A DNA stretch of 64,000 bases from contig NZ_SAUF01000002.1 of the NCBI RefSeq assembly GCF_004023665.1, positions 310,001 through 374,000 of the forward strand. Reading direction: 5' to 3'. Within the stretch, counting starts at the first letter, position 1, and each line of letters starts with the position of its first letter. Below the pieces are notes generated by a model, which made no database searches, was not told the DNA's origin, and saw only the letters and a program-made list of their open reading frames with translations. Source of the DNA: Afifella aestuarii (GTDB lineage: Bacteria; Pseudomonadota; Alphaproteobacteria; Rhizobiales; Afifellaceae). A program made the position numbers and the translations under genes. This document shows, piece after piece, positions 1 through 64,000 of the stretch.

Positions 1-499
1 CCGGCAGGGAGGAATCGATGTCGCTCCAGCTGGTGTAGGGATTGTCGACCATCTTGCCGTCCTGCGGGACCTTGGCGGCAAGCGCCTTGTAGACGTCGAC
101 CGGCTTCAGGGCGAAGTTGTCCTTGTCGGCATTGGTGGCGAAGACGATGCCGTCGTAGCCGATGCGGACTTCGATGATCTTTTTGACGCCGGCGTCGTTG
201 CACGCCTTGATTTCGGACGGCTTGATGCGGCGCGAAGCGTCGGCGATGTCGATGGTGCTGTCACCGACGCCCTGGCAGAACTGGCGCAGACCGCCCGAGG
301 AGCCGCCGGAGCCGACGACCGGGGTGTTGAAGTCCGGATAGGCGTTGCCGAATTCTTCCGCCACGATGGAGGCGAAAGGCAGGACGGTCGAGGAACCGGC
401 GATCTGGATCGTGTCACGGGACTGGGCGTTGGCAGCGCCGGCCGAGAAGGCGGCGCCTACGGCCAGCGCCGCGACACCAGCGAGAAGCTTGTAAGTCAC
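1..499 (-). CDS. pstS: Phosphate ABC transporter substrate-binding protein PstS (5' part, cut by window edge)
   Basis: This is the periplasmic phosphate-binding subunit of the PstSCAB importer; only the first 166 codons lie in the window. The translation opens with a Sec signal peptide (VTYKLLAGVAALAVGAAFSA..AANAQ) followed by IQIAGSSTVLPFAS and GSGGSSGGLRQFC, typical of the phosphate-binding loop of PstS. The chosen start is GTG at 499, preceded by AGGGAG eight bases upstream. A Pho box lies about 100 bp upstream, which supports phosphate-starvation control through PhoB. The family assignment is firm. Whether pstCAB-phoU follow cannot be seen. Confidence 0.93.
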   Translation of the reverse strand, partial: MTYKLLAGVAALAVGAAFSAGAANAQSRDTIQIAGSSTVLPFASIVAEEFGNAYPDFNTPVVGSGGSSGGLRQFCQGVGDSTIDIADASRRIKPSEIKACNDAGVKKIIEVRIGYDGIVFATNADKDNFALKPVDVYKALAAKVPQDGKMVDNPYTSWSDIDSSLP

Positions 500-586
500 T
501 GAGATATCTCCCTGTTTTGCTTCGTGATAAAGCATGGCCATGCAGCGATGACCGGGGTCTTCCTAGGCGTCGGGCGAAACAGGTTT

Positions 587-614
587 GTGAAATTAGTATG
601 ACACTTGAATGACA
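587..614 (-). promoter_or_regulatory. Pho box upstream of pstS
   Basis: On the minus strand there are two exact TGTCAT hexamers 11 bp apart (609-614 and 598-603), followed by a weaker third half-site TTTCAC (587-592), again with 11-bp spacing. This is the direct-repeat architecture of PhoB sites. It lies about 100 bp before the pstS start and points toward that gene. Confidence 0.8.
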
Positions 615-730
615 CTCGGGCCGAAGCGGGGCGGAAATCGTTTCCCCGGGAAAGGGAAGACCGCGATGGGGGCGGGCGCGAAGCCCGGAAATCCGCGGCT
701 GCGGGCGGTGCGAGGAGGATGGCGATTTGG

Positions 731-3700
731 TTAATGGAAATCGCGCGTTTTCACTTTAATGCCGCCGTCGAATCTGAGGTCGGGAATGAAAATGTCGCGG
801 CCGCGCATGCCCATGGCCTTCACCTCGCGGGAATCCGGCCCGCCGCCGGATTTCGCCTGATCGGCGCGGCTGCGCTGGAAGGGGAAGGGTGCCTCGCGCT
901 CGCCGACCTTTTTCAGGAGGTCGGACAGATCGATGAGCTGATCGGCGACGATATGGGTGACCTCGCCCTCGCGCTGCAGGCGGCCGCGGCAGGCGATCAT
1001 GCCGGCCGATAAGACGATGCGCCGCTGCCGCTCGAAGAGCTTCGGCCAGATGATGAGATTGGCGTGGCCGGTCTCGTCTTCGATGGTGATGAACATGACG
1101 CCCTTGGCGCTGCCGGGGCGCTGACGCACCAGGACGAGGCCGGCGATGGTCACAAAACGCCCCTCCCGGAGCGTGTCGAGATCGGCCGTCGGGACGATGC
1201 GGCGGCGCGTGAGATCTTCTCTGAGGAAAGCCACCGGGTGCCGGCGCAGGCTCAGGCCCGTGGCGGCATAATCTTCCACCACTTCGCGGCCGGGCTTTAT
1301 CGCCTGCAGGGCGATGGCGGGCTCGTTGCCCTCCGGCCGGATCTTCTCCTCGCGCGCATCGGCGGCGGCAAAGAGCGGCAGCGGGCTGTCGGCCAGAGCG
1401 CGGATCTCCCACAGCGCCTGACGCCGGGAGAGGCCGATGGCGGAAAAGGCGTCGGCCTCTGCAAGCCGCTCCAGCGCCGCCACCGGCAATCCGGCCCGCC
1501 GCCAGATTTCTTCCAGGCTTTCATAGGGGCGATGGCGGGCGGCGATAAGCGCTGCGCCGTCCTTGTTGGCCAATCCCTTGGCAAGCCGCAGCCCGAGCCG
1601 CACGGCAAAGCGGCCCTCCACGCCTTCGAGCGGCTCGAGCGTGGAATCCCAGCGGCTGTCGTTGACGGAGACGGGCCGCACCTCGACACCATGGGCGCGC
1701 GCATCGCGCACGAGCTGGGCGGGGGCATAAAAGCCCATCGGCTGGCTGTTGAGGATCGCCGCGAGAAAGACGTCCGGATGGTGGCATTTCACCCAGGAGC
1801 TCGCATAGGCGAGAAGCGCAAACGAGGCGGCATGGCTTTCGGGAAAGCCGTAAGAGCCGAAGCCTTCGATCATCTTGAAGGCGCGCTCGGTGAAGTCCGG
1901 GTCGTAGCCGCGCTCGCACATGCCGGTGATGAACTTGTCGCGAAAAGCGCTGACCCCGCCGGTGAATTTGAAGGTCGCCATGGAGCGGCGGAGCTGATCG
2001 GCCTCAGACGGCGTGAAGCCGGCGCAATGGACGGCAAGCGACATCGCCTGTTCCTGAAAGAGCGGCACGCCGAGGGTCTTGCCGAGAACGCGTTGAAATT
2101 CCGGCGTCGGATAAGACGGCGTCTCCTTGCCCTCGCGGCGGCGGAGATAGGGATGCACCATCTCGCCCTGGATCGGGCCCGGACGGACGATGGCGATCTG
2201 GATGGTGAGGTCGTAGAGATTGTTCGCCTTGAGGCGCGGCGACATCGCCATCTGGGCACGGCTTTCGATCTGAAAGACGCCCATCGTGTCGGCATGGCCG
2301 ATCATCTCATAGACTTCCGGCCGCTCCGCCGGGACGGTGGCGATGTCGAGATCGCGCCCGCAATAATCCTTCAGAAGATCGAAGGCGCGGCGCAGGCAGC
2401 CGAGCATGCCGAGCCCCAGAACATCGACCTTCATGAAGCCTAGAATGTCGATGTCGTCCTTGTCCCATTCGACGATCTGACGGTCGGCCATCGCGGCGGG
2501 CTCGATCGGAACGAGCGTGTCGAGCCGGTCTTCGGTCAGGACGAAGCCGCCCGGATGCTGCGACAGATGCCGGGGAAAGCCGATCAGCGCCTTGGCGAGT
2601 TTCAAGGTGAGCTGGAGCCGGTAATCGCTGCCATTGAGATTGAGATCGGCGACATGGCGCTCTTCGACGCCTTCCTTGCTCCAGCCCCAGATCTGCGAGG
2701 AAAGGGCGGCGGTCACGTCCTCGGTGAGGCCGAGCGCCTTGCCGACCTCGCGCACCGCGCCCTTGGAACGGTAGCGGATGACGGTGGCGCAAAGCGCGGA
2801 GCGGTGCCGCCCATAGGTTTCGTAGATCCACTGGATCACCTCCTCGCGCCGCTCATGCTCGAAATCGACGTCGATATCGGGCGGCTCGCCGCGGTCGCGC
2901 GACACGAAGCGCTCAAACAGAAGGTCGTTGCGCTCCGGATCGATGGAGGTGATGCCGAGCGCGAAGCAGACGGCGGAATTGGCGGCACTGCCGCGCCCCT
3001 GGCAGAGGATGCCCTTGGAGCGGGCGAAGCGCACGATGGAATGGACGGTGAGAAAATAAGGCGCGTAGTTGAGCTCCGCGACGAGAGCGAGTTCATGGGT
3101 GATCTGAGCCGTGACTTTTTCCGGCACGCCGTCCGGAAAGCGCCATTGCGCCCCCTCCCAGGTGAGTTTGGCGAGCGCCTCCTGCGGCGTGAGCCCGGGG
3201 ATCGAGACCTCCGCCGGATACTGGTATTTGAGCTCGTCGAGCGAGAAGCGGCAGGCGGCGGCGATTTCCAGGCTTCTTGCGAGTGCCTGCGGGTAGGCGG
3301 AGAAAAGCCGCGCCATCTCTTCCGGCGGCTTCAGATGGCGTTCCGCGAAGGGCTCGCGGCGAAAGCCGAGTTCGTCGATGGTGACGCCTTCGCGGATCGA
3401 GGTGACGACATCCTGCAGGATGCGCCGCTCCGGCGCGTGATAGAGGACGTCGTTGGTGGCGACCGGTGCCACTCTGGCCCGCTCCGCCATGGCGACGAGC
3501 GCGGCAAGACGCGCCGCATCGTTCGGCCGGCGGCGCAAGGTGAGGGCGAGCGAGGCATCGGCGCCGAAAGTCTCTTTGAGCCAGGCAAGACGGGCGGCGA
3601 GTTCCGCATCCGCCATATCCGGAATGAGCGTCGCCATCTGGCCTTCGCCGAAGGCCGCCACTTCCTCCGCCGTGACCACGCAGCCGCCCTTGCCGGCGCG

Positions 3701-4000
3701 TTTCTTGCCGAGGCTGAGGAGCTGGCAGAGCCGCGCATAGGCCGCCCGGTCGCGCGGATAGAGAAGGAGAGGCATGCCGCAGGCGAGATCGAGCCGACAG
3801 CCGACGATGAGGCGCACGCCCGTCGTCTTCGCGGCCTGGTGGGCGCGCACCAGGCCGGCGAGCGAGCCGCGATCGGTGAGCGCGAGTGCCGGCAGGCCGA
3901 GACGCGCCGCCTTGGCGAACAATTCCTCCGGATGCGAGGCGCCGCGCAGGAAGGAGAAGTTCGAGGTTGCCTGCAATTCGGCGTAAGGGGCGGCGCTCAT
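731..4000 (-). CDS. dnaE2: Error-prone DNA polymerase DnaE2 (ImuC)
   Basis: This is the alpha-subunit-like C-family polymerase that performs translesion synthesis in the ImuA-ImuB-DnaE2 mutasome. The protein is 1089 aa, the normal family length. It begins with a PHP domain ([20 protein letters not shown], then [11 protein letters not shown]), followed by the palm with the acidic catalytic segment [15 protein letters not shown] and [12 protein letters not shown], and ends with an OB-fold region ([20 protein letters not shown]). The ATG at 4000 overlaps the imuB stop by four bases (ATGA), so the genes are translationally coupled. A longer upstream reading frame exists but runs through imuB in another frame and was not used. 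Confidence 0.95.
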
Positions 4001-5562
4001 GCGAAGAAACCGTGCAGATACCAGCGCTGTGGGCGGTTGCCCGCTTCCTCGCGGAACAGCCAGAAGCGCTGGCCGGCCTCGTCCTCGACCTGGAAATAAT
4101 CGCGCGCGAGTGCGATTTCGCCGGGCGCGCGCCACCATTCGCCGAAAATCCGCTCCGGCCCGTCGGCGCGGCAGATGCGGTGGCGGCGCCCCTGCCAGAT
4201 GAAGAGGGCCGGCGGATAATCGGGCAGAAGCGCGATGACTTCGACGGGCATCGGATCGGCCAGAAGCCGCGCCGGTCGCGGCCAGTCGCGCAGCCAATTT
4301 TCCGGCCGCGGCGTCTCCGTCCTGGGTTTCGGGGCAAGGGCCGCGACCCGGCGCACCGAGCGCTCCGGCCAGTCGCTTTCGACGGGCGCCGTGCGGTAGA
4401 TGCGGCCCGCGCCGAGCCGGTTGGCGAGCCGGTCGACGAGGGTGGAGAGATCGGGCTCCTGCGGCCGGCCGTAAAGCTCCGAGGCGATCTGCTCGGGCAG
4501 GAGCGGGCGCGTGAGAGGGGCGGCGAGAAGGACTTTCTCCACGCCGAGCCCGCAATCGAGGCCGGCAAGTTTTTCGCAGACGAGCCGCGCCATATGCTCT
4601 GGCGCGCGGCTGGGCTTTGCCATGCGCACCGAGACGATACCGGTGCTGCGATCGAGCCGGGTGACGTGAAGGTCGAGCCGCCGGGCTCCGTGCTGGCGTG
4701 CCTCCAGGACGGCGGTGAGATCCACGCAGAGACGCTCCACCGCCTGGGCGAGCCCCTCCGCCGTGATGACCGGCTCCACGAAGGAGAGTTTTGCTGAGAC
4801 GAGCTCGGACGGGATGAGGGGGACGAGCGGCTCGCGCGACAGGCCGAGCGCCTGATCGAGGCGCAGGAACACGTCATGGCCGAAGCGGCGGGTGATCGGT
4901 GCACGCTTGACTCCGATGAGGTCGCCGATCCGCTCGAAGCCGAGCCGGCGCAAAGCCTGCGTCGTCTCCGGCGAAAGGCGCAGGGCTTCCACCGGCAAGG
5001 GAGCGAGTGCGCCTTTGAGGTTCTGCGTTTCGGCGATGCGGGTGCAGTCGGGCGCGGCAAAGCGGGCGAGCGCATGTGCGGCGCCGATGCTTCCGGCAAG
5101 CGCCAGCCTTGCCGTCAGACCCCGGCGGGCAAGACGGGCGGCGAGATCGGCGAGGAGATTGTCCTCGCCTTCGTCCAGATTGCGGCTCTGCCCTCCTGTC
5201 CTGGCCGCAAAAAGATGCGTGCAGCCAGTGACATCGAGAAGGAGCCCGTCCGGCGGGGACGGCATCACGACGGGGCTGTAGCGGGCAAGACACCAGGCGG
5301 CGAGTTTCGCAAGGCCATGAGCGTCGGCCCTGGGTGCGTAGTCGCGCAAGGTCAGACCCGGCAGGAGCAGCTGCGCCTGCGTCGCCGCCATGCCGGGTTT
5401 CAACCCATGCGCCAGGGCGGTCGCATCGACGGCGGCGACAAGGCGCTGGGCGCCGATGCGCGTCGTCAAGGCGAGCGGCGCCTCAGGCGGCAGATCGGTC
5501 GAGGTGAGGCGCATCCGCTCCGTCGCGAAGAAGGGCAGATACACCGAGACGACCCGTGCCAT
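3997..5562 (-). CDS. imuB: Y-family polymerase-like protein ImuB
   Basis: ImuB is the catalytically inactive Y-family homologue that bridges the beta clamp, ImuA and DnaE2. The 521-aa product starts [18 protein letters not shown], a hallmark N-terminus of the family. It carries a Y-family fingers/palm region, an HhH-like segment ([20 protein letters not shown]) and the usual C-terminal tail ending in WYLHGFFA. The ATG at 5562 has GGAGG six bases upstream. It overlaps the end of imuA by 80 bp and the start of dnaE2 by 4 bp. The catalytic aspartates of active Y-family enzymes are not apparent, as expected for ImuB. Confidence 0.93.
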
Positions 5563-6355
5563 CGCAGGCCTCCGTGATGAAGCTCGCCGGATCGGCGCCC
5601 CGGCAGCGCATGAGATCGACACGCCAGCGCCCGCGCCCGATGCCGGCGACAGGATGGGCGGCAGAAGACGATGACATCAGCGGCAGCGAGGGGGCGGAGC
5701 GGATCCGCCAGCGTGTTGCAGCGGCCGTCGGCTCCGCCCCCGTCTGGCGATGCGGCCGCAGAAGTGTGAAGGCCGTCACGCCCTCGCTTTCGGCGGCAAG
5801 CTGCAGGCGCCTGGACGCGGTGAGACCGAGCCGCGCCACCTCGCCGACGACGGCGGCGAGCCCCGGATGGTGCAGCCCCTCTTCCATGGCGGCGAGCACG
5901 TCGCGCTCGTGCCAGGTTTCGGCATAGATCACCCGGTCCGGATCGAGACCGGCGGCTGCAAGACTCGGGGTAAAAAGATCGCGGGCCTTGAGGCACCACA
6001 GAACGGGGCCGGAGAGACGGGCGAGGAGGCCGGCGAGAAACAAGGTGGCGGCGGCGATGTCTTCCGCGCCGCCGTTCCCGCCGATCTTTTCGATTCCGGC
6101 GGCTCCGGTTTTTTGTGTTCCCTCAGTAGCCTGGCGGTCGATCGGGGTGGCGGACCCGCCCCAGATCTCGTGCAGGGCGCCAAGCCGCAATCCCCCCTCC
6201 GGCAGATGCGCATCAATGGCCTCCGCCTCGAAGGCGAGCGCCGGCGCATCCGGGCGGGCCCCGGCCTCCAGCGCGCCGACTTCGCGGCGCAGCTCTTTGA
6301 GAACGGCTGCGCGCCAGCCCGCGCCGGGCTCTTTGTCGTGTTGTGCTCCGACCAT
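5483..6355 (-). CDS. imuA: RecA-like mutasome accessory protein ImuA
   Basis: First gene of the SOS mutagenesis operon. The 290-aa product has LPEGGLRLGALHEIWG near residue 55 and a RecA/SulA-like core (GPVLWCLKARDLFTPSLAAAGLDPDRVIYAE). These match alphaproteobacterial ImuA, which interacts with ImuB and RecA. A classic Walker A is not obvious. The ATG at 6355 lies 15 bp from a LexA box. The 3' end overlaps imuB by 80 bp in a different frame. Confidence 0.88.
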   Translation of the reverse strand: MVGAQHDKEPGAGWRAAVLKELRREVGALEAGARPDAPALAFEAEAIDAHLPEGGLRLGALHEIWGGSATPIDRQATEGTQKTGAAGIEKIGGNGGAEDIAAATLFLAGLLARLSGPVLWCLKARDLFTPSLAAAGLDPDRVIYAETWHERDVLAAMEEGLHHPGLAAVVGEVARLGLTASRRLQLAAESEGVTAFTLLRPHRQTGAEPTAAATRWRIRSAPSLPLMSSSSAAHPVAGIGRGRWRVDLMRCRGADPASFITEACDGTGRLGVSALLRDGADAPHLDRSAA

Positions 6356-6369
6356 AGCGATGGGATCAT

Positions 6370-6384
6370 GTTCCTATTTTGTTC
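6370..6384 (-). promoter_or_regulatory. LexA (SOS) box of the imuA-imuB-dnaE2 operon
   Basis: On the minus strand this reads GAACAAAATAGGAAC, an exact match to the alphaproteobacterial LexA direct repeat GAAC-N7-GAAC. It ends 15 bp before the imuA ATG, where a repressor would block initiation. Confidence 0.88.
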
Positions 6385-6671
6385 TTATGGATTCCCGAGA
6401 TGGCGAAGAGAGTCAAGACGCGTCTGCGATGATGAGGTGAGGGGGAGGGGGAAGGAGACGAGATGGAAGAATGCTCATCGTGCCAGGCGCTCTGGAAAGC
6501 TTCGCAAAAGCTCAGATGACAAGAATGTGAAGCTGGCTATGAACTATTCCAAGCGTCGGACGTTCTTGGAGGCGAAGATACAGAAAAGGCGCGGGCCGAC
6601 TGCTAAACGATTTTCAACTTATTGAAATATTAAGTCTCTGATCAATCACAAGGCGGAAATGAAGCGTACAT

Positions 6672-8459
6672 ATGGCTGCCGACGAAAAAGAAGAAGCGCG
6701 TCTGCGCGCGCTCCGCGAGCTCAATCTTTTGGATACGGCGCCGAGCGAAAACTTCGACCGCATCACCCGTCTTGCTGCGCAATTTTTCGAGACGCCGATT
6801 TCGGCGGTTTCTCTCACAGACGTCGATCGGCAATGGTTCAAGTCGGGGGTCGGCTGTGGCCCCCAAATTCCGCGCGAGCATGCCCCTTGCGCTGAGGTGA
6901 CGCGCTCGGGCGACGTGCTCGTCGTCTCCGATCTCGCCGAGGATCCGCGCTTCAACAAGGGCGTGCTCGTCGAAAACGGGGTGCGCTTTTACGCCGGCGC
7001 GCCGCTCGTCACCAAAGAGGGCTTTACGCTCGGCTCCATGTGCGTCCTCGACACGGTTCCCCGTGAGATTGGGAAGGACGACGAGAAGGCGCTGCGCGAC
7101 CTTGCCGCCATGGTCATGACCCAGATCGAGCTGCAGCATGCCATCGGCCGCATCGATCCGGTAAGCGGCCTGCCCAACCGCCAGCAATTCACGGAAAATC
7201 TGGAGGATTTGGCGCGCGATTTTGCTGGCGAGCGGCGGCTGGCGATCCTTCTCGATCTTGCGCCGCCGAACCAGATCGTCCAGGCGCTGCGGGTTCTGGG
7301 GCCGACCTATCTCGACGATTTGATGCGCCTGTCAGTCGAGGGCGTGCGCAATCTGAAGGTCGAGGGCCATACGGTCTATCATGTGGGCGGAGCCCAGCTT
7401 CTCGCCGTGATCGGCGATGCGGACGAAGAAAGGGTCGAGGTCGAACTCGTCAAGCGGCTCAACATGCTCGCCGATTTCAGTCGTGGCAGGGGAGCGGCGA
7501 GCCTGAGCCACATGGCCTGCGGCATCGCCCCTTTCATCCTCGGCGAGGTCAAGGCCGGTGACGTTCTGCGCGCCGCGCATCACGCCGCGCAAGACGCCCG
7601 TGAAAGCGACCGGGTCGTCGGTATTTATTCGGCGGCGACCGACGAAGAGCACAAACGCCGCTATGCCCTGATCGCCGCCTTGCGCGAGCTTCTGGAGAGG
7701 GGCGGTGACGGAGAGCTGTCCCTCGTCTACCAGCCGCGCATCGATTTGAAGACCGGCCGGTGTTATGGCGCCGAAGCTCTGTTGCGCTGGGATCACCCCG
7801 AATACGGGTCCGTGTCCCCGGCCGAATTCATTCCGCTCGCCGAACAGACGGATCTCATGCGTCCGCTCACGTCGTGGGTGAAGCTCCGGGCCATTGCCCA
7901 GCTGCGCGCCTGGCGCGACGAAGGCTACGATCTGCGCGTTTCCATCAACGTCTCAGCCGCCAATCTGGAGGAGGAGGAGTTCGGTCTCCGTCTCGCCAGC
8001 GTGCTTGCCGAGAACGGCGTCTCGCCGTCGTGCCTGGAGATCGAGTTCACCGAGAGCACCTTCATCTCCAACCGCCGCCGCGTGGTGAAGAACCTGACCG
8101 ACATCCGCGAGCTCGGCGTCGTCTGCGCCATCGACGATTTCGGCACCGGCTATTCGACCTTCTCCTATCTGCATGATTTCCCGGCCGACATTATTAAGAT
8201 CGACCAGACATTCATCCGCAAGCTGGAGCCGGGAAGCCGGGGGTCCATTCTGGTGCAGAGCCTCATTCATATGGCCGGTGCGCTTGGCTACCGGGTGGTG
8301 GCGGAAGGCGTGGAGACGCAGGATGTCGCCGATTTTCTGATCGAGGCGGGCTGCCATGAAGGCCAGGGCTATCTGTTTTCCCGGCCCCTGCCTCCGGAGG
8401 CTTTCGCCGATTGGCTCAAAAGCCATGCGGCGGAGCGGCTGGAGGGATATGCCGCCTGA
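6672..8459 (+). CDS. GAF domain / degenerate GGDEF / EAL c-di-GMP phosphodiesterase
   Basis: A 595-aa cytoplasmic signalling protein. Residues about 25-160 form a GAF sensor domain (LDTAPSENFDRITRLAAQFF, then FYAGAPLVTKEGFTLGSMCV). Next is a GGDEF-like domain that opens with DPVSGLPNRQQF but has HVGGAQLLAV where the GGDEF signature should be, so cyclase activity is unlikely. The C-terminal EAL domain looks intact: EALLRW, NVSAANLE, EIEFTEST, DDFGTGYS, IKIDQTF, EGVET and GYLFSRPL. It probably hydrolyses c-di-GMP in response to a GAF ligand that cannot be predicted. No membrane segment is seen. It stands alone as a monocistronic gene. Confidence 0.9.
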   Translation: MAADEKEEARLRALRELNLLDTAPSENFDRITRLAAQFFETPISAVSLTDVDRQWFKSGVGCGPQIPREHAPCAEVTRSGDVLVVSDLAEDPRFNKGVLVENGVRFYAGAPLVTKEGFTLGSMCVLDTVPREIGKDDEKALRDLAAMVMTQIELQHAIGRIDPVSGLPNRQQFTENLEDLARDFAGERRLAILLDLAPPNQIVQALRVLGPTYLDDLMRLSVEGVRNLKVEGHTVYHVGGAQLLAVIGDADEERVEVELVKRLNMLADFSRGRGAASLSHMACGIAPFILGEVKAGDVLRAAHHAAQDARESDRVVGIYSAATDEEHKRRYALIAALRELLERGGDGELSLVYQPRIDLKTGRCYGAEALLRWDHPEYGSVSPAEFIPLAEQTDLMRPLTSWVKLRAIAQLRAWRDEGYDLRVSINVSAANLEEEEFGLRLASVLAENGVSPSCLEIEFTESTFISNRRRVVKNLTDIRELGVVCAIDDFGTGYSTFSYLHDFPADIIKIDQTFIRKLEPGSRGSILVQSLIHMAGALGYRVVAEGVETQDVADFLIEAGCHEGQGYLFSRPLPPEAFADWLKSHAAERLEGYAA

Positions 8460-8538
8460 GGGCTGCGCCGATGCCTCTGGCGCCCTGGCCGGTTCCCTCA
8501 GGACGTTCGGCAAGAACGTTCGGCGGAAACGCCCCTCT

Positions 8539-11500
8539 CTAAAACCGCATCGAAAAACTGCCGTTGAAATCGTGGCGGTGGCCTTCGGCGGCGAACTCGC
8601 CGTCGTAGGAGAAGGACAGCATCGCCATTTCAGCGATCGCGACGGAGAGCGAGGCGCCGAGAAGCGCCGTGTCGGCGGCAACCGGCGTGGCTTGCGTCGC
8701 AAAGCCCGGACCGCCGGCCACGAAGCGCAGGTTCGCGGCGGGTGCGAGGTCGCCCTCCGCATGGCGCCAGCCGGCATGTCCGGCGACAACGGCAAGCCGG
8801 CCGCCGGGAAGCGTGAAGAGGCTCGAGGCGCGCAGGCCGAGCGTGGAGAAGAGGAGGTTCTGGCTTTCCAGATCTCCGGCAAGCCCTGCCACGTCTCCCG
8901 TCTCCGAAATCTCGTCGCCATCGACATGCTGGAAGGCGAGGCCGGCAAAGGGCTCGATGGCAAGAGCGGCGAGCGAGGTCTCGTAGCTCACCTCGCCGAA
9001 GATCTGGCCTGTCCGGTTCCAGTCATCGGCGCGCTCGCGTTCGGCGAATTCGCCGATGACGACGTCGCGCGTCGTCTCGATATGGTTGAACGTATAGGCG
9101 GCTCCGCCCGTCAGGCCGAAAGCGCCGATGTTGCGGCCGCCGTAAAGGGCCGCGCCATAGCTGTCGACGACGGCGTTCGCGCCATCGCGTCCGTTAAGGG
9201 AGGCGCGCCCGAGGACGACGGCGCTGCCGAGACGCCAGGCCGAGCCGACCATATTGTCGAGCCCGGCGATGAGCCCGCCTTCCTTGACCGAGTAGCCTGA
9301 CCTGCCGGTTTCAGCCGAGAAAGTCCCCCAGCTGCCATAGGCCTTCGCCCAAACGTTGCGGTGTGCGCCGCGGGGTTCGCGGCCGGTGTTCTGACCGGCG
9401 GCATAGGAGAGCGCCGCGCTCGCCGGGGCTTCGAGGAGATCCTCGCCCGTATAGGCGAGCGGAGAAAAGCGCGAGGTTGTCTCATCGCGCAAAGCCGTCC
9501 GCAGGCGCGCTCCGACCGCGTCGCGCAGGAAGCGGCCCTGTTCCACGACGGCGCGGCGCGCGGCGCCATGCACCTGTCCGGACAGGTCGCTGTAGGCGGC
9601 TTCGGCAGTCGCGGTATCGGGCGAAAGCAGGAGGGCGTCGTAAAGGGCGTTACCGGCACCGAGGCTTTCGGCCGCCGCGGCGACGGCACGCTGATCGGCA
9701 CGGGTGGCGGCATCCTGAAAGGCGACGTCGTTGCGCGTGACGGCAAGCGACAGGGCGCCGCTCTCGTAATCGAGCGCGAGATCGAGGAAGAGCCGGCTCG
9801 TCGCAAGGAGCGTGTCGAAGCGGCCGGTGACGCCCTCGCGTGCCGTCAGGAGCGTGTAATGTCCGGGGCCGCGCGCGCCGGACAAAGCGAGGCTGCCGCC
9901 CGCGATGACGGCCTGGCCGGCGACATCGACACGGTCGCTCGGCCCGTCGGTGGCGAGCTCTGCGGCATAGGTCGAACCGGAGGCGAGGGTGAGATCGCCA
10001 TCGACCGACAAGGTGCCGATCCCGTCGGCTCCTGGCGAGAGCGTGCCGCCTGCACCGACGCGTGTCGTGCCGACGCGGCCGGTGCCCCCGAGAAGACCGT
10101 TGTCGCCGACTTGAAGCGTGCCGGCGAGGGAAGCTCCGCTGCCGGCCTCCTCGCCGACGAGCAGGCGCGCATTGCGGATGTCCGTCGTGCCGGTGAAATC
10201 GGAGGAGCGGCCGGTCAGGATCGTCGTGCCGGAAAGAACTTTGACGGCGCCATTGCCGGAAAGAACCGGGTCGAGCCTGTAATCAGGGTCGGAATGGTTG
10301 AGGAGGAGCGTGCCCGTCCCGTCCTCGAAGGCGATCGTCTCAGCCTCGATGCGGCCGGCGGAGACGGGGGTGTTTTCAGAGCCGATGGTGAGCGTGCCCA
10401 CAGAGCCGTTCTGTCGGGCGATAACGACACGTGCGGCCGTGACGGCGCTCCCGCCGGCGGCTTGAAGCGTGCCAGTGCCGGCGTCGGCGACGACGAGCTC
10501 GCCGCGCGAGGTGAGTGCCGAGCCCTCGCCGATGACCGTCGCGGTGCCATGTCCATCGGCCTCGCCGCCGAGCACCATTCTTTGCGCGGCGGCATGTCCG
10601 CCGCCGGAGACGGTCAGTGTGCCCGATCCCGCCTCACCGACGGTCAGATCGCCCGCACTTTCAAGCGATGAGCCGCTGCCCCCGATCCGCACCATGCCCG
10701 ACGAACCGGCCTTTCGGCCAAGCACGATGCGGATGCCATGGGCCTCGGCGCCGGTGAAGATCTCCGCCTGTCCGCGTCCCGCATCGCCGATGACGAGGTC
10801 GCCGCGCGCGTCGAGGCGGGAGCCTGATCCGCTCATTCGGATCGTCCCGTCACCATCGGATTTCGAGCCGGCGGCCACGTCCGTCGCGGTGAGGGTTGCG
10901 CCAGTATGGATGGAAAGAAGGCCGGAGCCGCGCGTGCCGATGGAAATTCCGTCGATCACCGTCCAGGACGAGCCGCCGCCATCGAGAGCGGCGGTGCCGG
11001 TGGCTCCCGAGGTTTCTCCGAGGCTCGCACTGTCGCTTGTGACGGTTCCTGCCGCCGTGACGTGGAGCGTGCCGGTTCCGCCTGTCATTCCCGCGTCAGC
11101 GCTGCCGCCGATCGCAAGCGCCTTTGTCGTCCACGAAGAGCCTTCGCCGGAAACCGTGACGCGGCCATCTGAGCCGGCCTCGGCGCCGAGCGTGCTGCCG
11201 CCGCTCGTGAGCGTTCCGCCAGCCGCGACCTCAATGTCGCCCGCGCCTTTGCCGCCGACAGTGAGCGCGCCCGTCGTCCATTGGCTGTCCGATCCGTTGA
11301 TCGCGACTTTGCCGTCGGCGCCGGCCTCCGCCCCGATCACTCCGGAGCCAGAGGCGACCGACGCGGCGCCCGAGACGGAGAGAAGCCCCGAGCCGCGCGT
11401 GCCGATGGCAATTCCATCGATGACGGTCCAGGACGAGCCGCGCCCGTTGACCGCGACTTCGCCAGTACCGCCTGCCTGGTCGCCGATCGTGCCCGAAGCG

Positions 11501-12237
11501 CTTGCGACCTTGCCGCCTGCGGCGATGTCGATGCGGCCGGAGCCGGCGCCGCCGATCGTGAGGCCGCGAGCGATGGCCCAGGTTGAGCGATCGCCGGAGA
11601 CGCTGGCGATACCTTCAGCGCCGGCGGAATCGCCGAGGAGGGCGCTGTCGGTGGTGAGCCAGCCGGAGGAAAGCTGAAGCTCGCCGATGCCGGCTTTGCC
11701 GACAATGAGGGCCGTGGCGACCGTGACGAGGGATTGGCCGGAAATGAGGAGTTTGCCGGCACCCCCAGGCGCTTCGCCGAGCGCGAGGGAGGAGGTGGCG
11801 AGAGAGGCGCCGCCTTCGACGCTGAGCCTGCCCTCGCCCTCGTCGCCGACGATGAGGCTGCCGGCATTCTGCCAATTGGCGCGGTCGCCGATGACTGTGG
11901 CGTCGCCCGCCGCGCCGGTTTCGGCACCGATCGTTGCGGTCTGCGTCGCAAGACGGCTCAGGATGCGGATTGTGCCGCTTCCCGAAGCGCCGACGGCGAG
12001 CGACCCAGCCTCTGCATCCTCACCTTCGAGACGCACGGCGGGCGCGGCATCGATCACGGCCGCATCGTCGCGGGAGGGCGTGCCGGAGGTCCAGTTTCGG
12101 GGATCGAGCCAGGTGTCGCTTGCTGTGGCCTGCCAGGCGGTGTCGCCGGCAAGGCTCGGCGAGGGGAATCCAAAACCTGCGGCCAGAAGGCCGACTCCCA
12201 CGCACGAAAATGCAGAACGCAACAAACTGATACGCAT
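8539..12237 (-). CDS. Large repeat-rich autotransporter (type V secretion)
   Basis: A 1232-aa secreted protein. A signal peptide (MRISLLRSAFSCVG..FPSPSLAG) is followed by a passenger of about 800 residues made of repeating Gly/Ser/Thr-rich beta-helix modules such as GSGTLTVSGGG, TIGDQAGGTGEVAV and GSSWTVIDG. A linker helix comes next, then a C-terminal autotransporter barrel (about residues 960-1232) ending in Phe (FNGSFSMRF), as outer-membrane barrels do. The ATG at 12237 was preferred to an in-frame GTG at 12255 because the signal peptide begins there. It is probably a surface adhesin or biofilm factor; the ligand is unknown. It is divergent from a PadR regulator, which may control it. Confidence 0.9.
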   Translation of the reverse strand: MRISLLRSAFSCVGVGLLAAGFGFPSPSLAGDTAWQATASDTWLDPRNWTSGTPSRDDAAVIDAAPAVRLEGEDAEAGSLAVGASGSGTIRILSRLATQTATIGAETGAAGDATVIGDRANWQNAGSLIVGDEGEGRLSVEGGASLATSSLALGEAPGGAGKLLISGQSLVTVATALIVGKAGIGELQLSSGWLTTDSALLGDSAGAEGIASVSGDRSTWAIARGLTIGGAGSGRIDIAAGGKVASASGTIGDQAGGTGEVAVNGRGSSWTVIDGIAIGTRGSGLLSVSGAASVASGSGVIGAEAGADGKVAINGSDSQWTTGALTVGGKGAGDIEVAAGGTLTSGGSTLGAEAGSDGRVTVSGEGSSWTTKALAIGGSADAGMTGGTGTLHVTAAGTVTSDSASLGETSGATGTAALDGGGSSWTVIDGISIGTRGSGLLSIHTGATLTATDVAAGSKSDGDGTIRMSGSGSRLDARGDLVIGDAGRGQAEIFTGAEAHGIRIVLGRKAGSSGMVRIGGSGSSLESAGDLTVGEAGSGTLTVSGGGHAAAQRMVLGGEADGHGTATVIGEGSALTSRGELVVADAGTGTLQAAGGSAVTAARVVIARQNGSVGTLTIGSENTPVSAGRIEAETIAFEDGTGTLLLNHSDPDYRLDPVLSGNGAVKVLSGTTILTGRSSDFTGTTDIRNARLLVGEEAGSGASLAGTLQVGDNGLLGGTGRVGTTRVGAGGTLSPGADGIGTLSVDGDLTLASGSTYAAELATDGPSDRVDVAGQAVIAGGSLALSGARGPGHYTLLTAREGVTGRFDTLLATSRLFLDLALDYESGALSLAVTRNDVAFQDAATRADQRAVAAAAESLGAGNALYDALLLSPDTATAEAAYSDLSGQVHGAARRAVVEQGRFLRDAVGARLRTALRDETTSRFSPLAYTGEDLLEAPASAALSYAAGQNTGREPRGAHRNVWAKAYGSWGTFSAETGRSGYSVKEGGLIAGLDNMVGSAWRLGSAVVLGRASLNGRDGANAVVDSYGAALYGGRNIGAFGLTGGAAYTFNHIETTRDVVIGEFAERERADDWNRTGQIFGEVSYETSLAALAIEPFAGLAFQHVDGDEISETGDVAGLAGDLESQNLLFSTLGLRASSLFTLPGGRLAVVAGHAGWRHAEGDLAPAANLRFVAGGPGFATQATPVAADTALLGASLSVAIAEMAMLSFSYDGEFAAEGHRHDFNGSFSMRF

Positions 12238-12314
12238 TTGCCGCTCTTGTGCCACGCATTGGTTACCAATCCGCTCTCGGCCGGGGAGAATTTTGTGCGG
12301 CGCCCTCTTGCGTT

Positions 12315-12361
12315 CGATGCATTTAGATATATCTAACTAGACGACATATCGAAATGCATCG
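12315..12361. promoter_or_regulatory. Nested palindromes in the PadR/autotransporter divergent promoter region (putative PadR operator)
   Basis: An outer inverted repeat CGATGCATTT (12315-12324) / AAATGCATCG (12352-12361) flanks a perfect 14-bp palindrome TTAGATATATCTAA (12323-12336) and a near-palindrome CGACATATCG (12342-12351). AT-rich dyads of this kind are typical operators of PadR-family regulators. The outer right arm overlaps the ribosome-binding site of padR, which suggests autoregulation. The assignment is inferred from position. Confidence 0.65.
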
Positions 12362-12370
12362 GAGAATGAC

Positions 12371-13363
12371 ATGCATCATCATCACAACCATCCGGGGGCG
12401 GAGCGCGGACATCACCGTTTCGGCGGCGGTCGCCGTCACCGGCACGATGCGTGCGGCGATCAGGGCCGCGCGTATTTTGAGGACGAGACCTTCGAACGGG
12501 ACATGTGCGACGACGAAGCCGAAGGCTGCGACGGTTTCGGGCCTGAGCGCAGGGCGAGAGGAGCTGGCCGCGGCGATGCCCGCAGGCCGGACGATCGCCA
12601 AGACTTCGGCGATTGGGAGGCTGCAGGCGGGCGGCACGGTCGCCATGGTCATCCCTTCGGGCATGAGTTTGGACGCGGTGGCGGCCGTGGGCATGGCCAT
12701 GACGGTCCCCATGGCGAGCCTCATGACCCGCTTCATGGAGCGCCCCGGGGCGGTCCCCGCGGCGGTTTTGGGGGTGGCCCGCGGGGTGGTCCCCGTGGCG
12801 GCTTTGGAGGTGGCTTTGGAGGTGGCTTTGGCGGCGACCCCCGGGGTGGTCCGGATGGCGGCTTCGGCGGCGGGCACGGAAGCCATGGCGGTGGACGTGG
12901 ACGCGGCGGGCGCATCTTCGACCAGGGCGATCTGCGCCTCGTCATCCTGACGCTGATCCGCGACGAGCCGCGCCACGGCTACGACCTCATCAAGGCGATC
13001 GAGGAAAAGCTCGCCGGCGCCTATGTGCCGAGCCCGGGCGTCGTATACCCGAACCTCAGCATGCTGGAGGAGATGGGCCACGCCTCGATCGAGGAGCGCG
13101 ACGGCCGCAAGCTCTATGCGATCACCGAGGAAGGGCGCACCTATCTCGAAGCGCACGAGACGCTGGTGAAGACGATTTTTGCGCGCATGGAGAAAGTGGC
13201 GGCGGCACAGCCTTCGCGCTCCGCACCGGAGGTGCTGCGGGCTTTCGAGAACCTCAAAATGGCACTGTCGCTCCGCCGCGAGCGGGGGGCGCTGTCGAAG
13301 GAGGAATCGCAGGCGATTGCCGCAATCCTCGACGAGGCGGCGCGCGCCATCGAGCAAAGCTGA
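12371..13363 (+). CDS. YqjI-like PadR-family regulator with a ~180-aa His/Gly/Arg-rich N-terminal extension
   Basis: The C-terminal half (about residues 182-330) is a PadR winged helix: FDQGDLRLVILTLIRDEPRH, GYDLIKAIEEKL and PSPGVVYPNLSMLEEMG, then a C-terminal dimerisation helix. These segments resemble E. coli YqjI, a nickel-responsive PadR protein with a short His/Cys-rich N-terminus. Here the extension is far longer. It starts MHHHHNHPGAERGHH, contains three Cys, and continues as a low-complexity tract of GGFGGGPRGG-like units with scattered His. Metal sensing is inferred from this composition. The start has GGAGA about six bases upstream. A strong hairpin terminator follows the stop codon. 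Confidence 0.88.
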   Translation: MHHHHNHPGAERGHHRFGGGRRHRHDACGDQGRAYFEDETFERDMCDDEAEGCDGFGPERRARGAGRGDARRPDDRQDFGDWEAAGGRHGRHGHPFGHEFGRGGGRGHGHDGPHGEPHDPLHGAPRGGPRGGFGGGPRGGPRGGFGGGFGGGFGGDPRGGPDGGFGGGHGSHGGGRGRGGRIFDQGDLRLVILTLIRDEPRHGYDLIKAIEEKLAGAYVPSPGVVYPNLSMLEEMGHASIEERDGRKLYAITEEGRTYLEAHETLVKTIFARMEKVAAAQPSRSAPEVLRAFENLKMALSLRRERGALSKEESQAIAAILDEAARAIEQS

Positions 13364-13370
13364 GCCTGCA

Positions 13371-13401
13371 CGGCAGCCATGCTGAAGCGGCATGGCTGCC
13401 G
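13371..13401 (+). terminator. Hairpin terminator after the PadR-family gene
   Basis: A perfect 12-bp stem (CGGCAGCCATGC / GCATGGCTGCCG) with a 7-nt loop lies just downstream of the stop codon and is followed by a T-rich stretch (CCTTTCTTCTTT). It also argues against the ATG at 13392 as the start of the next gene. Confidence 0.75.
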
Positions 13402-13463
13402 CGCCTTTCTTCTTTGCGTCAAATGGTGCAAGGGCGGGCTTCCCCCCATCCCAGAGGTCTCCC

Positions 13464-14183
13464 TTGCTCCCCTGGCTCAAGCTCGATACGGCGCCGCTGC
13501 CGGCAGGCGGCGAAATGCGTCTCATGCAGCGCGGCGGCGATTTCGCCATCATGGTCGGCCGTGCCGAACTGATGAATTCTCGCCAGAGCGGCTCCGAAGA
13601 GGCGCTGGCGCATCTCGCCTGTGCGCGGATTTCAAACCGCAAGCGCCCGCATATTCTGATCGGCGGCCTCGGCATGGGGTTCACCTTGCGTGCCGCACTT
13701 GCCGATCTTCCGCCGGAAGCGCGCGTCACCGTCGCCGAACTCGTGCCGGCCGTGGTCGCCTGGGCCGGCGGTCCGCTGGCAGAGCTTTACGGCACGAGCC
13801 TCGTCGATCCCCGCGTCACGATCGTAGAGGAGGATGTCGCCCGGCTGATCGCCGAGGCGAACGGCACCTATGATGCGATCCTGCTCGATGTCGACAATGG
13901 GCCGGACGGTCTCGTCGCCGAAGACAACGAAGCGATCTATGCCTGGCGCGGGCTCGGTGCGGCGCGCCGGGCGCTGACGGCCGGCGGCGTGCTCGCGATC
14001 TGGTCGGCGGCCCCCGATCGCGCCTTTGCCGAGAGGCTGCGCCAGTCGGGCTTTGCCGTTGCCGAACAGAAAGTCAGGGCCCGCTCCAACGGCGCCGGCG
14101 CGCGCCATGTCATCTGGCTCGCGACGCGCAGCTCCGGCGATCAGGCGGCGCGGCCGGCGCCGCGGCGGCGGGTGCGGCGCTGA
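13464..14183 (+). CDS. Spermidine synthase-like (class I SAM-dependent) protein
   Basis: A 239-aa Rossmann-fold protein related to polyamine aminopropyltransferases. The nucleotide-binding signature is LIGGLGMGFTLRAAL, followed by VTVAELVPAVVAWA and YDAILLDVDNGPDG, which corresponds to the catalytic-loop region. The family N-terminus LPWLKLDTA begins at a TTG codon (13464) preceded by AGAGG. The upstream in-frame ATG at 13392 falls inside a terminator hairpin and was rejected. The protein is shorter than true SpeE and lacks an evident N-terminal beta domain, so the substrate is uncertain. The extreme C-terminus is Arg-rich. Confidence 0.82.
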   Translation: MLPWLKLDTAPLPAGGEMRLMQRGGDFAIMVGRAELMNSRQSGSEEALAHLACARISNRKRPHILIGGLGMGFTLRAALADLPPEARVTVAELVPAVVAWAGGPLAELYGTSLVDPRVTIVEEDVARLIAEANGTYDAILLDVDNGPDGLVAEDNEAIYAWRGLGAARRALTAGGVLAIWSAAPDRAFAERLRQSGFAVAEQKVRARSNGAGARHVIWLATRSSGDQAARPAPRRRVRR

Positions 14184-14185
14184 AC

Positions 14186-14245
14186 GCCTGACGCCCATAC
14201 GCCTGACGCCCATGCCCCTGACGCCCATGCCCCTGGCGCCCATGC
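14186..14245. repeat. Four copies of a 15-bp tandem repeat
   Basis: Units GCCTGACGCCCATAC, GCCTGACGCCCATGC, CCCTGACGCCCATGC and CCCTGGCGCCCATGC lie head to tail immediately after the spermidine-synthase-like gene. They form no hairpin and no reading frame of note. Other 15-bp tandem repeats with different sequences occur elsewhere in the window. Confidence 0.9.
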
Positions 14246-14349
14246 CCTGACATCCGCGTCGCCTGGGGCGGGCGACGGACGGCTGAGAATGCGCTATGGC
14301 GGGGGAATGCACCCCGTCCTTTTGCCGTATCAGCCCCTCTGAACCGATT

Positions 14350-16176
14350 ATGACGACCGACCTTGCCCTCGTCCTGGCGCTTCTCGGCGCCGCGATCGTG
14401 ATGTTCGTCGCCAACCGCCCGCGCATGGATGCGGTGGCCGTGATCATGATGGTGGCGCTCCCCTTCACGGGCGTGCTCACCGTTTCCGAGGCGCTGTCGG
14501 GCCTGTCCGATCCCAACGTCGTGCTGATTGCGGCGCTCTTCATCATCGGCGAGGGCCTGGTGCGCACCGGCATTGCCCAAAGGCTCGGCGAGCGCATCGT
14601 GGCGCGCGCCGGCGGCAACGAGGCGCGCCTCATCGTCTTGTTGATGGTGACGGTGGGGCTGGTTGGTTCGGTGATGAGTTCGACGGGCGTGGTGGCGCTC
14701 TTCATCCCGGTGGTCCTGCGCGTCGCCCGCTCTGCCGATCTCGCGCCCGGCCGCCTGATGATGCCATTGAGCGTCGCCGGTCTCATCAGCGGCATGATGA
14801 CCCTCGTGGCGACGCCGCCGAACCTCATCGTCCATTCCGAACTTCTGCGGCAGGGTTTTGAAGGTTTCGGCTTTTTCGCCATCACGCCCTTCGGCGTGCC
14901 GCTTCTCGTTCTTGCCATCGTCTACATGCTCTTTGCCCGCCGTCTCCTGCCCGGCAAGCCGAAGAAGGCGGGCGGGGCGGTGCGTCCGCATCTCTCCGAC
15001 TGGGTGGAGGAATATGGGCTCGCCGGGCGCGAGGGGCGGCTGCGCATCGAGCCGGGTTCCTCGCTCATCGGCCACCGTCTCAAAGATCTCAATTTGCGCT
15101 CCACCTCGGGCGTCAACGTCATCGCGATTGAGCGCGGCCGAGGCTTTGCCCGCCATCTCATCCGCCCTCTGGCGCAGACGCAGCTGCATGTGGGCGACAT
15201 CCTCTTTCTCGATGTCTTCGTGCCGACGATCGACATCGACGATGTCTGCCAGCGTTTCGGCCTCGCCCGGCTGCCGCTGTCCGGCGCCTATTTCACCGAC
15301 CGTTCGCAGGAAATCGGCATGGCGGAGATGATGGTGCCGGTGGAATCGAGCCTGATCGGCCGCACCGTCGTCGAGGCGCGCTTTCGCTCCGAGACCGATC
15401 TCGCCGTCGTCGGCCTGAAACGCGGACGCAAGGCAGTGACGACCTCGATCCTCGACGAGCCCCTGAAGCTCGGCGACACGCTTCTCGTCTTCGGGCCGTG
15501 GCGGGCGATCCGCGCTTTGCAGGCGGAGGGAAGCGACACCATCGCCCTCAATTTGCCGGCAGAACTCGACGATGCCCTGCCGGCGCCGGGGCGCGCGCCC
15601 TATGCACTTGCGGCGCTCGCGCTTCTCGTCGGGCTGATGGTGTCAGGGGTGGTGCCGAACGTGCAGGCGGCGTTGATCGCCTGTCTCGTCATGGGGCTTT
15701 TCGGCTGTGTCGACATGACGAGCGCCTACCGGTCGATCCATTGGCAGAGCCTCGTTCTCATCGTCGGCATGCTGCCCTTTTCGCTCGCTTTGCAGAAGAC
15801 GGGGGGCGTCGATCTCGCCGCCGATGCGCTGTTGTCGGTCGTCGGCGACGCCGGTCCGCGTGCCGTTCTCGTCGGCATCTTCATCGTGACGGCGGCGTTT
15901 TCGCTGTTCATTTCCAACACCGCGACGGCGGTTTTGATGGCGCCGGTCGCCGTTGCCGTCGCCGTCGAGCTTCACGCCTCGCCCTATCCCTTTGCGATGA
16001 CGGTCGCGCTTGCGGCCTCGTCCGCCTTCATGACGCCGGTCTCGTCGCCGGTGAACACGCTCGTCATCGGGCCTGGCGATTACACCTTCATGGATTTCGT
16101 GCGCGTCGGCGTGCCCTTTGCCGGCATTTCGCTCGTTGCCACAGTGACCCTCGTTCCCTGGCTCTTGCCGTTCTGA
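14350..16176 (+). CDS. SLC13/DASS family permease with two RCK_C (TrkA-C) domains
   Basis: A 608-aa inner-membrane carrier of the divalent anion:sodium symporter type. An N-terminal block of about six membrane segments includes SSTGVVALFIPVVL and MTLVATPPNLIVHSELL, the conserved SxT/NxxV-type loop of the family. The middle holds two cytosolic TrkA-C domains (about residues 220-300 and 310-395: RIEPGSSLIGHRLKDLNL; VPVESSLIGRTVVEARF). A second membrane block ends with ISNTATAVLMAPVAVAV and MTPVSSPVNTLVIGPG. Proteins with this layout are often annotated as sulfate or citrate permeases, but the substrate is not determinable here. The start is ATG at 14350; an upstream in-frame ATG lacks support. 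Confidence 0.88.
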   Translation: MTTDLALVLALLGAAIVMFVANRPRMDAVAVIMMVALPFTGVLTVSEALSGLSDPNVVLIAALFIIGEGLVRTGIAQRLGERIVARAGGNEARLIVLLMVTVGLVGSVMSSTGVVALFIPVVLRVARSADLAPGRLMMPLSVAGLISGMMTLVATPPNLIVHSELLRQGFEGFGFFAITPFGVPLLVLAIVYMLFARRLLPGKPKKAGGAVRPHLSDWVEEYGLAGREGRLRIEPGSSLIGHRLKDLNLRSTSGVNVIAIERGRGFARHLIRPLAQTQLHVGDILFLDVFVPTIDIDDVCQRFGLARLPLSGAYFTDRSQEIGMAEMMVPVESSLIGRTVVEARFRSETDLAVVGLKRGRKAVTTSILDEPLKLGDTLLVFGPWRAIRALQAEGSDTIALNLPAELDDALPAPGRAPYALAALALLVGLMVSGVVPNVQAALIACLVMGLFGCVDMTSAYRSIHWQSLVLIVGMLPFSLALQKTGGVDLAADALLSVVGDAGPRAVLVGIFIVTAAFSLFISNTATAVLMAPVAVAVAVELHASPYPFAMTVALAASSAFMTPVSSPVNTLVIGPGDYTFMDFVRVGVPFAGISLVATVTLVPWLLPF

Positions 16177-16182
16177 CGGGGG

Positions 16183-16998
16183 TCAGCTCGCCGAAGCGAG
16201 GTTCTGCGTAACGAGCCTGAGTGCTGGGGCCGCGCTCGAGGCGGGTCCGACGGCGACTCGATTGCGCCCGCCGCGCTTTGCCTCGTAGAGGCGCTCATCG
16301 GCGAGACGGTAGAGGTGGTTGAAGGTGCTTCCGCCCGAGACGCTGGCACCGCCGATGCTGACGGTGAGCTGGTGCGGACATTCCTGCGGTGCAAATGAAA
16401 TCGTTTCCACCTTGCGGCGAATGCGTTCGGCGATTTCGCCGGCATCGACGGTGTCCGGCAGGAAGACGCCGAATTCTTCGCCGCCGAGCCGGCCGACGAG
16501 ATCGTCGATGCGCATGCTGGAGCGGATCGCCGCCGCGATGACGCACAAGGCTTCGTCCCCGCATTGGTGGCCGAAGCGGTCGTTGATGCTCTTGAAACGG
16601 TCGGCGTCGATGACGAGGAGGGTGCCCGGACGCCTATCCGCCGAGCCGCCCTTCGTTTCGCCAGGATTGCCGACGCCATGCAACCAGTCGTCGACGAGAC
16701 TTGAGAAGGCTCGCCGCGTGAGACAGCCGGTGAGCCCGTCGAGCGAGGCGATCGTGTTGAGGCGATGATTGGTCTTCGCGAGCTGTCGAAGTTTCAGCGA
16801 CAGATAGAAGAAGGACGGGAAGGCGAGGATGAACGCCACCACGGCGGAGCTGAACAACGCGCGCGTCAGCGCCGGATCGCCGAGGTCGCGAAACATCAGG
16901 AAATTGAAGGAAACAGCGAAGACGACGCAGAAAAGAGTGCCGAGCGTCGTCCAGCGCAGGATCTGCATACGTCCCCGCGGAGATACGTCTGAAAGCAT
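16183..16998 (-). CDS. Membrane-anchored diguanylate cyclase (GGDEF)
   Basis: A 271-aa protein with two N-terminal membrane segments (ILRWTTLGTLFCVVFAVSF; FSSAVVAFILAFPSFFYL) followed by a full GGDEF domain (DGLTGCLTRRAFSSL, DADRFKSINDRFGH, RLGGEEFGVFLPD). The active-site loop GGEEF is intact. A RIDD inhibitory-site motif lies exactly five residues before it, so product inhibition is likely. It should synthesise c-di-GMP at the inner membrane. There is no separate sensor domain. It converges with the DASS permease, with only six bases between stop codons. Confidence 0.92.
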   Translation of the reverse strand: MLSDVSPRGRMQILRWTTLGTLFCVVFAVSFNFLMFRDLGDPALTRALFSSAVVAFILAFPSFFYLSLKLRQLAKTNHRLNTIASLDGLTGCLTRRAFSSLVDDWLHGVGNPGETKGGSADRRPGTLLVIDADRFKSINDRFGHQCGDEALCVIAAAIRSSMRIDDLVGRLGGEEFGVFLPDTVDAGEIAERIRRKVETISFAPQECPHQLTVSIGGASVSGGSTFNHLYRLADERLYEAKRGGRNRVAVGPASSAAPALRLVTQNLASAS

Positions 16999-17336
16999 GG
17001 GTGCGCCGAACCTTCCGTTCCGCCACGGAAACTAGCCCCTATTCCTGAACAGGACTTTGGCGAGTTCGCAAAATTTGTAACTGTTTGCGGGCGTAGCTCG
17101 CAACTTATGGCGGCGGGTGCTGAAATGCGGGGATCGGAGGGGCGCGACATATCGCCGGCCGGCTTTGACCGGCGTGGCGGCCGACGCCACTTCAAGGGTG
17201 ATGCGGCGTGTGACCCCCGGCGTGACCCCCGGTGTGACCGACGCGCGACCCCGGTGTGACTGTGTCTTTAGGCCATCGCGCCGGCAGAAAGTCTCGGGGA
17301 CGGCAGCGCCCGCAGTCTGGCGGGCGGGAGGTTCGG
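16999..17336. other. Intergenic gap holding a GTGACCCCCG-type tandem repeat
   Basis: 338 bp between divergent genes, with no credible coding region. The stretch 17207-17260 contains about four degenerate copies of a 12-bp unit close to GTGTGACCCCCG. Nothing else is identified beyond the presumed promoters and the GGGAGG ribosome-binding site at 17326-17331. Confidence 0.6.
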
Positions 17337-20084
17337 ATGGTGCGGGACATCCGGAAAGAGGGACGCGACGAGACGGCCCTGAGCCGCGGCCCCGCCGCGG
17401 AGGCGCGAGCCGATGTCGCCGTTCATGCCGCGCCGATGGAAACGGTGTTCGACGCACTTGGCGCAAGCCGAGACGGGCTGAGTGCGGCGGAGGCGGCCGA
17501 CCGGCTTGCCCGCTTCGGGGAAAACCGCCTGCCCGTCGCGAAGCCGCGCGGACCGCTTCTGCGTTTCCTCGCCCAGTTCAACAATCTTCTGATCTTCGTG
17601 CTGCTGGCGGCGGCGGTGGTGACCGCGTGTCTGGCGGAATGGATCGACATGTCGCTGATCCTCGGCGTCGTCGTCATCAACGCCGTCGTCGGCTTCATCC
17701 AGGAGGGGCGGGCGGAAAAGGCGCTCGAGGCGATCCGCGGCATGGTGAGCCCGCATGCCTCCGTCCTCCGCGACGGGCGGCGCCTCACCGTGCCGGTCGA
17801 AGAGCTGGTGCCCGGCGATATCGTGCTTCTGGAGGCGGGCGACCGTGTGCCTGCCGATCTCCGGCTCTTCCGCGCCCGCGGGGTTCGCATCGAGGAGGCG
17901 GCGTTCACCGGCGAATCTGTGCCCGCCGACAAGGCGCTGGGCGAGGTCGCGGCGGATGCGCCGATCGGCGACCGCAGCTCGATGGCGTTTTTCGGCACGC
18001 TCGTCGTCAACGGCCAGGGGGCGGGCGTGGTCGTCGCGACCGGGGAAGCGACGGAGCTCGGCCATATCACGCAGCTTCTCTCCTCGGTGGAGCAGCTGAC
18101 GACGCCGCTTCTGCGCCAGATGGACATTTTTGCGCGCCAGCTCACCTTCGTCATTCTGGGCGCTGCGATACTCGTCTTCCTGTGGGGAATTTTCCTCACC
18201 GGATATCCCTGGGAAGAGGCCTTCATGGCGGTGATCGGGCTTGCGGTGGCCGCGATCCCGGAAGGCCTGCCGGCGGTGATGACCATCACGCTCGCCATCG
18301 GCGTGGAACGCATGGCGCGTCGCAACGCCATCATCCGCCGCCTGCCGGCGATCGAGACGCTGGGCTCCGTCTCCGTCATCTGCTCCGACAAGACCGGCAC
18401 CCTGACGCGCAACGAGATGATCGTCTCCTCCGCGATCCTGGCCGATGGCGAGATCGAGATCGTGGGGTCGGGCTATGCCCCGGAGGGTGAGCCCATCAGA
18501 AACGGCGAGCCGGTCGACAAAGAGGCGCATTTCGCGCTCGGGCTTCTCGCCCGCGCCGCCCTTCTCTGCAACGATGCGAGCCTGCGCCAGACGGAGGACG
18601 GCTGGGTCGTCGAGGGCGACCCGATGGAGGGGGCGCTCGTCACCTTTGCCGCGCGCGCCGGCTGGCACTGGGAGACGACGCGCGGCGCCTTTGAGCGGCG
18701 CGACGAGCTGCCCTTCGATTCCACCACCCAGTTCATGGCGACGCTGCACCAGGAGGACGATGCCCGCATCGTCTATGTGAAGGGCGCGCCCGAATGCGTG
18801 CTTCAGATGTGCGACCGCCAGGTCGACGCGGACGGCGAAGTGCCGCTCGACCGGGCGAAATGGCAAAGCCATGTGGAGATGCTGGCGGCGGACGGGCGCC
18901 GGGTTCTGGCCTTCGCGGCCAAAGTGGTGGGCGACAGCGTCGACGCGCTGTCACCGGCCGATGTGGAAGAAGGGCTGAGCCTCATCGGGCTTGTCGGGCT
19001 CATCGATCCGCCGCGCGAGGAGGCGCGCGAGGCCGTCGCCGATTGCAGGCGCGCCGGCATCGCCGTGAAGATGATCACCGGCGACCATGCCGCGACCGCC
19101 GGTGCGATCGGCCGCAGGCTCGGCTTGAGCGGCGAGGTCGCCGTCTTGACCGGACCCGAGCTCGATCAGATCGGCGAGGCGGACTTTCCCGCCCGGATCG
19201 CCGCGACGGACGTGTTCGCGCGCGCCAGCCCCGCCCACAAGCTGCGCATCGTGGAGGCGCTGCAGGCGCAAGGCGCGGTCGTCGCCATGACCGGCGACGG
19301 GGTGAACGATGCGCCGGCCCTGAAGCGGGCCGATGTCGGTGTCGCGATGGGGAAAAAGGGCACGGAGGCCGCCAAGGAGGCGGCCGACATGGTGCTTGCG
19401 GATGATAATTTCGTCTCGATCGTCGCCGCCGTGCGCGAGGGGCGCACCGTCTACGACAATCTGAAAAAGGTCGTCGCCTGGACGCTGCCGACGAATGGCG
19501 GCGAGGCGGCGGCGATCATCGGCGCCATGCTGTTCGGCCTGACGCTGCCGGTGACGCCCGCCCAGATCATCTGGATCAACATGGTGACGGCCGTCACCCT
19601 CGGGCTGACGCTCGCCTTCGAACCGACGGAGCCCGGCACCATGGCAAGGCCGCCGCGAAAGCCGGACGAGCCGCTCGTCTCGCCCTTCCTGTTGTGGCGG
19701 ATCGTCTTCGTCTCGGGGCTCTTCGTCGTCGGGCTGTTCGGCATGTTCAATTGGGCGCTCTGGCGCGACGAGAGCGTGGAGACGGCGCGCACCATCGTCG
19801 TCAACACCATGGTGGTGATGGAAATCGCCTATCTCTTTTCCATCCGCTACATCGGCGGCCCCTCGCTCACCTGGCGCGGCCTGATGGGCACGCGCGCCGT
19901 CTTGATCGGTGTCGCGATCCAGGTCGCGGCGCAGCTTCTCTTCACCTACGCCCCGCCGGCGCAGTTCGTTTTTGCAAGCCGCCCGCTGTCGGCGAGCGAA
20001 GGCGCGATGATCCTCGGGGTGGGTGTCGTGCTGTTTGCGGTGCTGGAGGTGGAGAAGGGGATGATGCGGCGGTGGAGGGGGTGA
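17337..20084 (+). CDS. P2-type cation-transporting P-type ATPase
   Basis: A 915-aa ATP-driven cation pump of the PacL/PMA-like group. Visible landmarks are the N-terminal cation-ATPase domain (SAAEAADRLARFGENRLP), the actuator motif FTGESVP, PEGLPAV in TM4, the phosphorylation site CSDKTGTLTRNE with Asp at about residue 351, KGAPECVLQMC in the nucleotide-binding domain, TGDGVNDAPALK in the hinge, and a C-terminal block of membrane segments. TM6 reads NMVTAVTLGL and lacks the Asp found in Ca2+ pumps of the SERCA type, so calcium cannot be assumed as substrate. The ATG at 17337 has GGGAGG six bases upstream; a longer upstream start was rejected. Confidence 0.9.
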   Translation: MVRDIRKEGRDETALSRGPAAEARADVAVHAAPMETVFDALGASRDGLSAAEAADRLARFGENRLPVAKPRGPLLRFLAQFNNLLIFVLLAAAVVTACLAEWIDMSLILGVVVINAVVGFIQEGRAEKALEAIRGMVSPHASVLRDGRRLTVPVEELVPGDIVLLEAGDRVPADLRLFRARGVRIEEAAFTGESVPADKALGEVAADAPIGDRSSMAFFGTLVVNGQGAGVVVATGEATELGHITQLLSSVEQLTTPLLRQMDIFARQLTFVILGAAILVFLWGIFLTGYPWEEAFMAVIGLAVAAIPEGLPAVMTITLAIGVERMARRNAIIRRLPAIETLGSVSVICSDKTGTLTRNEMIVSSAILADGEIEIVGSGYAPEGEPIRNGEPVDKEAHFALGLLARAALLCNDASLRQTEDGWVVEGDPMEGALVTFAARAGWHWETTRGAFERRDELPFDSTTQFMATLHQEDDARIVYVKGAPECVLQMCDRQVDADGEVPLDRAKWQSHVEMLAADGRRVLAFAAKVVGDSVDALSPADVEEGLSLIGLVGLIDPPREEAREAVADCRRAGIAVKMITGDHAATAGAIGRRLGLSGEVAVLTGPELDQIGEADFPARIAATDVFARASPAHKLRIVEALQAQGAVVAMTGDGVNDAPALKRADVGVAMGKKGTEAAKEAADMVLADDNFVSIVAAVREGRTVYDNLKKVVAWTLPTNGGEAAAIIGAMLFGLTLPVTPAQIIWINMVTAVTLGLTLAFEPTEPGTMARPPRKPDEPLVSPFLLWRIVFVSGLFVVGLFGMFNWALWRDESVETARTIVVNTMVVMEIAYLFSIRYIGGPSLTWRGLMGTRAVLIGVAIQVAAQLLFTYAPPAQFVFASRPLSASEGAMILGVGVVLFAVLEVEKGMMRRWRG

Positions 20085-20147
20085 GACCCTCGGCCTCCTG
20101 ACGGGTTCCAACAAGCGGGCGCCGTTCAGGGCGCTCCGCTCAACCGC

Positions 20148-21371
20148 TCAGGCGGCATTCTCCATCAGCAAACGCCCGACTTCCTTTGCACCGACGAACT
20201 GCGACAGGAGGCGGTAGTTGTTTCTCTCGTGACGGATGCGCCCTGCGACGATCGCAGGATGAACGCCGGCTTCGTGTGCAAGAGAAAGGATGTTGCGCAC
20301 ATTCGGGTTGGAACGCGCTGGATGTTTCTCCCAGAGGTCAGATGGGATCAGAGCTTCTTGGGCCCATTCGTCCGCTTCACGCTCGCGAACGTCATCGCGG
20401 TCATGGTTGCGTTCGCGCAGTTGCAGGTCGTCGATGAACATCTCGTCGTTGCCTTCGAGGAAATGGCGGCCAAGATGCGCGAGTTCGTGCAGGAGGCAGA
20501 ACCAGAAGTTGTCGAGGCGGTCGTATCGGATCGTCATGCCGACTACCGGCACGTTTTCGACGGTCCAGAGTGCCGCGCCGTCGAGATAGGTTCTCGGCAT
20601 ATGGGCGGCGACGACCAAGGCAATGCCGTGCTGCGCGAGCTTCTCCCTCGCCAGCTTCGGCCCTTCGTCGAACGTGCTCAAACGGGCCAGGTCGCGCAGG
20701 AATTCAAGATCGATCGTGCCTGTCTCGTAGCGACCCTCGAGATCGACGTCGCGAGCTCTGCACAGAACGTGGAGACACCAGGCCTGTAGGGCATTGATGT
20801 CCGTTTTGGCGTTCGCACGGGCGCCGTGACCCTGGCGGAAGAGCGCTTTCGGCAAAGCTTTCGAGCCGCCCGCACAGGCGATCAGGCTTTGCACGATCTC
20901 TTCCGCATGGTCTTTCAGGTTTTCTGTCTTCTTGATCCAGCCACGCCGCGCCATTTCCGTGAGGGGAAAGCGGTCGAGATCGATCCCGGAGGGAGCATTC
21001 GGCAAGCCCCCGTCGCCGATCAGGATATCGGCGGGAATGCCAAGATGTTTGTGCAGGGCACGGATCATCTTCAGCGTGAGATCCCGCTTGCCGCTGAGAA
21101 CCTCGGAGGCTTTGGCGCGGCTTCCGAAGATCGGTGCAAGATCGCTCTGGTTCATGTCGAGCTGCTGCATGCGAAACCTGATGGCCTCGAGCGGGTCGGG
21201 CGTGTCCATGGGAAAATGCCGATCCTCATAGACTTCGACCAGCGTCGCGAGCACGTCGAGTTCGTCGTCTTCTGCCGGAGAGCGGCCCATCTCCATGAGC
21301 GCTTCGACACGGGCGAGAGCGGCGGCATAGTCCTGGTCTGAATGAATGGGCCGAATACGATAGTCACTCAT
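20148..21371 (-). CDS. HigA-like XRE antitoxin fused to an ImmA/IrrE-type metallopeptidase domain
   Basis: A 407-aa protein with two parts. Residues about 1-120 match HigA-type antitoxins: an acidic N-terminal helix region (VEALMEMGRSPAEDDELDVL) followed by an XRE helix-turn-helix (MNQSDLAPIFGSRAKASEVL, SGKRDLTLKMIRALHKHLGI). Residues about 220-400 carry a zinc-peptidase motif HELAH at about 295-299, followed by acidic residues and REREADEWAQEAL, as in ImmA/IrrE proteins. The ATG at 21371 is seven bases from AGGAGG, while an in-frame GTG at 21377 is too close to it. The higB-like gene ends just upstream. A likely role is to neutralise the toxin and repress the operon; proteolysis is inferred from the motif. 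Confidence 0.82.
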   Translation of the reverse strand: MSDYRIRPIHSDQDYAAALARVEALMEMGRSPAEDDELDVLATLVEVYEDRHFPMDTPDPLEAIRFRMQQLDMNQSDLAPIFGSRAKASEVLSGKRDLTLKMIRALHKHLGIPADILIGDGGLPNAPSGIDLDRFPLTEMARRGWIKKTENLKDHAEEIVQSLIACAGGSKALPKALFRQGHGARANAKTDINALQAWCLHVLCRARDVDLEGRYETGTIDLEFLRDLARLSTFDEGPKLAREKLAQHGIALVVAAHMPRTYLDGAALWTVENVPVVGMTIRYDRLDNFWFCLLHELAHLGRHFLEGNDEMFIDDLQLRERNHDRDDVREREADEWAQEALIPSDLWEKHPARSNPNVRNILSLAHEAGVHPAIVAGRIRHERNNYRLLSQFVGAKEVGRLLMENAA

Positions 21372-21373
21372 CG

Positions 21374-21667
21374 TCACACCTCCTCCGCATTGATCTGGTC
21401 GTACTCCTTATGGGTCCCCAGAAAGCGGACAAATCCGATCCTCTTTGCGTAGTCGAACTTCACGATAAGGCGATATTTGTTCCCGCAGATGTTGAAGACC
21501 ACGCGCCCGCCTTTGAGAATGCTCGCATTGCGGTATTGAGCCTTGATGTCTGCCGGCGATGCCCATTCCGCCCGCCTGGCCTCTGCCCACCACACATCGA
21601 GTTGCGCCTTCGCATCGGGAAAGCGCTCCCCGAAAGCGATCAGCTTGGGCCGAGCAATGATCCTCAT
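21374..21667 (-). CDS. HigB-type RelE-superfamily mRNA interferase toxin
   Basis: A 97-aa protein with features of the HigB toxin family: an N-terminal helix (AFGERFPDAKAQLDVWWAEA) and the strand-rich core RVVFNICGNKYRLIVKFDYA followed by GFVRFLGTHKEYDQI. Members cut mRNA at the ribosome. It is the first gene of a two-gene operon; the antitoxin ATG lies 2 bp after its stop codon. A 14-bp palindrome sits over its start codon. The family is clear from sequence pattern; activity is inferred. Confidence 0.85.
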   Translation of the reverse strand: MRIIARPKLIAFGERFPDAKAQLDVWWAEARRAEWASPADIKAQYRNASILKGGRVVFNICGNKYRLIVKFDYAKRIGFVRFLGTHKEYDQINAEEV

Positions 21668-21703
21668 ATATGAGGTTTATACAGGGGGCCATTACGACGT
21701 CAA
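21662..21703 (-). promoter_or_regulatory. Promoter and operator of the higBA-like operon
   Basis: The minus strand shows TTGACG (21703-21698), a 16-bp spacer and TATAAA (21681-21676), a good sigma-70 promoter. Immediately downstream is the perfect palindrome CCTCATATATGAGG (21662-21675), which contains the higB ATG (21667-21665). The mRNA leader must be only a few bases. The dyad is the obvious site for autorepression by the XRE antitoxin. Confidence 0.7.
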
Positions 21704-22271
21704 TTTAATATGTTCCCGTAATGGGAGCAACTCAAGGTGCGCGAGAATTGCACGGAGTTGTCGAGGGCTGAGCCGCCCCGGCTGAGATCCAAACGACCGA
21801 TTGATCCCATCTCACCCCCGTGCCGTACCCGAGCCATCCGCGTGTCGCTTTCCGGCAAGCTTGCAGAGAGCGTCTCGGGCATGGGGGCGGCGGTGTCTGC
21901 GCGGGCGGCGTTTCGGTCCGGTTGAGCCTGTCTTGAGTCTTCAGGATGGGGTTGTTCTGGCCGCTGTCATCGTCACTTTGCTGGACATCGCAAAAATCCG
22001 CGAAATCTAGGTTCCTGGTCGACACGCCTGCGCGGCGTGCGAGCGAGCCGCCGAGCGACGACTTTGGGCGAAGGCTGGGCTGAAAAGCCGGCCGGAGACC
22101 TCGGGCGGGGTGAAGGCGGGGGGGGGGCCGTGATCGTGGTCAACGTGATCGCGCTGAACGTGAGCGTGGTGAAAGTGACCGTGGTGAAGGTGATCACGGT
22201 GAAAGTGAGCGCGGTGACATTGAACGCCGCGACATCGGCGACCGAAATGCAGGCAGGCATCGGGGAAAAAT
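21704..22271. other. 568-bp intergenic region with a six-copy 15-bp repeat
   Basis: No convincing gene on either strand; short open frames here have low-complexity or compositionally odd translations. The right part holds the 15-bp tandem repeat array (22136-22225) preceded by a run of ten G (22118-22127). The ribosome-binding region of the following MFS gene lies at its right edge. Confidence 0.55.
22136..22225. repeat. Six copies of a degenerate 15-bp tandem repeat
   Basis: Successive 15-bp units resemble GTGGTGAAAGTGACC (for example GTGGTCAACGTGATC, GCGCTGAACGTGAGC, GTGGTGAAGGTGATC). The array ends 46 bp before the MFS gene. The unit length matches other arrays in this window, but the sequence does not. 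Confidence 0.85.
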
Positions 22272-23705
22272 ATGTTTCAGCTCGTCACGAGCGTCTGGGC
22301 GCTTCTCTTCGGTGTCTTCCTGATCATGGTCGGCAACGGCATGCAGTCGACGCTGATGGGTGTGCGCGGCGACATCGAGGGGTTTTCGACGTTCGAGCTG
22401 TCGCTCGTCACCTCGGGCTATTTCCTGGGCTTTCTGGTCGGCTCGCGCTGGACGCCGGAGATGATCCGCAAAGTCGGCCATGTGCGGGTCTTCGCAGCCC
22501 TCGGCTCCTTGATGTCGGCGGGGCTCATCGCCTTTCCGCTTCTGACCGATCCGTGGTCGTGGACGATCCTGCGCCTGATGCTCGGCTTCTGCCTGTCGGG
22601 CATCTATGTGACGTCGGAAAGCTGGCTCAACGACCGCGCCACGAACGAGACGCGCGGCATGCTGTTGTCGTCCTATATGGTGGCGCAGATGCTCGGCATG
22701 GTGGCGGGGCAGGGGCTTTTGAATTTCGGCGATGCGGCGGGCTTCTCTCTGTTCGTCTGGGCGTCGATCCTCGTCTCGCTCGCCTTCACGCCGGTGCTCT
22801 TGTCGGCCGTGCCGATCCCGGCGGTGCAATCGCCCAAAGCGATGTCGCTGCGCCAGCTCTACGATCGCTCGCCGACGGCGGCGGTCGGCACGCTGGTGCT
22901 CGGCGGCGTGCTGGCGGCGCAGATGGGCATGTCCCCGGTTTATGGCGCCAAGATCGGGCTCGATGTGCGCGAGATCTCGGCGCTCGTCGCCGCCCTCTTC
23001 ACCGGCTCCTTCCTGTTTCAGTTTCCGGTCGGGCGGATGTCGGATTTCATGGATCGGCGCGTCCTGATCCTGACGCTGTCGGCCGTCGGAGCGGTGACCT
23101 GTGGGGTCGCCTTCACACTGTCGGGAAACCTGATCGCGCTTCTGGCGGCCGGTCTCGTTATGGGCGGTATGGCAAGCCCGCTCTACTCGCTCCTGATCGC
23201 CTACACGAACGATTACCTCGACCATGAAGATATGCCGGCAGCCGCGAGCGGCATGGTTTTCATCTATGGGGTCGGCGCGGTCGCAGGCCCGCTGATGACC
23301 GGTCAGGCGATGGATCTCGCCGGCCCGCAATTCTTCTGGGTCATCCTGGCCGCGCTCTTTGCGATCATCGCGGTCCATACCGGGTGGCGCATGTCGCAGC
23401 GTCCGGCCCCGGCCGGCGATGATTCCGCCTATGTCAGCGTGCTGCCGAACTCGTCGACCGTCGCCGTCGAGGCGGCCTATGAATGGTACACCGAGGCAGC
23501 CTCGGAGAGCGGCGAGGAGGAAGGCGCCGAGACCAAATCGGACCACGGCGAGGGCGCGTCGGAAACCGATCAGGCGGCCTCGGATGGCGACGAGCCGGCC
23601 CCGGAGGGCGAGGAGCCGGCGCCGGAAAACCTGCAGCACAAGGAAGATTACGGGCCGGAATACGTGGACGACGACGAGAACGCGCCGCCCGAAAAGGATC
23701 GTTAG
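22272..23705 (+). CDS. MFS transporter with a long acidic C-terminal tail
   Basis: A 477-aa major facilitator with about 12 membrane segments in residues 1-390. It includes LVTSGYFLGFLVGSRWTPEM, a motif-A-like loop, FQFPVGRMSDFMDRRVLIL and a final segment before HTGWRM. This resembles the YcaD/UMF group often annotated as sugar-phosphate or drug carriers; the substrate is unknown. The last 75 residues are cytoplasmic and very acidic (stretches such as SGEEEGAETKSDHGEG and EEPAPENLQHKEDY), which is unusual for the family. The ATG at 22272 follows GGGGAAAAAT. Confidence 0.87.
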   Translation: MFQLVTSVWALLFGVFLIMVGNGMQSTLMGVRGDIEGFSTFELSLVTSGYFLGFLVGSRWTPEMIRKVGHVRVFAALGSLMSAGLIAFPLLTDPWSWTILRLMLGFCLSGIYVTSESWLNDRATNETRGMLLSSYMVAQMLGMVAGQGLLNFGDAAGFSLFVWASILVSLAFTPVLLSAVPIPAVQSPKAMSLRQLYDRSPTAAVGTLVLGGVLAAQMGMSPVYGAKIGLDVREISALVAALFTGSFLFQFPVGRMSDFMDRRVLILTLSAVGAVTCGVAFTLSGNLIALLAAGLVMGGMASPLYSLLIAYTNDYLDHEDMPAAASGMVFIYGVGAVAGPLMTGQAMDLAGPQFFWVILAALFAIIAVHTGWRMSQRPAPAGDDSAYVSVLPNSSTVAVEAAYEWYTEAASESGEEEGAETKSDHGEGASETDQAASDGDEPAPEGEEPAPENLQHKEDYGPEYVDDDENAPPEKDR

Positions 23706-23920
23706 TCCGATCGTTTTTTGAGGTCATATCGCCCGCTGGCGCCGGTTCGCCGTGCGCAAAACCCTCCCGGCGGGTTTCATCCCCCGGCACCGCCGCGGCT
23801 TTTTGGCTTTCGCCGTTTTCTCCACACGCCAGGAATGCTTGACTGTGCCGCCCCCAGGGGCTTGCCTTTCGGGGACGGCCCTTCTCCCCCCTGGCGTCGA
23901 AGAAGACGGAACATCCTTGA

Positions 23921-25225
23921 ATGGCGACGACCGATCTCGCGAGCCGCGTTTACGATCACACCTGGAAGCTCGACCCGATCGTTCGCTCCCTGCTCGACAC
24001 GGATTTTTACAAGCTCTTGATGTTGCAGATGATCTGGCGTCTGCATCGCGACACGCAGGTGACTTTCTCGCTGATCAACCGCACGCGCCGGGTGAAGCTT
24101 GCCGAAGAGATCGACGAGGCGGAGCTGCGCGATCAGCTCGATTATGCCCGCTCGCTCACCTTCACCAAGAAGGAGATGATCTGGCTCGCCGGCAATTCGT
24201 TTTATGGCCGCTCGCAGATCTTCGAGCCGGAATTTCTCGCCTGGCTCGCCAAATTCCGCCTGCCGGAATACGAGCTGAAGCGCGTCGACGGGCAGTTCGA
24301 GCTCGATTTCCACGGCCCCTGGACGCACACGACGATGTGGGAGATTCCGGCGCTCGCGATCGTCAACGAGCTCCGGTCGCGCGCCGCCATGCGCCCGATG
24401 GGACGCTTCGCGCTCGACGTGCTCTACGCCCGCGCCAAGGCGAAACTCTGGGACAAGGTGGAGCGGCTGCGCCGGCTGCCGAATTTGCGGCTCTCCGATT
24501 TCGGCACGAGGCGGCGGCATTCCTTTCTGTGGCAGCGCTGGTGCGTGGAGGCCTTGAAGGAGGGGCTGGGCGACGCCTTCATCGGCTCCTCGAACGTGCT
24601 TCTGGCCATGGATGCGGATCTGGAGGCGATCGGCACCAATGCGCACGAGCTGCCGATGGTGGAGGCGGCGCTGTCGCCGGACGACGCGGCGCTTCGGGGC
24701 GCGCCCTACCGGGTGCTGCGCGAATGGGAGACGCTCTACGGCGGCAATCTTCTGATCGTCCTGCCCGACGCCTACGGCACGACGGCGTTCTTGAAGAACG
24801 CGCCCGACTGGGTCGCCGACTGGACCGGCTTTCGCCCCGATTCCGCCCCGCCCATTCCTGCGGGCGAGGAGATCATCGCCTGGTGGCGGTCGAAAGGGCG
24901 CGATCCCTCAGAAAAGCTTCTGATCTTCTCTGACGGCATGGACGTCGATACGATCGAGGAGACCTACCGGCATTTTTCCGGCAGGGCGCGCATGTCCTTC
25001 GGCTGGGGCACCAATCTCACCAACGACTTCCGCGGCTGCGCGCCGGAGCCCTGCGGGGCGCTCGATCCGATCTCGCTCGTCTGCAAGGTGAGCAGCGCCA
25101 ATGGCCATCCGGTCGTCAAGCTCTCCGACAATCCGCGAAAGGCGAGCGGGCCGGAAGAGGAGATCGAGCGCTATCTGAAGGTCTTCGGCTCCAAGGGCCG
25201 CATCGACCGCGAGGTTTTCGTCTGA
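23921..25225 (+). CDS. pncB: Nicotinate phosphoribosyltransferase PncB
   Basis: Catalyses nicotinate + PRPP (+ ATP) to nicotinate mononucleotide, the first step of the Preiss-Handler NAD salvage pathway, in the cytoplasm. The 434-aa length is normal. Signatures are [16 protein letters not shown] at the N-terminus, [27 protein letters not shown], and [10 protein letters not shown], where the His is the residue phosphorylated during catalysis. Also seen are [24 protein letters not shown] and [12 protein letters not shown]. It stands alone; the 215 bp upstream hold no other gene. Confidence 0.95.
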
Positions 25226-25277
25226 GGTTCTGCGCGAGCCCGCGCGGCTGCGTGGCGGGCCGACCTGTCTGTCGCAA

Positions 25278-25565
25278 TCAGCGCCGGGGATGCGTCGGGG
25301 CGTGAAAATCCGGCGGCTTGTTGGCGATCCAGGCGAGAAATTTTTCTATCTTCGGATGGGCGGAGAGGGGCGTTCCTTCCGTCTCGAAGCGGGCAAGATC
25401 GGCATTCGAGAAGACTGCGTGGAGCGTGCGGTGGCAGATCGGATGGATCGGCACCGTCTCCCGCCCGCCGCGGCTTTTGGGCACCGGATGATGCCATTCG
25501 ACGCGCCGCCCGAGCGGGCGCCCGCACAGCCAGCAGGTGTCGGTCGAGGGATCGCTTGAGACCAT
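25278..25565 (-). CDS. Small HNH-domain protein
   Basis: A 95-aa protein with a CWLCGRPL zinc-knuckle start, then VEWHHPVPKSRGG and HPICHRTLHAVF. This arrangement (Cys pair, HH, second Cys/His set) is that of a compact HNH/McrA-like nuclease domain seen in many alphaproteobacterial genomes. The predicted start is ATG at 25565. No restriction-modification or phage gene lies nearby, so the cellular role is unknown. The same frame runs on upstream, but that part is a shadow of the symporter. Confidence 0.75.
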   Translation of the reverse strand: MVSSDPSTDTCWLCGRPLGRRVEWHHPVPKSRGGRETVPIHPICHRTLHAVFSNADLARFETEGTPLSAHPKIEKFLAWIANKPPDFHAPTHPRR

Positions 25566-25667
25566 GTGGCAGGCGAGATAGGTGCTCCGAGCCGCAGAAT
25601 AAAGCGATCCGTGCCTCGAGACTGGGGGCGCCGACACGGATCCGACGCCCCCAGGGTGATTATGGCC

Positions 25668-25697
25668 GCCCAGACATGACCGGCCCAGATATGACCG
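25668..25697. repeat. Two copies of a 15-bp tandem repeat
   Basis: GCCCAGACATGACCG is followed directly by GCCCAGATATGACCG, just downstream of the AGCS symporter stop. It is another 15-bp unit in the series noted at 14186, 22136 and 46730. Confidence 0.8.
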
Positions 25698-25702
25698 GGT
25701 GG

Positions 25703-27184
25703 TCAGGCGCGGCCGGAGCCGGTCTCTTCGTCGCCCGGCACCTCGTTTCTCTTGGCGAGATCGCCATGGCGCGTCCAGATCGTGCCGTCGATCTTGCCGG
25801 CGAGCTCCGGGTAGAAGTCGTTGTCGAAGACCGGCTCCTGGCCCGATTTCTTCTGCTTGAAGTAATCGTGCGTGAGCTTGGTGACCGTCCCGGACAGGGC
25901 GACGATGGCGATGAGGTTGATGGTGGCCATCAATCCCATGGACGCATCGGCCGTGTGGAAGACCGTGCGCACCGATTGCAGCGATCCCCAGATCACCATC
26001 AGGAGCGCGGCGACACGCAGGACGGTGAGCCCTCCCTTGCCGCCGAAACCGAGGAAGGTCATGGCGTTTTCGGCATAGGAGTAATTGCCGAGGATGGAGG
26101 TGAAGGCGAAGAAGAAGATCGCCACGGCGACGAAATAGACGCCCCAATCGCCGATATGGGCGGAGAGCGCGTTCTGCGTCAGCTCCGTCCCCGTCACCTC
26201 CTGGCCGGGCGTGTAGACGCCGGACAAGAGGATCATCAGCGCGGTCGCCGAACAGATGAGGAGCGTGTCGATGAAGACACCGAGCGCCTGCACCATGCCC
26301 TGGCTGGAGGGATGATGCGGGTCGGGCGTGGCCACGGCGGCGATGTTCGGCGCCGAGCCCATGCCCGCCTCGTTGGAGAAGAGGCCGCGTTTCACACCGT
26401 TGAGCAAGGCCGCGGCAAGGCCGCCGGTGACGCCGCCTGCCACTTCCTCGAGCCCGAAGGCGCTTTTGACGATGAGCGCCAGGACCCCCGGCAATTCGGC
26501 ATAGTGCACGATGAGCACATAGAAGGCGACGATGAGGTAGGCGATCGCCATGAACGGCACGACGATCTCGGCCACCCGCGCCACCTGCCGGATGCCGCCG
26601 AAAATGACGAGACCGGACAGAAGCGCGAGGCCGAGCCCGATCCACAGTTTCGGAATGCCGAAGGCCGCCTCCACCGCATCGGCGATCGAATTCGCCTGCA
26701 CGGCGTTGAAGACGAGGCCGAAGGAGAGGATCAGGAAGACCGAGAAAAGCCCGCCGAGCCAGGGCAGGCGCAGGCCGCGGGCGATGTAGAAGGCGGGCCC
26801 GCCGCGATAATCGCCCTCTTCGTTGCGCACTTTGTAGAGCTGGGCGAGCGTCGATTCCGCATAGGCCGTCGCCATGCCGACGAGCGCCACCATCCACATC
26901 CAGAAAATGGCGCCCGGTCCCCCGAGGGTCAAAGCGACGGCAACGCCGGCGAGGTTGCCGGTGCCGACGCGCGAGGCGAGCGACACGGTGAGCGCCTGCA
27001 AGGGCGAAATGCCGGCTTTGTCGCTGGAGCGCGAGCCGCGCACGACGCGCAGAAACTCCGGAAAATGACGAAACTGAATGAAGCCGAGCCTGAGGGTGAA
27101 GAACACCCCGACGGCCAACAAGCCGTAGATGAGAACGTAGCTCCACAAAATGTCGTTGGTGAAATCGATCACAGCGTCCAGCAT
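25703..27184 (-). CDS. Alanine/glycine:cation symporter (AGCS family)
   Basis: A 493-aa sodium- or proton-coupled amino-acid carrier of the inner membrane. Family marks are GFIQFRHFPEFLRVV after the first segments, SPLQALTVSLASRVGTGNLA, VALTLGGPGAIFWMWMVAL, the GGPAFYIARGL loop and NGVKRGLFSNEAGMGSAPN, followed by further membrane helices and a cytoplasmic tail. The ATG at 27184 has GAGGGG upstream. The long upstream frame was rejected as noncoding. The likely substrate is alanine or glycine, by family. Confidence 0.93.
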   Translation of the reverse strand: MLDAVIDFTNDILWSYVLIYGLLAVGVFFTLRLGFIQFRHFPEFLRVVRGSRSSDKAGISPLQALTVSLASRVGTGNLAGVAVALTLGGPGAIFWMWMVALVGMATAYAESTLAQLYKVRNEEGDYRGGPAFYIARGLRLPWLGGLFSVFLILSFGLVFNAVQANSIADAVEAAFGIPKLWIGLGLALLSGLVIFGGIRQVARVAEIVVPFMAIAYLIVAFYVLIVHYAELPGVLALIVKSAFGLEEVAGGVTGGLAAALLNGVKRGLFSNEAGMGSAPNIAAVATPDPHHPSSQGMVQALGVFIDTLLICSATALMILLSGVYTPGQEVTGTELTQNALSAHIGDWGVYFVAVAIFFFAFTSILGNYSYAENAMTFLGFGGKGGLTVLRVAALLMVIWGSLQSVRTVFHTADASMGLMATINLIAIVALSGTVTKLTHDYFKQKKSGQEPVFDNDFYPELAGKIDGTIWTRHGDLAKRNEVPGDEETGSGRA

Positions 27185-27491
27185 CCCAACCCCTCGCTGA
27201 ATGAGCCTCTTTTCGAGCCCGAAAAACCTGCCTGGCGCAGAATTTCTTAGTTCGCAAAGAAGGTAAGTTTCGACGGCGGTGTGAGTTGCTTGGAGAAATG
27301 TATAATGATGATAAAAACTGTGGAGTCTGAAGAACGGCGGGGGTTTAAGGCGTGCCTGGAGGCCAATACTGCATAGCCAAGTGACTGATCGGCAAAGGTT
27401 TGATCGTCGAAGCGCGGCCAAAGGTCCGGCGCGAGAACGGCCCCGTTCGTGAGGTCGTGAAACGGCGAAAGAATCGTCCTAGTTTGCCGTC
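27185..27491. other. Divergent promoter region, AGCS symporter / HAD phosphatase
   Basis: 307 bp with no gene. A plus-strand TATAAT (27301-27306) is present without a convincing -35 element at 17 bp. No glycine riboswitch core could be recognised upstream of the symporter. Confidence 0.4.
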
Positions 27492-28172
27492 ATGTCCTAC
27501 CGCATCGTTCTCATCGATTTCGACGGCACGCTGGCCGACACCCGCCAATCGGTCGTCACCTGCCTGCGCCAGACGCTGTCAGAGCGCGGCTTCGACATGC
27601 CGGACGGGCAGAAGATCAAGGAGGTGATCGCGGCGGGCCTGTCGCTCGATCAGGCCGTGGCCGTCCTGGTGCCGCAATTGGCGCCGGACGAGACCTCACA
27701 GTGCGTTGTGGCCTATCGCGACAAGTATCCGGCGATCGATGCTGAACATACGCAGCTTTTTGAGGGCGCGCACGAGACGCTCGCGGCCTTGAACGCCGCG
27801 GGAATGGCGGTCGTGGTCTTGTCCAACAAGGGCGTGAGAGCCATCGAGGCGACGCTCGACCGCTTTGAGATCGAGGTGAGCGCCATCATCGCGGCGGAGC
27901 CGGGCGCGCCGATGAAGCCCGATCCGGCGGTCTTTCATGAGCGGATCGCGCCGCTTTTCGGCGCGCGGCCCCTCGGCGATTATCTGATGGTCGGCGATAC
28001 GCGGGCCGACCTCGCCTTTGCGAAAGCGGCCGGCATCGCCGCCTGTTTCGCCCGCTACGGCTATGGCGATGCGTCAGACTGCCTGACGCTCGCGCCCGAG
28101 CATGTCATTGCAACGCTCGGCGAGCTAAAAACGCTCGTCTGCGGGCCGCCTGCGGTGACGGAAAAGGTGTGA
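27492..28172 (+). CDS. HAD-superfamily phosphatase, phosphoglycolate phosphatase-like
   Basis: A 226-aa hydrolase with all four HAD motifs: DFDGTLAD (motif I with the nucleophilic Asp), VVLSNKG (motif II), KPDPAVF (motif III Lys) and MVGDTRADLAFAKAAG (motif IV). The helical cap between motifs I and II is of the Gph/PGP type. The physiological substrate may be 2-phosphoglycolate, but closely related HAD enzymes are promiscuous. It converges with tusA. Confidence 0.85.
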   Translation: MSYRIVLIDFDGTLADTRQSVVTCLRQTLSERGFDMPDGQKIKEVIAAGLSLDQAVAVLVPQLAPDETSQCVVAYRDKYPAIDAEHTQLFEGAHETLAALNAAGMAVVVLSNKGVRAIEATLDRFEIEVSAIIAAEPGAPMKPDPAVFHERIAPLFGARPLGDYLMVGDTRADLAFAKAAGIAACFARYGYGDASDCLTLAPEHVIATLGELKTLVCGPPAVTEKV

Positions 28173-28214
28173 ATGAGGTCTGCCCGCCCCGCAGGCCGTT
28201 CAAGTCAGTTCAAA

Positions 28215-28442
28215 TCAGTTGCAGCGTTTGATGACGAAGGTGAAGACGTCGCCCTCCGTGCGCGATTCCATTAGTTCGTGACCGCTCGTCTGGCAGAAAT
28301 CCTGAAAATTTCTGACGGTGCCGGGATCCGTCGCGACGACTTCGAGCGTGCTGCCGGAGGGCAGCTCTTCCAAGACTTTCCTGGCGCGCAAGAGCGGCAG
28401 CGGGCAATTGAGCCCTTTCGCGTCGAGAACCTGATCAGCCAT
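28215..28442 (-). CDS. tusA: TusA-family sulfurtransferase
   Basis: A 75-aa sulfur-carrier protein. It has the family signature LDAKGLNCPLPLLRARKVLE with the catalytic Cys in CPxP, then TLEVVATDPGT and a C-terminal strand TFVIKRC. TusA relays persulfide sulfur from a cysteine desulfurase, for instance to tRNA thiolation or molybdenum cofactor pathways. No other sulfur-relay gene lies next to it. Confidence 0.92.
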   Translation of the reverse strand: MADQVLDAKGLNCPLPLLRARKVLEELPSGSTLEVVATDPGTVRNFQDFCQTSGHELMESRTEGDVFTFVIKRCN

Positions 28443-28622
28443 GTTTTCCTCCCGCCTTCCGGCCGCAATGCCGGTTAGGAATCAAATGGCCCCCGGCAAG
28501 GGGGTTGCCGACGTGACGCAATGGCACAGCGTGCCGTTTTCGAGGCTCCGATCCGGGCGTGACGCAGGCCGAGGAAGCGGCCGCGCGGGGCCGGTTTTCC
28601 TGGCGTGGCGGCGCAAACGAGG

Positions 28623-29372
28623 TCAGGCGCGGGCGGTGGCGGCCAGATCGATGTCGGCGATCAAAGGTAGGTGATCGGAGGCACGCCGCCCGGCGGGGTC
28701 GACGAAGCTCTTTGCGATGAGGCCGGCGGGGCGCCCATAGATCCGGTCGAGCGATAGAAAAGGCAGATGCGCCGGAAAGGTTCGCTCCGGCGTGCGCTCG
28801 GGCAGGGCCTGAAGGAGAACCTGCCGCACGGCGCCGCGCCACTGCCATTCGTTGAAATCGCCGAGCATGATGGTGGCCGAAGCTTCCGGACGCGTGATCT
28901 CGGCGGCGAAGCTCGCCTGATGGCGCCTTTCGGCAAAGCCGAGCCCGAAATGCGCTGCGATGACATGCAGCTTCCCGCCGGGGGCATCAACGAGTGTGTC
29001 GATGACGGCCCGTCTCTCACGGCCTTCCATGGAGATGTCGTGGGTGCGGATGTCGGTGAGGGGAAAGCGGCTGATCAGCATGTGGCCGAATTCGCCGTCC
29101 GGTGCGATGATCGTCTTGGCATGCGTCGCATAGCCACCAAGCCCGTCGGCGAGATCGTCGAAGGCGGAGATCGCCTCGGCTGCGCTGCGGCGTGAATCGA
29201 CCTCCTGCAGCGCAACGACGTCTGGGTCGTGTGCCGCGACGATTTCCTTGACGCGATCGAGGTTACGCCGTCCGCCCCAGGGGGCGCCGCCATGGATGTT
29301 CCAGGTCATGACGCGCAGCTGCGTCCTGGATCCCGGCTTTTCTGTCGTTTCGGAAGGCTCTCGTGTCTGCAC
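28623..29372 (-). CDS. Endonuclease/exonuclease/phosphatase family protein
   Basis: A 249-aa metal-dependent phosphoesterase. It shows VMTWNIHGG at the N-terminus, VVALQEVDS with the metal-binding Glu, HVIAAHFGL, MLGDFNEW and a final ASDHLPLIADI, all active-site motifs of the EEP fold. It could act on nucleic acid or phospholipid headgroups. Its position just downstream of a phospholipase D-like gene on the same strand (49 bp gap) suggests a shared role in lipid metabolism. Start taken as GTG 29372; there is no strong Shine-Dalgarno. Confidence 0.82.
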   Translation of the reverse strand: MQTREPSETTEKPGSRTQLRVMTWNIHGGAPWGGRRNLDRVKEIVAAHDPDVVALQEVDSRRSAAEAISAFDDLADGLGGYATHAKTIIAPDGEFGHMLISRFPLTDIRTHDISMEGRERRAVIDTLVDAPGGKLHVIAAHFGLGFAERRHQASFAAEITRPEASATIMLGDFNEWQWRGAVRQVLLQALPERTPERTFPAHLPFLSLDRIYGRPAGLIAKSFVDPAGRRASDHLPLIADIDLAATARA

Positions 29373-29421
29373 CTGGGCATACGCGGGGCCGGGCGCTGCG
29401 GTTCCGGCCGAGATCCCGGAC

Positions 29422-30945
29422 CTAGCCGCTTTTGCCGCGCCCGTGCGGACTGCCCTTGCGCCTGATGCGCCCGAAGAGAGCGATCGGACCGCGCGGATCG
29501 AAGAGGCGCGTGCCGGGCATCAGCTTCTTGGCGCCATGCGTCGTCACCTCGGGAAAATCGATGAGGCGCTTGTTGTGGGTGTTGAGCCGGTCGATCACCT
29601 TCACCAGCGTGCCTTCTTCCGCGCTCACCTGGGCGAGCGTGTCCGGCGTGCAATCGAGATGCTCGGCAAGCAGCCGGTCGCGCAATTGGCGGATGACACG
29701 TCGGCAATCCTCGTCACGGGCTTCGATGGCGAGATCGCATTCCTTGTCGAGGCCGGTGGAGCGCCGATTGAGGTTGGAGGAGCCCACCCGCAGCAGCCGG
29801 TCGTCGATGATGAGAACCTTGGCATGCACCATGATTTCCAGATGCGGATCGACGGAGGCCACCGGATGATAGATGCCGAAGCGGCCATAGCGGTCGCATT
29901 GGCGCAGACGCCGGATCATGCGGTTCAGATTGCCGCCCATGAACCAGCCTTCGATCATGCCCTGATTGGCGCGCGTGATGACGGCGACGACCTCCGGCCC
30001 GTCCTCTTCGGCAAGCCGATCTTCGAGAATATCGCCGACCTTGTCGTCTGAGAGATACTGGTTCTCGATATAGATCGTATCGCGCGCGGATTTGAGAGCA
30101 TCGAAGGTGAGGCTCTCGATCTCGCGCACCTCACGGTCTTTCTCGATGGCGGGCACGGTGCGGGCGATGCCGATGTCGATATCGCTGAAATCCGGATCGA
30201 GATCGTCCGGCCAGAGATCTTCGATGCCGCCTGATCTGCCGTCTTCGGGCAGGTTTTCCGCCGATGGAATCGCCGCTTTCTCCTCCGTCGCCGCCTCCCA
30301 ATGACCGCGGGCGAGCTCGGCGATCGAGCGGGCGACGGGGCCGTCGACCATCATCATCATATCGTGGATCGGATCGTAGGAATCGCCGTTCACCGTCTGC
30401 CTCGCCGGCTCGTCCGGCTTGTGGCGGCTCGTATCCCAGCGGTTGATGGTGAGATCGATGCCGCCGACGAAGGCGAGCACGCCGTCGATGACGACGATCT
30501 TGCGGTGCTGCACCCCATAGGACGGGTGATGGTTGTCGAGATGCAGCGCGATGCGCGGATGCTCTTCCCAATCGGCGCCGACGATGAGCGGCAGGGCGGC
30601 GCTCGGCGTGTGCACCGGCGACAGGTTCCAGATCAGGATCTGGACCTGAAGGTCGTCCTTTTCTTCCACCAGCGAGCGCAGCAGCGTGCCGAGCGTTTCG
30701 GAGCCTTCCTTGTCGGGGCGCAATTGCGCGCTCGCGTCGAAATCCCAGCCGATGATCAGGATCGAGTGCTTTGCCTTGCGCAACGCCTCGTCGAGACGGC
30801 GGAAATACGCGGCACCGTCGATGAGGAGGCTCGCACGCCGCGCCTTGTCGATACGCCAGCAATTGTGTCCGGGCTCCAGGATGGGTGCGAACGAGCTTGC
30901 GGACTGCCTGGCCCCGTCATCTGGAGATGGGCGGGCACGGGACAT
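29422..30945 (-). CDS. Phospholipase D-like protein with two HKD motifs
   Basis: A 507-aa PLD-superfamily enzyme. The first catalytic motif is QHRKIVVIDGVLAFVGGIDL (HxKxxxxD) and the second is VHAKVLIIDDRLLRVGSSNL. Between them lies IYIENQYLSDD, typical of plant-type and bacterial phospholipases D and cardiolipin-synthase relatives. No membrane helix or signal peptide is evident, so it appears soluble or peripherally bound. Start chosen at ATG 30945; an alternative in-frame ATG at 30978 would add 11 residues. It is upstream of the EEP-family gene and may form an operon with it. Confidence 0.85.
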   Translation of the reverse strand: MSRARPSPDDGARQSASSFAPILEPGHNCWRIDKARRASLLIDGAAYFRRLDEALRKAKHSILIIGWDFDASAQLRPDKEGSETLGTLLRSLVEEKDDLQVQILIWNLSPVHTPSAALPLIVGADWEEHPRIALHLDNHHPSYGVQHRKIVVIDGVLAFVGGIDLTINRWDTSRHKPDEPARQTVNGDSYDPIHDMMMMVDGPVARSIAELARGHWEAATEEKAAIPSAENLPEDGRSGGIEDLWPDDLDPDFSDIDIGIARTVPAIEKDREVREIESLTFDALKSARDTIYIENQYLSDDKVGDILEDRLAEEDGPEVVAVITRANQGMIEGWFMGGNLNRMIRRLRQCDRYGRFGIYHPVASVDPHLEIMVHAKVLIIDDRLLRVGSSNLNRRSTGLDKECDLAIEARDEDCRRVIRQLRDRLLAEHLDCTPDTLAQVSAEEGTLVKVIDRLNTHNKRLIDFPEVTTHGAKKLMPGTRLFDPRGPIALFGRIRRKGSPHGRGKSG

Positions 30946-31238
30946 GTCGGTTTCGGTCGAGCTTTGCGGCAAAGGCATCCTCGAAAGCTTGAAAAATTGT
31001 GCTGATACGCACCTCATCTGCGGCGCCAAGAGATGAACGCAAGGGGCCGCGGTTCGATCCTGGCGACTTTGCCGCGGTCTTGTGGGCTGCAGAAATCTCC
31101 TCGCTCTGCCGAAGCTCCTGCAATGTCTCGGCAAATTGCGGTTGCTGGGTTTTGGCCGCGAGATTTGGAAGCGGGCGGGTTTGCTTTCCCGTTGCGGCTC
31201 GTGATGGAATGGGCCAACAGCAATTGAGGAGAATGCCG

Positions 31239-32810
31239 ATGCGAGGTCTCTGGCGAACCGCCCTGTTCGGGCTTTGCGCGCTTGCTCTTGCCGCCGGTTT
31301 CGTGCCGAGCGCCGAGGCGCAGACGCCCCCGAATGTTCTCATCGTCGGGCAGATCGCCGAGCCGAAATCGCTCGATCCGCATGCCGTCACCGCGTCGAAC
31401 GATTTCCGCATCCTCGTCAATCTCTATGACGGGCTGGTGCGCACCAAGGACGGCACGCTGGAGCCGGAACCGGCGCTGGCGAAATCCTGGGAGGTGAGCG
31501 AGGACGGGCTCACCTACACCTTCCATCTGCGCGAGGGCGTGACCTTTCACGACGGCACGCCGTTCAACGCCGAGGCGGTGAAGTTCAATTTCGAGAGGAT
31601 GCTCGACGAGGACCATCCCTATCACGACACGGGACCCTTCCCGCTCGCCTTCTTCTTCTCCTCTGTCGACGAGATCACGACGCCCGACGACATGACGGTG
31701 GTCTTCAAGCTGAAGGAGCCTTATGCGCCCTTCCTCTCCAATCTCGCCTATCCGACGGGGCTCATCGTCTCGCCGGAGGCCGTGAAGGAATACGGCAAGG
31801 ATGTCGGCCGCCATCCGGTCGGCACGGGTCCGTTCAAGTTCGAGACCTGGGATTCCAACACCCGCGTCGTGCTCTCCCGCAACGACGATTACTGGGACGG
31901 CGCGCCCTCGCTCGAGGCCGTCGTCTTCCGCCCGATCACGGATGCCAATACGCGCATCGCCGAGATGCTGTCGGGCGGTATCGACGTGATGGTGGAAGTG
32001 CCGCCGGACAATCTCAAGACGTTTGCCGACGATCCGACCTTCAAGGTCTATGAGCAGGCGGGACCGCATCTCTGGTACGTCATCTTGAACACCAAAGAGG
32101 GGCCGTTTGCCGATAAGCGCGTCCGCCAGGCGGTGAATTACGCCATCAACAAGCGTTCGCTCGTCGATAATGTCCTGCAGGGGACCGCCGAGGTCGCCGC
32201 CGGCCCGGTGCCGCCGGCTTTCGCCTGGGCGCACAATGACGACGTGAAGCCCTATCCCTACGATCCGGAAAAGGCGAAGGCGCTCCTGAAGGAGGCCGGC
32301 GTGGAGAAGGCGCAGCTCACCTTCTACGTGACGGAAGGCGGCTCCGGCATGCTCGATCCCGTGCCGATGGGCACCGCCATCCAGGCCGATCTCGCGAAAG
32401 TGGGGCTCGACGCGAAGATCGAGAGCTATGAGTGGAACACGTTTCTGGCGCAGGTGAATCCGGGATTGGAAGGCAAGGCCGACATGGCCGAGATGGCGTG
32501 GATGACCAACGACCCCGATACGCTGCCTTATCTCACCTTGCGCTCCGATGCGCTGCCGGACGAGGGCGGCTTCAATTCCGGCTATTATTCCAACGAGAAG
32601 GTCGACGAGCTTCTGGAGAAGGCGCGCCGTGCCACCGATCAGGACGAACGCGCCGAGCTCTACAAGGAGGCGCAGGTGATCATCCACGACGATGCGCCGT
32701 GGATCTTCATCGCCAATTGGAAGCAGAACGCCGTGACGACGGAAAGGGTCGGAGGCTTTTCGCTGCAGCCCTCCTTCCTGTTGCATCTGAAGGACGTGAC
32801 GAAGCAGTGA
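31239..32810 (+). CDS. Peptide ABC transporter, periplasmic substrate-binding protein (SBP family 5)
   Basis: A 523-aa exported binding protein of the DppA/OppA type. A signal peptide (MRGLWRTALFGLCALALAAG..AEAQ) is followed by IAEPKSLDPHAVTASNDF, LAKSWEVSEDGLTYTFHLRE, VTFHDGTPFNAEAV and VRQAVNYAINKRSLVD, all classic SBP_bac_5 segments. The ATG at 31239 lies seven bases after GAGGAG; another ATG two codons earlier is too close to it. First gene of a four-gene importer operon. Ligand class is di- or oligopeptide, nickel or a glutathione-like compound; the sequence does not decide. Confidence 0.93.
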   Translation: MRGLWRTALFGLCALALAAGFVPSAEAQTPPNVLIVGQIAEPKSLDPHAVTASNDFRILVNLYDGLVRTKDGTLEPEPALAKSWEVSEDGLTYTFHLREGVTFHDGTPFNAEAVKFNFERMLDEDHPYHDTGPFPLAFFFSSVDEITTPDDMTVVFKLKEPYAPFLSNLAYPTGLIVSPEAVKEYGKDVGRHPVGTGPFKFETWDSNTRVVLSRNDDYWDGAPSLEAVVFRPITDANTRIAEMLSGGIDVMVEVPPDNLKTFADDPTFKVYEQAGPHLWYVILNTKEGPFADKRVRQAVNYAINKRSLVDNVLQGTAEVAAGPVPPAFAWAHNDDVKPYPYDPEKAKALLKEAGVEKAQLTFYVTEGGSGMLDPVPMGTAIQADLAKVGLDAKIESYEWNTFLAQVNPGLEGKADMAEMAWMTNDPDTLPYLTLRSDALPDEGGFNSGYYSNEKVDELLEKARRATDQDERAELYKEAQVIIHDDAPWIFIANWKQNAVTTERVGGFSLQPSFLLHLKDVTKQ

Positions 32811-32841
32811 GGCGCGTCGCATTCGGCGGGGAAGGGCGGCG

Positions 32842-33789
32842 ATGACTGCCTATATCGGCCGGCGGCTTCTGGCCGCCATTCCCGTCCTCTTCGGACTGTC
32901 GATCATCGTCTTTCTGATCATCGCGGCGATCCCGGGCGATCCGGCGACGGCGATTCTGGGCTCCTATGCGACGCCTGAGAATGTCGAGCGATTGAACCGT
33001 CAGCTCGGCCTCGATCGTTCGCTGCCGGAGCAGTATCTCGTCTGGATCGGCAATGTGCTGCAGGGCGATTTTGGCCGCTCCTATTCGCTCAACCGGCCGG
33101 TCATCGACGAGGTGCTGGAGCGCTTTCGCGCCACGCTGATTCTGGCCGGGACCTCGCTCGTTCTGTGCTCGATCTTCGGCCTTCTCGCCGGCATCGTTTC
33201 GGCCGTGCGCCAGTTCGGCTGGACCGACCGCATCATCACCTTTCTGGTGCTGATCGGCATTTCCATTCCCTCCTTCTGGCTCGGGCTTCTCCTCATTCTC
33301 GTCTTCGCCGTCGATCTCCGCTGGCTGCCGGCGAGCGGCATGGAGGCGATCTATGGCGGCGGCGGGCCGCTCGATCTCGCCAAGCATCTGATCCTGCCGG
33401 CGACGACGCTTGCGGTCGTGGCGACGGGCGTCATCGCGCGCATGACGCGCGCCTCGATGCTGGAAGTTCTGCGCCAGGATTATATCCGCACCGCCCGCGC
33501 CAAGGGCTTGTCGGAGCGGCGGGTGATCTATCGTCACGCCTTCAAGGCGGCGCTCGTCTCCGTCATTCCGGTGATCGGCATTCAGGCGGGCTTCGTGCTC
33601 GGCGGCGCCGTCTACATCGAGACGGTGTTCCAGTGGCCGGGGATCGGCGACATGCTGGTGAAGGCGATTTCGACCCGCGACGTGCTCCTCGTTCAGGGCG
33701 GGGTGTTCGTGGTGGCGGCGAGCTACGTGCTCTTCAATCTCGCCGCCGACGTCGTGCAGGCGATGCTCGATCCGAGGCTGAAGCCATGA
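32842..33789 (+). CDS. Peptide ABC transporter permease (DppB-like)
   Basis: A 315-aa inner-membrane subunit. It has the DppB N-terminus (IGRRLLAAIPVLFGLSIIVF), the conserved AAIPGDPATAILG and LGLDRSLPEQYLVWIGNVLQ regions, the EAA-type cytoplasmic loop (DYIRTARAKGLSERRVIYRH) and a last helix near WPGIGDMLVKAI. Its stop overlaps the ATG of the following permease-ATPase gene by four bases. Confidence 0.94.
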   Translation: MTAYIGRRLLAAIPVLFGLSIIVFLIIAAIPGDPATAILGSYATPENVERLNRQLGLDRSLPEQYLVWIGNVLQGDFGRSYSLNRPVIDEVLERFRATLILAGTSLVLCSIFGLLAGIVSAVRQFGWTDRIITFLVLIGISIPSFWLGLLLILVFAVDLRWLPASGMEAIYGGGGPLDLAKHLILPATTLAVVATGVIARMTRASMLEVLRQDYIRTARAKGLSERRVIYRHAFKAALVSVIPVIGIQAGFVLGGAVYIETVFQWPGIGDMLVKAISTRDVLLVQGGVFVVAASYVLFNLAADVVQAMLDPRLKP

Positions 33790-35771
33790 GCGTGGCGGAA
33801 GAGACCGGCGAAGAGGCCGCGCCGGCGGCAGCCGCACGCTCGTCCAGGCCCGCCTCCTGGCGGCTTCTCGCCAACAACCGGCTGGCGGCTCTGGGTCTCG
33901 TTCTTCTCAGCCTCGTTATCGTGGTGGCGCTGGCGGCTCCGCTTCTGCCGCTTGCCCCGCCCGACGCGACGGCGCCGGCCGAACGGCTGCAACGGCCGCT
34001 CGCAGAGGGCCATCTTCTCGGCACCGACCATCTCGGCCGCGATATTCTTTCGCGCCTCGTCTGGGGGACGCGGATCTCGCTGGCCGTCGGCATCTCCGCC
34101 TCGCTGATCGCCGCTTTCTTCGGCTCGCTCATCGGGCTTGTCGCCGGCTATGCGGGCGGGCGCACCGACCATCTGATGATGCGCGGCATCGATATGCTGA
34201 TGGCGTTTCCGTACATTCTCCTGGCGCTCGCCATCGTCGCGGTTCTGGGGCCGGGGCTGTTGAACGCGCTTTATGCGATCGCCGTCGTCAACATCCCCTT
34301 CTTCGCCCGCAACATTCGCGGCATCACGCTGGGGCTCGCGCGCCGCGATTTCGTCGAGGCGGCGAAGCTCTCCGGCAAGGGACCGATCCGGCTCGTTGCG
34401 ACGGAGATTTTCCCGAACGTCCTGCCGACGATCGTCATCGCGCTCTCGACCACCGTCGGCTGGATGATCCTGGAGACCGCTGGGCTCTCCTTTCTGGGGC
34501 TCGGAGCGCAGCCGCCGCAGGCCGATCTCGGTTCGATGCTGGGCGAGGGAAGGAAGCTCCTCTTCACCGCGCCTTACGTGTCGATCATTCCGGGCGTGAT
34601 GATCTTCATCATTGTGATGAGCATCAATCTTCTGGGCGACGGCATCCGCGACGTGCTCGATCCGCGCCTGCGCTCCGGCGCGCTCGCTCATCCCTCGGCG
34701 CGCACGCAGGTGAAGCGGCGCAACGTGCCGGAGATGCCGGCGGAGCAGGACGGCGCGCTCGATGTCGTCGGGCTTCAGACCGAGTTTTCGATCGGGCGCG
34801 ATGTCTTTCGTGCCGTCGGCGGGGTCGATCTGAGGCTCGGCAAGGAGGAGTGCCTGGGGCTCGTCGGCGAATCCGGCTCCGGCAAATCGGTGACGGCGCT
34901 GTCGATCGCAAGCCTCGTGCCCTCGCCGCCGGGCGCCATCGTCGGCGGACGGGTGATGCGCGAGGGACGCGACGTGCTCGAAATGCGCGACGGCGAGCTC
35001 CGACGCCTGCGCGGCGGCGAGATCTCGATGATTTTTCAGGATCCGCTGTCGAGCCTGCATCCGCTTTTCACCGTCGGCGACCAGATCGCCGAGGCGGTGC
35101 GCGCGCATCAGCCTTTGAGCCGCGCCGAGGCCTGGGCGAAGGCGGTCGACCTTCTCGCCGCCGTGCAGATCCCGAACCCGAAAGAGCGGGCGAAAAGCTA
35201 TCCGCACGAGCTTTCGGGCGGCATGCGCCAGCGTGTGGCGATCGCGATCGCCCTCGTCAACGAGCCGGAGGTTTTGATTGCCGACGAGCCGACGACGGCG
35301 CTCGATGTCACCGTCCAGGCGCAGGTCCTGAAGCTGCTCGACGATCTGCGCCACGAGAAGCACACCGCCGTCCTCTTCATCACCCATGATTTCGGTGTCG
35401 TGTCGGAGATCTGCGAGAGGGTGGCGGTGATGTATGCCGGGCGCATCGTGGAGATGGGGCGGACCGAGGAGGTGCTCGACGCGCCGGCGCATCCCTATAC
35501 GCGCAAACTCATCGACTGCGTGCCGCTTCTCGACGATCCCGACAGGCGGCTCGATGCGATCGAAGGCCTGCCGCCGCCGCTCAACCGGCTGCCCGAAGGC
35601 TGCGCCTTCGCACCCCGCTGCCCGCGGGCGCAGCCCGATTGCCGGGCCGGCGACATCCCGCTCGGCGAGGTGGCGCCGGGGCGGATGGCGCGCTGCCTCT
35701 ATCCGCTCGTCGAAGACGCGGATGCCCCTGCGGACGCCCATGTGGACGCCCATGCGGAGGCGGGGCAATGA
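33786..35771 (+). CDS. Fused ABC transporter permease (DppC-like) and ATP-binding protein (DppD-like)
   Basis: A 661-aa protein joining two subunits that are usually separate. Residues about 1-290 are a DppC-type permease ([23 protein letters not shown] loop [13 protein letters not shown]). Residues about 325-650 are an ATPase with Walker A GESGSGKS, signature LSGGMRQR, Walker [13 protein letters not shown] and the C-terminal oligopeptide-transporter extension with three Cys ([16 protein letters not shown]). The fusion is known in this family. Near the end, DNA encoding [14 protein letters not shown] is a short 12-bp tandem repeat. The stop overlaps the next start by 4 bp. Confidence 0.93.
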
Positions 35772-36757
35772 GCGCGCTTTTGGAAATGACGGGCGTCAAA
35801 CGCTTCTTCGGCGGCGGCCGCACCCTGTTCGGCGCGGCACGCCCGCGCGTGCATGCAGTTCAGGGCGTCGATCTTGCCGTGAAGGAGGGCGAGACGCTCG
35901 GAATTGTGGGCGAATCGGGCTGCGGGAAGTCGACGCTCGCGCGCATGCTCGTTGGCCTCGACCGGCCGTCGGAAGGCGAGATCACGCTCAAAGGCACGCC
36001 GCTCACCAGCTCTTTGGAGACGGCGCGCAAGATCCAGTATCTCTTCCAGGATCCGGTGGCCGCTCTCAATCCGCGCAAGACCATCCGCGCCATTCTGGAG
36101 GCGCCGATGATCCATCTTCTCGGCATGAAGAAGGAGAGGCGCAAGGCGCGGATGGACGAGCTGATGGAGGCGGTCAAACTCTCCTCCGATTTCCTCGACC
36201 GTTATCCGCACGAATTCTCCGGCGGCCAGGCGCAGAGGATCGGCATCGCCCGCGCGCTCGCGGCAGAAGCGGAGATCATCGTGCTCGACGAGCCGGTGTC
36301 CGCCCTCGATGTGTCGGTGCAGGCGCAGGTGCTCAATCTTCTGGAGGATCTGAAGGGGCGGCTCGGCCTCACCTATGTCTTCATCAGCCACGACCTCTCC
36401 GTCGTCGGCAATGTCTCGGACCGGGTGGCGGTCATGTATTTCGGCCGCATCGTGGAGATCGCCGAAACCCGCGAACTCTTCCGGCGCCCGCGCCATCCCT
36501 ATACGAAGCTCCTCTTCGATGCCGCGCCGGTGCCGGGGCAAAGGCGCATCCGCCGCGAGGTGGAGCTTGCCGAGCTGCCCGATCCTCTGAACCCGCCGCC
36601 GGGCTGTGCCTTCGCGCCCCGCTGTCCCCATGCACAGGCGAAATGCCGCGAGGTCTTGCCGACGCTCGATGTCGACCGGCCCTCGCCGACACAGGCGGCA
36701 GCCTGCTTTTTCCCGATCTCCGAGACACCCGCCGAGGCGGCGCGCGAAACCGCCTGA
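35768..36757 (+). CDS. Peptide ABC transporter ATP-binding protein (DppF-like)
   Basis: A 329-aa ATPase that pairs with the fused subunit. Walker A is GESGCGKS, the Q-loop FQDPVAALNP, the signature FSGGQAQR, Walker B IIVLDEPVSALD and the H-loop ISHDLSVV. The C-terminal oligo_HPY-type extension has [15 protein letters not shown]. Start ATG 35768 overlaps the previous stop (ATGA). Last gene of the importer operon. Confidence 0.94.
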   Translation: MSALLEMTGVKRFFGGGRTLFGAARPRVHAVQGVDLAVKEGETLGIVGESGCGKSTLARMLVGLDRPSEGEITLKGTPLTSSLETARKIQYLFQDPVAALNPRKTIRAILEAPMIHLLGMKKERRKARMDELMEAVKLSSDFLDRYPHEFSGGQAQRIGIARALAAEAEIIVLDEPVSALDVSVQAQVLNLLEDLKGRLGLTYVFISHDLSVVGNVSDRVAVMYFGRIVEIAETRELFRRPRHPYTKLLFDAAPVPGQRRIRREVELAELPDPLNPPPGCAFAPRCPHAQAKCREVLPTLDVDRPSPTQAAACFFPISETPAEAARETA

Positions 36758-36820
36758 GCGGGCGGCCCTCACTCCCAGTTTTGAACGCTTCTGCAAATGC
36801 GTGGCGAAAGCGCGCATTAG

Positions 36821-36840
36821 CCCTCCGTCGCATTGGAGGG
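36821..36840 (+). terminator. Small hairpin downstream of the ABC operon
   Basis: CCCTCC / GGAGGG, a 6-bp stem with an 8-nt loop, 63 bp after the ABC ATPase stop. There is no T-run after it, so termination is only a possibility. Confidence 0.35.
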
Positions 36841-36857
36841 CCTCTCAGATCATAATA

Positions 36858-36872
36858 TGAGAATAAAAGTCA
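36858..36872. promoter_or_regulatory. Iron-rhodo box (TGA-N9-TCA) before the feo region
   Basis: TGAGAATAAAAGTCA fits TGA-N9-TCA, the recognition pattern described for the iron regulator RirA in Rhizobiales. It lies 90 bp before the first gene of the iron block. A box with the same TGA/TCA ends and a similar spacer (ending AAAAG, also followed by GG) sits before the heme receptor at 46900. Confidence 0.6.
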
Positions 36873-36961
36873 GGATGAGGTCGGGCGGCCGAGCCGACCT
36901 GCGCATGCGCATCGTCAGCCAGCCGCCATCGTTGCAAAGCCCTTTCGGAAAGGACGCGATC

Positions 36962-37291
36962 GTGAAGGTTCGCCACGAGATGAGAATCGGAGCCTTTATC
37001 GCCGCGGCGATCGGTTTCAGTGTCACGCCGGCTCTGGCGCATACGCCGCTTTTCTCCTGCTACGACAATGGTGACGGGACCGTCCTCTGCGAGGGTGGTT
37101 TCTCCGATGGCTCCTCGGCCTCCAACGTGCCGATCAAGGTCAAGAATGGCGACGGGGAAACCGTTGCCGAGGGCAAGATGGACGAGAACTCGGAGTTCGA
37201 GTTCGACAAGCCGGACGGCACCTATTCCGTCCTCTTCGACGGCGGCGAGGGCCACCAGATCGAAGTCCCGGGCGACGAGATCGTCGAATAG
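36962..37291 (+). CDS. Small exported protein, first gene of the feo-region cluster
   Basis: A 109-aa protein with a signal peptide (MRIGAFIAAAIGFSVTPALA) and a mature domain of about 80 residues beginning HTPLFSCYDNGDGTVLC. The mature part is acidic and strand-rich (VPIKVKNGDGETVAEGKM; YSVLFDGGEGHQIEV), like a small beta-sandwich. It is not a family I can name with certainty. Start taken as GTG 36962 with AAGGA upstream; ATG 36980 is equally possible. It is 22 bp upstream of a DUF4198 gene and shares the predicted iron-regulated promoter, so a periplasmic role in metal uptake is inferred. Confidence 0.7.
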   Translation: MKVRHEMRIGAFIAAAIGFSVTPALAHTPLFSCYDNGDGTVLCEGGFSDGSSASNVPIKVKNGDGETVAEGKMDENSEFEFDKPDGTYSVLFDGGEGHQIEVPGDEIVE

Positions 37292-37313
37292 CGAAGCAAT
37301 GCGGAGAATGACG

Positions 37314-38102
37314 ATGAAGGCGATCTTATTCGCTCTTGCCGCCTCTGCGGCTTTTTTGGCGAGCCCGGCGCTGGCGCATTTCCAGCTCGTCTATACACCC
37401 GAGGTGAACCTGGAAAAGCCCGGAGATCTGCCGCTCAAGATGATCTTCTGGCATCCGATGGAAAACGGCCATGCCATGGATATGGGCGAGCCGGAGGAGT
37501 TTTTCGTAGTCTTCAAGGGCGAGAGGCAGGACCTCGCTCCGACGCTTGAGCCGATCACCTTCCACGGCGCCGAGAACGAGGCGAAGGCCTTCGAGGCGAC
37601 TGTGCCGGTGAAGCGCAACGGAGATTACATCTTCGCCCTGGTGCCGGCGCCCTATTACGAGCAGAGCGAAGACATCTACATCCAGCAGCTGACGAAATCC
37701 TTCGTCAACAAGGGCGGCATTCCGACCGGCTGGAACGAACCCGTCGGTCTGCCGACCGAGATCGTGCCCCTGAACAAGCCGACCAACATCGTCGCCGGTT
37801 CGACCTTCTCCGGCGTGCTTCTTTCCGATGGAAAGCCGGTGCCGGGCGGGGAGATCGAGATCGAGTACATGGCGGCGGAGCCCGATATCGATGCGGACAG
37901 GCCGGGCGATCCGACCGCCTCGCCGATGCCGGGCGGCGCACTTGTCGCGGTGACCGATGCCGATGGCGAGTTCACCTTCGGCGTTCCGAAGGCGGGCTTC
38001 TGGGGCTTTGCGGCGCTCGGTTCCGGCCCCGTCACCGAGCATGAGGGCAAGGAATTGAGCCAGGACGCGGTCATCTGGGTGCGCGCCTACGACCTCAACT
38101 GA
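37314..38102 (+). CDS. DUF4198-family periplasmic protein
   Basis: A 262-aa exported protein. A signal peptide (MKAILFALAASAAFLASPALA) is followed by HFQLVYTPEVNLEKPGDLPL, FHGAENEAKAFEATVPV, GDYIFALVPAPYYEQSEDIY, and a C-terminal carboxypeptidase-regulatory-like beta domain (GEIEIEYMAAEP; AVTDADGEFTFGVPKAGFWG). This matches DUF4198, a family frequently located beside nickel, cobalt or iron uptake genes. The ATG at 37314 is seven bases from GGAG. It likely binds or delivers metal in the periplasm, by context. A strong hairpin separates it from feoA. Confidence 0.82.
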   Translation: MKAILFALAASAAFLASPALAHFQLVYTPEVNLEKPGDLPLKMIFWHPMENGHAMDMGEPEEFFVVFKGERQDLAPTLEPITFHGAENEAKAFEATVPVKRNGDYIFALVPAPYYEQSEDIYIQQLTKSFVNKGGIPTGWNEPVGLPTEIVPLNKPTNIVAGSTFSGVLLSDGKPVPGGEIEIEYMAAEPDIDADRPGDPTASPMPGGALVAVTDADGEFTFGVPKAGFWGFAALGSGPVTEHEGKELSQDAVIWVRAYDLN

Positions 38103-38111
38103 AAATGAGAG

Positions 38112-38139
38112 CCTCCCCGCCGCTTTGCCGGCGGGGAGG
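38112..38139 (+). terminator. Strong hairpin between DUF4198 gene and feoA
   Basis: An 11-bp GC-rich stem (CCTCCCCGCCG / CGGCGGGGAGG) with a 6-nt loop begins nine bases after the DUF4198 stop. No T-run follows, so it may act as a partial terminator or an mRNA-stabilising element rather than a full stop. Confidence 0.55.
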
Positions 38140-38172
38140 ACGGTTCTGAGGGAAAACGGGTCGAGGATCGAT

Positions 38173-38550
38173 ATGAAAGGCCAGTTCTTCGGGATGCGCC
38201 GACTGCGCCGACGCCAGCGCCGACATTGCTCCGGATTGGGCCAGGGGGTGGGCCCAGGATTGGGCCAGGGGGCAGGCCAGGGCGGGATGCCCCGAGACGA
38301 GGCGCCATGCGGCCGGGACGGCTTTTGCTCGCTCAACGATCTCATGCCCGGAACCCATTGCCGGGTCGCCCGGCTGAAAGGCTGTGGCGCCATCCGCCAG
38401 CGGCTTCTCGACCTCGGCCTCGTCAATGGCGCCGAGGTGACGGTGATCAGGGCCGCGCCCTTGAACGATCCGATCGCGATCCGCGTCGGCAATGCGGTCT
38501 TGACGGTACGTCGCGCCGAAGCGGCGACGATCGAGGTGGAACGTGACTGA
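38173..38550 (+). CDS. feoA: FeoA with an atypical N-terminal extension
   Basis: A 125-aa protein whose last 75 residues are a FeoA SH3-like domain (SLNDLMPGTHCRVARLKGCG, IRQRLLDLGLVNGAEVTVIR, DPIAIRVGNAVLTVRRAEA). FeoA partners with FeoB in ferrous iron uptake. The first 50 residues are Arg- and Gly-rich (MRRLRRRQRR, then GLGQGVGPGLGQGAGQGG) and are encoded partly by a duplicated ~24-bp unit (38237-38284). Ordinary FeoA is about 75-85 aa. ATG 38173 has GAGG six bases before it. The stop overlaps the feoB start by eight bases. Confidence 0.88.
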   Translation: MKGQFFGMRRLRRRQRRHCSGLGQGVGPGLGQGAGQGGMPRDEAPCGRDGFCSLNDLMPGTHCRVARLKGCGAIRQRLLDLGLVNGAEVTVIRAAPLNDPIAIRVGNAVLTVRRAEAATIEVERD

Positions 38551-41098
38551 GAAATCGTCCGCCCCTGAGGGGGGCACGGGGCGGCGCCTGCGCGTGGCGC
38601 TCGCCGGACAGCAGAATGCCGGCAAATCGACGCTCTTCAATGCGCTGACGGGTGTGGCGCAGCACATTGCCAATTATCCGGGCGTCACCGTCGACAAGAA
38701 GAGCGGCTTTTATCTCGACCACGGCCGGCGGGTGGAGGTGGTGGACCTTCCCGGCACCTACAGCCTGACGTCGTTTTCTCTGGAAGAGCGCGTCGTGCGC
38801 CGCTTTCTCTACGAGGAGCGGCCCGACGTCGTGGTCAACGTGCTCGACGCCTCCAATCTGCGCCGTGGGCTTTATCTGACGGCGCAGCTCATCGAGCTCG
38901 GCCATCCGCTCATCGTCGTCGTCAACATGATGGATGTCGCCGAGCGGCGCGGCCTCAAGATCGATTTGAATGCGCTGGCGCGGAAGCTGAAGGTGCCGGT
39001 CGTGGCCTCGATCGGGCGCAAGGGCGTCGGCCGCGAGGAGCTGCGCGCCGCGATCCGCCGCATCGCCGACGAGCCGGACACCTCTCCCGCGATTTCCGAT
39101 GCGCGGCTCGATTATGGCGCGCTCGAAGAGACGATCAGTTGGGTGGAGGAGCGGCTCGCCGATTCCTCCGGCCTCGATGCCGGCGCCGCCGTGCAGGGGC
39201 TCGCCGTCAAACTCGTCGAAGGGGATGCCGAGGCGGTCCGGCTCGTGCGCGAAGATCCGCGTCAGGCCGTGTTCCTGGAGGACGTCGCCGAGGCGCGCAA
39301 GAATTTCGAGACGGCGCATGATCTCTCGACCGGCGACCATGTCGCGGCCATCCGCGACCGCTTTGCAGGCGAGATCGTCACCGCCTCTGTGAGGGAGAGC
39401 CGCAAGGGTGCGGTCTCCGCGTCGGAGCGTGTCGATCGGCTGCTTCTGCACCGGATTCTGGCGCCGATCTTCCTCGTTCTGGTCGTCTGGGGGATCTACG
39501 AGATCTCCATCGTCCAGGGCTACGAGCTCACCAAGGTGACCTGGCCGTTTCTCGCCTCCCTGCGCAATTTCGCGGCGCAATGGCTGCCGGAGGCGGGGTT
39601 TCTCTACGACCCGCAGATCCGCTCGCTCGGTCTGTGGATGGTCGATTCCGCGAACACGCTTTTGAACTACGTGCCGATCTTCCTGATCCTCTTCGCGCTG
39701 ATCGCGATTTTGGAGGATTCGGGCTACATGGCGCGGATCGCCTTCATTCTCGACCGGATCCTGCACCGCTTCGGCCTGCACGGGCAATCGACGCTGCCCT
39801 TCATTCTGGCGGGTGTCTTTGCCGGCGGCTGCGCCGTACCGGGCGTGATGGCGACGAAGGGCATTCCGGACGAACGGGCGCGGCTTGCGACGATCCTCAC
39901 CGTGCCGTTCATGAACTGCCTGGCGAAGATCCCGCTCTATACGCTTCTCATCAACATCTACTTCGTCGAGGCGAAGGGGCTCGTCCTCTTCTATCTGTCG
40001 ACGATCACCATCTTTGCCGCCCTGCTCGTTGCCAAGCTCCTCTCCGTCTCCGTGCTGCGCCACAAGGAGACGGCGCCTTTCGTGATGGAGCTGCCGCATT
40101 ACCATCTGCCGACGCTGACCGGCGTTCTGCGCCGCTCGATCGACCGCACCTGGCTCTACATCAAGAAGGTCGGCACCGTCGTCGTCGCCGTTTCCGTCGT
40201 CGTCTATGTGCTGTTGCAGTTTCCGGGCCTCAGTGCCGACCAGGAAGCCGTCTATGAGGGGCGGGCCGAGGTTGCGATCGCGGAGTTCTACGGCGAGATG
40301 GCGGGCAATCCTTATCTCGCCGCCGTGCCCGATCAGGAGGCGCTCACCGGCCTCGTCAACGTCTACACAGATTACCGCACCGAGAAGCTGATGGCGCAGG
40401 GGGCGGAGGCCTCAAGGGCCGTCGATGCGCGCTACGAAACCCGTTATCCCGACTTCTACCCGTTCCTGAAACGCTCCTCCGACAAAGAGGCGCGCGCGGC
40501 GGAGCGGGCGCTGAAGACGCTTGCGACGACGCGCAAGACGCTGAGGCGGGAGATGAAGGAAGAGCGGATCGTCAATTCGCTCCTCGGCCAGGTCGGGCGC
40601 AGCCTCGAACCGGTGACGCAGTTCGCGGGCTTCGACTGGAAGATCAACGTGGCGCTGCTCTCGTCTTTCGCGGCGCGCGAGAGCTCGGTCGCGACGCTCG
40701 GCGTTCTTTTCCAGCCATCGGATGGCGAGAACGACACGCTCGAAGAGCGCATGGGAACGGAGCAGCGCGCCGCCGGCTATTCGGCGCTCGGCGCCGTGGC
40801 GCTCATGCTCTTCTTCGCGCTCTATCCGCCCTGTCTCGCCACGACGATCATGGTGCGCGTGCAGACGCAATCCTATCGCTGGATGATCTTTTCGATCGTC
40901 TTCCCGACTTTTCTCGGCCTGAGCGTCGCGAGCGCCGTCTTCACGCTCGGCGGCATGTTCGCGCTGTCGGGGCTGCAGACGCTGACGATCACTTACTTCA
41001 CGGCTTTCGCGGCGGTGATCCTCGTCGGTCTCTTCAAGCGCCCCTTCGGCCGGGTCCTGCCGCCACCGGGCTATTCGCCGCGAGGCGCCTTGTCATGA
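38543..41098 (+). CDS. feoB: Ferrous iron transporter FeoB
   Basis: An 851-aa inner-membrane Fe2+ transporter. The N-terminal G domain has G1 GQQNAGKST, NYPGVTVDKKSG, G3 DLPGTYSL and G4 VVNMMD. A helical GDI domain follows. Two gate regions with FILAGVFAGGCAVPGVMATK and NCLAKIPLYTLL and then SSFAARESSVATLGVLF mark the membrane part. An insert between these blocks (about residues 570-675) is long and charged. Start is GTG at 38543, after GAGGTGGAAC. Family and function are firm. Confidence 0.96.
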   Translation: MTEKSSAPEGGTGRRLRVALAGQQNAGKSTLFNALTGVAQHIANYPGVTVDKKSGFYLDHGRRVEVVDLPGTYSLTSFSLEERVVRRFLYEERPDVVVNVLDASNLRRGLYLTAQLIELGHPLIVVVNMMDVAERRGLKIDLNALARKLKVPVVASIGRKGVGREELRAAIRRIADEPDTSPAISDARLDYGALEETISWVEERLADSSGLDAGAAVQGLAVKLVEGDAEAVRLVREDPRQAVFLEDVAEARKNFETAHDLSTGDHVAAIRDRFAGEIVTASVRESRKGAVSASERVDRLLLHRILAPIFLVLVVWGIYEISIVQGYELTKVTWPFLASLRNFAAQWLPEAGFLYDPQIRSLGLWMVDSANTLLNYVPIFLILFALIAILEDSGYMARIAFILDRILHRFGLHGQSTLPFILAGVFAGGCAVPGVMATKGIPDERARLATILTVPFMNCLAKIPLYTLLINIYFVEAKGLVLFYLSTITIFAALLVAKLLSVSVLRHKETAPFVMELPHYHLPTLTGVLRRSIDRTWLYIKKVGTVVVAVSVVVYVLLQFPGLSADQEAVYEGRAEVAIAEFYGEMAGNPYLAAVPDQEALTGLVNVYTDYRTEKLMAQGAEASRAVDARYETRYPDFYPFLKRSSDKEARAAERALKTLATTRKTLRREMKEERIVNSLLGQVGRSLEPVTQFAGFDWKINVALLSSFAARESSVATLGVLFQPSDGENDTLEERMGTEQRAAGYSALGAVALMLFFALYPPCLATTIMVRVQTQSYRWMIFSIVFPTFLGLSVASAVFTLGGMFALSGLQTLTITYFTAFAAVILVGLFKRPFGRVLPPPGYSPRGALS

Positions 41099-41111
41099 GG
41101 GGAGAGAGCCG

Positions 41112-41384
41112 ATGAACGCAGAAACGCAGCCGGCGATCGATCTGAGCCGCGAGGCGGCGACGGGGGGCTTCGAATGGCTCGCCGTTGCAGCGATCGTGCT
41201 TCTGGCCGTCGTCTTCCTGAAGAAAAAGCTCTTCCGGCGGCGGCCGTCCTGTGTCGATTGCGTCGGCCGCGGCAGCTGCAAGGAGGCCTGTTTCGCCCCG
41301 CTTGCCGTCCCGGAGGCGGATAACAGTCGCGACGGCGGAAATCACTCCGCGCGTTCGCGTCCGGACCTCACACCGAACGGGTGA
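41112..41384 (+). CDS. Small FeoB-associated Cys-rich membrane protein
   Basis: A 90-aa protein with one transmembrane helix (WLAVAAIVLLAVVFL) followed by basic residues and a Cys cluster CVDCVGRGSCKEAC. Its layout and its place 13 bp after feoB match the FeoB-associated Cys-rich membrane proteins found in other bacteria, which are thought to take the place of FeoC. The C-terminal tail overlaps the end of the convergent SDR gene by 17 bp. Confidence 0.78.
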   Translation: MNAETQPAIDLSREAATGGFEWLAVAAIVLLAVVFLKKKLFRRRPSCVDCVGRGSCKEACFAPLAVPEADNSRDGGNHSARSRPDLTPNG

Positions 41385-42072
41385 TGCCGCCGTCGATGCG
41401 GATGTTCTGGCCGGTGATGTAGCCGGCGCCGTCGGAGGCGAGGAAGGCGATCGTCGCGGCGACTTCCTCCGCCTGGCCGTAACGCCCCATCGGGATGCGC
41501 GCGCGGCGGTCTTCCTTTTCCGGCAGGCTGTCGATGAAGCCCGGCAGGACGTTGTTCATGCGCAGATTGTCGGCCGCATATTTGTCGGAGAAGAGCTTGG
41601 TGAAGGCGGCGAGCCCCGCCCGGAAGACGCCGGAGGTCGGAAACAGAGGATCCGGCTCGAAGACGGCGTAGGTCGAGATGTTGATGATCGTGCCGCCGCC
41701 AGATTTCAGCATGTGCGGCGTGACGAGGCGCGTCGGACGGATGACGTTCATCAGATAGACGTCGAGGCCGGCGTGCCAGTCGTCGTCGGAGATGTCGAGG
41801 ATCGGCCCCTTCGGTCCGTGCCCGGCGCTGTTGACGAGGACGTCGATGCGTCCGAAGCGCTCCATCGTGCCGGCGACGAGGCGCTCAAGATCTTTGGGCG
41901 ATTGGTTGGAGCCCGTGACGCCGAAGCCGCCAAGCTCCTCTGCGAGCTTTTCGCCCTTGCCGGAGGAGGAGAGGATCGCGACGGAAAAACCGTCTTCTGC
42001 GAGCTTGCGTGCCGCGGCGGCGCCCATGCCGCTGCCGCCGGCGGTGATGATCGCGACTTTTCGCTCTGCCAT
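41368..42072 (-). CDS. SDR-family oxidoreductase with altered catalytic tetrad
   Basis: A 234-aa short-chain dehydrogenase. The Rossmann nucleotide motif is TAGGSGMGAAAARKLA, NSAG is present, and the strand with the active-site Ser reads INISTYAV. The usual YxxxK is missing: the corresponding segment is TSGVFRAGLAAFTK, so both the Tyr and the Lys appear replaced. The C-terminal ITGQNIRIDGGITRSV is typical of SDRs. It may be a structural or non-canonical member. ATG 42072 has GAGGAGG seven bases upstream. It has no obvious functional link to the iron genes on either side. Confidence 0.85.
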   Translation of the reverse strand: MAERKVAIITAGGSGMGAAAARKLAEDGFSVAILSSSGKGEKLAEELGGFGVTGSNQSPKDLERLVAGTMERFGRIDVLVNSAGHGPKGPILDISDDDWHAGLDVYLMNVIRPTRLVTPHMLKSGGGTIINISTYAVFEPDPLFPTSGVFRAGLAAFTKLFSDKYAADNLRMNNVLPGFIDSLPEKEDRRARIPMGRYGQAEEVAATIAFLASDGAGYITGQNIRIDGGITRSV

Positions 42073-42171
42073 GTCGACCTCCTCAAGATTCGTCCCGCCG
42101 CTTATGGCATTGCGGCGTTGGCGACGAAACGGTGTTTGACAGGCGGGCGCGCCGCGAGCCGATCCGGAGCT

Positions 42172-43836
42172 TCAGGCGCTGCGACGCGCTGCCTCGATCG
42201 AGGCGAAGAGATTGAGAGCCTCCTGGGCTCCGAGCGCCTCGGAATAGAAGAAGCCCTGCGCCTGGTTGCAGCCCTGCTCGGCGAGAAGAAGGCGCTGCTC
42301 TTCGGTTTCCACGCCCTCCGCCGTCACCTCCAGGCCGAGGCCTGCGCCGAGGCCGACTAGGGCTTTGACGATCGCGGCACTTTCCGGGTCCGTCGCCATC
42401 GAATGGATGAAGCTGCGGTCGATCTTGATGCTGTCGAGCTTGAAATTGCGCAGGTGATAAAGGCTCGAATAGCCGGTACCGAAATCGTCGAGCGCGATGC
42501 GCACGCCGGCCTGGCGGAGCGTTCCGAGCGTCGCCTGCGCCGCGGCGAGATCGCGCACGAGGGCGCTCTCGGTGATCTCCAGTTCGAGCCTTTCGGCCGG
42601 AAAGCCGGTGCGGCCGAGGAGCGCGATGACCTTCATGCCGAAATTCGGATCGCGCAGGAGAAGCGGCGAGACGTTGAAGGAGAGCATGGTCTTGCCGGGC
42701 CAGGTGGCGGCGTCGTGGCAGGCCTTGCTGAGAAGGAGATCGGTCAAGGCGGTGATGAGGCCGCTGTCTTCGGCGACGGGGATGAAACGATCCGGCCCGA
42801 TCTTGCCGAGCTCCGGGTCGTCCCATCGCGCCAGGGCCTCGAAGCCTTTGACGGTGCCCGTCTTCATATCGACGAGCGGCTGATAGCTCGGCGTGATCGT
42901 CTGCGTCTGGATGGCCTCGCGGAGTGCGGCCTCGATGCGGCTGCGCTCGCGCACATGCTGATCCATCTCCTCTTCGAAGAAGCGCATGGCCGAATGGCCC
43001 TGGCCCTTCGCGCGGTAGAGCGCGATGTCTGCTTTCCGCAAGAGCTCCGCTGGCACGTCGCCGTCCTGGGGCGTGAGGCAAATGCCGATTGCGGTGCCGA
43101 CCGCGTGTTCGCCACCGCCCGCGCGGATCGGCGGAGTGAGCGCGTCGATGATGCGCAGAGCAAGACCGGTCGCCGCTTCCGCACCCGAAATATGCGTGGC
43201 GAGCACGGCGAACTCGTCGCCGCCGAGACGCGCCACGAGATCGTTTCCGCGCACTGCTCGGCGCAGCCGGGCCGCCACCTGCATCAGGACCTCGTCGCCG
43301 GCTGCATGCCCGAAGACGTCGTTCACCCGCTTGAAGCTGTTGAGATCGAGCATCATCACGGCATGGCTCGCATCGCTTCCGGGCGGCGAGGCTGCGGCCT
43401 CTTTCAGTGCGGCGTCGAACTGACGACGGTTCGGCAATCCCGTCAGCGCGTCATGAAAGGCGAGGCGCTGGATTTCCCGCGCCGTGCGGGCCTTCCGGGC
43501 GGCTTCCTGGCGCTCCCGGATCATGCGGCGCACGGCCCAGACGAGGCCGAGCAGGAAGATGACCGAGACGGCGATCAATTCGTCGCGCTCGACGCTCATC
43601 TCCGCCGGCGTGTCGCCCGCCGCGTTCGCGAAGATGTCGATGACGATGCCGACATAGAGCATCGCGAGCGTGGCGATCAGGACGATCGAGAAATCGATGA
43701 AGCGGAATTTATGACGGAGCACGAAGGCGATGGTCCTCTTCACGGATGGTCCGGACATGAAGGTTTCAACCCGCAATGTTCTTTTTCGCTCCATACGGAC
43801 AATCGATGAACGGGATCTAAAAGGCGCGCGCACCAC
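42172..43836 (-). CDS. Membrane GGDEF-EAL dual-domain c-di-GMP protein
   Basis: A protein of up to 554 aa. Two membrane segments (IDFSIVLIATLAMLYVGIVI; LIAVSVIFLLGLVWAV) lead into a GGDEF domain with RLGGDEFAVL and DALTGLPNRRQF, then an EAL domain with GFEALARW, NVSPLLL, ELEITESA, LDDFGTGYSSL, IKIDRSF and AEGVETEEQ. Both active sites look intact, so the protein could make or degrade c-di-GMP. The start is uncertain: GTG 43836/43833 have GAAGG nearby, while ATG 43794 and 43758 lack a clear ribosome-binding site. Confidence 0.9.
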   Translation of the reverse strand: MVRAPFRSRSSIVRMERKRTLRVETFMSGPSVKRTIAFVLRHKFRFIDFSIVLIATLAMLYVGIVIDIFANAAGDTPAEMSVERDELIAVSVIFLLGLVWAVRRMIRERQEAARKARTAREIQRLAFHDALTGLPNRRQFDAALKEAAASPPGSDASHAVMMLDLNSFKRVNDVFGHAAGDEVLMQVAARLRRAVRGNDLVARLGGDEFAVLATHISGAEAATGLALRIIDALTPPIRAGGGEHAVGTAIGICLTPQDGDVPAELLRKADIALYRAKGQGHSAMRFFEEEMDQHVRERSRIEAALREAIQTQTITPSYQPLVDMKTGTVKGFEALARWDDPELGKIGPDRFIPVAEDSGLITALTDLLLSKACHDAATWPGKTMLSFNVSPLLLRDPNFGMKVIALLGRTGFPAERLELEITESALVRDLAAAQATLGTLRQAGVRIALDDFGTGYSSLYHLRNFKLDSIKIDRSFIHSMATDPESAAIVKALVGLGAGLGLEVTAEGVETEEQRLLLAEQGCNQAQGFFYSEALGAQEALNLFASIEAARRSA

Positions 43837-43903
43837 GTGCCTTCAACGGAGCTGAACGGGAGTTCTAGCCGGGAATCGCTTGCGGGAGCCTTGCCGCCCT
43901 GCG

Positions 43904-44689
43904 TTACCGGGTCGCGGATTGCGGCAGCACGAAAGGACCGGGCGGAACGACGCCGACGCCGAGCCGGCATTCGAAGACGTCTTCCAGAAGGTCATCGGTC
44001 ATGACCTCGGCGGGTGAGCCGATGGCGCGCGCCCGCCCGTCATGCATCATCACCACCTTGTCGGCGAACATGGCCGTGAGGTTGAGGTCGTGAAGAACGG
44101 CGAGGACGCCGCCGCCCGCGGCTGCGAACTGGGCGGCAAGGCGCATGATCACGAGCTGGTGGCGGATATCGAGGGAGGAGACGGGCTCGTCGAGGAAGAG
44201 CCAGCGCGGTTCACCGTCGGCGACCGGCGCCCAGACCTGGCAGAGGACGCGGGCGAGCTGCACGCGCTGCTGCTCGCCGCCCGAGAGCTCCTGATAGAAA
44301 CGCCCGGCAAAGCCTGCAAGATCGACGCGCCGCAAGGCTTCCTCCGGCAGGCGCCTGACCTCTTCGGGTGGCAGTCTGGCCGAGGCGCCGTTGAGACCGA
44401 GGCCCACGACCTCGCGCACCGTGAACGGGAAGGAGAGGGCCGTCGCCTGGGGCAGCACGCCGCGGAGAGCGGCGAGCTCGAAGGGTTTCAGGGCGCGGCT
44501 GTCGCGGCCGTTGATGCGGATCGTTCCCGTCGAGGCGAGTTCCCCGGAGATGGCGCGCAAAAGCGTCGTCTTGCCCGAGCCGTTCGGTCCGACGATGATG
44601 GTCATGGCGCCGGCCGAGGCGGTGAAGCCGACATCGCTCAGGATCTGGCGCCGGCCGAGGCTGACGCAGAGCTCCTCCACTTCGATCAT
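43904..44689 (-). CDS. hmuV: Hemin ABC transporter ATP-binding protein HmuV
   Basis: A 261-aa ATPase of the heme importer. It has Walker A GPNGSGKT, the Q-loop region GVLPQATALSFPFTVREVVG, signature LSGGEQQR, Walker B WLFLDEPVSSLD and H-loop LHDLNLTAMF. ATG 44689 is preceded by GAGGGCG and sits eight bases after the hmuU stop. It belongs to the hmuTUV operon. Confidence 0.95.
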   Translation of the reverse strand: MIEVEELCVSLGRRQILSDVGFTASAGAMTIIVGPNGSGKTTLLRAISGELASTGTIRINGRDSRALKPFELAALRGVLPQATALSFPFTVREVVGLGLNGASARLPPEEVRRLPEEALRRVDLAGFAGRFYQELSGGEQQRVQLARVLCQVWAPVADGEPRWLFLDEPVSSLDIRHQLVIMRLAAQFAAAGGGVLAVLHDLNLTAMFADKVVMMHDGRARAIGSPAEVMTDDLLEDVFECRLGVGVVPPGPFVLPQSATR

Positions 44690-44697
44690 TTTCGCCC

Positions 44698-45789
44698 TCA
44701 CAGATCGAGCACGCCGCGCCGGCGCAGCAGGATCCACAGGAAGAAGGGTGCGCCGACCGCGGCGGTGACGATGCCGATCGGGAATTCGGCCGGGGCGACG
44801 ATGGTGCGGCTGATCGCGTCGGCGAGAAGCAGCATGACGGCGCCGAGAAGCGCCGAGGCCGGCAGCAGGTAGCGGTTGTCCGGGCCGATCAGAAGCCGCA
44901 GGAGATGCGGCACGACGATGCCGACGAAGCCGATGCCGCCGGAGACGGCGACGGAGGCGCCGGTTGCGGCCGAGACCGTGACGATGGCGATGAGTTTCAT
45001 GCGCTGCACGGGAATGCCGAGATGATGGGCCGCCGCCTCGCCGAGCGCCATGGCGTTGAGCGAGCGGGCGAGAAACGGTGCGGCAAGAAGGGCCGCGACG
45101 ATGATCGGACCGGCGGCGGCGATCTTGACCCAGCTGGCGCCGGCAAGCGAGCCGAGCCCCCAGAAGGTGAGGTCGCGCAGCTGCGCGTCATTGGCGAGAA
45201 AGACGAGGATGCCGGAGACGGCACCGGCGAGCGCCCCGAGCGCGATACCGGCCAGGAGCATGGTGGCGATCGAGGTCTGCCCGCGGCGCGTCGCCACCTG
45301 ATAGAGGATCCAGGTAGTGAGGAGCCCGCCGAAGAAGGCCGCAAACGGCAGCGCGTAGATGCCGAGAGGCGCAATCACCGGAGCGAGCGCGCCCGAGCCG
45401 AGAACGATGATGATGATCGCTCCGAGACCGGCCCCGGCAGAGACCCCGACGAGGCCCGGATCGGCGAGAGGATTGCGGAAAAGCCCCTGCATGACGGCGC
45501 CGGAGACGGCGAGCGACGCGCCGACGAGGCTGCCGAGCACGGCGCGGGGCAGGCGGATATCGCCGATGATGAGCCGGTCGCGCGCCGAGACCTCGCCGCC
45601 GCCGAAGACGAGATCGCGCAGGAGCGGCAGGGGGGAGACGTCGGAGGCGCCGGCCGTCAGGCTGAAGAGGAAGGTGGCGAGGAGAAGAAGCGCCAGAAGA
45701 ACGATCGTCGCCCTCGCCACGAAGGAGCGGTCCCCGACGGGCAGCGACCGGCGCTTCGCCGCCGCCGGCAGAAGGATGTCGAGCGTCAT
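44698..45789 (-). CDS. hmuU: Hemin ABC transporter permease HmuU
   Basis: A 363-aa FecCD-family permease with about nine or ten membrane helices. Family marks include RLPRAVLGSLVGASLAVSGA, MQGLFRNPLADPGLVGVSAG, FWGLGSLAGASW, GIGFVGIVVPHLLRLLIGPD and a C-terminal PIGIVTAAVGAPFFLWIL. It moves heme across the inner membrane with HmuV. It is 14 bp downstream of hmuT. Confidence 0.95.
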   Translation of the reverse strand: MTLDILLPAAAKRRSLPVGDRSFVARATIVLLALLLLATFLFSLTAGASDVSPLPLLRDLVFGGGEVSARDRLIIGDIRLPRAVLGSLVGASLAVSGAVMQGLFRNPLADPGLVGVSAGAGLGAIIIIVLGSGALAPVIAPLGIYALPFAAFFGGLLTTWILYQVATRRGQTSIATMLLAGIALGALAGAVSGILVFLANDAQLRDLTFWGLGSLAGASWVKIAAAGPIIVAALLAAPFLARSLNAMALGEAAAHHLGIPVQRMKLIAIVTVSAATGASVAVSGGIGFVGIVVPHLLRLLIGPDNRYLLPASALLGAVMLLLADAISRTIVAPAEFPIGIVTAAVGAPFFLWILLRRRGVLDL

Positions 45790-45803
45790 GGGGGGGGGCG
45801 CCC

Positions 45804-46838
45804 TCAGTTGGAGGCCGGCGCGCCGTAGAGCGCCTGGTGCAGCTTGCGGGCGGCGGACGCCGCGCGCGGACCGAAGCCGAGAAGATAAAGCCCGTCCATG
45901 CGGATGAGGTTTTTCGCCGCGCCCGCCGGTGTCGCGGCGAGGGCCGGATTGGCGAAGACCTGATCGGTGCCGATGCCGTGGCTTGCACCCTGCGCCATCA
46001 TCAGGACCGCATCCGGCGCCGCATCGAGGACGGCCTCTTCGGACAGCGCCTTGTAGCCCTCGTAGCCTGAGATGGCGTTTTCGCCGCCGGAAAGCCGGAT
46101 CATCGCATCGGCGGCCGTGCCGGTGCCGGCGGCGAGGAGCTTTCCGCCCTGCATGGAGAGGAGGAACAGGACGCGCTTGGGTGAGGAAATGCCGGCAGTC
46201 TCCTTTTCAAGCGCATCGAACTCGCCGCCGACCTCATCGGAAAGCGCCTGAGCCTGTTCTTCGGCGCCGAGCGCTTTCCCCACCTCACGGATCTTGGCGA
46301 GCACGCTGTCGCGGTCATAGCCCTCGTCGATGGTGACGAAGGGCACACCGGATTCCTTCAAGACGTGCACGGCGTCGGGCGGGCCGCTGCCTTCGATGGC
46401 GAGGATGCCGCCCGGATTGACGGAGAGGACGCCCTCCGGGGCGAGCTGGCGCATATAGCCGACATCGGGGAGGGCTTTGGCCGCCTCCGGATAGGTGCTG
46501 GTCGTGTCACGGGCGACGAGCCTGTCCTCCTCGCCGAGCGCATAGACGATCTCGGTGATCGATCCGCCGATGGCGACGAGCGAGGCGTTGGGAGCGAAGG
46601 TCGCCTGCGCCTGTGCGCCCGCCGTCTCCTCTGCTGCGGCCGGGGCGGCAAAGAGGGCGAAGCCGAGAAGCGCCATGGCAAGCGCGCGGGCTTTGACGCG
46701 TCCCGCCTTCAGCCCGCGTGCGTCCCGACCTGGCGATCCGTATCTTGGCGATCCGCACCTTGCCGATCCGGTCCCTGTCCTGTCCGTCATGGCCGTCCTC
46801 AATCCGTTCGATGTCGTCGGTTCGATGTTGGGGGGCAT
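45804..46838 (-). CDS. hmuT: Periplasmic hemin-binding protein HmuT
   Basis: A 344-aa binding protein of the class III (BtuF/ShuT) fold. After a hydrophobic export signal (ALAMALLGFALFAAPAAAEE) come LVAIGGSITEIVYALGEEDR, VARDTTSTYPEAAKALPDVG, MRQLAPEGVLSVNPGGIL and VPFVTIDEGYD, typical of HmuT. The N-terminus before the signal is unusually long and includes a 15-bp tandem repeat (46730-46774). ATG 46838 follows AAGGAAG; a TTG at 46868 overlaps an iron box and is less likely. An ATG at 46790 would shorten the tail. Confidence 0.92.
   Translation of the reverse strand: MPPNIEPTTSNGLRTAMTDRTGTGSARCGSPRYGSPGRDARGLKAGRVKARALAMALLGFALFAAPAAAEETAGAQAQATFAPNASLVAIGGSITEIVYALGEEDRLVARDTTSTYPEAAKALPDVGYMRQLAPEGVLSVNPGGILAIEGSGPPDAVHVLKESGVPFVTIDEGYDRDSVLAKIREVGKALGAEEQAQALSDEVGGEFDALEKETAGISSPKRVLFLLSMQGGKLLAAGTGTAADAMIRLSGGENAISGYEGYKALSEEAVLDAAPDAVLMMAQGASHGIGTDQVFANPALAATPAGAAKNLIRMDGLYLLGFGPRAASAARKLHQALYGAPASN
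46730..46774. repeat. Three copies of a 15-bp tandem repeat inside the 5' end of hmuT
   Basis: Units CTGGCGATCCGTATC, TTGGCGATCCGCACC and TTGCCGATCCGGTCC are tandem and in phase with the hmuT frame, adding a five-residue repeat before the signal sequence. Confidence 0.8.
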
Positions 46839-46862
46839 CCTAACTTCCTTGCCAAAGAATGT

Positions 46863-46914
46863 TGACAAAAAAAATCAGACTTTCTACGCAGCTCATATAT
46901 GACGTGAAAAGTCA
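46863..46914. promoter_or_regulatory. Two iron-rhodo boxes between hmuT and the heme receptor gene
   Basis: Two TGA-N9-TCA sites occur in the divergent intergenic region: 46863-46877 (spacer CAAAAAAAA) and 46900-46914 (spacer CGTGAAAAG). One lies close to hmuT and one close to the receptor gene. This matches RirA-type iron-responsive control of both transcripts; RirA itself is not in the window. Confidence 0.65.
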
Positions 46915-46955
46915 GGTTTTAACGCGGGCGTCAGCGACCGCAAGAGGAGTAGGGC

Positions 46956-49148
46956 ATGGGCTGGGGCAGGCGTGAGGACGAGGGCGGAAGGCGCGGCTGG
47001 GGTTATCGGCCGAAATGGCATGGCGCATTGCTGGCCAGTGCCGCGTCGCTGGCGCTGTCCGCTCCGGGCTTTGCGCAGGAGGCGGCGGTCGCAGAGCGTG
47101 ACGCGTCCGAGGCTGCGCAGGAGTTGCATCCGACGGTGACGACGCTCGACGAGATCACCGTCATCAGCCGCACCGGCGAAAGCGCCATCGAGACCATGGC
47201 ATCGGTGAGCCGGCTCGGCCAGGAAGAGCTCGATCGCAAGATGGCGACGACGCCGCTCGAAATGCTGCAGGGCGTGCCGGGTGTTGCCGTTCAGGCCGAT
47301 TCGAGCCGCCTGAGCTCCTCCGTCAACATTCGCGGTCTTCAGGATTTCGGCCGCGTCGCCGTCATCGTCGATGGGGCGCGCCAGGATTTCCAGCGCTCAG
47401 GACACGGCACGCAGAGCACCTTTTGGATCGACCCGATGCTGGTGAAGCAGGTCGATGTCATCCGCGGCCCCGTCGCCAACACCTATGGCTCCGGCGCCAT
47501 CGGTGGCGTCGTCATGTTCGAGACCAAGGATGCGCGCGATTTTCTGAAGGAATGGGAGCGATACGCCATTTCCTTCACCGGCCAGTACGAGACGAACGGC
47601 AATGGCTGGACGATGAGCGGGACGGGGGCCGCCCGCATCAACGACAATATCGACGTTCTCGGCAATCTCGTCTGGCGCGACTATTCCGAATATGACGACG
47701 GCCATGGCGACGAGGTGTCGGGCACCGGCTTCGACGTCTTGAGCGGCATGCTGAAGACGAGCATCCGTCCGAACGATTACAGCGAGCTGCGCCTCGGCTG
47801 GATCGGCACCGACGACGGCTGGGAGGAACGATCCGGCGCCTCCGATCTCGATCTGACGCAGAACACGCTGACGGCGCGCTACGCGCTCGACGATCCGGAC
47901 AATCCCTGGATCGACCTCCACATCAACGGCTCCTGGAACCAGGCGAAGCTCGACCAGGAATATCTGACGGATGTGCGCCAGTTCGATCCCGTGACGGGCG
48001 AGGTGATCAACGTTCCGGCGGGCTCCAAGACCACCTACGATCTCGACACCTATGGGATCGATCTGTGGAACACGTCGCGCTTCGACACCGGCGCGCTCAC
48101 GCACGAGCTCACCTATGGCGGCGACTGGCTGAAAGACGAGGTGACGACATCGAGCCCGCTCGGCGGCAGCGATGTCTATACGCCCTCCGGCGATCGCAAG
48201 GTGTGGGGCGCCTATGTCCAGGACAAGCTCACCTGGCACTGGTTCGAGGTCATCGGCGCCCTGCGCTACGACAGCTATGAACTCGACGGTACGGATGTCG
48301 ACAGCGACGGCGACCGGCTATCGCCGCGGCTGACCGTCGGCGTCTCGCCCTTCGAAGGGCCGGTCCTCGGCGGGCTGCAGGTCTACGGCACCTACGCGGA
48401 AGGCTACCGCTCGCCGACGACGACAGAGACCCTGATCAGCGGCCTGCATCCCTCAGGCGTCGCCTTTCCTTTCCTGCCCAATGCCGATCTGCGTCCGGAG
48501 ACCGGCAAGACCTGGGAATTCGGCGTCAATTACCAGCGCGATTCGCTCTTCGTCGCCGACGATCGGCTGCGTTTGAAGGCGGCTTATTTCAACAACGACG
48601 TCGACGATTTCATCGACGGGCAGACGCTGTCGGCCTTCGATCCGACGAGCGGCTGTCCGCTGCGGCCGGATTTGTTGGGCAGCCCGACCTATGCGCCGAT
48701 CTGCTTCCAGTATCAGAACTTCGCCGAGGCGCGGCTGCACGGCTTCGAGCTCGAAGCCGCCTACGATGCCGGCTGGATTTTCGGCGGCCTGACGGCCTCC
48801 ATCATCGACGGCTGGCGCAAGGCGGACGGGGTCAAGGAGGATATCGTCTCCATTCCGGCGTCGCAGCTCGGCGGCTCGCTCGGCTTTCGCCTGCTCGAAC
48901 AGCGCCTCAGCTTCGGCGGCGAGGTGGAGCACAACATCGCCCCGGACGGGGCGGAATACGCCAAGGATTACACGCTCGTGAACGCTTTTGCGCGCTACGA
49001 CGTGAACGAGAATTTCCGCGCCAGCCTGCGCGCGGAGAACCTTTTCGATGTGCGCTACGCCAATCCGCTCAACGCGACCACGACGTCGGTCGTCTACGAG
49101 CCCGGCTTGAGCGTGAAGCTCGGCGCCACATTGCGTTTCGGTGGCTGA
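46956..49148 (+). CDS. hmuR: TonB-dependent hemin/hemoglobin receptor HmuR-like
   Basis: A 730-aa outer-membrane receptor. After an N-terminal signal region (LLASAASLALSAPGFAQE) comes a TonB box (LDEITVIS), a plug domain (ATTPLEMLQGVPGVAVQ, SVNIRGLQDFGRVAVIVDGA, VDVIRGPVANTYGSGAIGG) and a 22-strand-type barrel. Typical receptor segments are YGTYAEGYRSPTTTETL, NADLRPETGKTWEFGV and a C-terminal ENLFDVRYANPLN ending in FGG. The NPLN and FRAP-like (YRSP) elements resemble heme receptors. ATG 46956 is preceded by GAGGAG. It is divergent from hmuTUV and shares iron boxes. Confidence 0.93.
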   Translation: MGWGRREDEGGRRGWGYRPKWHGALLASAASLALSAPGFAQEAAVAERDASEAAQELHPTVTTLDEITVISRTGESAIETMASVSRLGQEELDRKMATTPLEMLQGVPGVAVQADSSRLSSSVNIRGLQDFGRVAVIVDGARQDFQRSGHGTQSTFWIDPMLVKQVDVIRGPVANTYGSGAIGGVVMFETKDARDFLKEWERYAISFTGQYETNGNGWTMSGTGAARINDNIDVLGNLVWRDYSEYDDGHGDEVSGTGFDVLSGMLKTSIRPNDYSELRLGWIGTDDGWEERSGASDLDLTQNTLTARYALDDPDNPWIDLHINGSWNQAKLDQEYLTDVRQFDPVTGEVINVPAGSKTTYDLDTYGIDLWNTSRFDTGALTHELTYGGDWLKDEVTTSSPLGGSDVYTPSGDRKVWGAYVQDKLTWHWFEVIGALRYDSYELDGTDVDSDGDRLSPRLTVGVSPFEGPVLGGLQVYGTYAEGYRSPTTTETLISGLHPSGVAFPFLPNADLRPETGKTWEFGVNYQRDSLFVADDRLRLKAAYFNNDVDDFIDGQTLSAFDPTSGCPLRPDLLGSPTYAPICFQYQNFAEARLHGFELEAAYDAGWIFGGLTASIIDGWRKADGVKEDIVSIPASQLGGSLGFRLLEQRLSFGGEVEHNIAPDGAEYAKDYTLVNAFARYDVNENFRASLRAENLFDVRYANPLNATTTSVVYEPGLSVKLGATLRFGG

Positions 49149-49175
49149 CTCGGACGGCCAGCCGCCGGACAGAGG

Positions 49176-49213
49176 AGGCCCGCGGGGACGGTGAGGCTCA
49201 TCCCCGCGGGCCT
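49176..49213 (+). terminator. Long hairpin between the heme receptor gene and hutW
   Basis: A perfect 13-bp stem (AGGCCCGCGGGGA / TCCCCGCGGGCCT) with a 12-nt loop, 28 bp after the receptor stop. No T-run follows. It may reduce read-through into hutW or protect the receptor mRNA 3' end. Confidence 0.6.
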
Positions 49214-49260
49214 TCCGCAGCCGCTTTCAGCGGCCGCAAAGATGAGAATTGGGGGCAGAG

Positions 49261-50643
49261 ATGGAGAGCGTTCAGATCACGGCGCCGGCCGCGCGGCGCA
49301 TGCAGGAATTCTTCGCCGCCGAAGACGGCACACCGCTGCGCAACGCCTTTGGTGCAAAGCGCGTGGTGCATCCCTCCTTCGGCGCGCAGATGGTGCCGGA
49401 GGAGAGCCGGGAGGCGACGTGGCGGGAGCTCACCCGCCGGCCGCGCGCCCGCAACGGCGTCGCCTATCTGCACGTACCGTTTTGCGAAAACCACTGCCTG
49501 TTCTGCGGCTTCTATCAGAACGCCTGGAGACCGGAGGCCGGCCGCGCTTATGTCGACGCGCTGATCGCGCATCTGAAACGCGATGCCGATCTGCCCTATC
49601 AGGCGGAAGGCGCGCTCGACGCCGTCTATTTCGGCGGCGGCACGCCGACGGTGCTGTCAGCGCCCGATCTTTCCCGGCTCATCACGGCGGTGCGTCAATA
49701 TCTGCCGCTCGCGCCCGATTGCGAGATCACGGTGGAGGGCCGGCCGCGCAGCTTCGATGACGACAAGATCGCGGCGATTTTCGATGCGGGCGCCAACCGC
49801 GTTTCGCTGGGTGTCCAGACCTTCGACACGCGCCTTCGCCGCTCGCTCGGCCGGCGTGCCTCACGCGAAGAGCTGATCGCGTTTCTCGACCGGCTGGTGA
49901 AGGCCGATGGCGGCGCGATCGTCGTCGATCTCATCTACGGCCTGCCCGGCCAGACGCTCGAGGCCTTTCGCAACGACGTGGAGACGGCAATCGCGATCGG
50001 TCTCGATGGGGCGGATGTCTATTCGTTGAAGCTCATCCCGCATGCGCCGCTACGGGCCGCGATCGACAAAGGCAAGTTCCCGCCGATGGACCGCGCCGAA
50101 TTCGGCCTCTTTTATGCCGAAGCGAGTGAGGTGTTTGAACGGGCGGGCTGGCATTCGATTTCCACGACGCATTGGCGGCAAGGCGAACGCGAGCGCAACA
50201 TCTACAACCACGCCGTCAAATCGGGGGCGGAATGCCTCGCGTTCGGCGCGGGGGCCGGCGGCTCTCTCGGCGGCTATTCCTATGGCATCGGCGATGACCT
50301 GCGCGCCTATCAGGAGGCGATCTCCGCGGGCCATTGCGTCGTCGGCCGGCTGACGCGGCAGCCGGAGAACCACGACCTCTTCAGCCTGATCAAGAGCGAG
50401 ATGGAGCTCGGGCGGCTCAACGTCGCCTGGCTGTCGGCGCAGCTCGAACGCCGCGCCGGGCTTGAAGGCGATGTCGTGCTCGCGCCCCTCTTCGCCCAAT
50501 GGCAGCGGGCGGGGCTGGTCGAGGCGGACAAGAGCCGGCTCCGCCTGACGCTCGCCGGCCGCTTCTGGCAGGTGACGCTGACGCAGAACCTGTTGGAATG
50601 GCTTCAGGCGCAATTGTGCAAGGCCGAGACGGCGGGCGGATGA
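49261..50643 (+). CDS. hutW: Heme utilization radical SAM protein HutW (ChuW-like)
   Basis: A 460-aa HemN-related radical SAM protein. The cluster motif is CENHCLFCGF (CxxxCxxC), followed by AVYFGGGTPTVLS, NRVSLGVQTFDTRLRRSLGR and VVDLIYGLPGQTLEAFRND. ChuW/HutW enzymes open the heme ring by radical methyl transfer and release iron without oxygen. ATG 49261 follows GGGGGCAGAG. It is co-directional with the heme receptor. The usual partners HutX and HutZ are not adjacent. Confidence 0.88.
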   Translation: MESVQITAPAARRMQEFFAAEDGTPLRNAFGAKRVVHPSFGAQMVPEESREATWRELTRRPRARNGVAYLHVPFCENHCLFCGFYQNAWRPEAGRAYVDALIAHLKRDADLPYQAEGALDAVYFGGGTPTVLSAPDLSRLITAVRQYLPLAPDCEITVEGRPRSFDDDKIAAIFDAGANRVSLGVQTFDTRLRRSLGRRASREELIAFLDRLVKADGGAIVVDLIYGLPGQTLEAFRNDVETAIAIGLDGADVYSLKLIPHAPLRAAIDKGKFPPMDRAEFGLFYAEASEVFERAGWHSISTTHWRQGERERNIYNHAVKSGAECLAFGAGAGGSLGGYSYGIGDDLRAYQEAISAGHCVVGRLTRQPENHDLFSLIKSEMELGRLNVAWLSAQLERRAGLEGDVVLAPLFAQWQRAGLVEADKSRLRLTLAGRFWQVTLTQNLLEWLQAQLCKAETAGG

Positions 50644-50646
50644 CGC

Positions 50647-50667
50647 GCCGGCCGCCGCAAGGCCGGC
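50647..50667. terminator. Bidirectional hairpin between hutW and the glutamine synthetase-like gene
   Basis: GCCGGCC / GGCCGGC, a 7-bp stem with a 7-nt loop, fills the short gap between two convergent stop codons. The base composition allows chance occurrence. Confidence 0.5.
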
Positions 50668-50673
50668 ACGCCC

Positions 50674-52047
50674 TCAGGCGCGCTCGAAACCGCGGCGGCG
50701 GTCGAAATCCGTGACGATGCGGTCGGCCTCGTGCTGCTCCCAGCGCGCGCAATGGAGGTAATGCGCGATCACCTCCTCGCCAAAAGCTTCGCGCAGCATC
50801 GAAGACCCTTCGAGCGCGGTGATCGCTTCGCGCAGCGTCTTCGGAACGTCGCGGTCCGCGCGGTCGTCGGCGCTGTAGGCGTCGCCCAGAAACACCTCTT
50901 CGAGCGGCCTGTTCTTTTCGATGCCGTCGATCCCGGCGGCGATCAGGGCCGCGAAGGCGAGGTGAGGATTGAGATCTGCCCCGCCGATCCGGCATTCGAT
51001 GCGGATCGCCTTGCCGTTTTCGCCGCACAGACGGTAGCCGGCCGTGCGGTTGTCGAGCGACCACAAGACCCGCGTCGGCGCGAACGTGCCGGCCGTGAAG
51101 CGCTTGTAGGAATTGACGTAAGGCGCGAGGAAATAGGTGATCTCGCGGCTATGGGCGAGGAGGCCCGCCACATAGGCGCGCATCGTCTTCGACATGCCGT
51201 GTTCGCCATCCGGGTCAAAGAAGACCGGCTCGCCCGACAAACTCGTCAGCGATTGATGGATATGAGAGGAATTGCCGGCATGGTCGGTGTCCCATTTCGC
51301 CATGAAGGTGATGGCACGGCCCTTCTGCCAGGCGATCTCCTTGACCGCGTTCTTGATGATGGCGTGGCGGTCGGCCATCGTCAGCGCGTCTGAATAGCGG
51401 ACGTTGATTTCGCCCTGGCCGGCATCCGCCTCGCCCTTGGTCGCTTCCACCGGCACGTCGGTTCCGGCGAGCCCGTTGCGGATGGCGCGCATGACATCTT
51501 CCTCTTTGGAGCTCTGGAAGATGTTGTAGTCGCCGTTATAGGCGCTGAAGGTGTTGAGCTTCTGGAAGGCGGACGCTTCCGCCTCTTCATAGCTCTCCCG
51601 GAACATGAAGAATTCGAGCTCCGAGGCGGTCATGGCGCGAAGGCCCATCGCTTCCAGACGCTTCAGCTGTTTCTTCAAAAGCGCGCGCGGCGAATGCGGC
51701 ACCTCCTCCAAGGTTTGCGGATCGAGGACGTCGCAGATGACGAGCGCCGTCGCTTCGAGCCAGGGGACCCGCCTCAGCGTCGCGAGATCCGGCCTCATGA
51801 CGTAATCGCCGTAGCCGGTCACCCAGTTCACCGACCGGTAGCCCTCGACGGTGGTCATTTCGAGATCGGTCGCCTGCAGGTAGCTGCAGGAGCGGCTCTC
51901 CTTCCATGCGTGGTCGAGGAAGAAATCGACATGAAAGCGCTTGCCCATGAGGCGCCCCTGCATGTCGATCTGCGCGGACAAGACCGTATCGATCTCCCCG
52001 GCCGCAGCAAGGGCCCTCAATTCCTCCAAAGTGAGCCTGCCGCTCAT
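50674..52047 (-). CDS. Glutamine synthetase family protein (gamma-glutamylpolyamine synthetase-like)
   Basis: A 457-aa ligase. Motifs are ASELEFFMFRESYE, GQGEINVRYSDALTMADRHA, FMAKWDTDHAGNSSHIHQSL, KRFTAGTFAPTRVLWSLDNR and IRIECRIGGADLNPHLAFAA. They match the GlnA-like/PuuA branch rather than nitrogen-assimilation GlnA. It likely joins glutamate to an amine with ATP; the acceptor cannot be named. ATG 52047 has GAGGAAAC upstream. It lacks the nearby aldehyde dehydrogenase, oxidase and amidotransferase genes of a full Puu pathway. Confidence 0.88.
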   Translation of the reverse strand: MSGRLTLEELRALAAAGEIDTVLSAQIDMQGRLMGKRFHVDFFLDHAWKESRSCSYLQATDLEMTTVEGYRSVNWVTGYGDYVMRPDLATLRRVPWLEATALVICDVLDPQTLEEVPHSPRALLKKQLKRLEAMGLRAMTASELEFFMFRESYEEAEASAFQKLNTFSAYNGDYNIFQSSKEEDVMRAIRNGLAGTDVPVEATKGEADAGQGEINVRYSDALTMADRHAIIKNAVKEIAWQKGRAITFMAKWDTDHAGNSSHIHQSLTSLSGEPVFFDPDGEHGMSKTMRAYVAGLLAHSREITYFLAPYVNSYKRFTAGTFAPTRVLWSLDNRTAGYRLCGENGKAIRIECRIGGADLNPHLAFAALIAAGIDGIEKNRPLEEVFLGDAYSADDRADRDVPKTLREAITALEGSSMLREAFGEEVIAHYLHCARWEQHEADRIVTDFDRRRGFERA

Positions 52048-52258
52048 GCCGGTTTCCTCTGTGTTATCTGTGCCGTGGCAGGAATCTCCCGCCGCACGGG
52101 CCTGAAAGCATCGCCTGTGTGCCCCGCGGGACGATTGACGATGCCGCGGACCACGCCCTATCCACCAGCCAGCCGCCTCCCGCAAGCCTTGCAGGCACGT
52201 CCCTTCGTAGGGCCTTTGCGGTGCTGGCCGGGCCGCACGAAGGAGGTAGAGAAGACGC

Positions 52259-52732
52259 ATGTCCAAAACCACCCAGGCGACGCTGGCTCTGAAGCGGGCG
52301 GGCGTCGCTTTCGCCGTGCATCTTTACGAGTACCATCCCGACGCGGCCCGCATCGGCCTGCAGGCGGCCGAGGCGATCGGTGCAGCGCCTGAGCGCGTCC
52401 TGAAGACGCTGATGGTGGAGGTCGATGGCAAGCCCGTCTGCACCGTCATTCCCTCCGACCACGAGCTCAGCATGAAGAAGGTCGCGGCGGCCTTCGGCGG
52501 CAAGCATGCGGAGATGATGAAGCCGGAGGCGGCGGAGCGGCTGACCGGCTTCCATGTCGGCGGCATCAGCCCCTTCGGCCAGAAGCGCAAGGTGCCGGCC
52601 GCGATCGAAGAGGCGGCGATGGCGCATGAACAGGTCATCATCAATGGCGGCCAGCGCGGCGTCATGGTGGAGCTTGCCCCCGCCGATGCGCTCAAAGCCC
52701 TCGGCGCCAAGGCGGCGGCGCTGATTGCCTGA
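52259..52732 (+). CDS. ybaK: YbaK/EbsC-type Cys-tRNA(Pro) deacylase
   Basis: A 157-aa trans-editing enzyme that hydrolyses Cys-tRNA(Pro). It has the family N-terminus (TLALKRAGVAFAVHLYEYHP), LKTLMVEVDGKPVCTVIPSD with LSMKKVAAAFGGKHAEMMK (conserved catalytic Lys region), TGFHVGGISPFGQKRKVP and the C-terminal VIINGGQRGVMVELAPADA. Full length. It is divergent from the glutamine synthetase-like gene. Confidence 0.92.
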   Translation: MSKTTQATLALKRAGVAFAVHLYEYHPDAARIGLQAAEAIGAAPERVLKTLMVEVDGKPVCTVIPSDHELSMKKVAAAFGGKHAEMMKPEAAERLTGFHVGGISPFGQKRKVPAAIEEAAMAHEQVIINGGQRGVMVELAPADALKALGAKAAALIA

Positions 52733-52819
52733 CCGCGTTCCGGTTGCGGGATGAGGCGGTAGGCAGGCCGCGTCCCGCATGCTAGATAAGTTCCTCTTTC
52801 GTTCCTGACGGAGCCTTTG

Positions 52820-54238
52820 ATGGTCCGACGCGCCGGCAGTGCCGATCTGCCGCTTCACAATGGCCGTGTCCCGGCCTGGCTCGGGCAGAGGATGACGGCG
52901 CTCGGCACTGTGATGACGGAAGCGATCGTCCACCATTACGGCCGCGACGAGTTTCTGCGCCGGCTTTCCCATCCCTTCTGGTTTCAGTCCTTCGGCGCCG
53001 TCATGGGGATGGACTGGCATTCTTCCGGCATCACCACCTCCGTCATCGGCGCCTTGAAGCGGGGGCTCGCGCCGCTTTCGGGCGAGCTCGGGCTGCATGT
53101 CTGCGGCGGGCGCGGCCGGCATTCGCGCAAGACGCCCGACGAACTCGTGGCGATCGGCGGGCGTGTCGGCTTCGACGGGACGGCGCTTTCGCGCGGGAGC
53201 CGTCTCGTCGCCAAGGTCGACAGCGCCGCGCTGCAGGACGGGTTCGACCTCTATCTGCACGGTTTCATCGTCACCGACGACGGCAAATGGGTGGTGATCC
53301 AGCAGGGGATGAACGGCGAGACGCGACTTGCCCGGCGCTATCACTGGCTGTCGGAAGACCTGACGAGTTTCGTCGATGCGCCGCATGCGGCGATCGAAGG
53401 CCGCAATCAGGGCAGAATCGTCAATCTCGCCGACCACCGCGCGGCCGCCTCGCGCGAGCGCCAGATCGATCTTCTGCGCGATGTCGGCGTCACCGGCATC
53501 GTCCGCGAATTTGCCGCCCTCGATGGCAGGCCCGAGCCTGCGGCGGCCGAGGAAGAAGCGCCGCTTCTGCCGCATCTCATAATGCCCGCGCACCACGATG
53601 TGCGCCCGAAAGACGTGGTGAGCCGGCGGCTCCATGGGGCGCTCGCCGCCGCCGCCGAATGCGGGCCGCAGGATTTTTCCGAGCTGCTTCTGACGCCGGG
53701 CGTCGGCGCCCGCACGGTGCGCTCGCTCGCCATGGTGGCGGAGGTGGTGCATGGCGCGCCCTGCCGCTTCACCGATCCCGCCCGCTTCTCGCTCGCCCAT
53801 GGCGGCAAGGACCGGCATCCCTTTCCGGTGCCCACAAAAGTCTATGACGAGACGATCCGCGTCATGCGGCGGGCCGTCGATCGGGCAAAGCTCGGCCAGG
53901 ACGACAAGCTCGACGCCATCAAACGCCTCGACCGCGAGGCAAGGCGGCTCGAAACCGTGGCGGACGGCCCGACGCTTGCCGAATATACCGGCGAAGAAAT
54001 GCGCCATTCGGCAGCCTATGGCGGGCGCAGCGTCTTCGGCTGGGAGAGCGAGGTGCAGGCGGCGGCACGGGCGCTGGAGAAGCCCAAGGCGGCAAAGAGT
54101 GACGGCGCTCAGGCGGCCAAGCCCGTGCGTGCCAGGAAACCGGCGCCTCCGGCGGACGATCTCTTTGCGGACGATCTTTTCTCCGCTGATTTTTTTACAG
54201 CCGTTCCGGGCCGGGGCGGCTCAAAGCGCTCCGCCTGA
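52820..54238 (+). CDS. DUF763 protein with a helix-hairpin-helix-like segment
   Basis: A 472-aa protein beginning MVRRAGSADLPLHNGRVPAW, the characteristic start of DUF763. It continues with WHSSGITTSVIGALKRGLAP, GGRGRHSRKTPDEL and VVIQQGMNGETRLARRYHWL. About residue 290 it has LLLTPGVGARTVRSLAMVAE, which looks like an HhH nucleic-acid-binding motif. The family is common in archaea and scattered in bacteria, and its biochemical role is not established. A variable Ala/Lys tail of about 60 residues ends the protein. ATG 52820 follows GGAG. Confidence 0.85.
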   Translation: MVRRAGSADLPLHNGRVPAWLGQRMTALGTVMTEAIVHHYGRDEFLRRLSHPFWFQSFGAVMGMDWHSSGITTSVIGALKRGLAPLSGELGLHVCGGRGRHSRKTPDELVAIGGRVGFDGTALSRGSRLVAKVDSAALQDGFDLYLHGFIVTDDGKWVVIQQGMNGETRLARRYHWLSEDLTSFVDAPHAAIEGRNQGRIVNLADHRAAASRERQIDLLRDVGVTGIVREFAALDGRPEPAAAEEEAPLLPHLIMPAHHDVRPKDVVSRRLHGALAAAAECGPQDFSELLLTPGVGARTVRSLAMVAEVVHGAPCRFTDPARFSLAHGGKDRHPFPVPTKVYDETIRVMRRAVDRAKLGQDDKLDAIKRLDREARRLETVADGPTLAEYTGEEMRHSAAYGGRSVFGWESEVQAAARALEKPKAAKSDGAQAAKPVRARKPAPPADDLFADDLFSADFFTAVPGRGGSKRSA

Positions 54239-54267
54239 TCTGGCGGACGTCCGCTCCGCCAGATCAG
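54235..54267. terminator. Perfect hairpin spanning the stop codons of two convergent genes
   Basis: CTGATCTGGCGGA / TCCGCCAGATCAG, a 13-bp perfect stem with a 7-nt loop. It contains both the DUF763 stop (54236-54238) and the radical SAM stop (54264-54266), so each mRNA ends in the same hairpin. A bidirectional terminator is the likely role. Confidence 0.75.
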
Positions 54268-55418
54268 ATCGTTGGCAGCGGCAGTTTTTCCTGGACGAGA
54301 GCGATGCCCTTGATGAGTCGGCCGAGGGCGGAGAGTTCTGCAGGATCAGCCGCCTCGTCGATCTCGCCGTTGGCGAGTTGCCGGATGGCCGCCCGGTTGC
54401 GGTTATATTGCAGCCGCGCGGTGGCGTGAAACTGCAGGCGGATGAAGTCGCAGTGATAGCCGACGCGCTTGTCCTCGTCGCCGGTGACCTCCCAATTGTA
54501 GGCATGGCAGGTCGGACAGACGGCGACCACGGGACAGGCGTTGCAATCGGTGACGGCCTCGCCGAAGCCTTCGCGCGCGTGCCGCTCGGCCGCGTGGTTG
54601 GAGGCGTAAGGCGTGAAGCGATGGCAGGGATATTCGACGCCGTCGACATCGACAGCGAGCATGTAGCGCCCAGTGCCGCACCATTTGCGGTTTTCACCGG
54701 CGGCGAGACCCGGAAGCGCGGCGATGCCGAGATCGACGAAGCGCGGCGGAGATAGCTCCGGATGGCGGGTGAAATAGGCGACGAGCTCGTCGAGCTGGTG
54801 GGAGAAGGTCGCAAGCTTTGTCCGCCGCTCCTCTCCCTCTCCCCACACGTTTTCGAAGACGACATTGGCCTCCACCAGGAGTCCCATTTCGAGGATTTCG
54901 ATAATTCCGGCCGCCACCTCGTCGATCATGTCGGCCCCGATCGTCATCTTCACCGGCTGGTCCGGCCAGTTCTCGCGCAGGAAGGGGACGTGGCGCACCA
55001 CGTCGTCGTAGGATTCCCAGCGGTTGAAATCATGCGCACGCTTGGTGCCGTCGAGACTGGTGCTGACGGTGAGGCAGCCGCGATGATGCGCAAGCCACGC
55101 CTTCTTGTCCTCGTCGAGCAGGGTCAGGTTGGTGCCGACATTGAAGTGATGGCGTTTCGGCCAGGGCCGGGAATGGACGAAATCGACGACCTCGCGAATG
55201 AGCTCGAAGCGCAAAAGCGGCTCGCCGCCGAAGAAATCAATGAGGAGCCCGTCGAAGCCATCATCGAGGGTGAGATATTTTTCGACCTTGGCCAGCGCCG
55301 TCGCGACCGGCATATCGCGGTTGCGCTTCACCTGCTCGAAGCAATAGCGGCATTTGAGATTGCAGCGCTCCGTCGTGACGAGCTGGAGCGTGCGCGTGTC
55401 GAGATCGGCTTCTTTCAT
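54264..55418 (-). CDS. Radical SAM/SPASM peptide-modifying enzyme
   Basis: A 384-aa enzyme. The 4Fe-4S radical SAM motif is CNLKCRYC (Cys19, 23, 26) with GGEP at about 64-67. The C-terminal third has a seven-Cys SPASM-like set: Cys247, Cys265, then CNACPVVAVCPTC (292-304) and Cys323, which would hold auxiliary clusters as in anSME-type and RiPP maturases. No N-terminal RRE-like domain is present; the radical SAM fold begins almost at once. It starts 4 bp after the second of two small Cys-repeat peptides, so these are the likely substrates. No sulfatase gene lies nearby. The exact chemistry (thioether or other crosslink) is not known. Confidence 0.88.
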   Translation of the reverse strand: MKEADLDTRTLQLVTTERCNLKCRYCFEQVKRNRDMPVATALAKVEKYLTLDDGFDGLLIDFFGGEPLLRFELIREVVDFVHSRPWPKRHHFNVGTNLTLLDEDKKAWLAHHRGCLTVSTSLDGTKRAHDFNRWESYDDVVRHVPFLRENWPDQPVKMTIGADMIDEVAAGIIEILEMGLLVEANVVFENVWGEGEERRTKLATFSHQLDELVAYFTRHPELSPPRFVDLGIAALPGLAAGENRKWCGTGRYMLAVDVDGVEYPCHRFTPYASNHAAERHAREGFGEAVTDCNACPVVAVCPTCHAYNWEVTGDEDKRVGYHCDFIRLQFHATARLQYNRNRAAIRQLANGEIDEAADPAELSALGRLIKGIALVQEKLPLPTI

Positions 55419-55422
55419 GGCG

Positions 55423-55677
55423 TCACGAGCCGAGCATGGTGCACACGGTCGAGCAGATCGCGTTGCAGGACCCTTTGCAGCCGCCCTTGCAACTTCCCGC
55501 GCAATCGCCGGCGCAAGACCCCTTGCAGGAGCCGCTACAGCCATCACACGCCTTCCTATCCTCTAAGGACGTCTCCGAAAGCTCCGCGAGCTTGCTGCCG
55601 AGTAGCTGTTCAAGCATTCGGCTCGCCTGACGCAATTCTTCAAGTTCGGCCTCGGAAATTTCGATATTTGATTGCAT
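55423..55677 (-). CDS. Putative RiPP precursor peptide 2, CXXX-repeat, basic core
   Basis: An 84-aa peptide. Residues about 1-43 form a helical, acidic leader-like segment (SEAELEELRQASRMLEQLLG within it). The remaining part has ten cysteines: one CxxC step followed by eight CxxxC steps (for instance CSGSCKGSCAGDCAGSC). The intervening residues are mainly Gly, Ser, Ala and Lys. It ends STVCTMLGS. ATG 55677 has GAGG six bases upstream, eight bases after the preceding peptide gene. The adjacent radical SAM/SPASM gene points to post-translational modification. Metal binding is an alternative role for such a Cys array. Confidence 0.8.
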   Translation of the reverse strand: MQSNIEISEAELEELRQASRMLEQLLGSKLAELSETSLEDRKACDGCSGSCKGSCAGDCAGSCKGGCKGSCNAICSTVCTMLGS

Positions 55678-55685
55678 TGCCCGCC

Positions 55686-55925
55686 TCACGCATTCGAGAC
55701 CGTAGTATCGCAGCCGGACGAGCAGCTGCTCGTGCAAGAATCGGCGCAGTCACCCGAACAGCTCCCCTGGCAGGAACTGATGCAGTCGCTGCTGCAATCG
55801 TGACACTGCTTAGCGTCCGCCGTTTCCACGGTGTCGCTACGACCGATGAACTGACCGCCGAGGATAAGATCGAGCGTCGCCTTGGCCCGCACGAGCTCGT
55901 AGATCTCGCGTTCGCTGAGTTTCAT
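55686..55925 (-). CDS. Putative RiPP precursor peptide 1, CXXX-repeat, acidic core
   Basis: A 79-aa peptide and first gene of the operon. The N-terminal 40 residues include SEREIYELVRAKATLDLILG, which aligns without gaps with the leader of the next peptide. The core has nine cysteines: one CxxC step then CxxxC steps (CHDCSSDCISSCQGSC, then SGDCADSC and further). Linker residues are Ser, Gly and Asp, so this core is acidic while its neighbour is basic. ATG 55925 is preceded by AGAGG. The upstream 200 bp are AT-rich. Confidence 0.8.
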   Translation of the reverse strand: MKLSEREIYELVRAKATLDLILGGQFIGRSDTVETADAKQCHDCSSDCISSCQGSCSGDCADSCTSSCSSGCDTTVSNA

Positions 55926-56306
55926 GCCGCGGCCTCTGCATATTGCTCTCTGGAGTATCGTCGTGCTTTCATATTAACGCGATTTCAGAATATATGCTTG
56001 TGGCTTATAGGCGCAGTAGTAGAGTAGAAATAATAATATTCTTAAAAGAACGGCAGCGAAAAATGTATGCGAATAAATAGTTTGGCGGCATCTCGGCTGT
56101 TTTGGTCTAGATTCAAACGTTTCAAATGAAGCTGCTGCGGCAGGAGGGACGACCGTCGCGTGAGGGGGCGCTATTCCAAAATACTGCCGGAAAAATGGTT
56201 CGGCCTGGTCCTTCGAGCCTCTGGGCCCTGGTCGCGGCCTCGGGTCAGGGCTTTCGTTGCCTGCTGCATGCGCTATCAAAGGCGCAGGCAAGTGGAGAGG
56301 ACGATT
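55926..56306. other. AT-rich intergenic region upstream of the peptide operon and the ArsC-like gene
   Basis: 381 bp between divergent genes. The segment 55970-56080 is much richer in A+T than the surrounding genes and contains no gene. It must hold the promoter of the peptide operon, but no sigma-70 pair could be fixed with confidence. An AAACGTTT core palindrome lies near 56115. Confidence 0.5.
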
Positions 56307-56651
56307 TTGACCACGATCTACGGCATCAAGAACTGCACGACGATGAAGAAGGCGCGCGCCTGGCTCGACGAGCATCAGGTGGATTACACCTTCCACGATT
56401 ACAAGACGGCGGGGATCGACGTGCCGCGGCTTCAGGGCTGGGCGGATGCGGCCGGTTGGGAGAAGCTCCTGAACCGCGCCGGCACGACGTTTCGCAAGCT
56501 GCCGGACGAGAAGAAGGCGGATCTCGACCGCGACAAGGCGATCGCGCTGATGCTGGAGCAGCCCTCGATGATCAAACGCCCGGTTCTGGAGGCGCCGACA
56601 GGGCTTCTCGTCGGCTTCAAGCCCGAGGAATATGAAAAAGCGCTCGGGTGA
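56307..56651 (+). CDS. ArsC/Spx-like reductase, YffB type
   Basis: A 114-aa thioredoxin-fold protein. It opens TTIYGIKNCTTMKKARAWLD, the YffB/ArsC-like signature with a single Cys in NCTTMKKA, followed by TFHDYKTAGIDVPRLQGW, RKLPDEKKADLDRDKAI and IKRPVLEAPTGLLVGF. The start is a TTG at 56307 with GAGAGG six bases upstream; longer in-frame starts lack support. Glutathione-dependent thiol reduction is a family guess. A partial, degenerate copy of its 3' end occurs at 57462. Confidence 0.85.
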   Translation: MTTIYGIKNCTTMKKARAWLDEHQVDYTFHDYKTAGIDVPRLQGWADAAGWEKLLNRAGTTFRKLPDEKKADLDRDKAIALMLEQPSMIKRPVLEAPTGLLVGFKPEEYEKALG

Positions 56652-56672
56652 GGCGCGAGCGCATTTGGGCGC

Positions 56673-57347
56673 TCATCCCTGCGGATGTGGGTGTGATTGC
56701 GGAGCGCCCCGCGTCTCGGCCGCTTGAAATCCCGTGAGATCAGGGCGGGCAGGGACACTCGCCGATTGCGTATACCGGAGCACCCAGACGCCGAAGCAGA
56801 GCGCGTAGAGATAGGCCGCGAATTCGAGCATTTCCTCCACCCCTTCGTGGTGGAAGTCCTCGCCGGCTTCGCCGATGAACAGCAGGAGCGCAGCGATGCC
56901 GAGCGGCCAGAAGGCGAGGAACCAGCGCGGCCTGATCATCTCCGCGATGTCATCGCGCCGCCAGAAGAGGCCGATGAATGCGACGGCGGCGCCGCCGCTG
57001 AAGAGGACGGCCTTCCACGATCTTTCGATGCACGCGCCGCCATCAAAAGTGTGGCTTTCGCAGGCGGGCATTTCGCGAACGATGGCGCAGGCGAGCAGAT
57101 AGGCGATCGGGATGCACCACGTGCCGATCGGCCCGGGCGAGCGCATGGCACGGATGAGGAAGAGCGCCGCGGCGAGGGCCACGAAAACGGCTTGCGGCCA
57201 TTCCACAGGGCCGTTTTCGGCAAACCAGGCTGCGGCATGAGACGTCTGGGTTTCGACGAACCAGCCGATTGCGATGCCGATCACCGACAAAGCGACGCCG
57301 AAGCCGAGCCAGCGCGGAACAGAAGGATATGTTTGGGAGGGAATCAT
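56673..57347 (-). CDS. Multi-spanning membrane protein of unknown function
   Basis: A 224-aa inner-membrane protein with about six hydrophobic helices (for example FGVALSVIGIAIGWFV, AVFVALAAALFLIRAM, AVLFSGGAAVAFIGLFW, FWPLGIAALLLFIGEAGEDF). A loop CESHTFDGGACIER has two Cys that could pair in the periplasm. The sequence GEDFHHEGVEEMLEF before the last helix has clustered His and Glu. I do not recognise the family. The C-terminal tail is cytoplasmic, ending SHPHPQG. It converges with the ArsC-like gene. Confidence 0.75.
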   Translation of the reverse strand: MIPSQTYPSVPRWLGFGVALSVIGIAIGWFVETQTSHAAAWFAENGPVEWPQAVFVALAAALFLIRAMRSPGPIGTWCIPIAYLLACAIVREMPACESHTFDGGACIERSWKAVLFSGGAAVAFIGLFWRRDDIAEMIRPRWFLAFWPLGIAALLLFIGEAGEDFHHEGVEEMLEFAAYLYALCFGVWVLRYTQSASVPARPDLTGFQAAETRGAPQSHPHPQG

Positions 57348-57461
57348 GGGACTGCGAATGTCTCATGACGGTCCGATGACAGAGTGTCAATCAAGCTGAA
57401 CGGTCGCTGCGGATCGGCGTTAAGATCCTGAGCGGGTGGGGTGAGCATAGAGACGCTGCTT

Positions 57462-57520
57462 GCAGCGCCCACAGAGCTTCTCGTCGGCTCAAGTCGGAGG
57501 AATACGAAAAGCGCTCAGGA
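57462..57520 (+). pseudogene. Degenerate duplicate of the 3' end of the ArsC-like gene
   Basis: This stretch is clearly similar to 56590-56648: both contain GCTTCTCGTCGGC and GAGGAATA followed by GAAAA/CGAAAAGCGCTC. The copy has single-base losses and no stop at the same place. It looks like the trace of a duplication or of a second, deleted arsC-like gene. Confidence 0.6.
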
Positions 57521-57599
57521 GCGAAATGGGGGGGCTATGAGTGCCGAGGCGGAGCGCTCTCTGCAGCTTGCCTCGATCGGATCGCAATCCGAGGATTTC

Positions 57600-57880
57600 A
57601 CGACGAAATCTATCTGTTCAAAGGTCGTTTGAAGAAGGCGCTGGAGACCGCGCTCGCGGCGCTTCAGGCCAAACGTTTCGAGCGCCTTACCTGGGAGAGG
57701 GCTATGGCGATGACGGACAGGGCCGCCCCGATACGCCTGGCTGGTGGCATTGGACGGACAACGCGGCTGCGCTTCTTTTCCTCAAAACGCGTCTCGCCGA
57801 AGATCATGGTCGTCGCGAGATCCACCTGTGTTCGAGGCCTCTGGCCGATGTGTCATCGGGGACGTTTTGCAGTTTTGACC
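57600..57880 (+). pseudogene. Possible frameshifted remnant of a small gene
   Basis: One frame gives a coding-like segment DEIYLFKGRLKKALETALAA and LQAKRFERLTWE. About 100 bp on, another frame gives GQGRPDTPGWWHWTDNAAAL and FLKTRLAEDH. Neither frame is open through the whole stretch. I do not recognise the product. The idea of a frameshifted gene is inferred from composition only. Confidence 0.3.
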
Positions 57881-57947
57881 GGGTTGTTTTGTTGAGGTTT
57901 AGTCAATCCGACAGTTGCACAGCCTAGGTCATTTGGATGCGACGGCA

Positions 57948-58115
57948 ATGAGTAAATTTCTGCAATTTTTTATGTATTACTTGATAATAATCGTCATTGG
58001 GGTCGTTATAGAATTAAACCTACTATTCGGCCATTGGGTTAACATGGCAATAGTAGCCGTATGTGGCTTCGCGGCGGGCGGGGGTATTGCTTGGCTTCTC
58101 CGTGCGGAAGAGTGA
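57948..58115 (+). CDS. Small membrane protein, hypothetical
   Basis: A 55-aa product with two hydrophobic stretches (FLQFFMYYLIIIVIGVVIEL; MAIVAVCGFAAGGGIAWLL) and a short charged end. The DNA is noticeably AT-richer than that of neighbouring genes. No clear ribosome-binding site precedes the ATG at 57948. It may be a small inner-membrane protein, but chance remains possible. Confidence 0.4.
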   Translation: MSKFLQFFMYYLIIIVIGVVIELNLLFGHWVNMAIVAVCGFAAGGGIAWLLRAEE

Positions 58116-58266
58116 ACCATAGAGCGCGAATTTGAGCGGTTGCGCAGTCTCAACGCGGATGCGGACCGGATCCGGCAGCCAGCCAGACATGCGATTCGTG
58201 CAGCTCACGCTACAGACATCCAGGGTCGTCTCTAGGCGAACAGTCGCGGAAAGTTCTTCGGGAGAA

Positions 58267-58343
<77 letters not shown>

Positions 58344-58561
58344 TGGCCGGCGAGGCGAAGAGCCTCCGGCGGCTTGGGCGATCAGCCCGAAGCGATCGGC
58401 CTTATAGGAGACGTCGCCGCCGCTGTCCAGCCGTCTGGCGCGTTAAGGCGTGGATCGTTGCCGCCTTGCCATCCGCACGTTTGGGCTCGTGCTGCATCAC
58501 CTACCCTTAAAGCTAATTTTACGCCGCCGCCTCCAAGGAAAAGGCGGGGGGCAGCGAAGCG

Positions 58562-58798
58562 ATGGGCGATCTCGCAAAGCCGAAAGACATGGGCGCCGAG
58601 GGGGGCGAGAGCGCCGATCCGACCGCGCCCGGCCGGAAAGGGACGGTGGCCGAGGCACGGAGGCTGAAAAGCCTCGTCGTCGCTCTGCCGGGTGTCGACC
58701 TCGGCACGGTCATCGAGACCGTCGCGCTTTTGCGGTCGCTCGACGGCCAGCCGGGCCTTGATCCCTTCAATCGGCGGCCGGAGCGGGCCCAGAGCTGA
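58562..58798 (+). CDS. Small hypothetical protein
   Basis: A 78-aa product with a disordered, Gly- and charge-rich start and a plausible helical C-terminal half (TVAEARRLKSLVVALPGV; LGTVIETVALLRSLDG). The ATG has a purine-rich region (GGGGGGCAGCGAAG) upstream. Unrecognised. Coding status rests on composition alone. Confidence 0.4.
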   Translation: MGDLAKPKDMGAEGGESADPTAPGRKGTVAEARRLKSLVVALPGVDLGTVIETVALLRSLDGQPGLDPFNRRPERAQS

Positions 58799-59124
58799 GC
58801 CGCGCGACCCGCGCCTCTTTTGCGGTCCGCAACGAAATTTGCGGCGATCCCCACAGAAAAATCGGGTTCACGGGGAAATTCGTCACACCCTGTGATCTTC
58901 TGCGGGTTCCCTCCGAGGGGGCGAGCGCGAGCGCCAGGGCCGAACGAGACCGTGCGCCTTTTCAACGAACTGCCCTTTGTTTCAGATCGCTTCTAAGAGT
59001 TGCCTGCCGCGTCCGCAGTCGCCGCTCGCGTAAGGTCGCAGACCGCTCGCTTCGCAGATGGAGTTGAAATCACCGCCGAAGCCCCGCATAACCTTAACGA
59101 ATACTTGAGCGGAAGGCCGGGGCA
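58799..59124. other. 326-bp gap with no recognised feature
   Basis: No reading frame, hairpin or repeat that can be supported. It should contain the promoter of the following hypothetical gene. Confidence 0.4.
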
Positions 59125-59568
59125 ATGGCGGCGCACCTATTCGCTGTACCAAAAGAAGTTGAAGATACAGAGCCCTCTGTCTTCAGCGTCACGGCCGACG
59201 CCTTCTCCGTGAAGGTGACCGCGGATGGCGATGCGTTCTTCTTCGTCCGTCTTGAAAAGACTGGCCGCGGCGAGGTGGTGGTCTCAGACTTCGTGGGGGG
59301 ATCGCAGGCGGAAGAGGATTTGATCCTCGCGCTCGATTACGCGCTCCGCGATTTGCGCGCCGGCGAACTGGAGCGGCTGATTTTCCGCGATCTCGTGCCC
59401 TGCGGCATGGAGGACGGGCGTTTCGGCTACAAGCTGGAGCGGGCAAGCGAGCTTGCCAAACGCGCCAGCGATCGCCTCGCGATGCGGTACGGCTGTACCG
59501 TCCGCTCATTCGCAGTCGAGCCGCGCGCCGGCAAGATGGACGCACATGTAGGCTTTGCCGCCGCCTGA
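59125..59568 (+). CDS. Conserved-looking hypothetical protein
   Basis: A 147-aa soluble protein with no signal or membrane segment. It alternates strands and helices (FSVTADAFSVKVTADGDAFF; EDLILALDYALRDLRAGELE; ASELAKRASDRLAMRYGCTV). The composition and the GGAAGG ribosome-binding site nine bases before ATG 59125 support coding. I do not recognise the family. It is divergent from nothing and converges with the yacG-maf-infA block. Confidence 0.65.
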   Translation: MAAHLFAVPKEVEDTEPSVFSVTADAFSVKVTADGDAFFFVRLEKTGRGEVVVSDFVGGSQAEEDLILALDYALRDLRAGELERLIFRDLVPCGMEDGRFGYKLERASELAKRASDRLAMRYGCTVRSFAVEPRAGKMDAHVGFAAA

Positions 59569-59616
59569 GCGACGCGGCCGGCACGTTAATCCGAAATCCG
59601 AAAGAGCCTGATATCA

Positions 59617-59638
59617 GGCCTGAGGCGACACCTCGGCC
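59617..59638 (-). terminator. Hairpin downstream of yacG
   Basis: Reading the minus strand, GGCCGAGG and CCTCAGGCC pair around a 5-nt loop with one bulged base, directly after the yacG stop. A CCTGATATCAGG palindrome follows. There is no long T-run. Confidence 0.4.
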
Positions 59639-59839
59639 TCAATCCTCGTCGTCGCTGCCGCCCGGTTCCCGAACGGCCTCGCCCGGAATGCGGTAGGCGC
59701 CGCCGAGCCAGCGGTTGAGATCCACCTCGCGACAGCGGGTCGAGCAGAAGGGCGCGTCTTCGGCGCTCGCCGGCTTGCCGCAGATCGGGCAGCGTTCGAC
59801 GGCAGGGCCGCGACGAGGCCGCGTCGGGCGTGCGCTCAT
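59639..59839 (-). CDS. yacG: YacG-family zinc protein (DNA gyrase inhibitor homologue)
   Basis: A 66-aa protein with a four-Cys zinc site, CPICGKPA and [11 protein letters not shown], followed by the conserved [14 protein letters not shown]. coli YacG binds GyrB and inhibits gyrase. The ATG overlaps the maf stop by four bases (ATGA). The synteny infA-maf-yacG is common in alphaproteobacteria. Confidence 0.92.
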
Positions 59840-60474
59840 GCCGCAGGCTCCGTCCAGCGTTCGTAGACGTCGAAATGCTCGCCGGCGAGAAGGTTCATGG
59901 TTTCAAACAGCGGCAGCCCGACGACATTGGAATAAGAGCCGATGAGTTTCACGACGAAAGCCCCGGCACGGCCCTGGATGGCATAGCCGCCGGCTTTCCC
60001 CTGCCATTCGCCCGAGGCGAGATAGATCTCGATCTCGCTGCGCGACAGACGTTTGAAGCGCACGCGGCTTTCCACGAGCTTCTGCCGCGTCGCGCCCTTC
60101 GGCGTCAGAAGACAGATCGCCGTATAGACGCGATGCGCCCGGCCCGACAGGAGCCTGAGGCAGGCTGCGGCTTCGTCCGTCACTTCCGGCTTCGGCAGAA
60201 TCCGCCGACCGACCGCCACCACCGTGTCGGCGGCGAGCACATAGGCGCCTTCGAGCGCCGGATCGCGTCTGGCGGCCCGGGCTGCCACCTCCGCCTTGGT
60301 GCGGGCGAGCCGCCGCGCCATCGAGCGCGGCAATTCCTTGCGCTCCGGCGTTTCCTCGATGCCGGCGGGCAGAAGGCGATCGGGGATGATGCCGATCTGG
60401 TCCAACAGCGCCAGGCGTCGCGGCGAGCCGGAGGCGAGCACAAGGGGGGCGGGGGGTTGCTTGTGGCGGTTCAT
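59836..60474 (-). CDS. maf: Maf-like nucleoside triphosphate pyrophosphatase
   Basis: A 212-aa Maf/HAM1-fold enzyme that hydrolyses non-canonical or canonical NTPs to monophosphates. It has [79 protein letters not shown] and [12 protein letters not shown]. These are the full family motifs, including the SxxR and active-site Asp in AADT. It is downstream of infA and coupled to yacG. Confidence 0.93.
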
Positions 60475-60529
60475 TGGCCGTGGCGGCTTAAATCCTGCGC
60501 GCGGAGGCCCAAAGGCCGTCCGCAGCGGG

Positions 60530-60748
60530 CTATTTGTAGCGGTATGTGATGCGCCCCTTGGTCAGATCGTAGGGCGTCATCTCGACAAGCACCTTGTCAC
60601 CGGCGAGCACGCGAATGCGGTTTTTGCGCATACGCCCGGCGGTGTGGGCAATAATCTCGTGGTCGTTTTCCAGCTTCACTCGGAAGGTGGCGTTGGGCAA
60701 AAGCTCAGTGACGACACCGGGAAATTCCAAAACCTCTTCTTTGGCCAT
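60530..60748 (-). CDS. infA: Translation initiation factor IF-1
   Basis: A 72-aa OB-fold protein, exactly the family length. It starts [20 protein letters not shown] and ends [15 protein letters not shown]. It binds the 30S A site during initiation. The ATG at 60748 was chosen over an upstream TTG because it gives the canonical N-terminus. Confidence 0.97.
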
Positions 60749-60835
60749 CAATCACCTTGGGTTAGATTGGCGAGGATACGTACCCCAAACGTTTCAGCGT
60801 GTGAACCGGTTCTTAAGGGGTCGAGGCCGCTTTCG

Positions 60836-61285
60836 TCAGCCCTTTCGGGGCTGAACCAGCCTCTGCTCGATGTTTCGGGCAAGCCTGTCCCGCAGTTCGC
60901 GGTAGGCGGTGAGGATCTGTTCGCGGCTGCCGGTCGCCTGTGTCGGATCGGGCGTCGGCCAGTATTCGACGTCGATCGCGAGCGTGCGCGTCAGCTCCAG
61001 GGCCTGGTGATGCGCTTCCGGCGACAGCGTGATGGCAAGATCGAAATTGAGATCTTCCAGCTCCGCCAGGCTTTTCGGCCGCGACTGGCTGAGCGCCAGC
61101 CCCTTTTCGGCGAGAACGGCATCCACGAAAGGATCGCGCCTTCCGGGCATGACCCCGGCAGACGCGACATAGATATGGGGTCCGAGGGCCTCGCGTGCCA
61201 GGGTCTCCGCGATCGGCGAGCGCACCGCATTGCGTCCGCACAGAAAAAGGATCGAAGCCGGCTGTGTCGACGCCTGCGCCGCCAC
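60836..61285 (-). CDS. Low-molecular-weight protein tyrosine phosphatase / arsenate reductase-like protein
   Basis: A 149-aa LMW-PTP fold protein. The P-loop is CGRNAVRSPIAE (CX5R), with GVMPGRRDPF and a later DLAITLSPEAHHQALEL. The C-terminal WPTPDPTQATGS holds the likely general-acid Asp. Start is GTG 61285, five bases after the UPF0262 stop. Phosphatase or thioredoxin-coupled arsenate reductase activity cannot be separated by sequence here. Confidence 0.85.
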   Translation of the reverse strand: MAAQASTQPASILFLCGRNAVRSPIAETLAREALGPHIYVASAGVMPGRRDPFVDAVLAEKGLALSQSRPKSLAELEDLNFDLAITLSPEAHHQALELTRTLAIDVEYWPTPDPTQATGSREQILTAYRELRDRLARNIEQRLVQPRKG

Positions 61286-61290
61286 CGGGG

Positions 61291-61770
61291 TCAGCCCCGC
61301 CAGTGCAGCACGCAGACCAGCGTGAACAGGCGGCGTGCCGTGTCGAAATCGACCTCGATCTTGCCTTTCAGGCGCTCCTGAAGGAGGCGGGAGCCTTCGT
61401 CATGCACCCCGCGACGGCCCATATCGATCGCCTCGATGCGCCGCGGCGAGCCGCTCTTGATGGCGTCGTAATAGCTTTCGCAGATGACGAAATAGTCTTT
61501 GACGATCTTGCGGAACGGCGACAGCGACAGAATGTGCGTCATCACCTCCGTGTCGTCTTCCTTGCGGATGTCGAAGATGAGGCGCCGTTCGGCGATCGCA
61601 AGATTGAGCTTGTAGGGGCCTTCCTCCTTGCCGACGGGGGCGAACGAATTCTCGTCGATCAGATCGAAGATGGCGACGGCGCGCTCATGCTCGATATCGG
61701 GCGGGCCACGCCCGATCGATTCATCCAGATGGACAGCGACGAGCCGGTTCTTCTGCCCCGCATTCGCCAT
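61291..61770 (-). CDS. UPF0262 family protein
   Basis: A 159-aa cytoplasmic protein found next to hisD in alphaproteobacteria. Typical stretches are [56 protein letters not shown] and [20 protein letters not shown]. Function is not known. ATG 61770 was chosen over GTG 61773. It lies 12 bp downstream of hisD. Confidence 0.9.
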
Positions 61771-61782
61771 CACCCCGCCGCC

Positions 61783-63075
61783 TCACCGATTCATGCGGAT
61801 GGTGAGGGCGCGCGCATGCGCCTCCAGACCCTCCGCACGCGCCAGCGCGATCGCAGCCGGGCCGAGATCGGAAAGCGCCGAAGGCGGGCAGGAGAGGATG
61901 GAGCTGCGCTTCATGAAATCGAGCACCGACAGGCCCGAGGAGAAGCGCGCCGAGCGCCCGGTCGGCAGGACGTGGTTGGAACCGCCGACATAATCGCCGA
62001 TCACTTCCGGCGTGAAGCGCCCGAGGAAGATCGCGCCGGCATGGCGGATCTTCGGCAGAAGCCGCTCCGGATCCTCGATGGCGATCTCCAGATGCTCCGC
62101 CGCGATGCGGTCGGCGAGCTCTGCCGCTTCGTCGAAATGTTTGACCGTGATGACGGCGCCGAAATCGCGCCAGCTCGCCTCGGCGATCTCGCGGCGCGGC
62201 AGGAGTGCTGCCTGGCGATCGACTTCCCGGGCGACGGCTTCGCCGAAGGCCTGATCGTCCGTGACGAGGATCGACTGCGCCACCTTGTCGTGCTCGGCCT
62301 GCGACAAAAGGTCGGCGGCGAGCCAGGCCGGATCGTTTTCGGCGTCGGCGATGACGAGAATTTCAGACGGCCCGGCGATCATGTCGATGCCGACCGTGCC
62401 GAAGACGCGCCGCTTGGCGGCGGCCACATAGGCATTGCCGGGGCCGACGATGATGGAGACGGGCTTGATCGTCTCCGTGCCGTAGGCAAGCGCGGCGATC
62501 GCCTGCGCCCCGCCGACGCGGTAGATTTCATCGACGCCGGCAAGCTCGGCCGCGACGAGAACGAGCGGGTTGAAGACGCCGTCGGGCGTCGGCACCGTCA
62601 TGGCGAGCCGTTCGACGCCGGCGACCTTCGCCGGCACCGCGTTCATGATCACCGAGCTCGGATAGGCGGCGGTGCCGCCGGGCACGTAGAGGCCGGCGGA
62701 ATCGACCGCCGTCCAGCGCGTGCCGAGCGTGACCCCGAGCGCATCTTCGTGGCGCGTATCCTCCGGCATCAGCCGCTCCTGGCCGGCCTTGAGCCGGTCG
62801 CGGGCGAGCGTCAGCGCCTCGAGCACGTCTTTCGGGCAATCCTCGACCGCGCGCTCGATCTCCTCGCGGCCAATGGCGGTGCCGCGGGCCTCGAGATCGA
62901 CCTTGTCGAAGCGCGCCGTGAGTTCGGCGAGCGCTTCGTCGCCGCGGGCGCGCACATCGGCGATGATGTCGCGCACGGCCTCGTCGACCTCCGCGGCCAT
63001 CTCGCGCTTGGTGGCGAGAAACGCGGCGAAGCGCGTCTCGAAATCGTCATCCGTCGTGGAAAGTCTGAGCGCCAT
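61783..63075 (-). CDS. hisD: Histidinol dehydrogenase HisD
   Basis: A 430-aa zinc enzyme that oxidises L-histidinol twice to histidine with NAD+. Signatures are GLYVPGGTAAYPSSVIMNAV, YRVGGAQAIAALAYGTETI, IVGPGNAYVAAAKRRVFG, DMIAGPSEILVIADA, LLSQAEHDKVAQS (zinc and catalytic residues), AEHLEIAIEDPE and GGSNHVLPTGRSARF. Full length. It lies downstream of the DUF2948 gene in the usual alphaproteobacterial order. Confidence 0.97.
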   Translation of the reverse strand: MALRLSTTDDDFETRFAAFLATKREMAAEVDEAVRDIIADVRARGDEALAELTARFDKVDLEARGTAIGREEIERAVEDCPKDVLEALTLARDRLKAGQERLMPEDTRHEDALGVTLGTRWTAVDSAGLYVPGGTAAYPSSVIMNAVPAKVAGVERLAMTVPTPDGVFNPLVLVAAELAGVDEIYRVGGAQAIAALAYGTETIKPVSIIVGPGNAYVAAAKRRVFGTVGIDMIAGPSEILVIADAENDPAWLAADLLSQAEHDKVAQSILVTDDQAFGEAVAREVDRQAALLPRREIAEASWRDFGAVITVKHFDEAAELADRIAAEHLEIAIEDPERLLPKIRHAGAIFLGRFTPEVIGDYVGGSNHVLPTGRSARFSSGLSVLDFMKRSSILSCPPSALSDLGPAAIALARAEGLEAHARALTIRMNR

Positions 63076-63094
63076 GGATCAAGCCCCGCGATCT

Positions 63095-63547
63095 TCAGGA
63101 TGTCATGTGACGCGGCTGGCGCGGCGTCGACCAGGCGGGGCCAAGATCGGCAAGCCGCGCTTCGCAGCATTCGACCTTGAGCTTGATGGCCGCATCGCCG
63201 GCAAAGACGAGGGTCACCTCGCCGGCCGGGGCCGCGGTCGGAGCGAATTGCACGGCAAGCAGCGACAGAACGCGTTCGCCATCGTTGCGATCGATGCCGA
63301 AGCTTTTCGCCTCTTCCACGCGCTCGAAATGCAGGACGGCGCGCCGCCGTTCGAAGACGCGCGAAAGGGCCCGCCGCTCGGGCGCCGCCTCCCAGGCAAA
63401 CCGGTTCATCGGGAGGAGGAGGCGCTTTTCCTGCGGCAGCCATTTGATGTCGCCGACCTTCACCACCGCATCCTGAACATACGCGGAGATGATCTGCAGA
63501 TCTTCCTCGTCCATTGCCATGAGACGCAGACGACCGCTCGAAGCCAT
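63095..63547 (-). CDS. DUF2948 family protein
   Basis: A 150-aa protein with MAMDEEDLQIISAYVQDAVV, DIKWLPQEKRLLLPMNRFAW, a Arg-rich middle (RVFERRRAVLHFERV) and VTLVFAGDAAIKLKVECCEA. This matches DUF2948, located between murA and hisD in many alphaproteobacteria. Role unknown. The ATG at 63547 is 19 bp upstream-coupled to hisD by close spacing. Confidence 0.9.
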   Translation of the reverse strand: MASSGRLRLMAMDEEDLQIISAYVQDAVVKVGDIKWLPQEKRLLLPMNRFAWEAAPERRALSRVFERRRAVLHFERVEEAKSFGIDRNDGERVLSLLAVQFAPTAAPAGEVTLVFAGDAAIKLKVECCEARLADLGPAWSTPRQPRHMTS

Positions 63548-63721
63548 GAACCCCTTCCCGATCTGACCTTATTGGCCGCTTCCGTTGTGGCCGCACCGAT
63601 CTTAGCGAAGCCGCAGGCTCACGCCTGCCGCTCCGCCATCGCGATGGCGGCCCAAAATCTCCCTTTTAGGCTCTAGGGCCTCACCGCGGTGAGGGCAAGG
63701 CGCGAACCGGTCCAGGATGCC

Positions 63722-64000
<279 letters not shown>

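Follow-up and report, generated by a model that had tools for sequence, protein, structure and literature searches.

A rare variant of known peptide-modifying systems in Afifella aestuarii: two Cys-ladder peptides beside a radical SAM/SPASM enzyme

Background

In a 64,000-nucleotide stretch of the Afifella aestuarii genome (hereafter the window), a gene for a radical SAM/SPASM enzyme follows two small genes, pepA and pepB, whose products carry Cys residues at nearly regular intervals. Does the enzyme act on these peptides and, if so, is the cassette one of the known peptide-modifying systems? The earlier note on this DNA, made from the sequence without database searches, had proposed that the enzyme crosslinks the Cys array.

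Several known systems invite comparison. In the CXXX-repeat systems of NCBIfam (TIGR04115 maturase, TIGR04114 repeat, TIGR04117/TIGR04118 targets, TIGR04119 C-terminal domain), a radical SAM/SPASM enzyme likewise lies beside a protein with Cys at every fourth residue. Haft and Basu 2011 is probably the first catalogue of these systems; among the papers searched, we found none that uses the TIGR04115 or CXXX-repeat names and met no report of a modification or role. The available portions of PMC11002830 and PMC9902471 contain nothing on this system. In the PapB/freyrasin system (NF047865), a SPASM maturase also acts on regularly spaced Cys; PapB links Cys to Asp/Glu by a thioether and tolerates spacing (PMC9413430, available portions). 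CteB, the maturase of SCIFF (TIGR03974; 5WGG, 5WHY), forms a Cys-Thr thioether and has both an N-terminal RRE and an auxiliary cluster with an open site that faces the active site, according to the accessible part of PMC8326336.

The cassette and its host

The three genes are read from one strand (Table 1), and their coordinates bear out the tight packing first noticed, with gaps of 8 bp between pepA and pepB and 4 bp between pepB and the enzyme gene. The latter starts at an ATG, giving 384 aa; an in-frame GTG further upstream would give 427 aa and overlap pepB. GC content is 0.405 for positions 55926-56130 versus 0.652 for the whole window. A promoter consensus scan found no σ70-like site upstream of pepA, and a terminator consensus scan found nothing at the cassette. 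The host genome contains reaction-centre genes; thus, the host is a phototroph.

Table 1. Features of the cassette and its flanks (positions in the window)
Feature	Position	Strand	Basis
pepA, 79-aa precursor-like peptide, 9 Cys	55686..55925	-	ORF; array above chance; dN/dS 0.25 vs G003
pepA Cys array: CxxC head (C41, C44), then seven CXXX steps, end C72	55710..55805	-	spacings 3,4,4,4,4,4,4,4
pepB, 84-aa precursor-like peptide, 10 Cys, pepA-like	55423..55677	-	ORF; TIGR04114 match
pepB Cys array: CxxC head (C44, C47), then eight CXXX steps, end C79	55441..55548	-	spacing 3, then 4 x8
Radical SAM/SPASM enzyme, 384 aa, apparently without N-terminal RRE	54264..55418	-	PF04055 44.3 bits; TIGR04115 and PapB below cut-off
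CxxxCxxC motif (C19, C23, C26)	55341..55364	-	invariant 19/19
Seven-Cys SPASM region (C247, C265, C292, C295, C301, C304, C323), including CX2CX5CX2C	54450..54680	-	invariant 19/19
Operon upstream region, AT-rich near pepA, presumed promoter	55926..56267	-	GC content
Block strongly divergent from G003: most of pepB, pepA and upstream region	55500..56290	.	identity per 100 bp; dS
DUF763 gene, flank outside the system, downstream of cassette	52817..54238	+	PF05559 402.5 bits
ArsC-family gene, flank outside the system, upstream of cassette	56307..56651	+	PF03960 86.6 bits

That the peptides carry Cys at every fourth residue, as first described, holds for 8 of the 9 Cys of PepA and 9 of the 10 of PepB; the first step in each is one of three residues (CxxC). 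Chance is ruled out as the source of the arrays: when the residues of each peptide were shuffled 200,000 times, no shuffle reached the CXXX run of 8 (PepA) or 9 (PepB), and the best gave 6 and 7. Among stop-to-stop ORFs of at least 30 aa in the window, pepA and pepB are the sole ones with a CXXX run of at least 4. Every Cys of both peptides is conserved in genome G003, the comparison with which gives dN/dS ratios of 0.10 for the enzyme gene, 0.23 for pepB and 0.25 for pepA. A PepB query of its own genome returned, at E <= 0.1, only itself and PepA (E 8.9e-10, 37% identity). The TIGR04114 repeat model (cut-off 20) matches PepB (24.6 bits) and leaves PepA below the cut-off (13.4), as does TIGR04117 (28.3 bits, cut-off 50). 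Together, the two peptides supply the adjoining CXXX-repeat target protein that TIGR04115 calls for. The Cys-X3-Asp/Glu motifs of PapB substrates are absent, the fourth residue after an array Cys being another Cys except at the ends.

The radical SAM/SPASM enzyme and its relatives

The enzyme starts at its radical SAM domain and so appears to lack a fused RRE, which sets it apart from CteB. The search against HMM collections that the earlier note had recommended found TIGR04115 (156 bits, cut-off 350) and the PapB model NF047865 (137 bits, cut-off 340) to be the nearest models; in this NCBIfam scan (best 25 of 74 families at E <= 10), the families listed all scored below their own cut-offs. 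Membership in TIGR04115 or PapB by curated cut-off is thus ruled out. The best dozen models all represent maturases of peptides or proteins, among them several that form thioethers, in keeping with the general role of SPASM enzymes as peptide modifiers on which the first proposal had drawn. Other scores were 94 bits for the QHNDH maturase, 76 for SCIFF TIGR03974 (cut-off 425) and 75 for RumMC.

Relatives were collected by a scan of genome contigs, the best 80 of 337 being kept. In a 30-row tree, the window enzyme lies within a 19-row clade (97/95), and three canonical TIGR04115-type proteins stand apart (100/99) in an adjoining position. Besides the window and G003, the clade comprises Rhodobium orientis, a Methanosarcina MAG, Chlorobium ferrooxidans, Clostridia, an Eggerthellaceae MAG, Verrucomicrobia, Bacteroidales and a Phocaeicola plasmid. 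A second tree (28 rows, some long-branched) again separates six canonical proteins (97/88) and groups the window weakly (84/68) with Rhodobium, Methanosarcina, Chlorobium and two deltaproteobacterial rows. The canonical group is the nearest neighbour of the window clade in both trees, and the window enzyme does not fall among its members. Judged by best E-value, none of the 19 clade members reaches the TIGR04115 or PapB cut-off (for TIGR04115 the window enzyme itself has the best, 1.7e-45). With that model, scores are 411-487 bits for four canonical proteins and 340 for one phage relative. The window enzyme has no TIGR04119 match at E <= 1e-10, unlike the Anaerococcus protein.

The clade also contains some particular arrangements. 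The Methanosarcina locus comes from a 5.5-kb MAG contig, which could be mis-binned. A Muribaculaceae MAG (G1006; L031, L181, L183) carries three clade enzymes within ~13 kb, with three different Cys peptides. In Bacteroidales (L035, L036, L038), a short peptide with the ending CTxCWGGxCAxGITG precedes a pair of such enzymes.

The CxxxCxxC motif and seven SPASM Cys named in the first description are invariant in all 19 aligned relatives, so that each of these carries a SPASM domain by this measure. The SPASM consensus has CX3C at the position where the clade has CX2C; accordingly, the window enzyme reads CX2CX5CX2C where CteB reads CX2CX5CX3C. Otherwise, CteB has the same seven SPASM Cys, in a layout matched by eye, and among solved relatives it has the highest sequence-profile score (157 bits, versus 92 for TigE and 80-82 for anSME). 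An AlphaFold2 model (17 sequences) has a mean pLDDT of 88.2, segments 1-4, 242-244 and 281-283 lying below 50. In a Foldseek search with this model, CteB was best by E-value, followed by anSME and ChlB, with SkfB also among the matches; TM-scores were equal for CteB and anSME (0.63-0.67).

Pairing of the enzyme with Cys peptides

If the enzyme were dedicated to such peptides, its homologues should keep them nearby. A pattern scan of 87 loci found a CXXX run of at least 4 within 700 bp at 12 of 18 clade loci and at 6 of 69 others (L103, the nineteenth clade row, was added later). Two of the six runs outside the clade resemble real precursors, namely those at L039, which is itself canonical, and L063, which we take to be SCIFF-like; the other four lie in frames that are antisense or overlap. 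Shorter Cys peptides are present at L103 and at the six clade loci without such a run, giving a small Cys-bearing ORF at 19 of 19 loci, a count that is biased to success in that the shorter peptides were picked by eye for Cys, that includes a Chlorobium peptide with two Cys alone, and that accepts L035 and L038, where the second enzyme gene of the pair sits between peptide and enzyme. Homologues mostly lacking such peptides had been named as the finding that would tell against the proposal; within the clade, with some peptides recognized by eye, the pairing is instead kept across several phyla. The peptides lie upstream of the enzyme at every locus of the subgroup formed by the window, Rhodobium, Methanosarcina, Chlorobium and the deltaproteobacterial rows. 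At the other 14 clade loci they lie downstream in 9, upstream in 4 and on both sides in 1.

No other neighbour family was common to the 17 loci compared (ORFs of at least 80 aa, some on short contigs) beyond near relatives or single pairs: clusters of non-enzyme neighbours were confined to four related Clostridia loci or to the pairs L022/L035 and L032/L033. Nor was a transporter, peptidase or regulator common to the 17 found among these ORFs. An RRE, a transporter and a peptidase, which the earlier note had described as lacking next to the genes, were likewise absent from the ORFs of at least 80 aa examined and from the five named window neighbours. At E <= 0.01, the host genome has no match to the PqqD family, which represents the PqqD type of RRE alone (3 of 14 control genomes positive), and none to Peptidase_C39 (8 of 14 positive). 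PepA contains the sequence LILGG, and double-glycine export was considered for it; the lack of a genomic Peptidase_C39 match weakens this idea.

Taken from sequence and gene order, conservation of the enzyme-peptide pairing is well supported, and the enzyme very probably modifies the two peptides.

The precursor peptides and their CxxC head

When the peptides were set side by side, and only then, a shared feature that had gone unmentioned in the earlier note was recognized: 20 of 23 precursors have a step of three (CxxC) that leads directly into the steps of four or into the last Cys. Five of the 23 were read stop to stop, and they include near-duplicates (four Clostridia, three Bacteroidales, and the window with G003). 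The exceptions are Rhodobium A, which has no CxxC head, and the Methanosarcina and Phocaeicola peptides, which have a step of two. The Chlorobium peptide has the CxxC with no ladder beyond it, and the natural variants extend from 0 to 16 further Cys steps past the head.

The head was seen again in four of four deltaproteobacterial genomes, from 257 searched in the class of the record titled Deltaproteobacteria; these four are closely related and count as one lineage. Here, a protein of ~235 aa, whose ladder opens CSGCKGGC, is encoded directly before the enzyme gene. Two of these ladders were found by Cys content and two by a filter allowing steps of three or four. In the Muribaculaceae MAG, the second peptide has a CxxC and the third has none at its start; this provides no test, since the listing itself required CxxC.

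Other parts of the precursors are less uniform. With the precursors listed together, the positions between the Cys are variable and mostly small or polar, and there is no conserved acceptor residue. NCBIfam models matched at E <= 0.01 were TIGR04117 (7 of the 23 precursors), TIGR04114 (3), TIGR03601 (1) and TIGR04167 (1), and one deltaproteobacterial ladder protein had no NCBIfam match at E <= 1e-5. A leader common to the clade is unsupported: with a model built from 12 distant leaders, scores were matched by shuffles (2000 each) in 47 cases for PepA, 402 for PepB, 12 and 387 for the G003 pair, 302 for Methanosarcina and 1764 for Rhodobium B; Rhodobium A was unscored.

Distribution and evolution of the cassette

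The cassette is rare. Clade-level matches to the enzyme were found in two of five genomes of the genus, with a third matching only at E 5.9e-9, and in 3 of 297 genomes of the order (E <= 1.3e-99); for five weaker matches in the order (E 2.7e-21 to 1.1e-18), the 1.5 kb on either side contains no CXXX array. At E <= 1e-30, the host's own genome alone matches among 385 sampled in the class and 398 in the phylum. Thus, of the two features first called unusual, the alphaproteobacterial host is indeed one; the two-peptide layout also occurs in Rhodobium and a Verrucomicrobia MAG. Rhodobium and Chlorobium are phototrophs, and the phototrophic hosts (window, Rhodobium, Chlorobium) may reflect a shared anoxic niche.

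In G001, of the same genus, the sequences that flank the cassette are ~100 bp apart versus 2083 bp here, so that the DUF763 gene adjoins an ArsC-like gene. The empty cassette site in the sister species is at about 2866-2966 of L107. The synonymous distances of the three flanking genes from the window's genome (G000) are similar for G001 and G003. A DUF763 match at E <= 1e-50 is lacking in G002 and G004, so that the site comparison covers G001 and G003.

Identity between G000 and G003, per 100 bp, is 84-100% over 54200-55499, 48-81% over 55500-56299 and 91-95% over 56300-56599; other low stretches are the end of the DUF763 gene (54000-54199, 78%) and a stretch past the ArsC-like gene (56600-56699, 61%). 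The sharp boundary of divergence falls inside the pepB Cys array, and the enzyme is nearly identical. Synonymous divergence (dS) is 0.77 for pepA and 0.81 for pepB (~50 synonymous sites each) versus 0.165 for the enzyme and 0.11-0.18 for the three flanking genes. On this sequence contrast, pepA, pepB and the upstream region either have been exchanged or have changed much faster than the enzyme.

At E <= 1e-15, the window enzyme matched only two phage records, at 26-29% identity; consequently, a phage origin is not claimed. Related enzymes do occur in viral contigs (IMG/VR), where TIGR04115-type enzymes lie beside long CXXX-repeat domains (L111 and L119 5555-5947, L112 5242-6294, L126 2522-4432), with TIGR04115 scores of 486 bits for L111, 433 for L112 and 340 for L126 (cut-off 350). 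The ladder protein of L112 has 350 aa, and the gene before its enzyme resembles, by eye, a phage tail or spike protein; in L126, a 516-aa protein has the ladder as its C-terminal end. The viral-contig CXXX maturases may therefore act on phage structural proteins. Large Salmonella and Erwinia phages (e.g. LR535915.1, NC_019929.1) also encode radical SAM proteins with ~25% identity to a viral-contig CXXX maturase.

Proposed chemistry and its rivals

The reading that we favour, and hold to be rather probable from these comparisons, is that of a minimal RiPP-like system, apparently without export, whose enzyme puts thioether bridges on the Cys ladder. PepA and PepB would be the substrates, each made up of a leader region at the N-terminus, a linker that varies and, towards the C-terminus, a Cys ladder opening with CxxC. 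The enzyme would bind them without a fused RRE and oxidise the ladder by 5'-deoxyadenosyl radical chemistry; the most likely product would be thioethers from Cys sulphur to carbons of neighbouring residues, the substrate thiolate perhaps being held, CteB-like, on an auxiliary cluster with an open site. The proposal of thioethers draws on the enzymes that come closest by family model and sequence profile, on a seven-Cys SPASM layout like that of CteB and on the chemistry of PapB. Evidence that may count against them is the lack of a conserved acceptor, unlike the Cys-X3-Asp of PapB, the family scores far below cut-offs and, as far as the predicted fold can tell, the tie in TM-score between CteB and anSME, a non-crosslinking enzyme.

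No dedicated protease, exporter or immunity gene was found, so the modified ladders would probably stay intracellular and have a structural, redox or metal-binding role instead of acting as an antibiotic. The absence of genomic C39 and PqqD matches and of shared export genes likewise suggests that the product remains inside, and general secretion or proteolysis could still act on it.

The main rival, which we regard as fairly unlikely, is a Cys-only reaction: each Cys would be modified singly rather than crosslinked, for example to a thiooxazole (-4 Da per Cys, SbtM-like) or an anSME-like formylglycine, giving a row of modified residues. Conversion to formylglycine removes 18 Da per Cys. The missing acceptor fits a reaction for which Cys and the backbone suffice, and anSME forms the second Foldseek group, level with CteB in TM-score. 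The SPASM enzyme SbtM, moreover, removes four hydrogens from a Cys peptide (PMC11002830, available portions). However, the CteB profile is well ahead of that of anSME, and the seven-Cys SPASM layout matches CteB. In addition, anSME has an extra cluster-binding Cys, which is absent from the invariant Cys of the clade.

Quite improbable, in our estimate, is that the bridges run from sulphur to the alpha-carbon (sactionine) rather than to a non-alpha carbon (ranthionine). The acceptors of sactipeptides differ in identity, as the variable X positions would permit, RumMC scores about the same as SCIFF (75 and 76 bits), and SkfB is among the fold matches; against this, two non-alpha formers, PapB (137 bits) and the QHNDH maturase (94), outscore RumMC, and the best solved relative is CteB.

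A further reading takes the peptides for metal binders of the metallothionein kind that stay unmodified, with the radical SAM gene as a mere neighbour. It accords with the peptides' very high Cys content and with the absence of an export or protease gene among the neighbours compared, and is nevertheless very improbable and rejected, since the same enzyme clade accompanies such peptides in several phyla with no other neighbour family common to them, and the genes here are 8 and 4 bp apart.

Significance

With thioether formation as the preferred reading, the cassette is predicted to work like the CXXX-repeat and ranthipeptide systems, and by cut-offs and tree it lies outside both TIGR04115 and PapB. 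From the canonical TIGR04115 systems it differs in its separate enzyme clade, the CxxC head of its substrates and a score below the cut-off; from PapB/freyrasin it differs in lacking a Cys-X3-Asp array and in an enzyme score of 137 bits against a cut-off of 340. It is a rare, uncatalogued variant of known peptide-modifying systems, with relatives that range from an archaeal genome bin to gut bacteria.

A broader picture can be offered as an unlikely, speculative one. A horizontally spread system of ladder and maturase, shared by anoxic phototrophs, a methanogen and deltaproteobacteria, might yield a non-exported ladder, radically modified from the CxxC head onwards over a variable length and forming an intracellular metal- or redox-binding polymer. 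This would be a radical SAM counterpart of the MNIO-made bufferins, which are also ribosomal peptides modified by an iron enzyme, albeit of a different class. Bufferins are Cys-rich; the excerpts available describe them as chelating copper.

The cassette offers a compact, three-gene proteobacterial test case: its substrates are short, no accessory gene was found, and its clade provides natural variants in ladder length. It lets mass spectrometry ask what happens to a CXXX ladder, and whether this happens from a fixed end.
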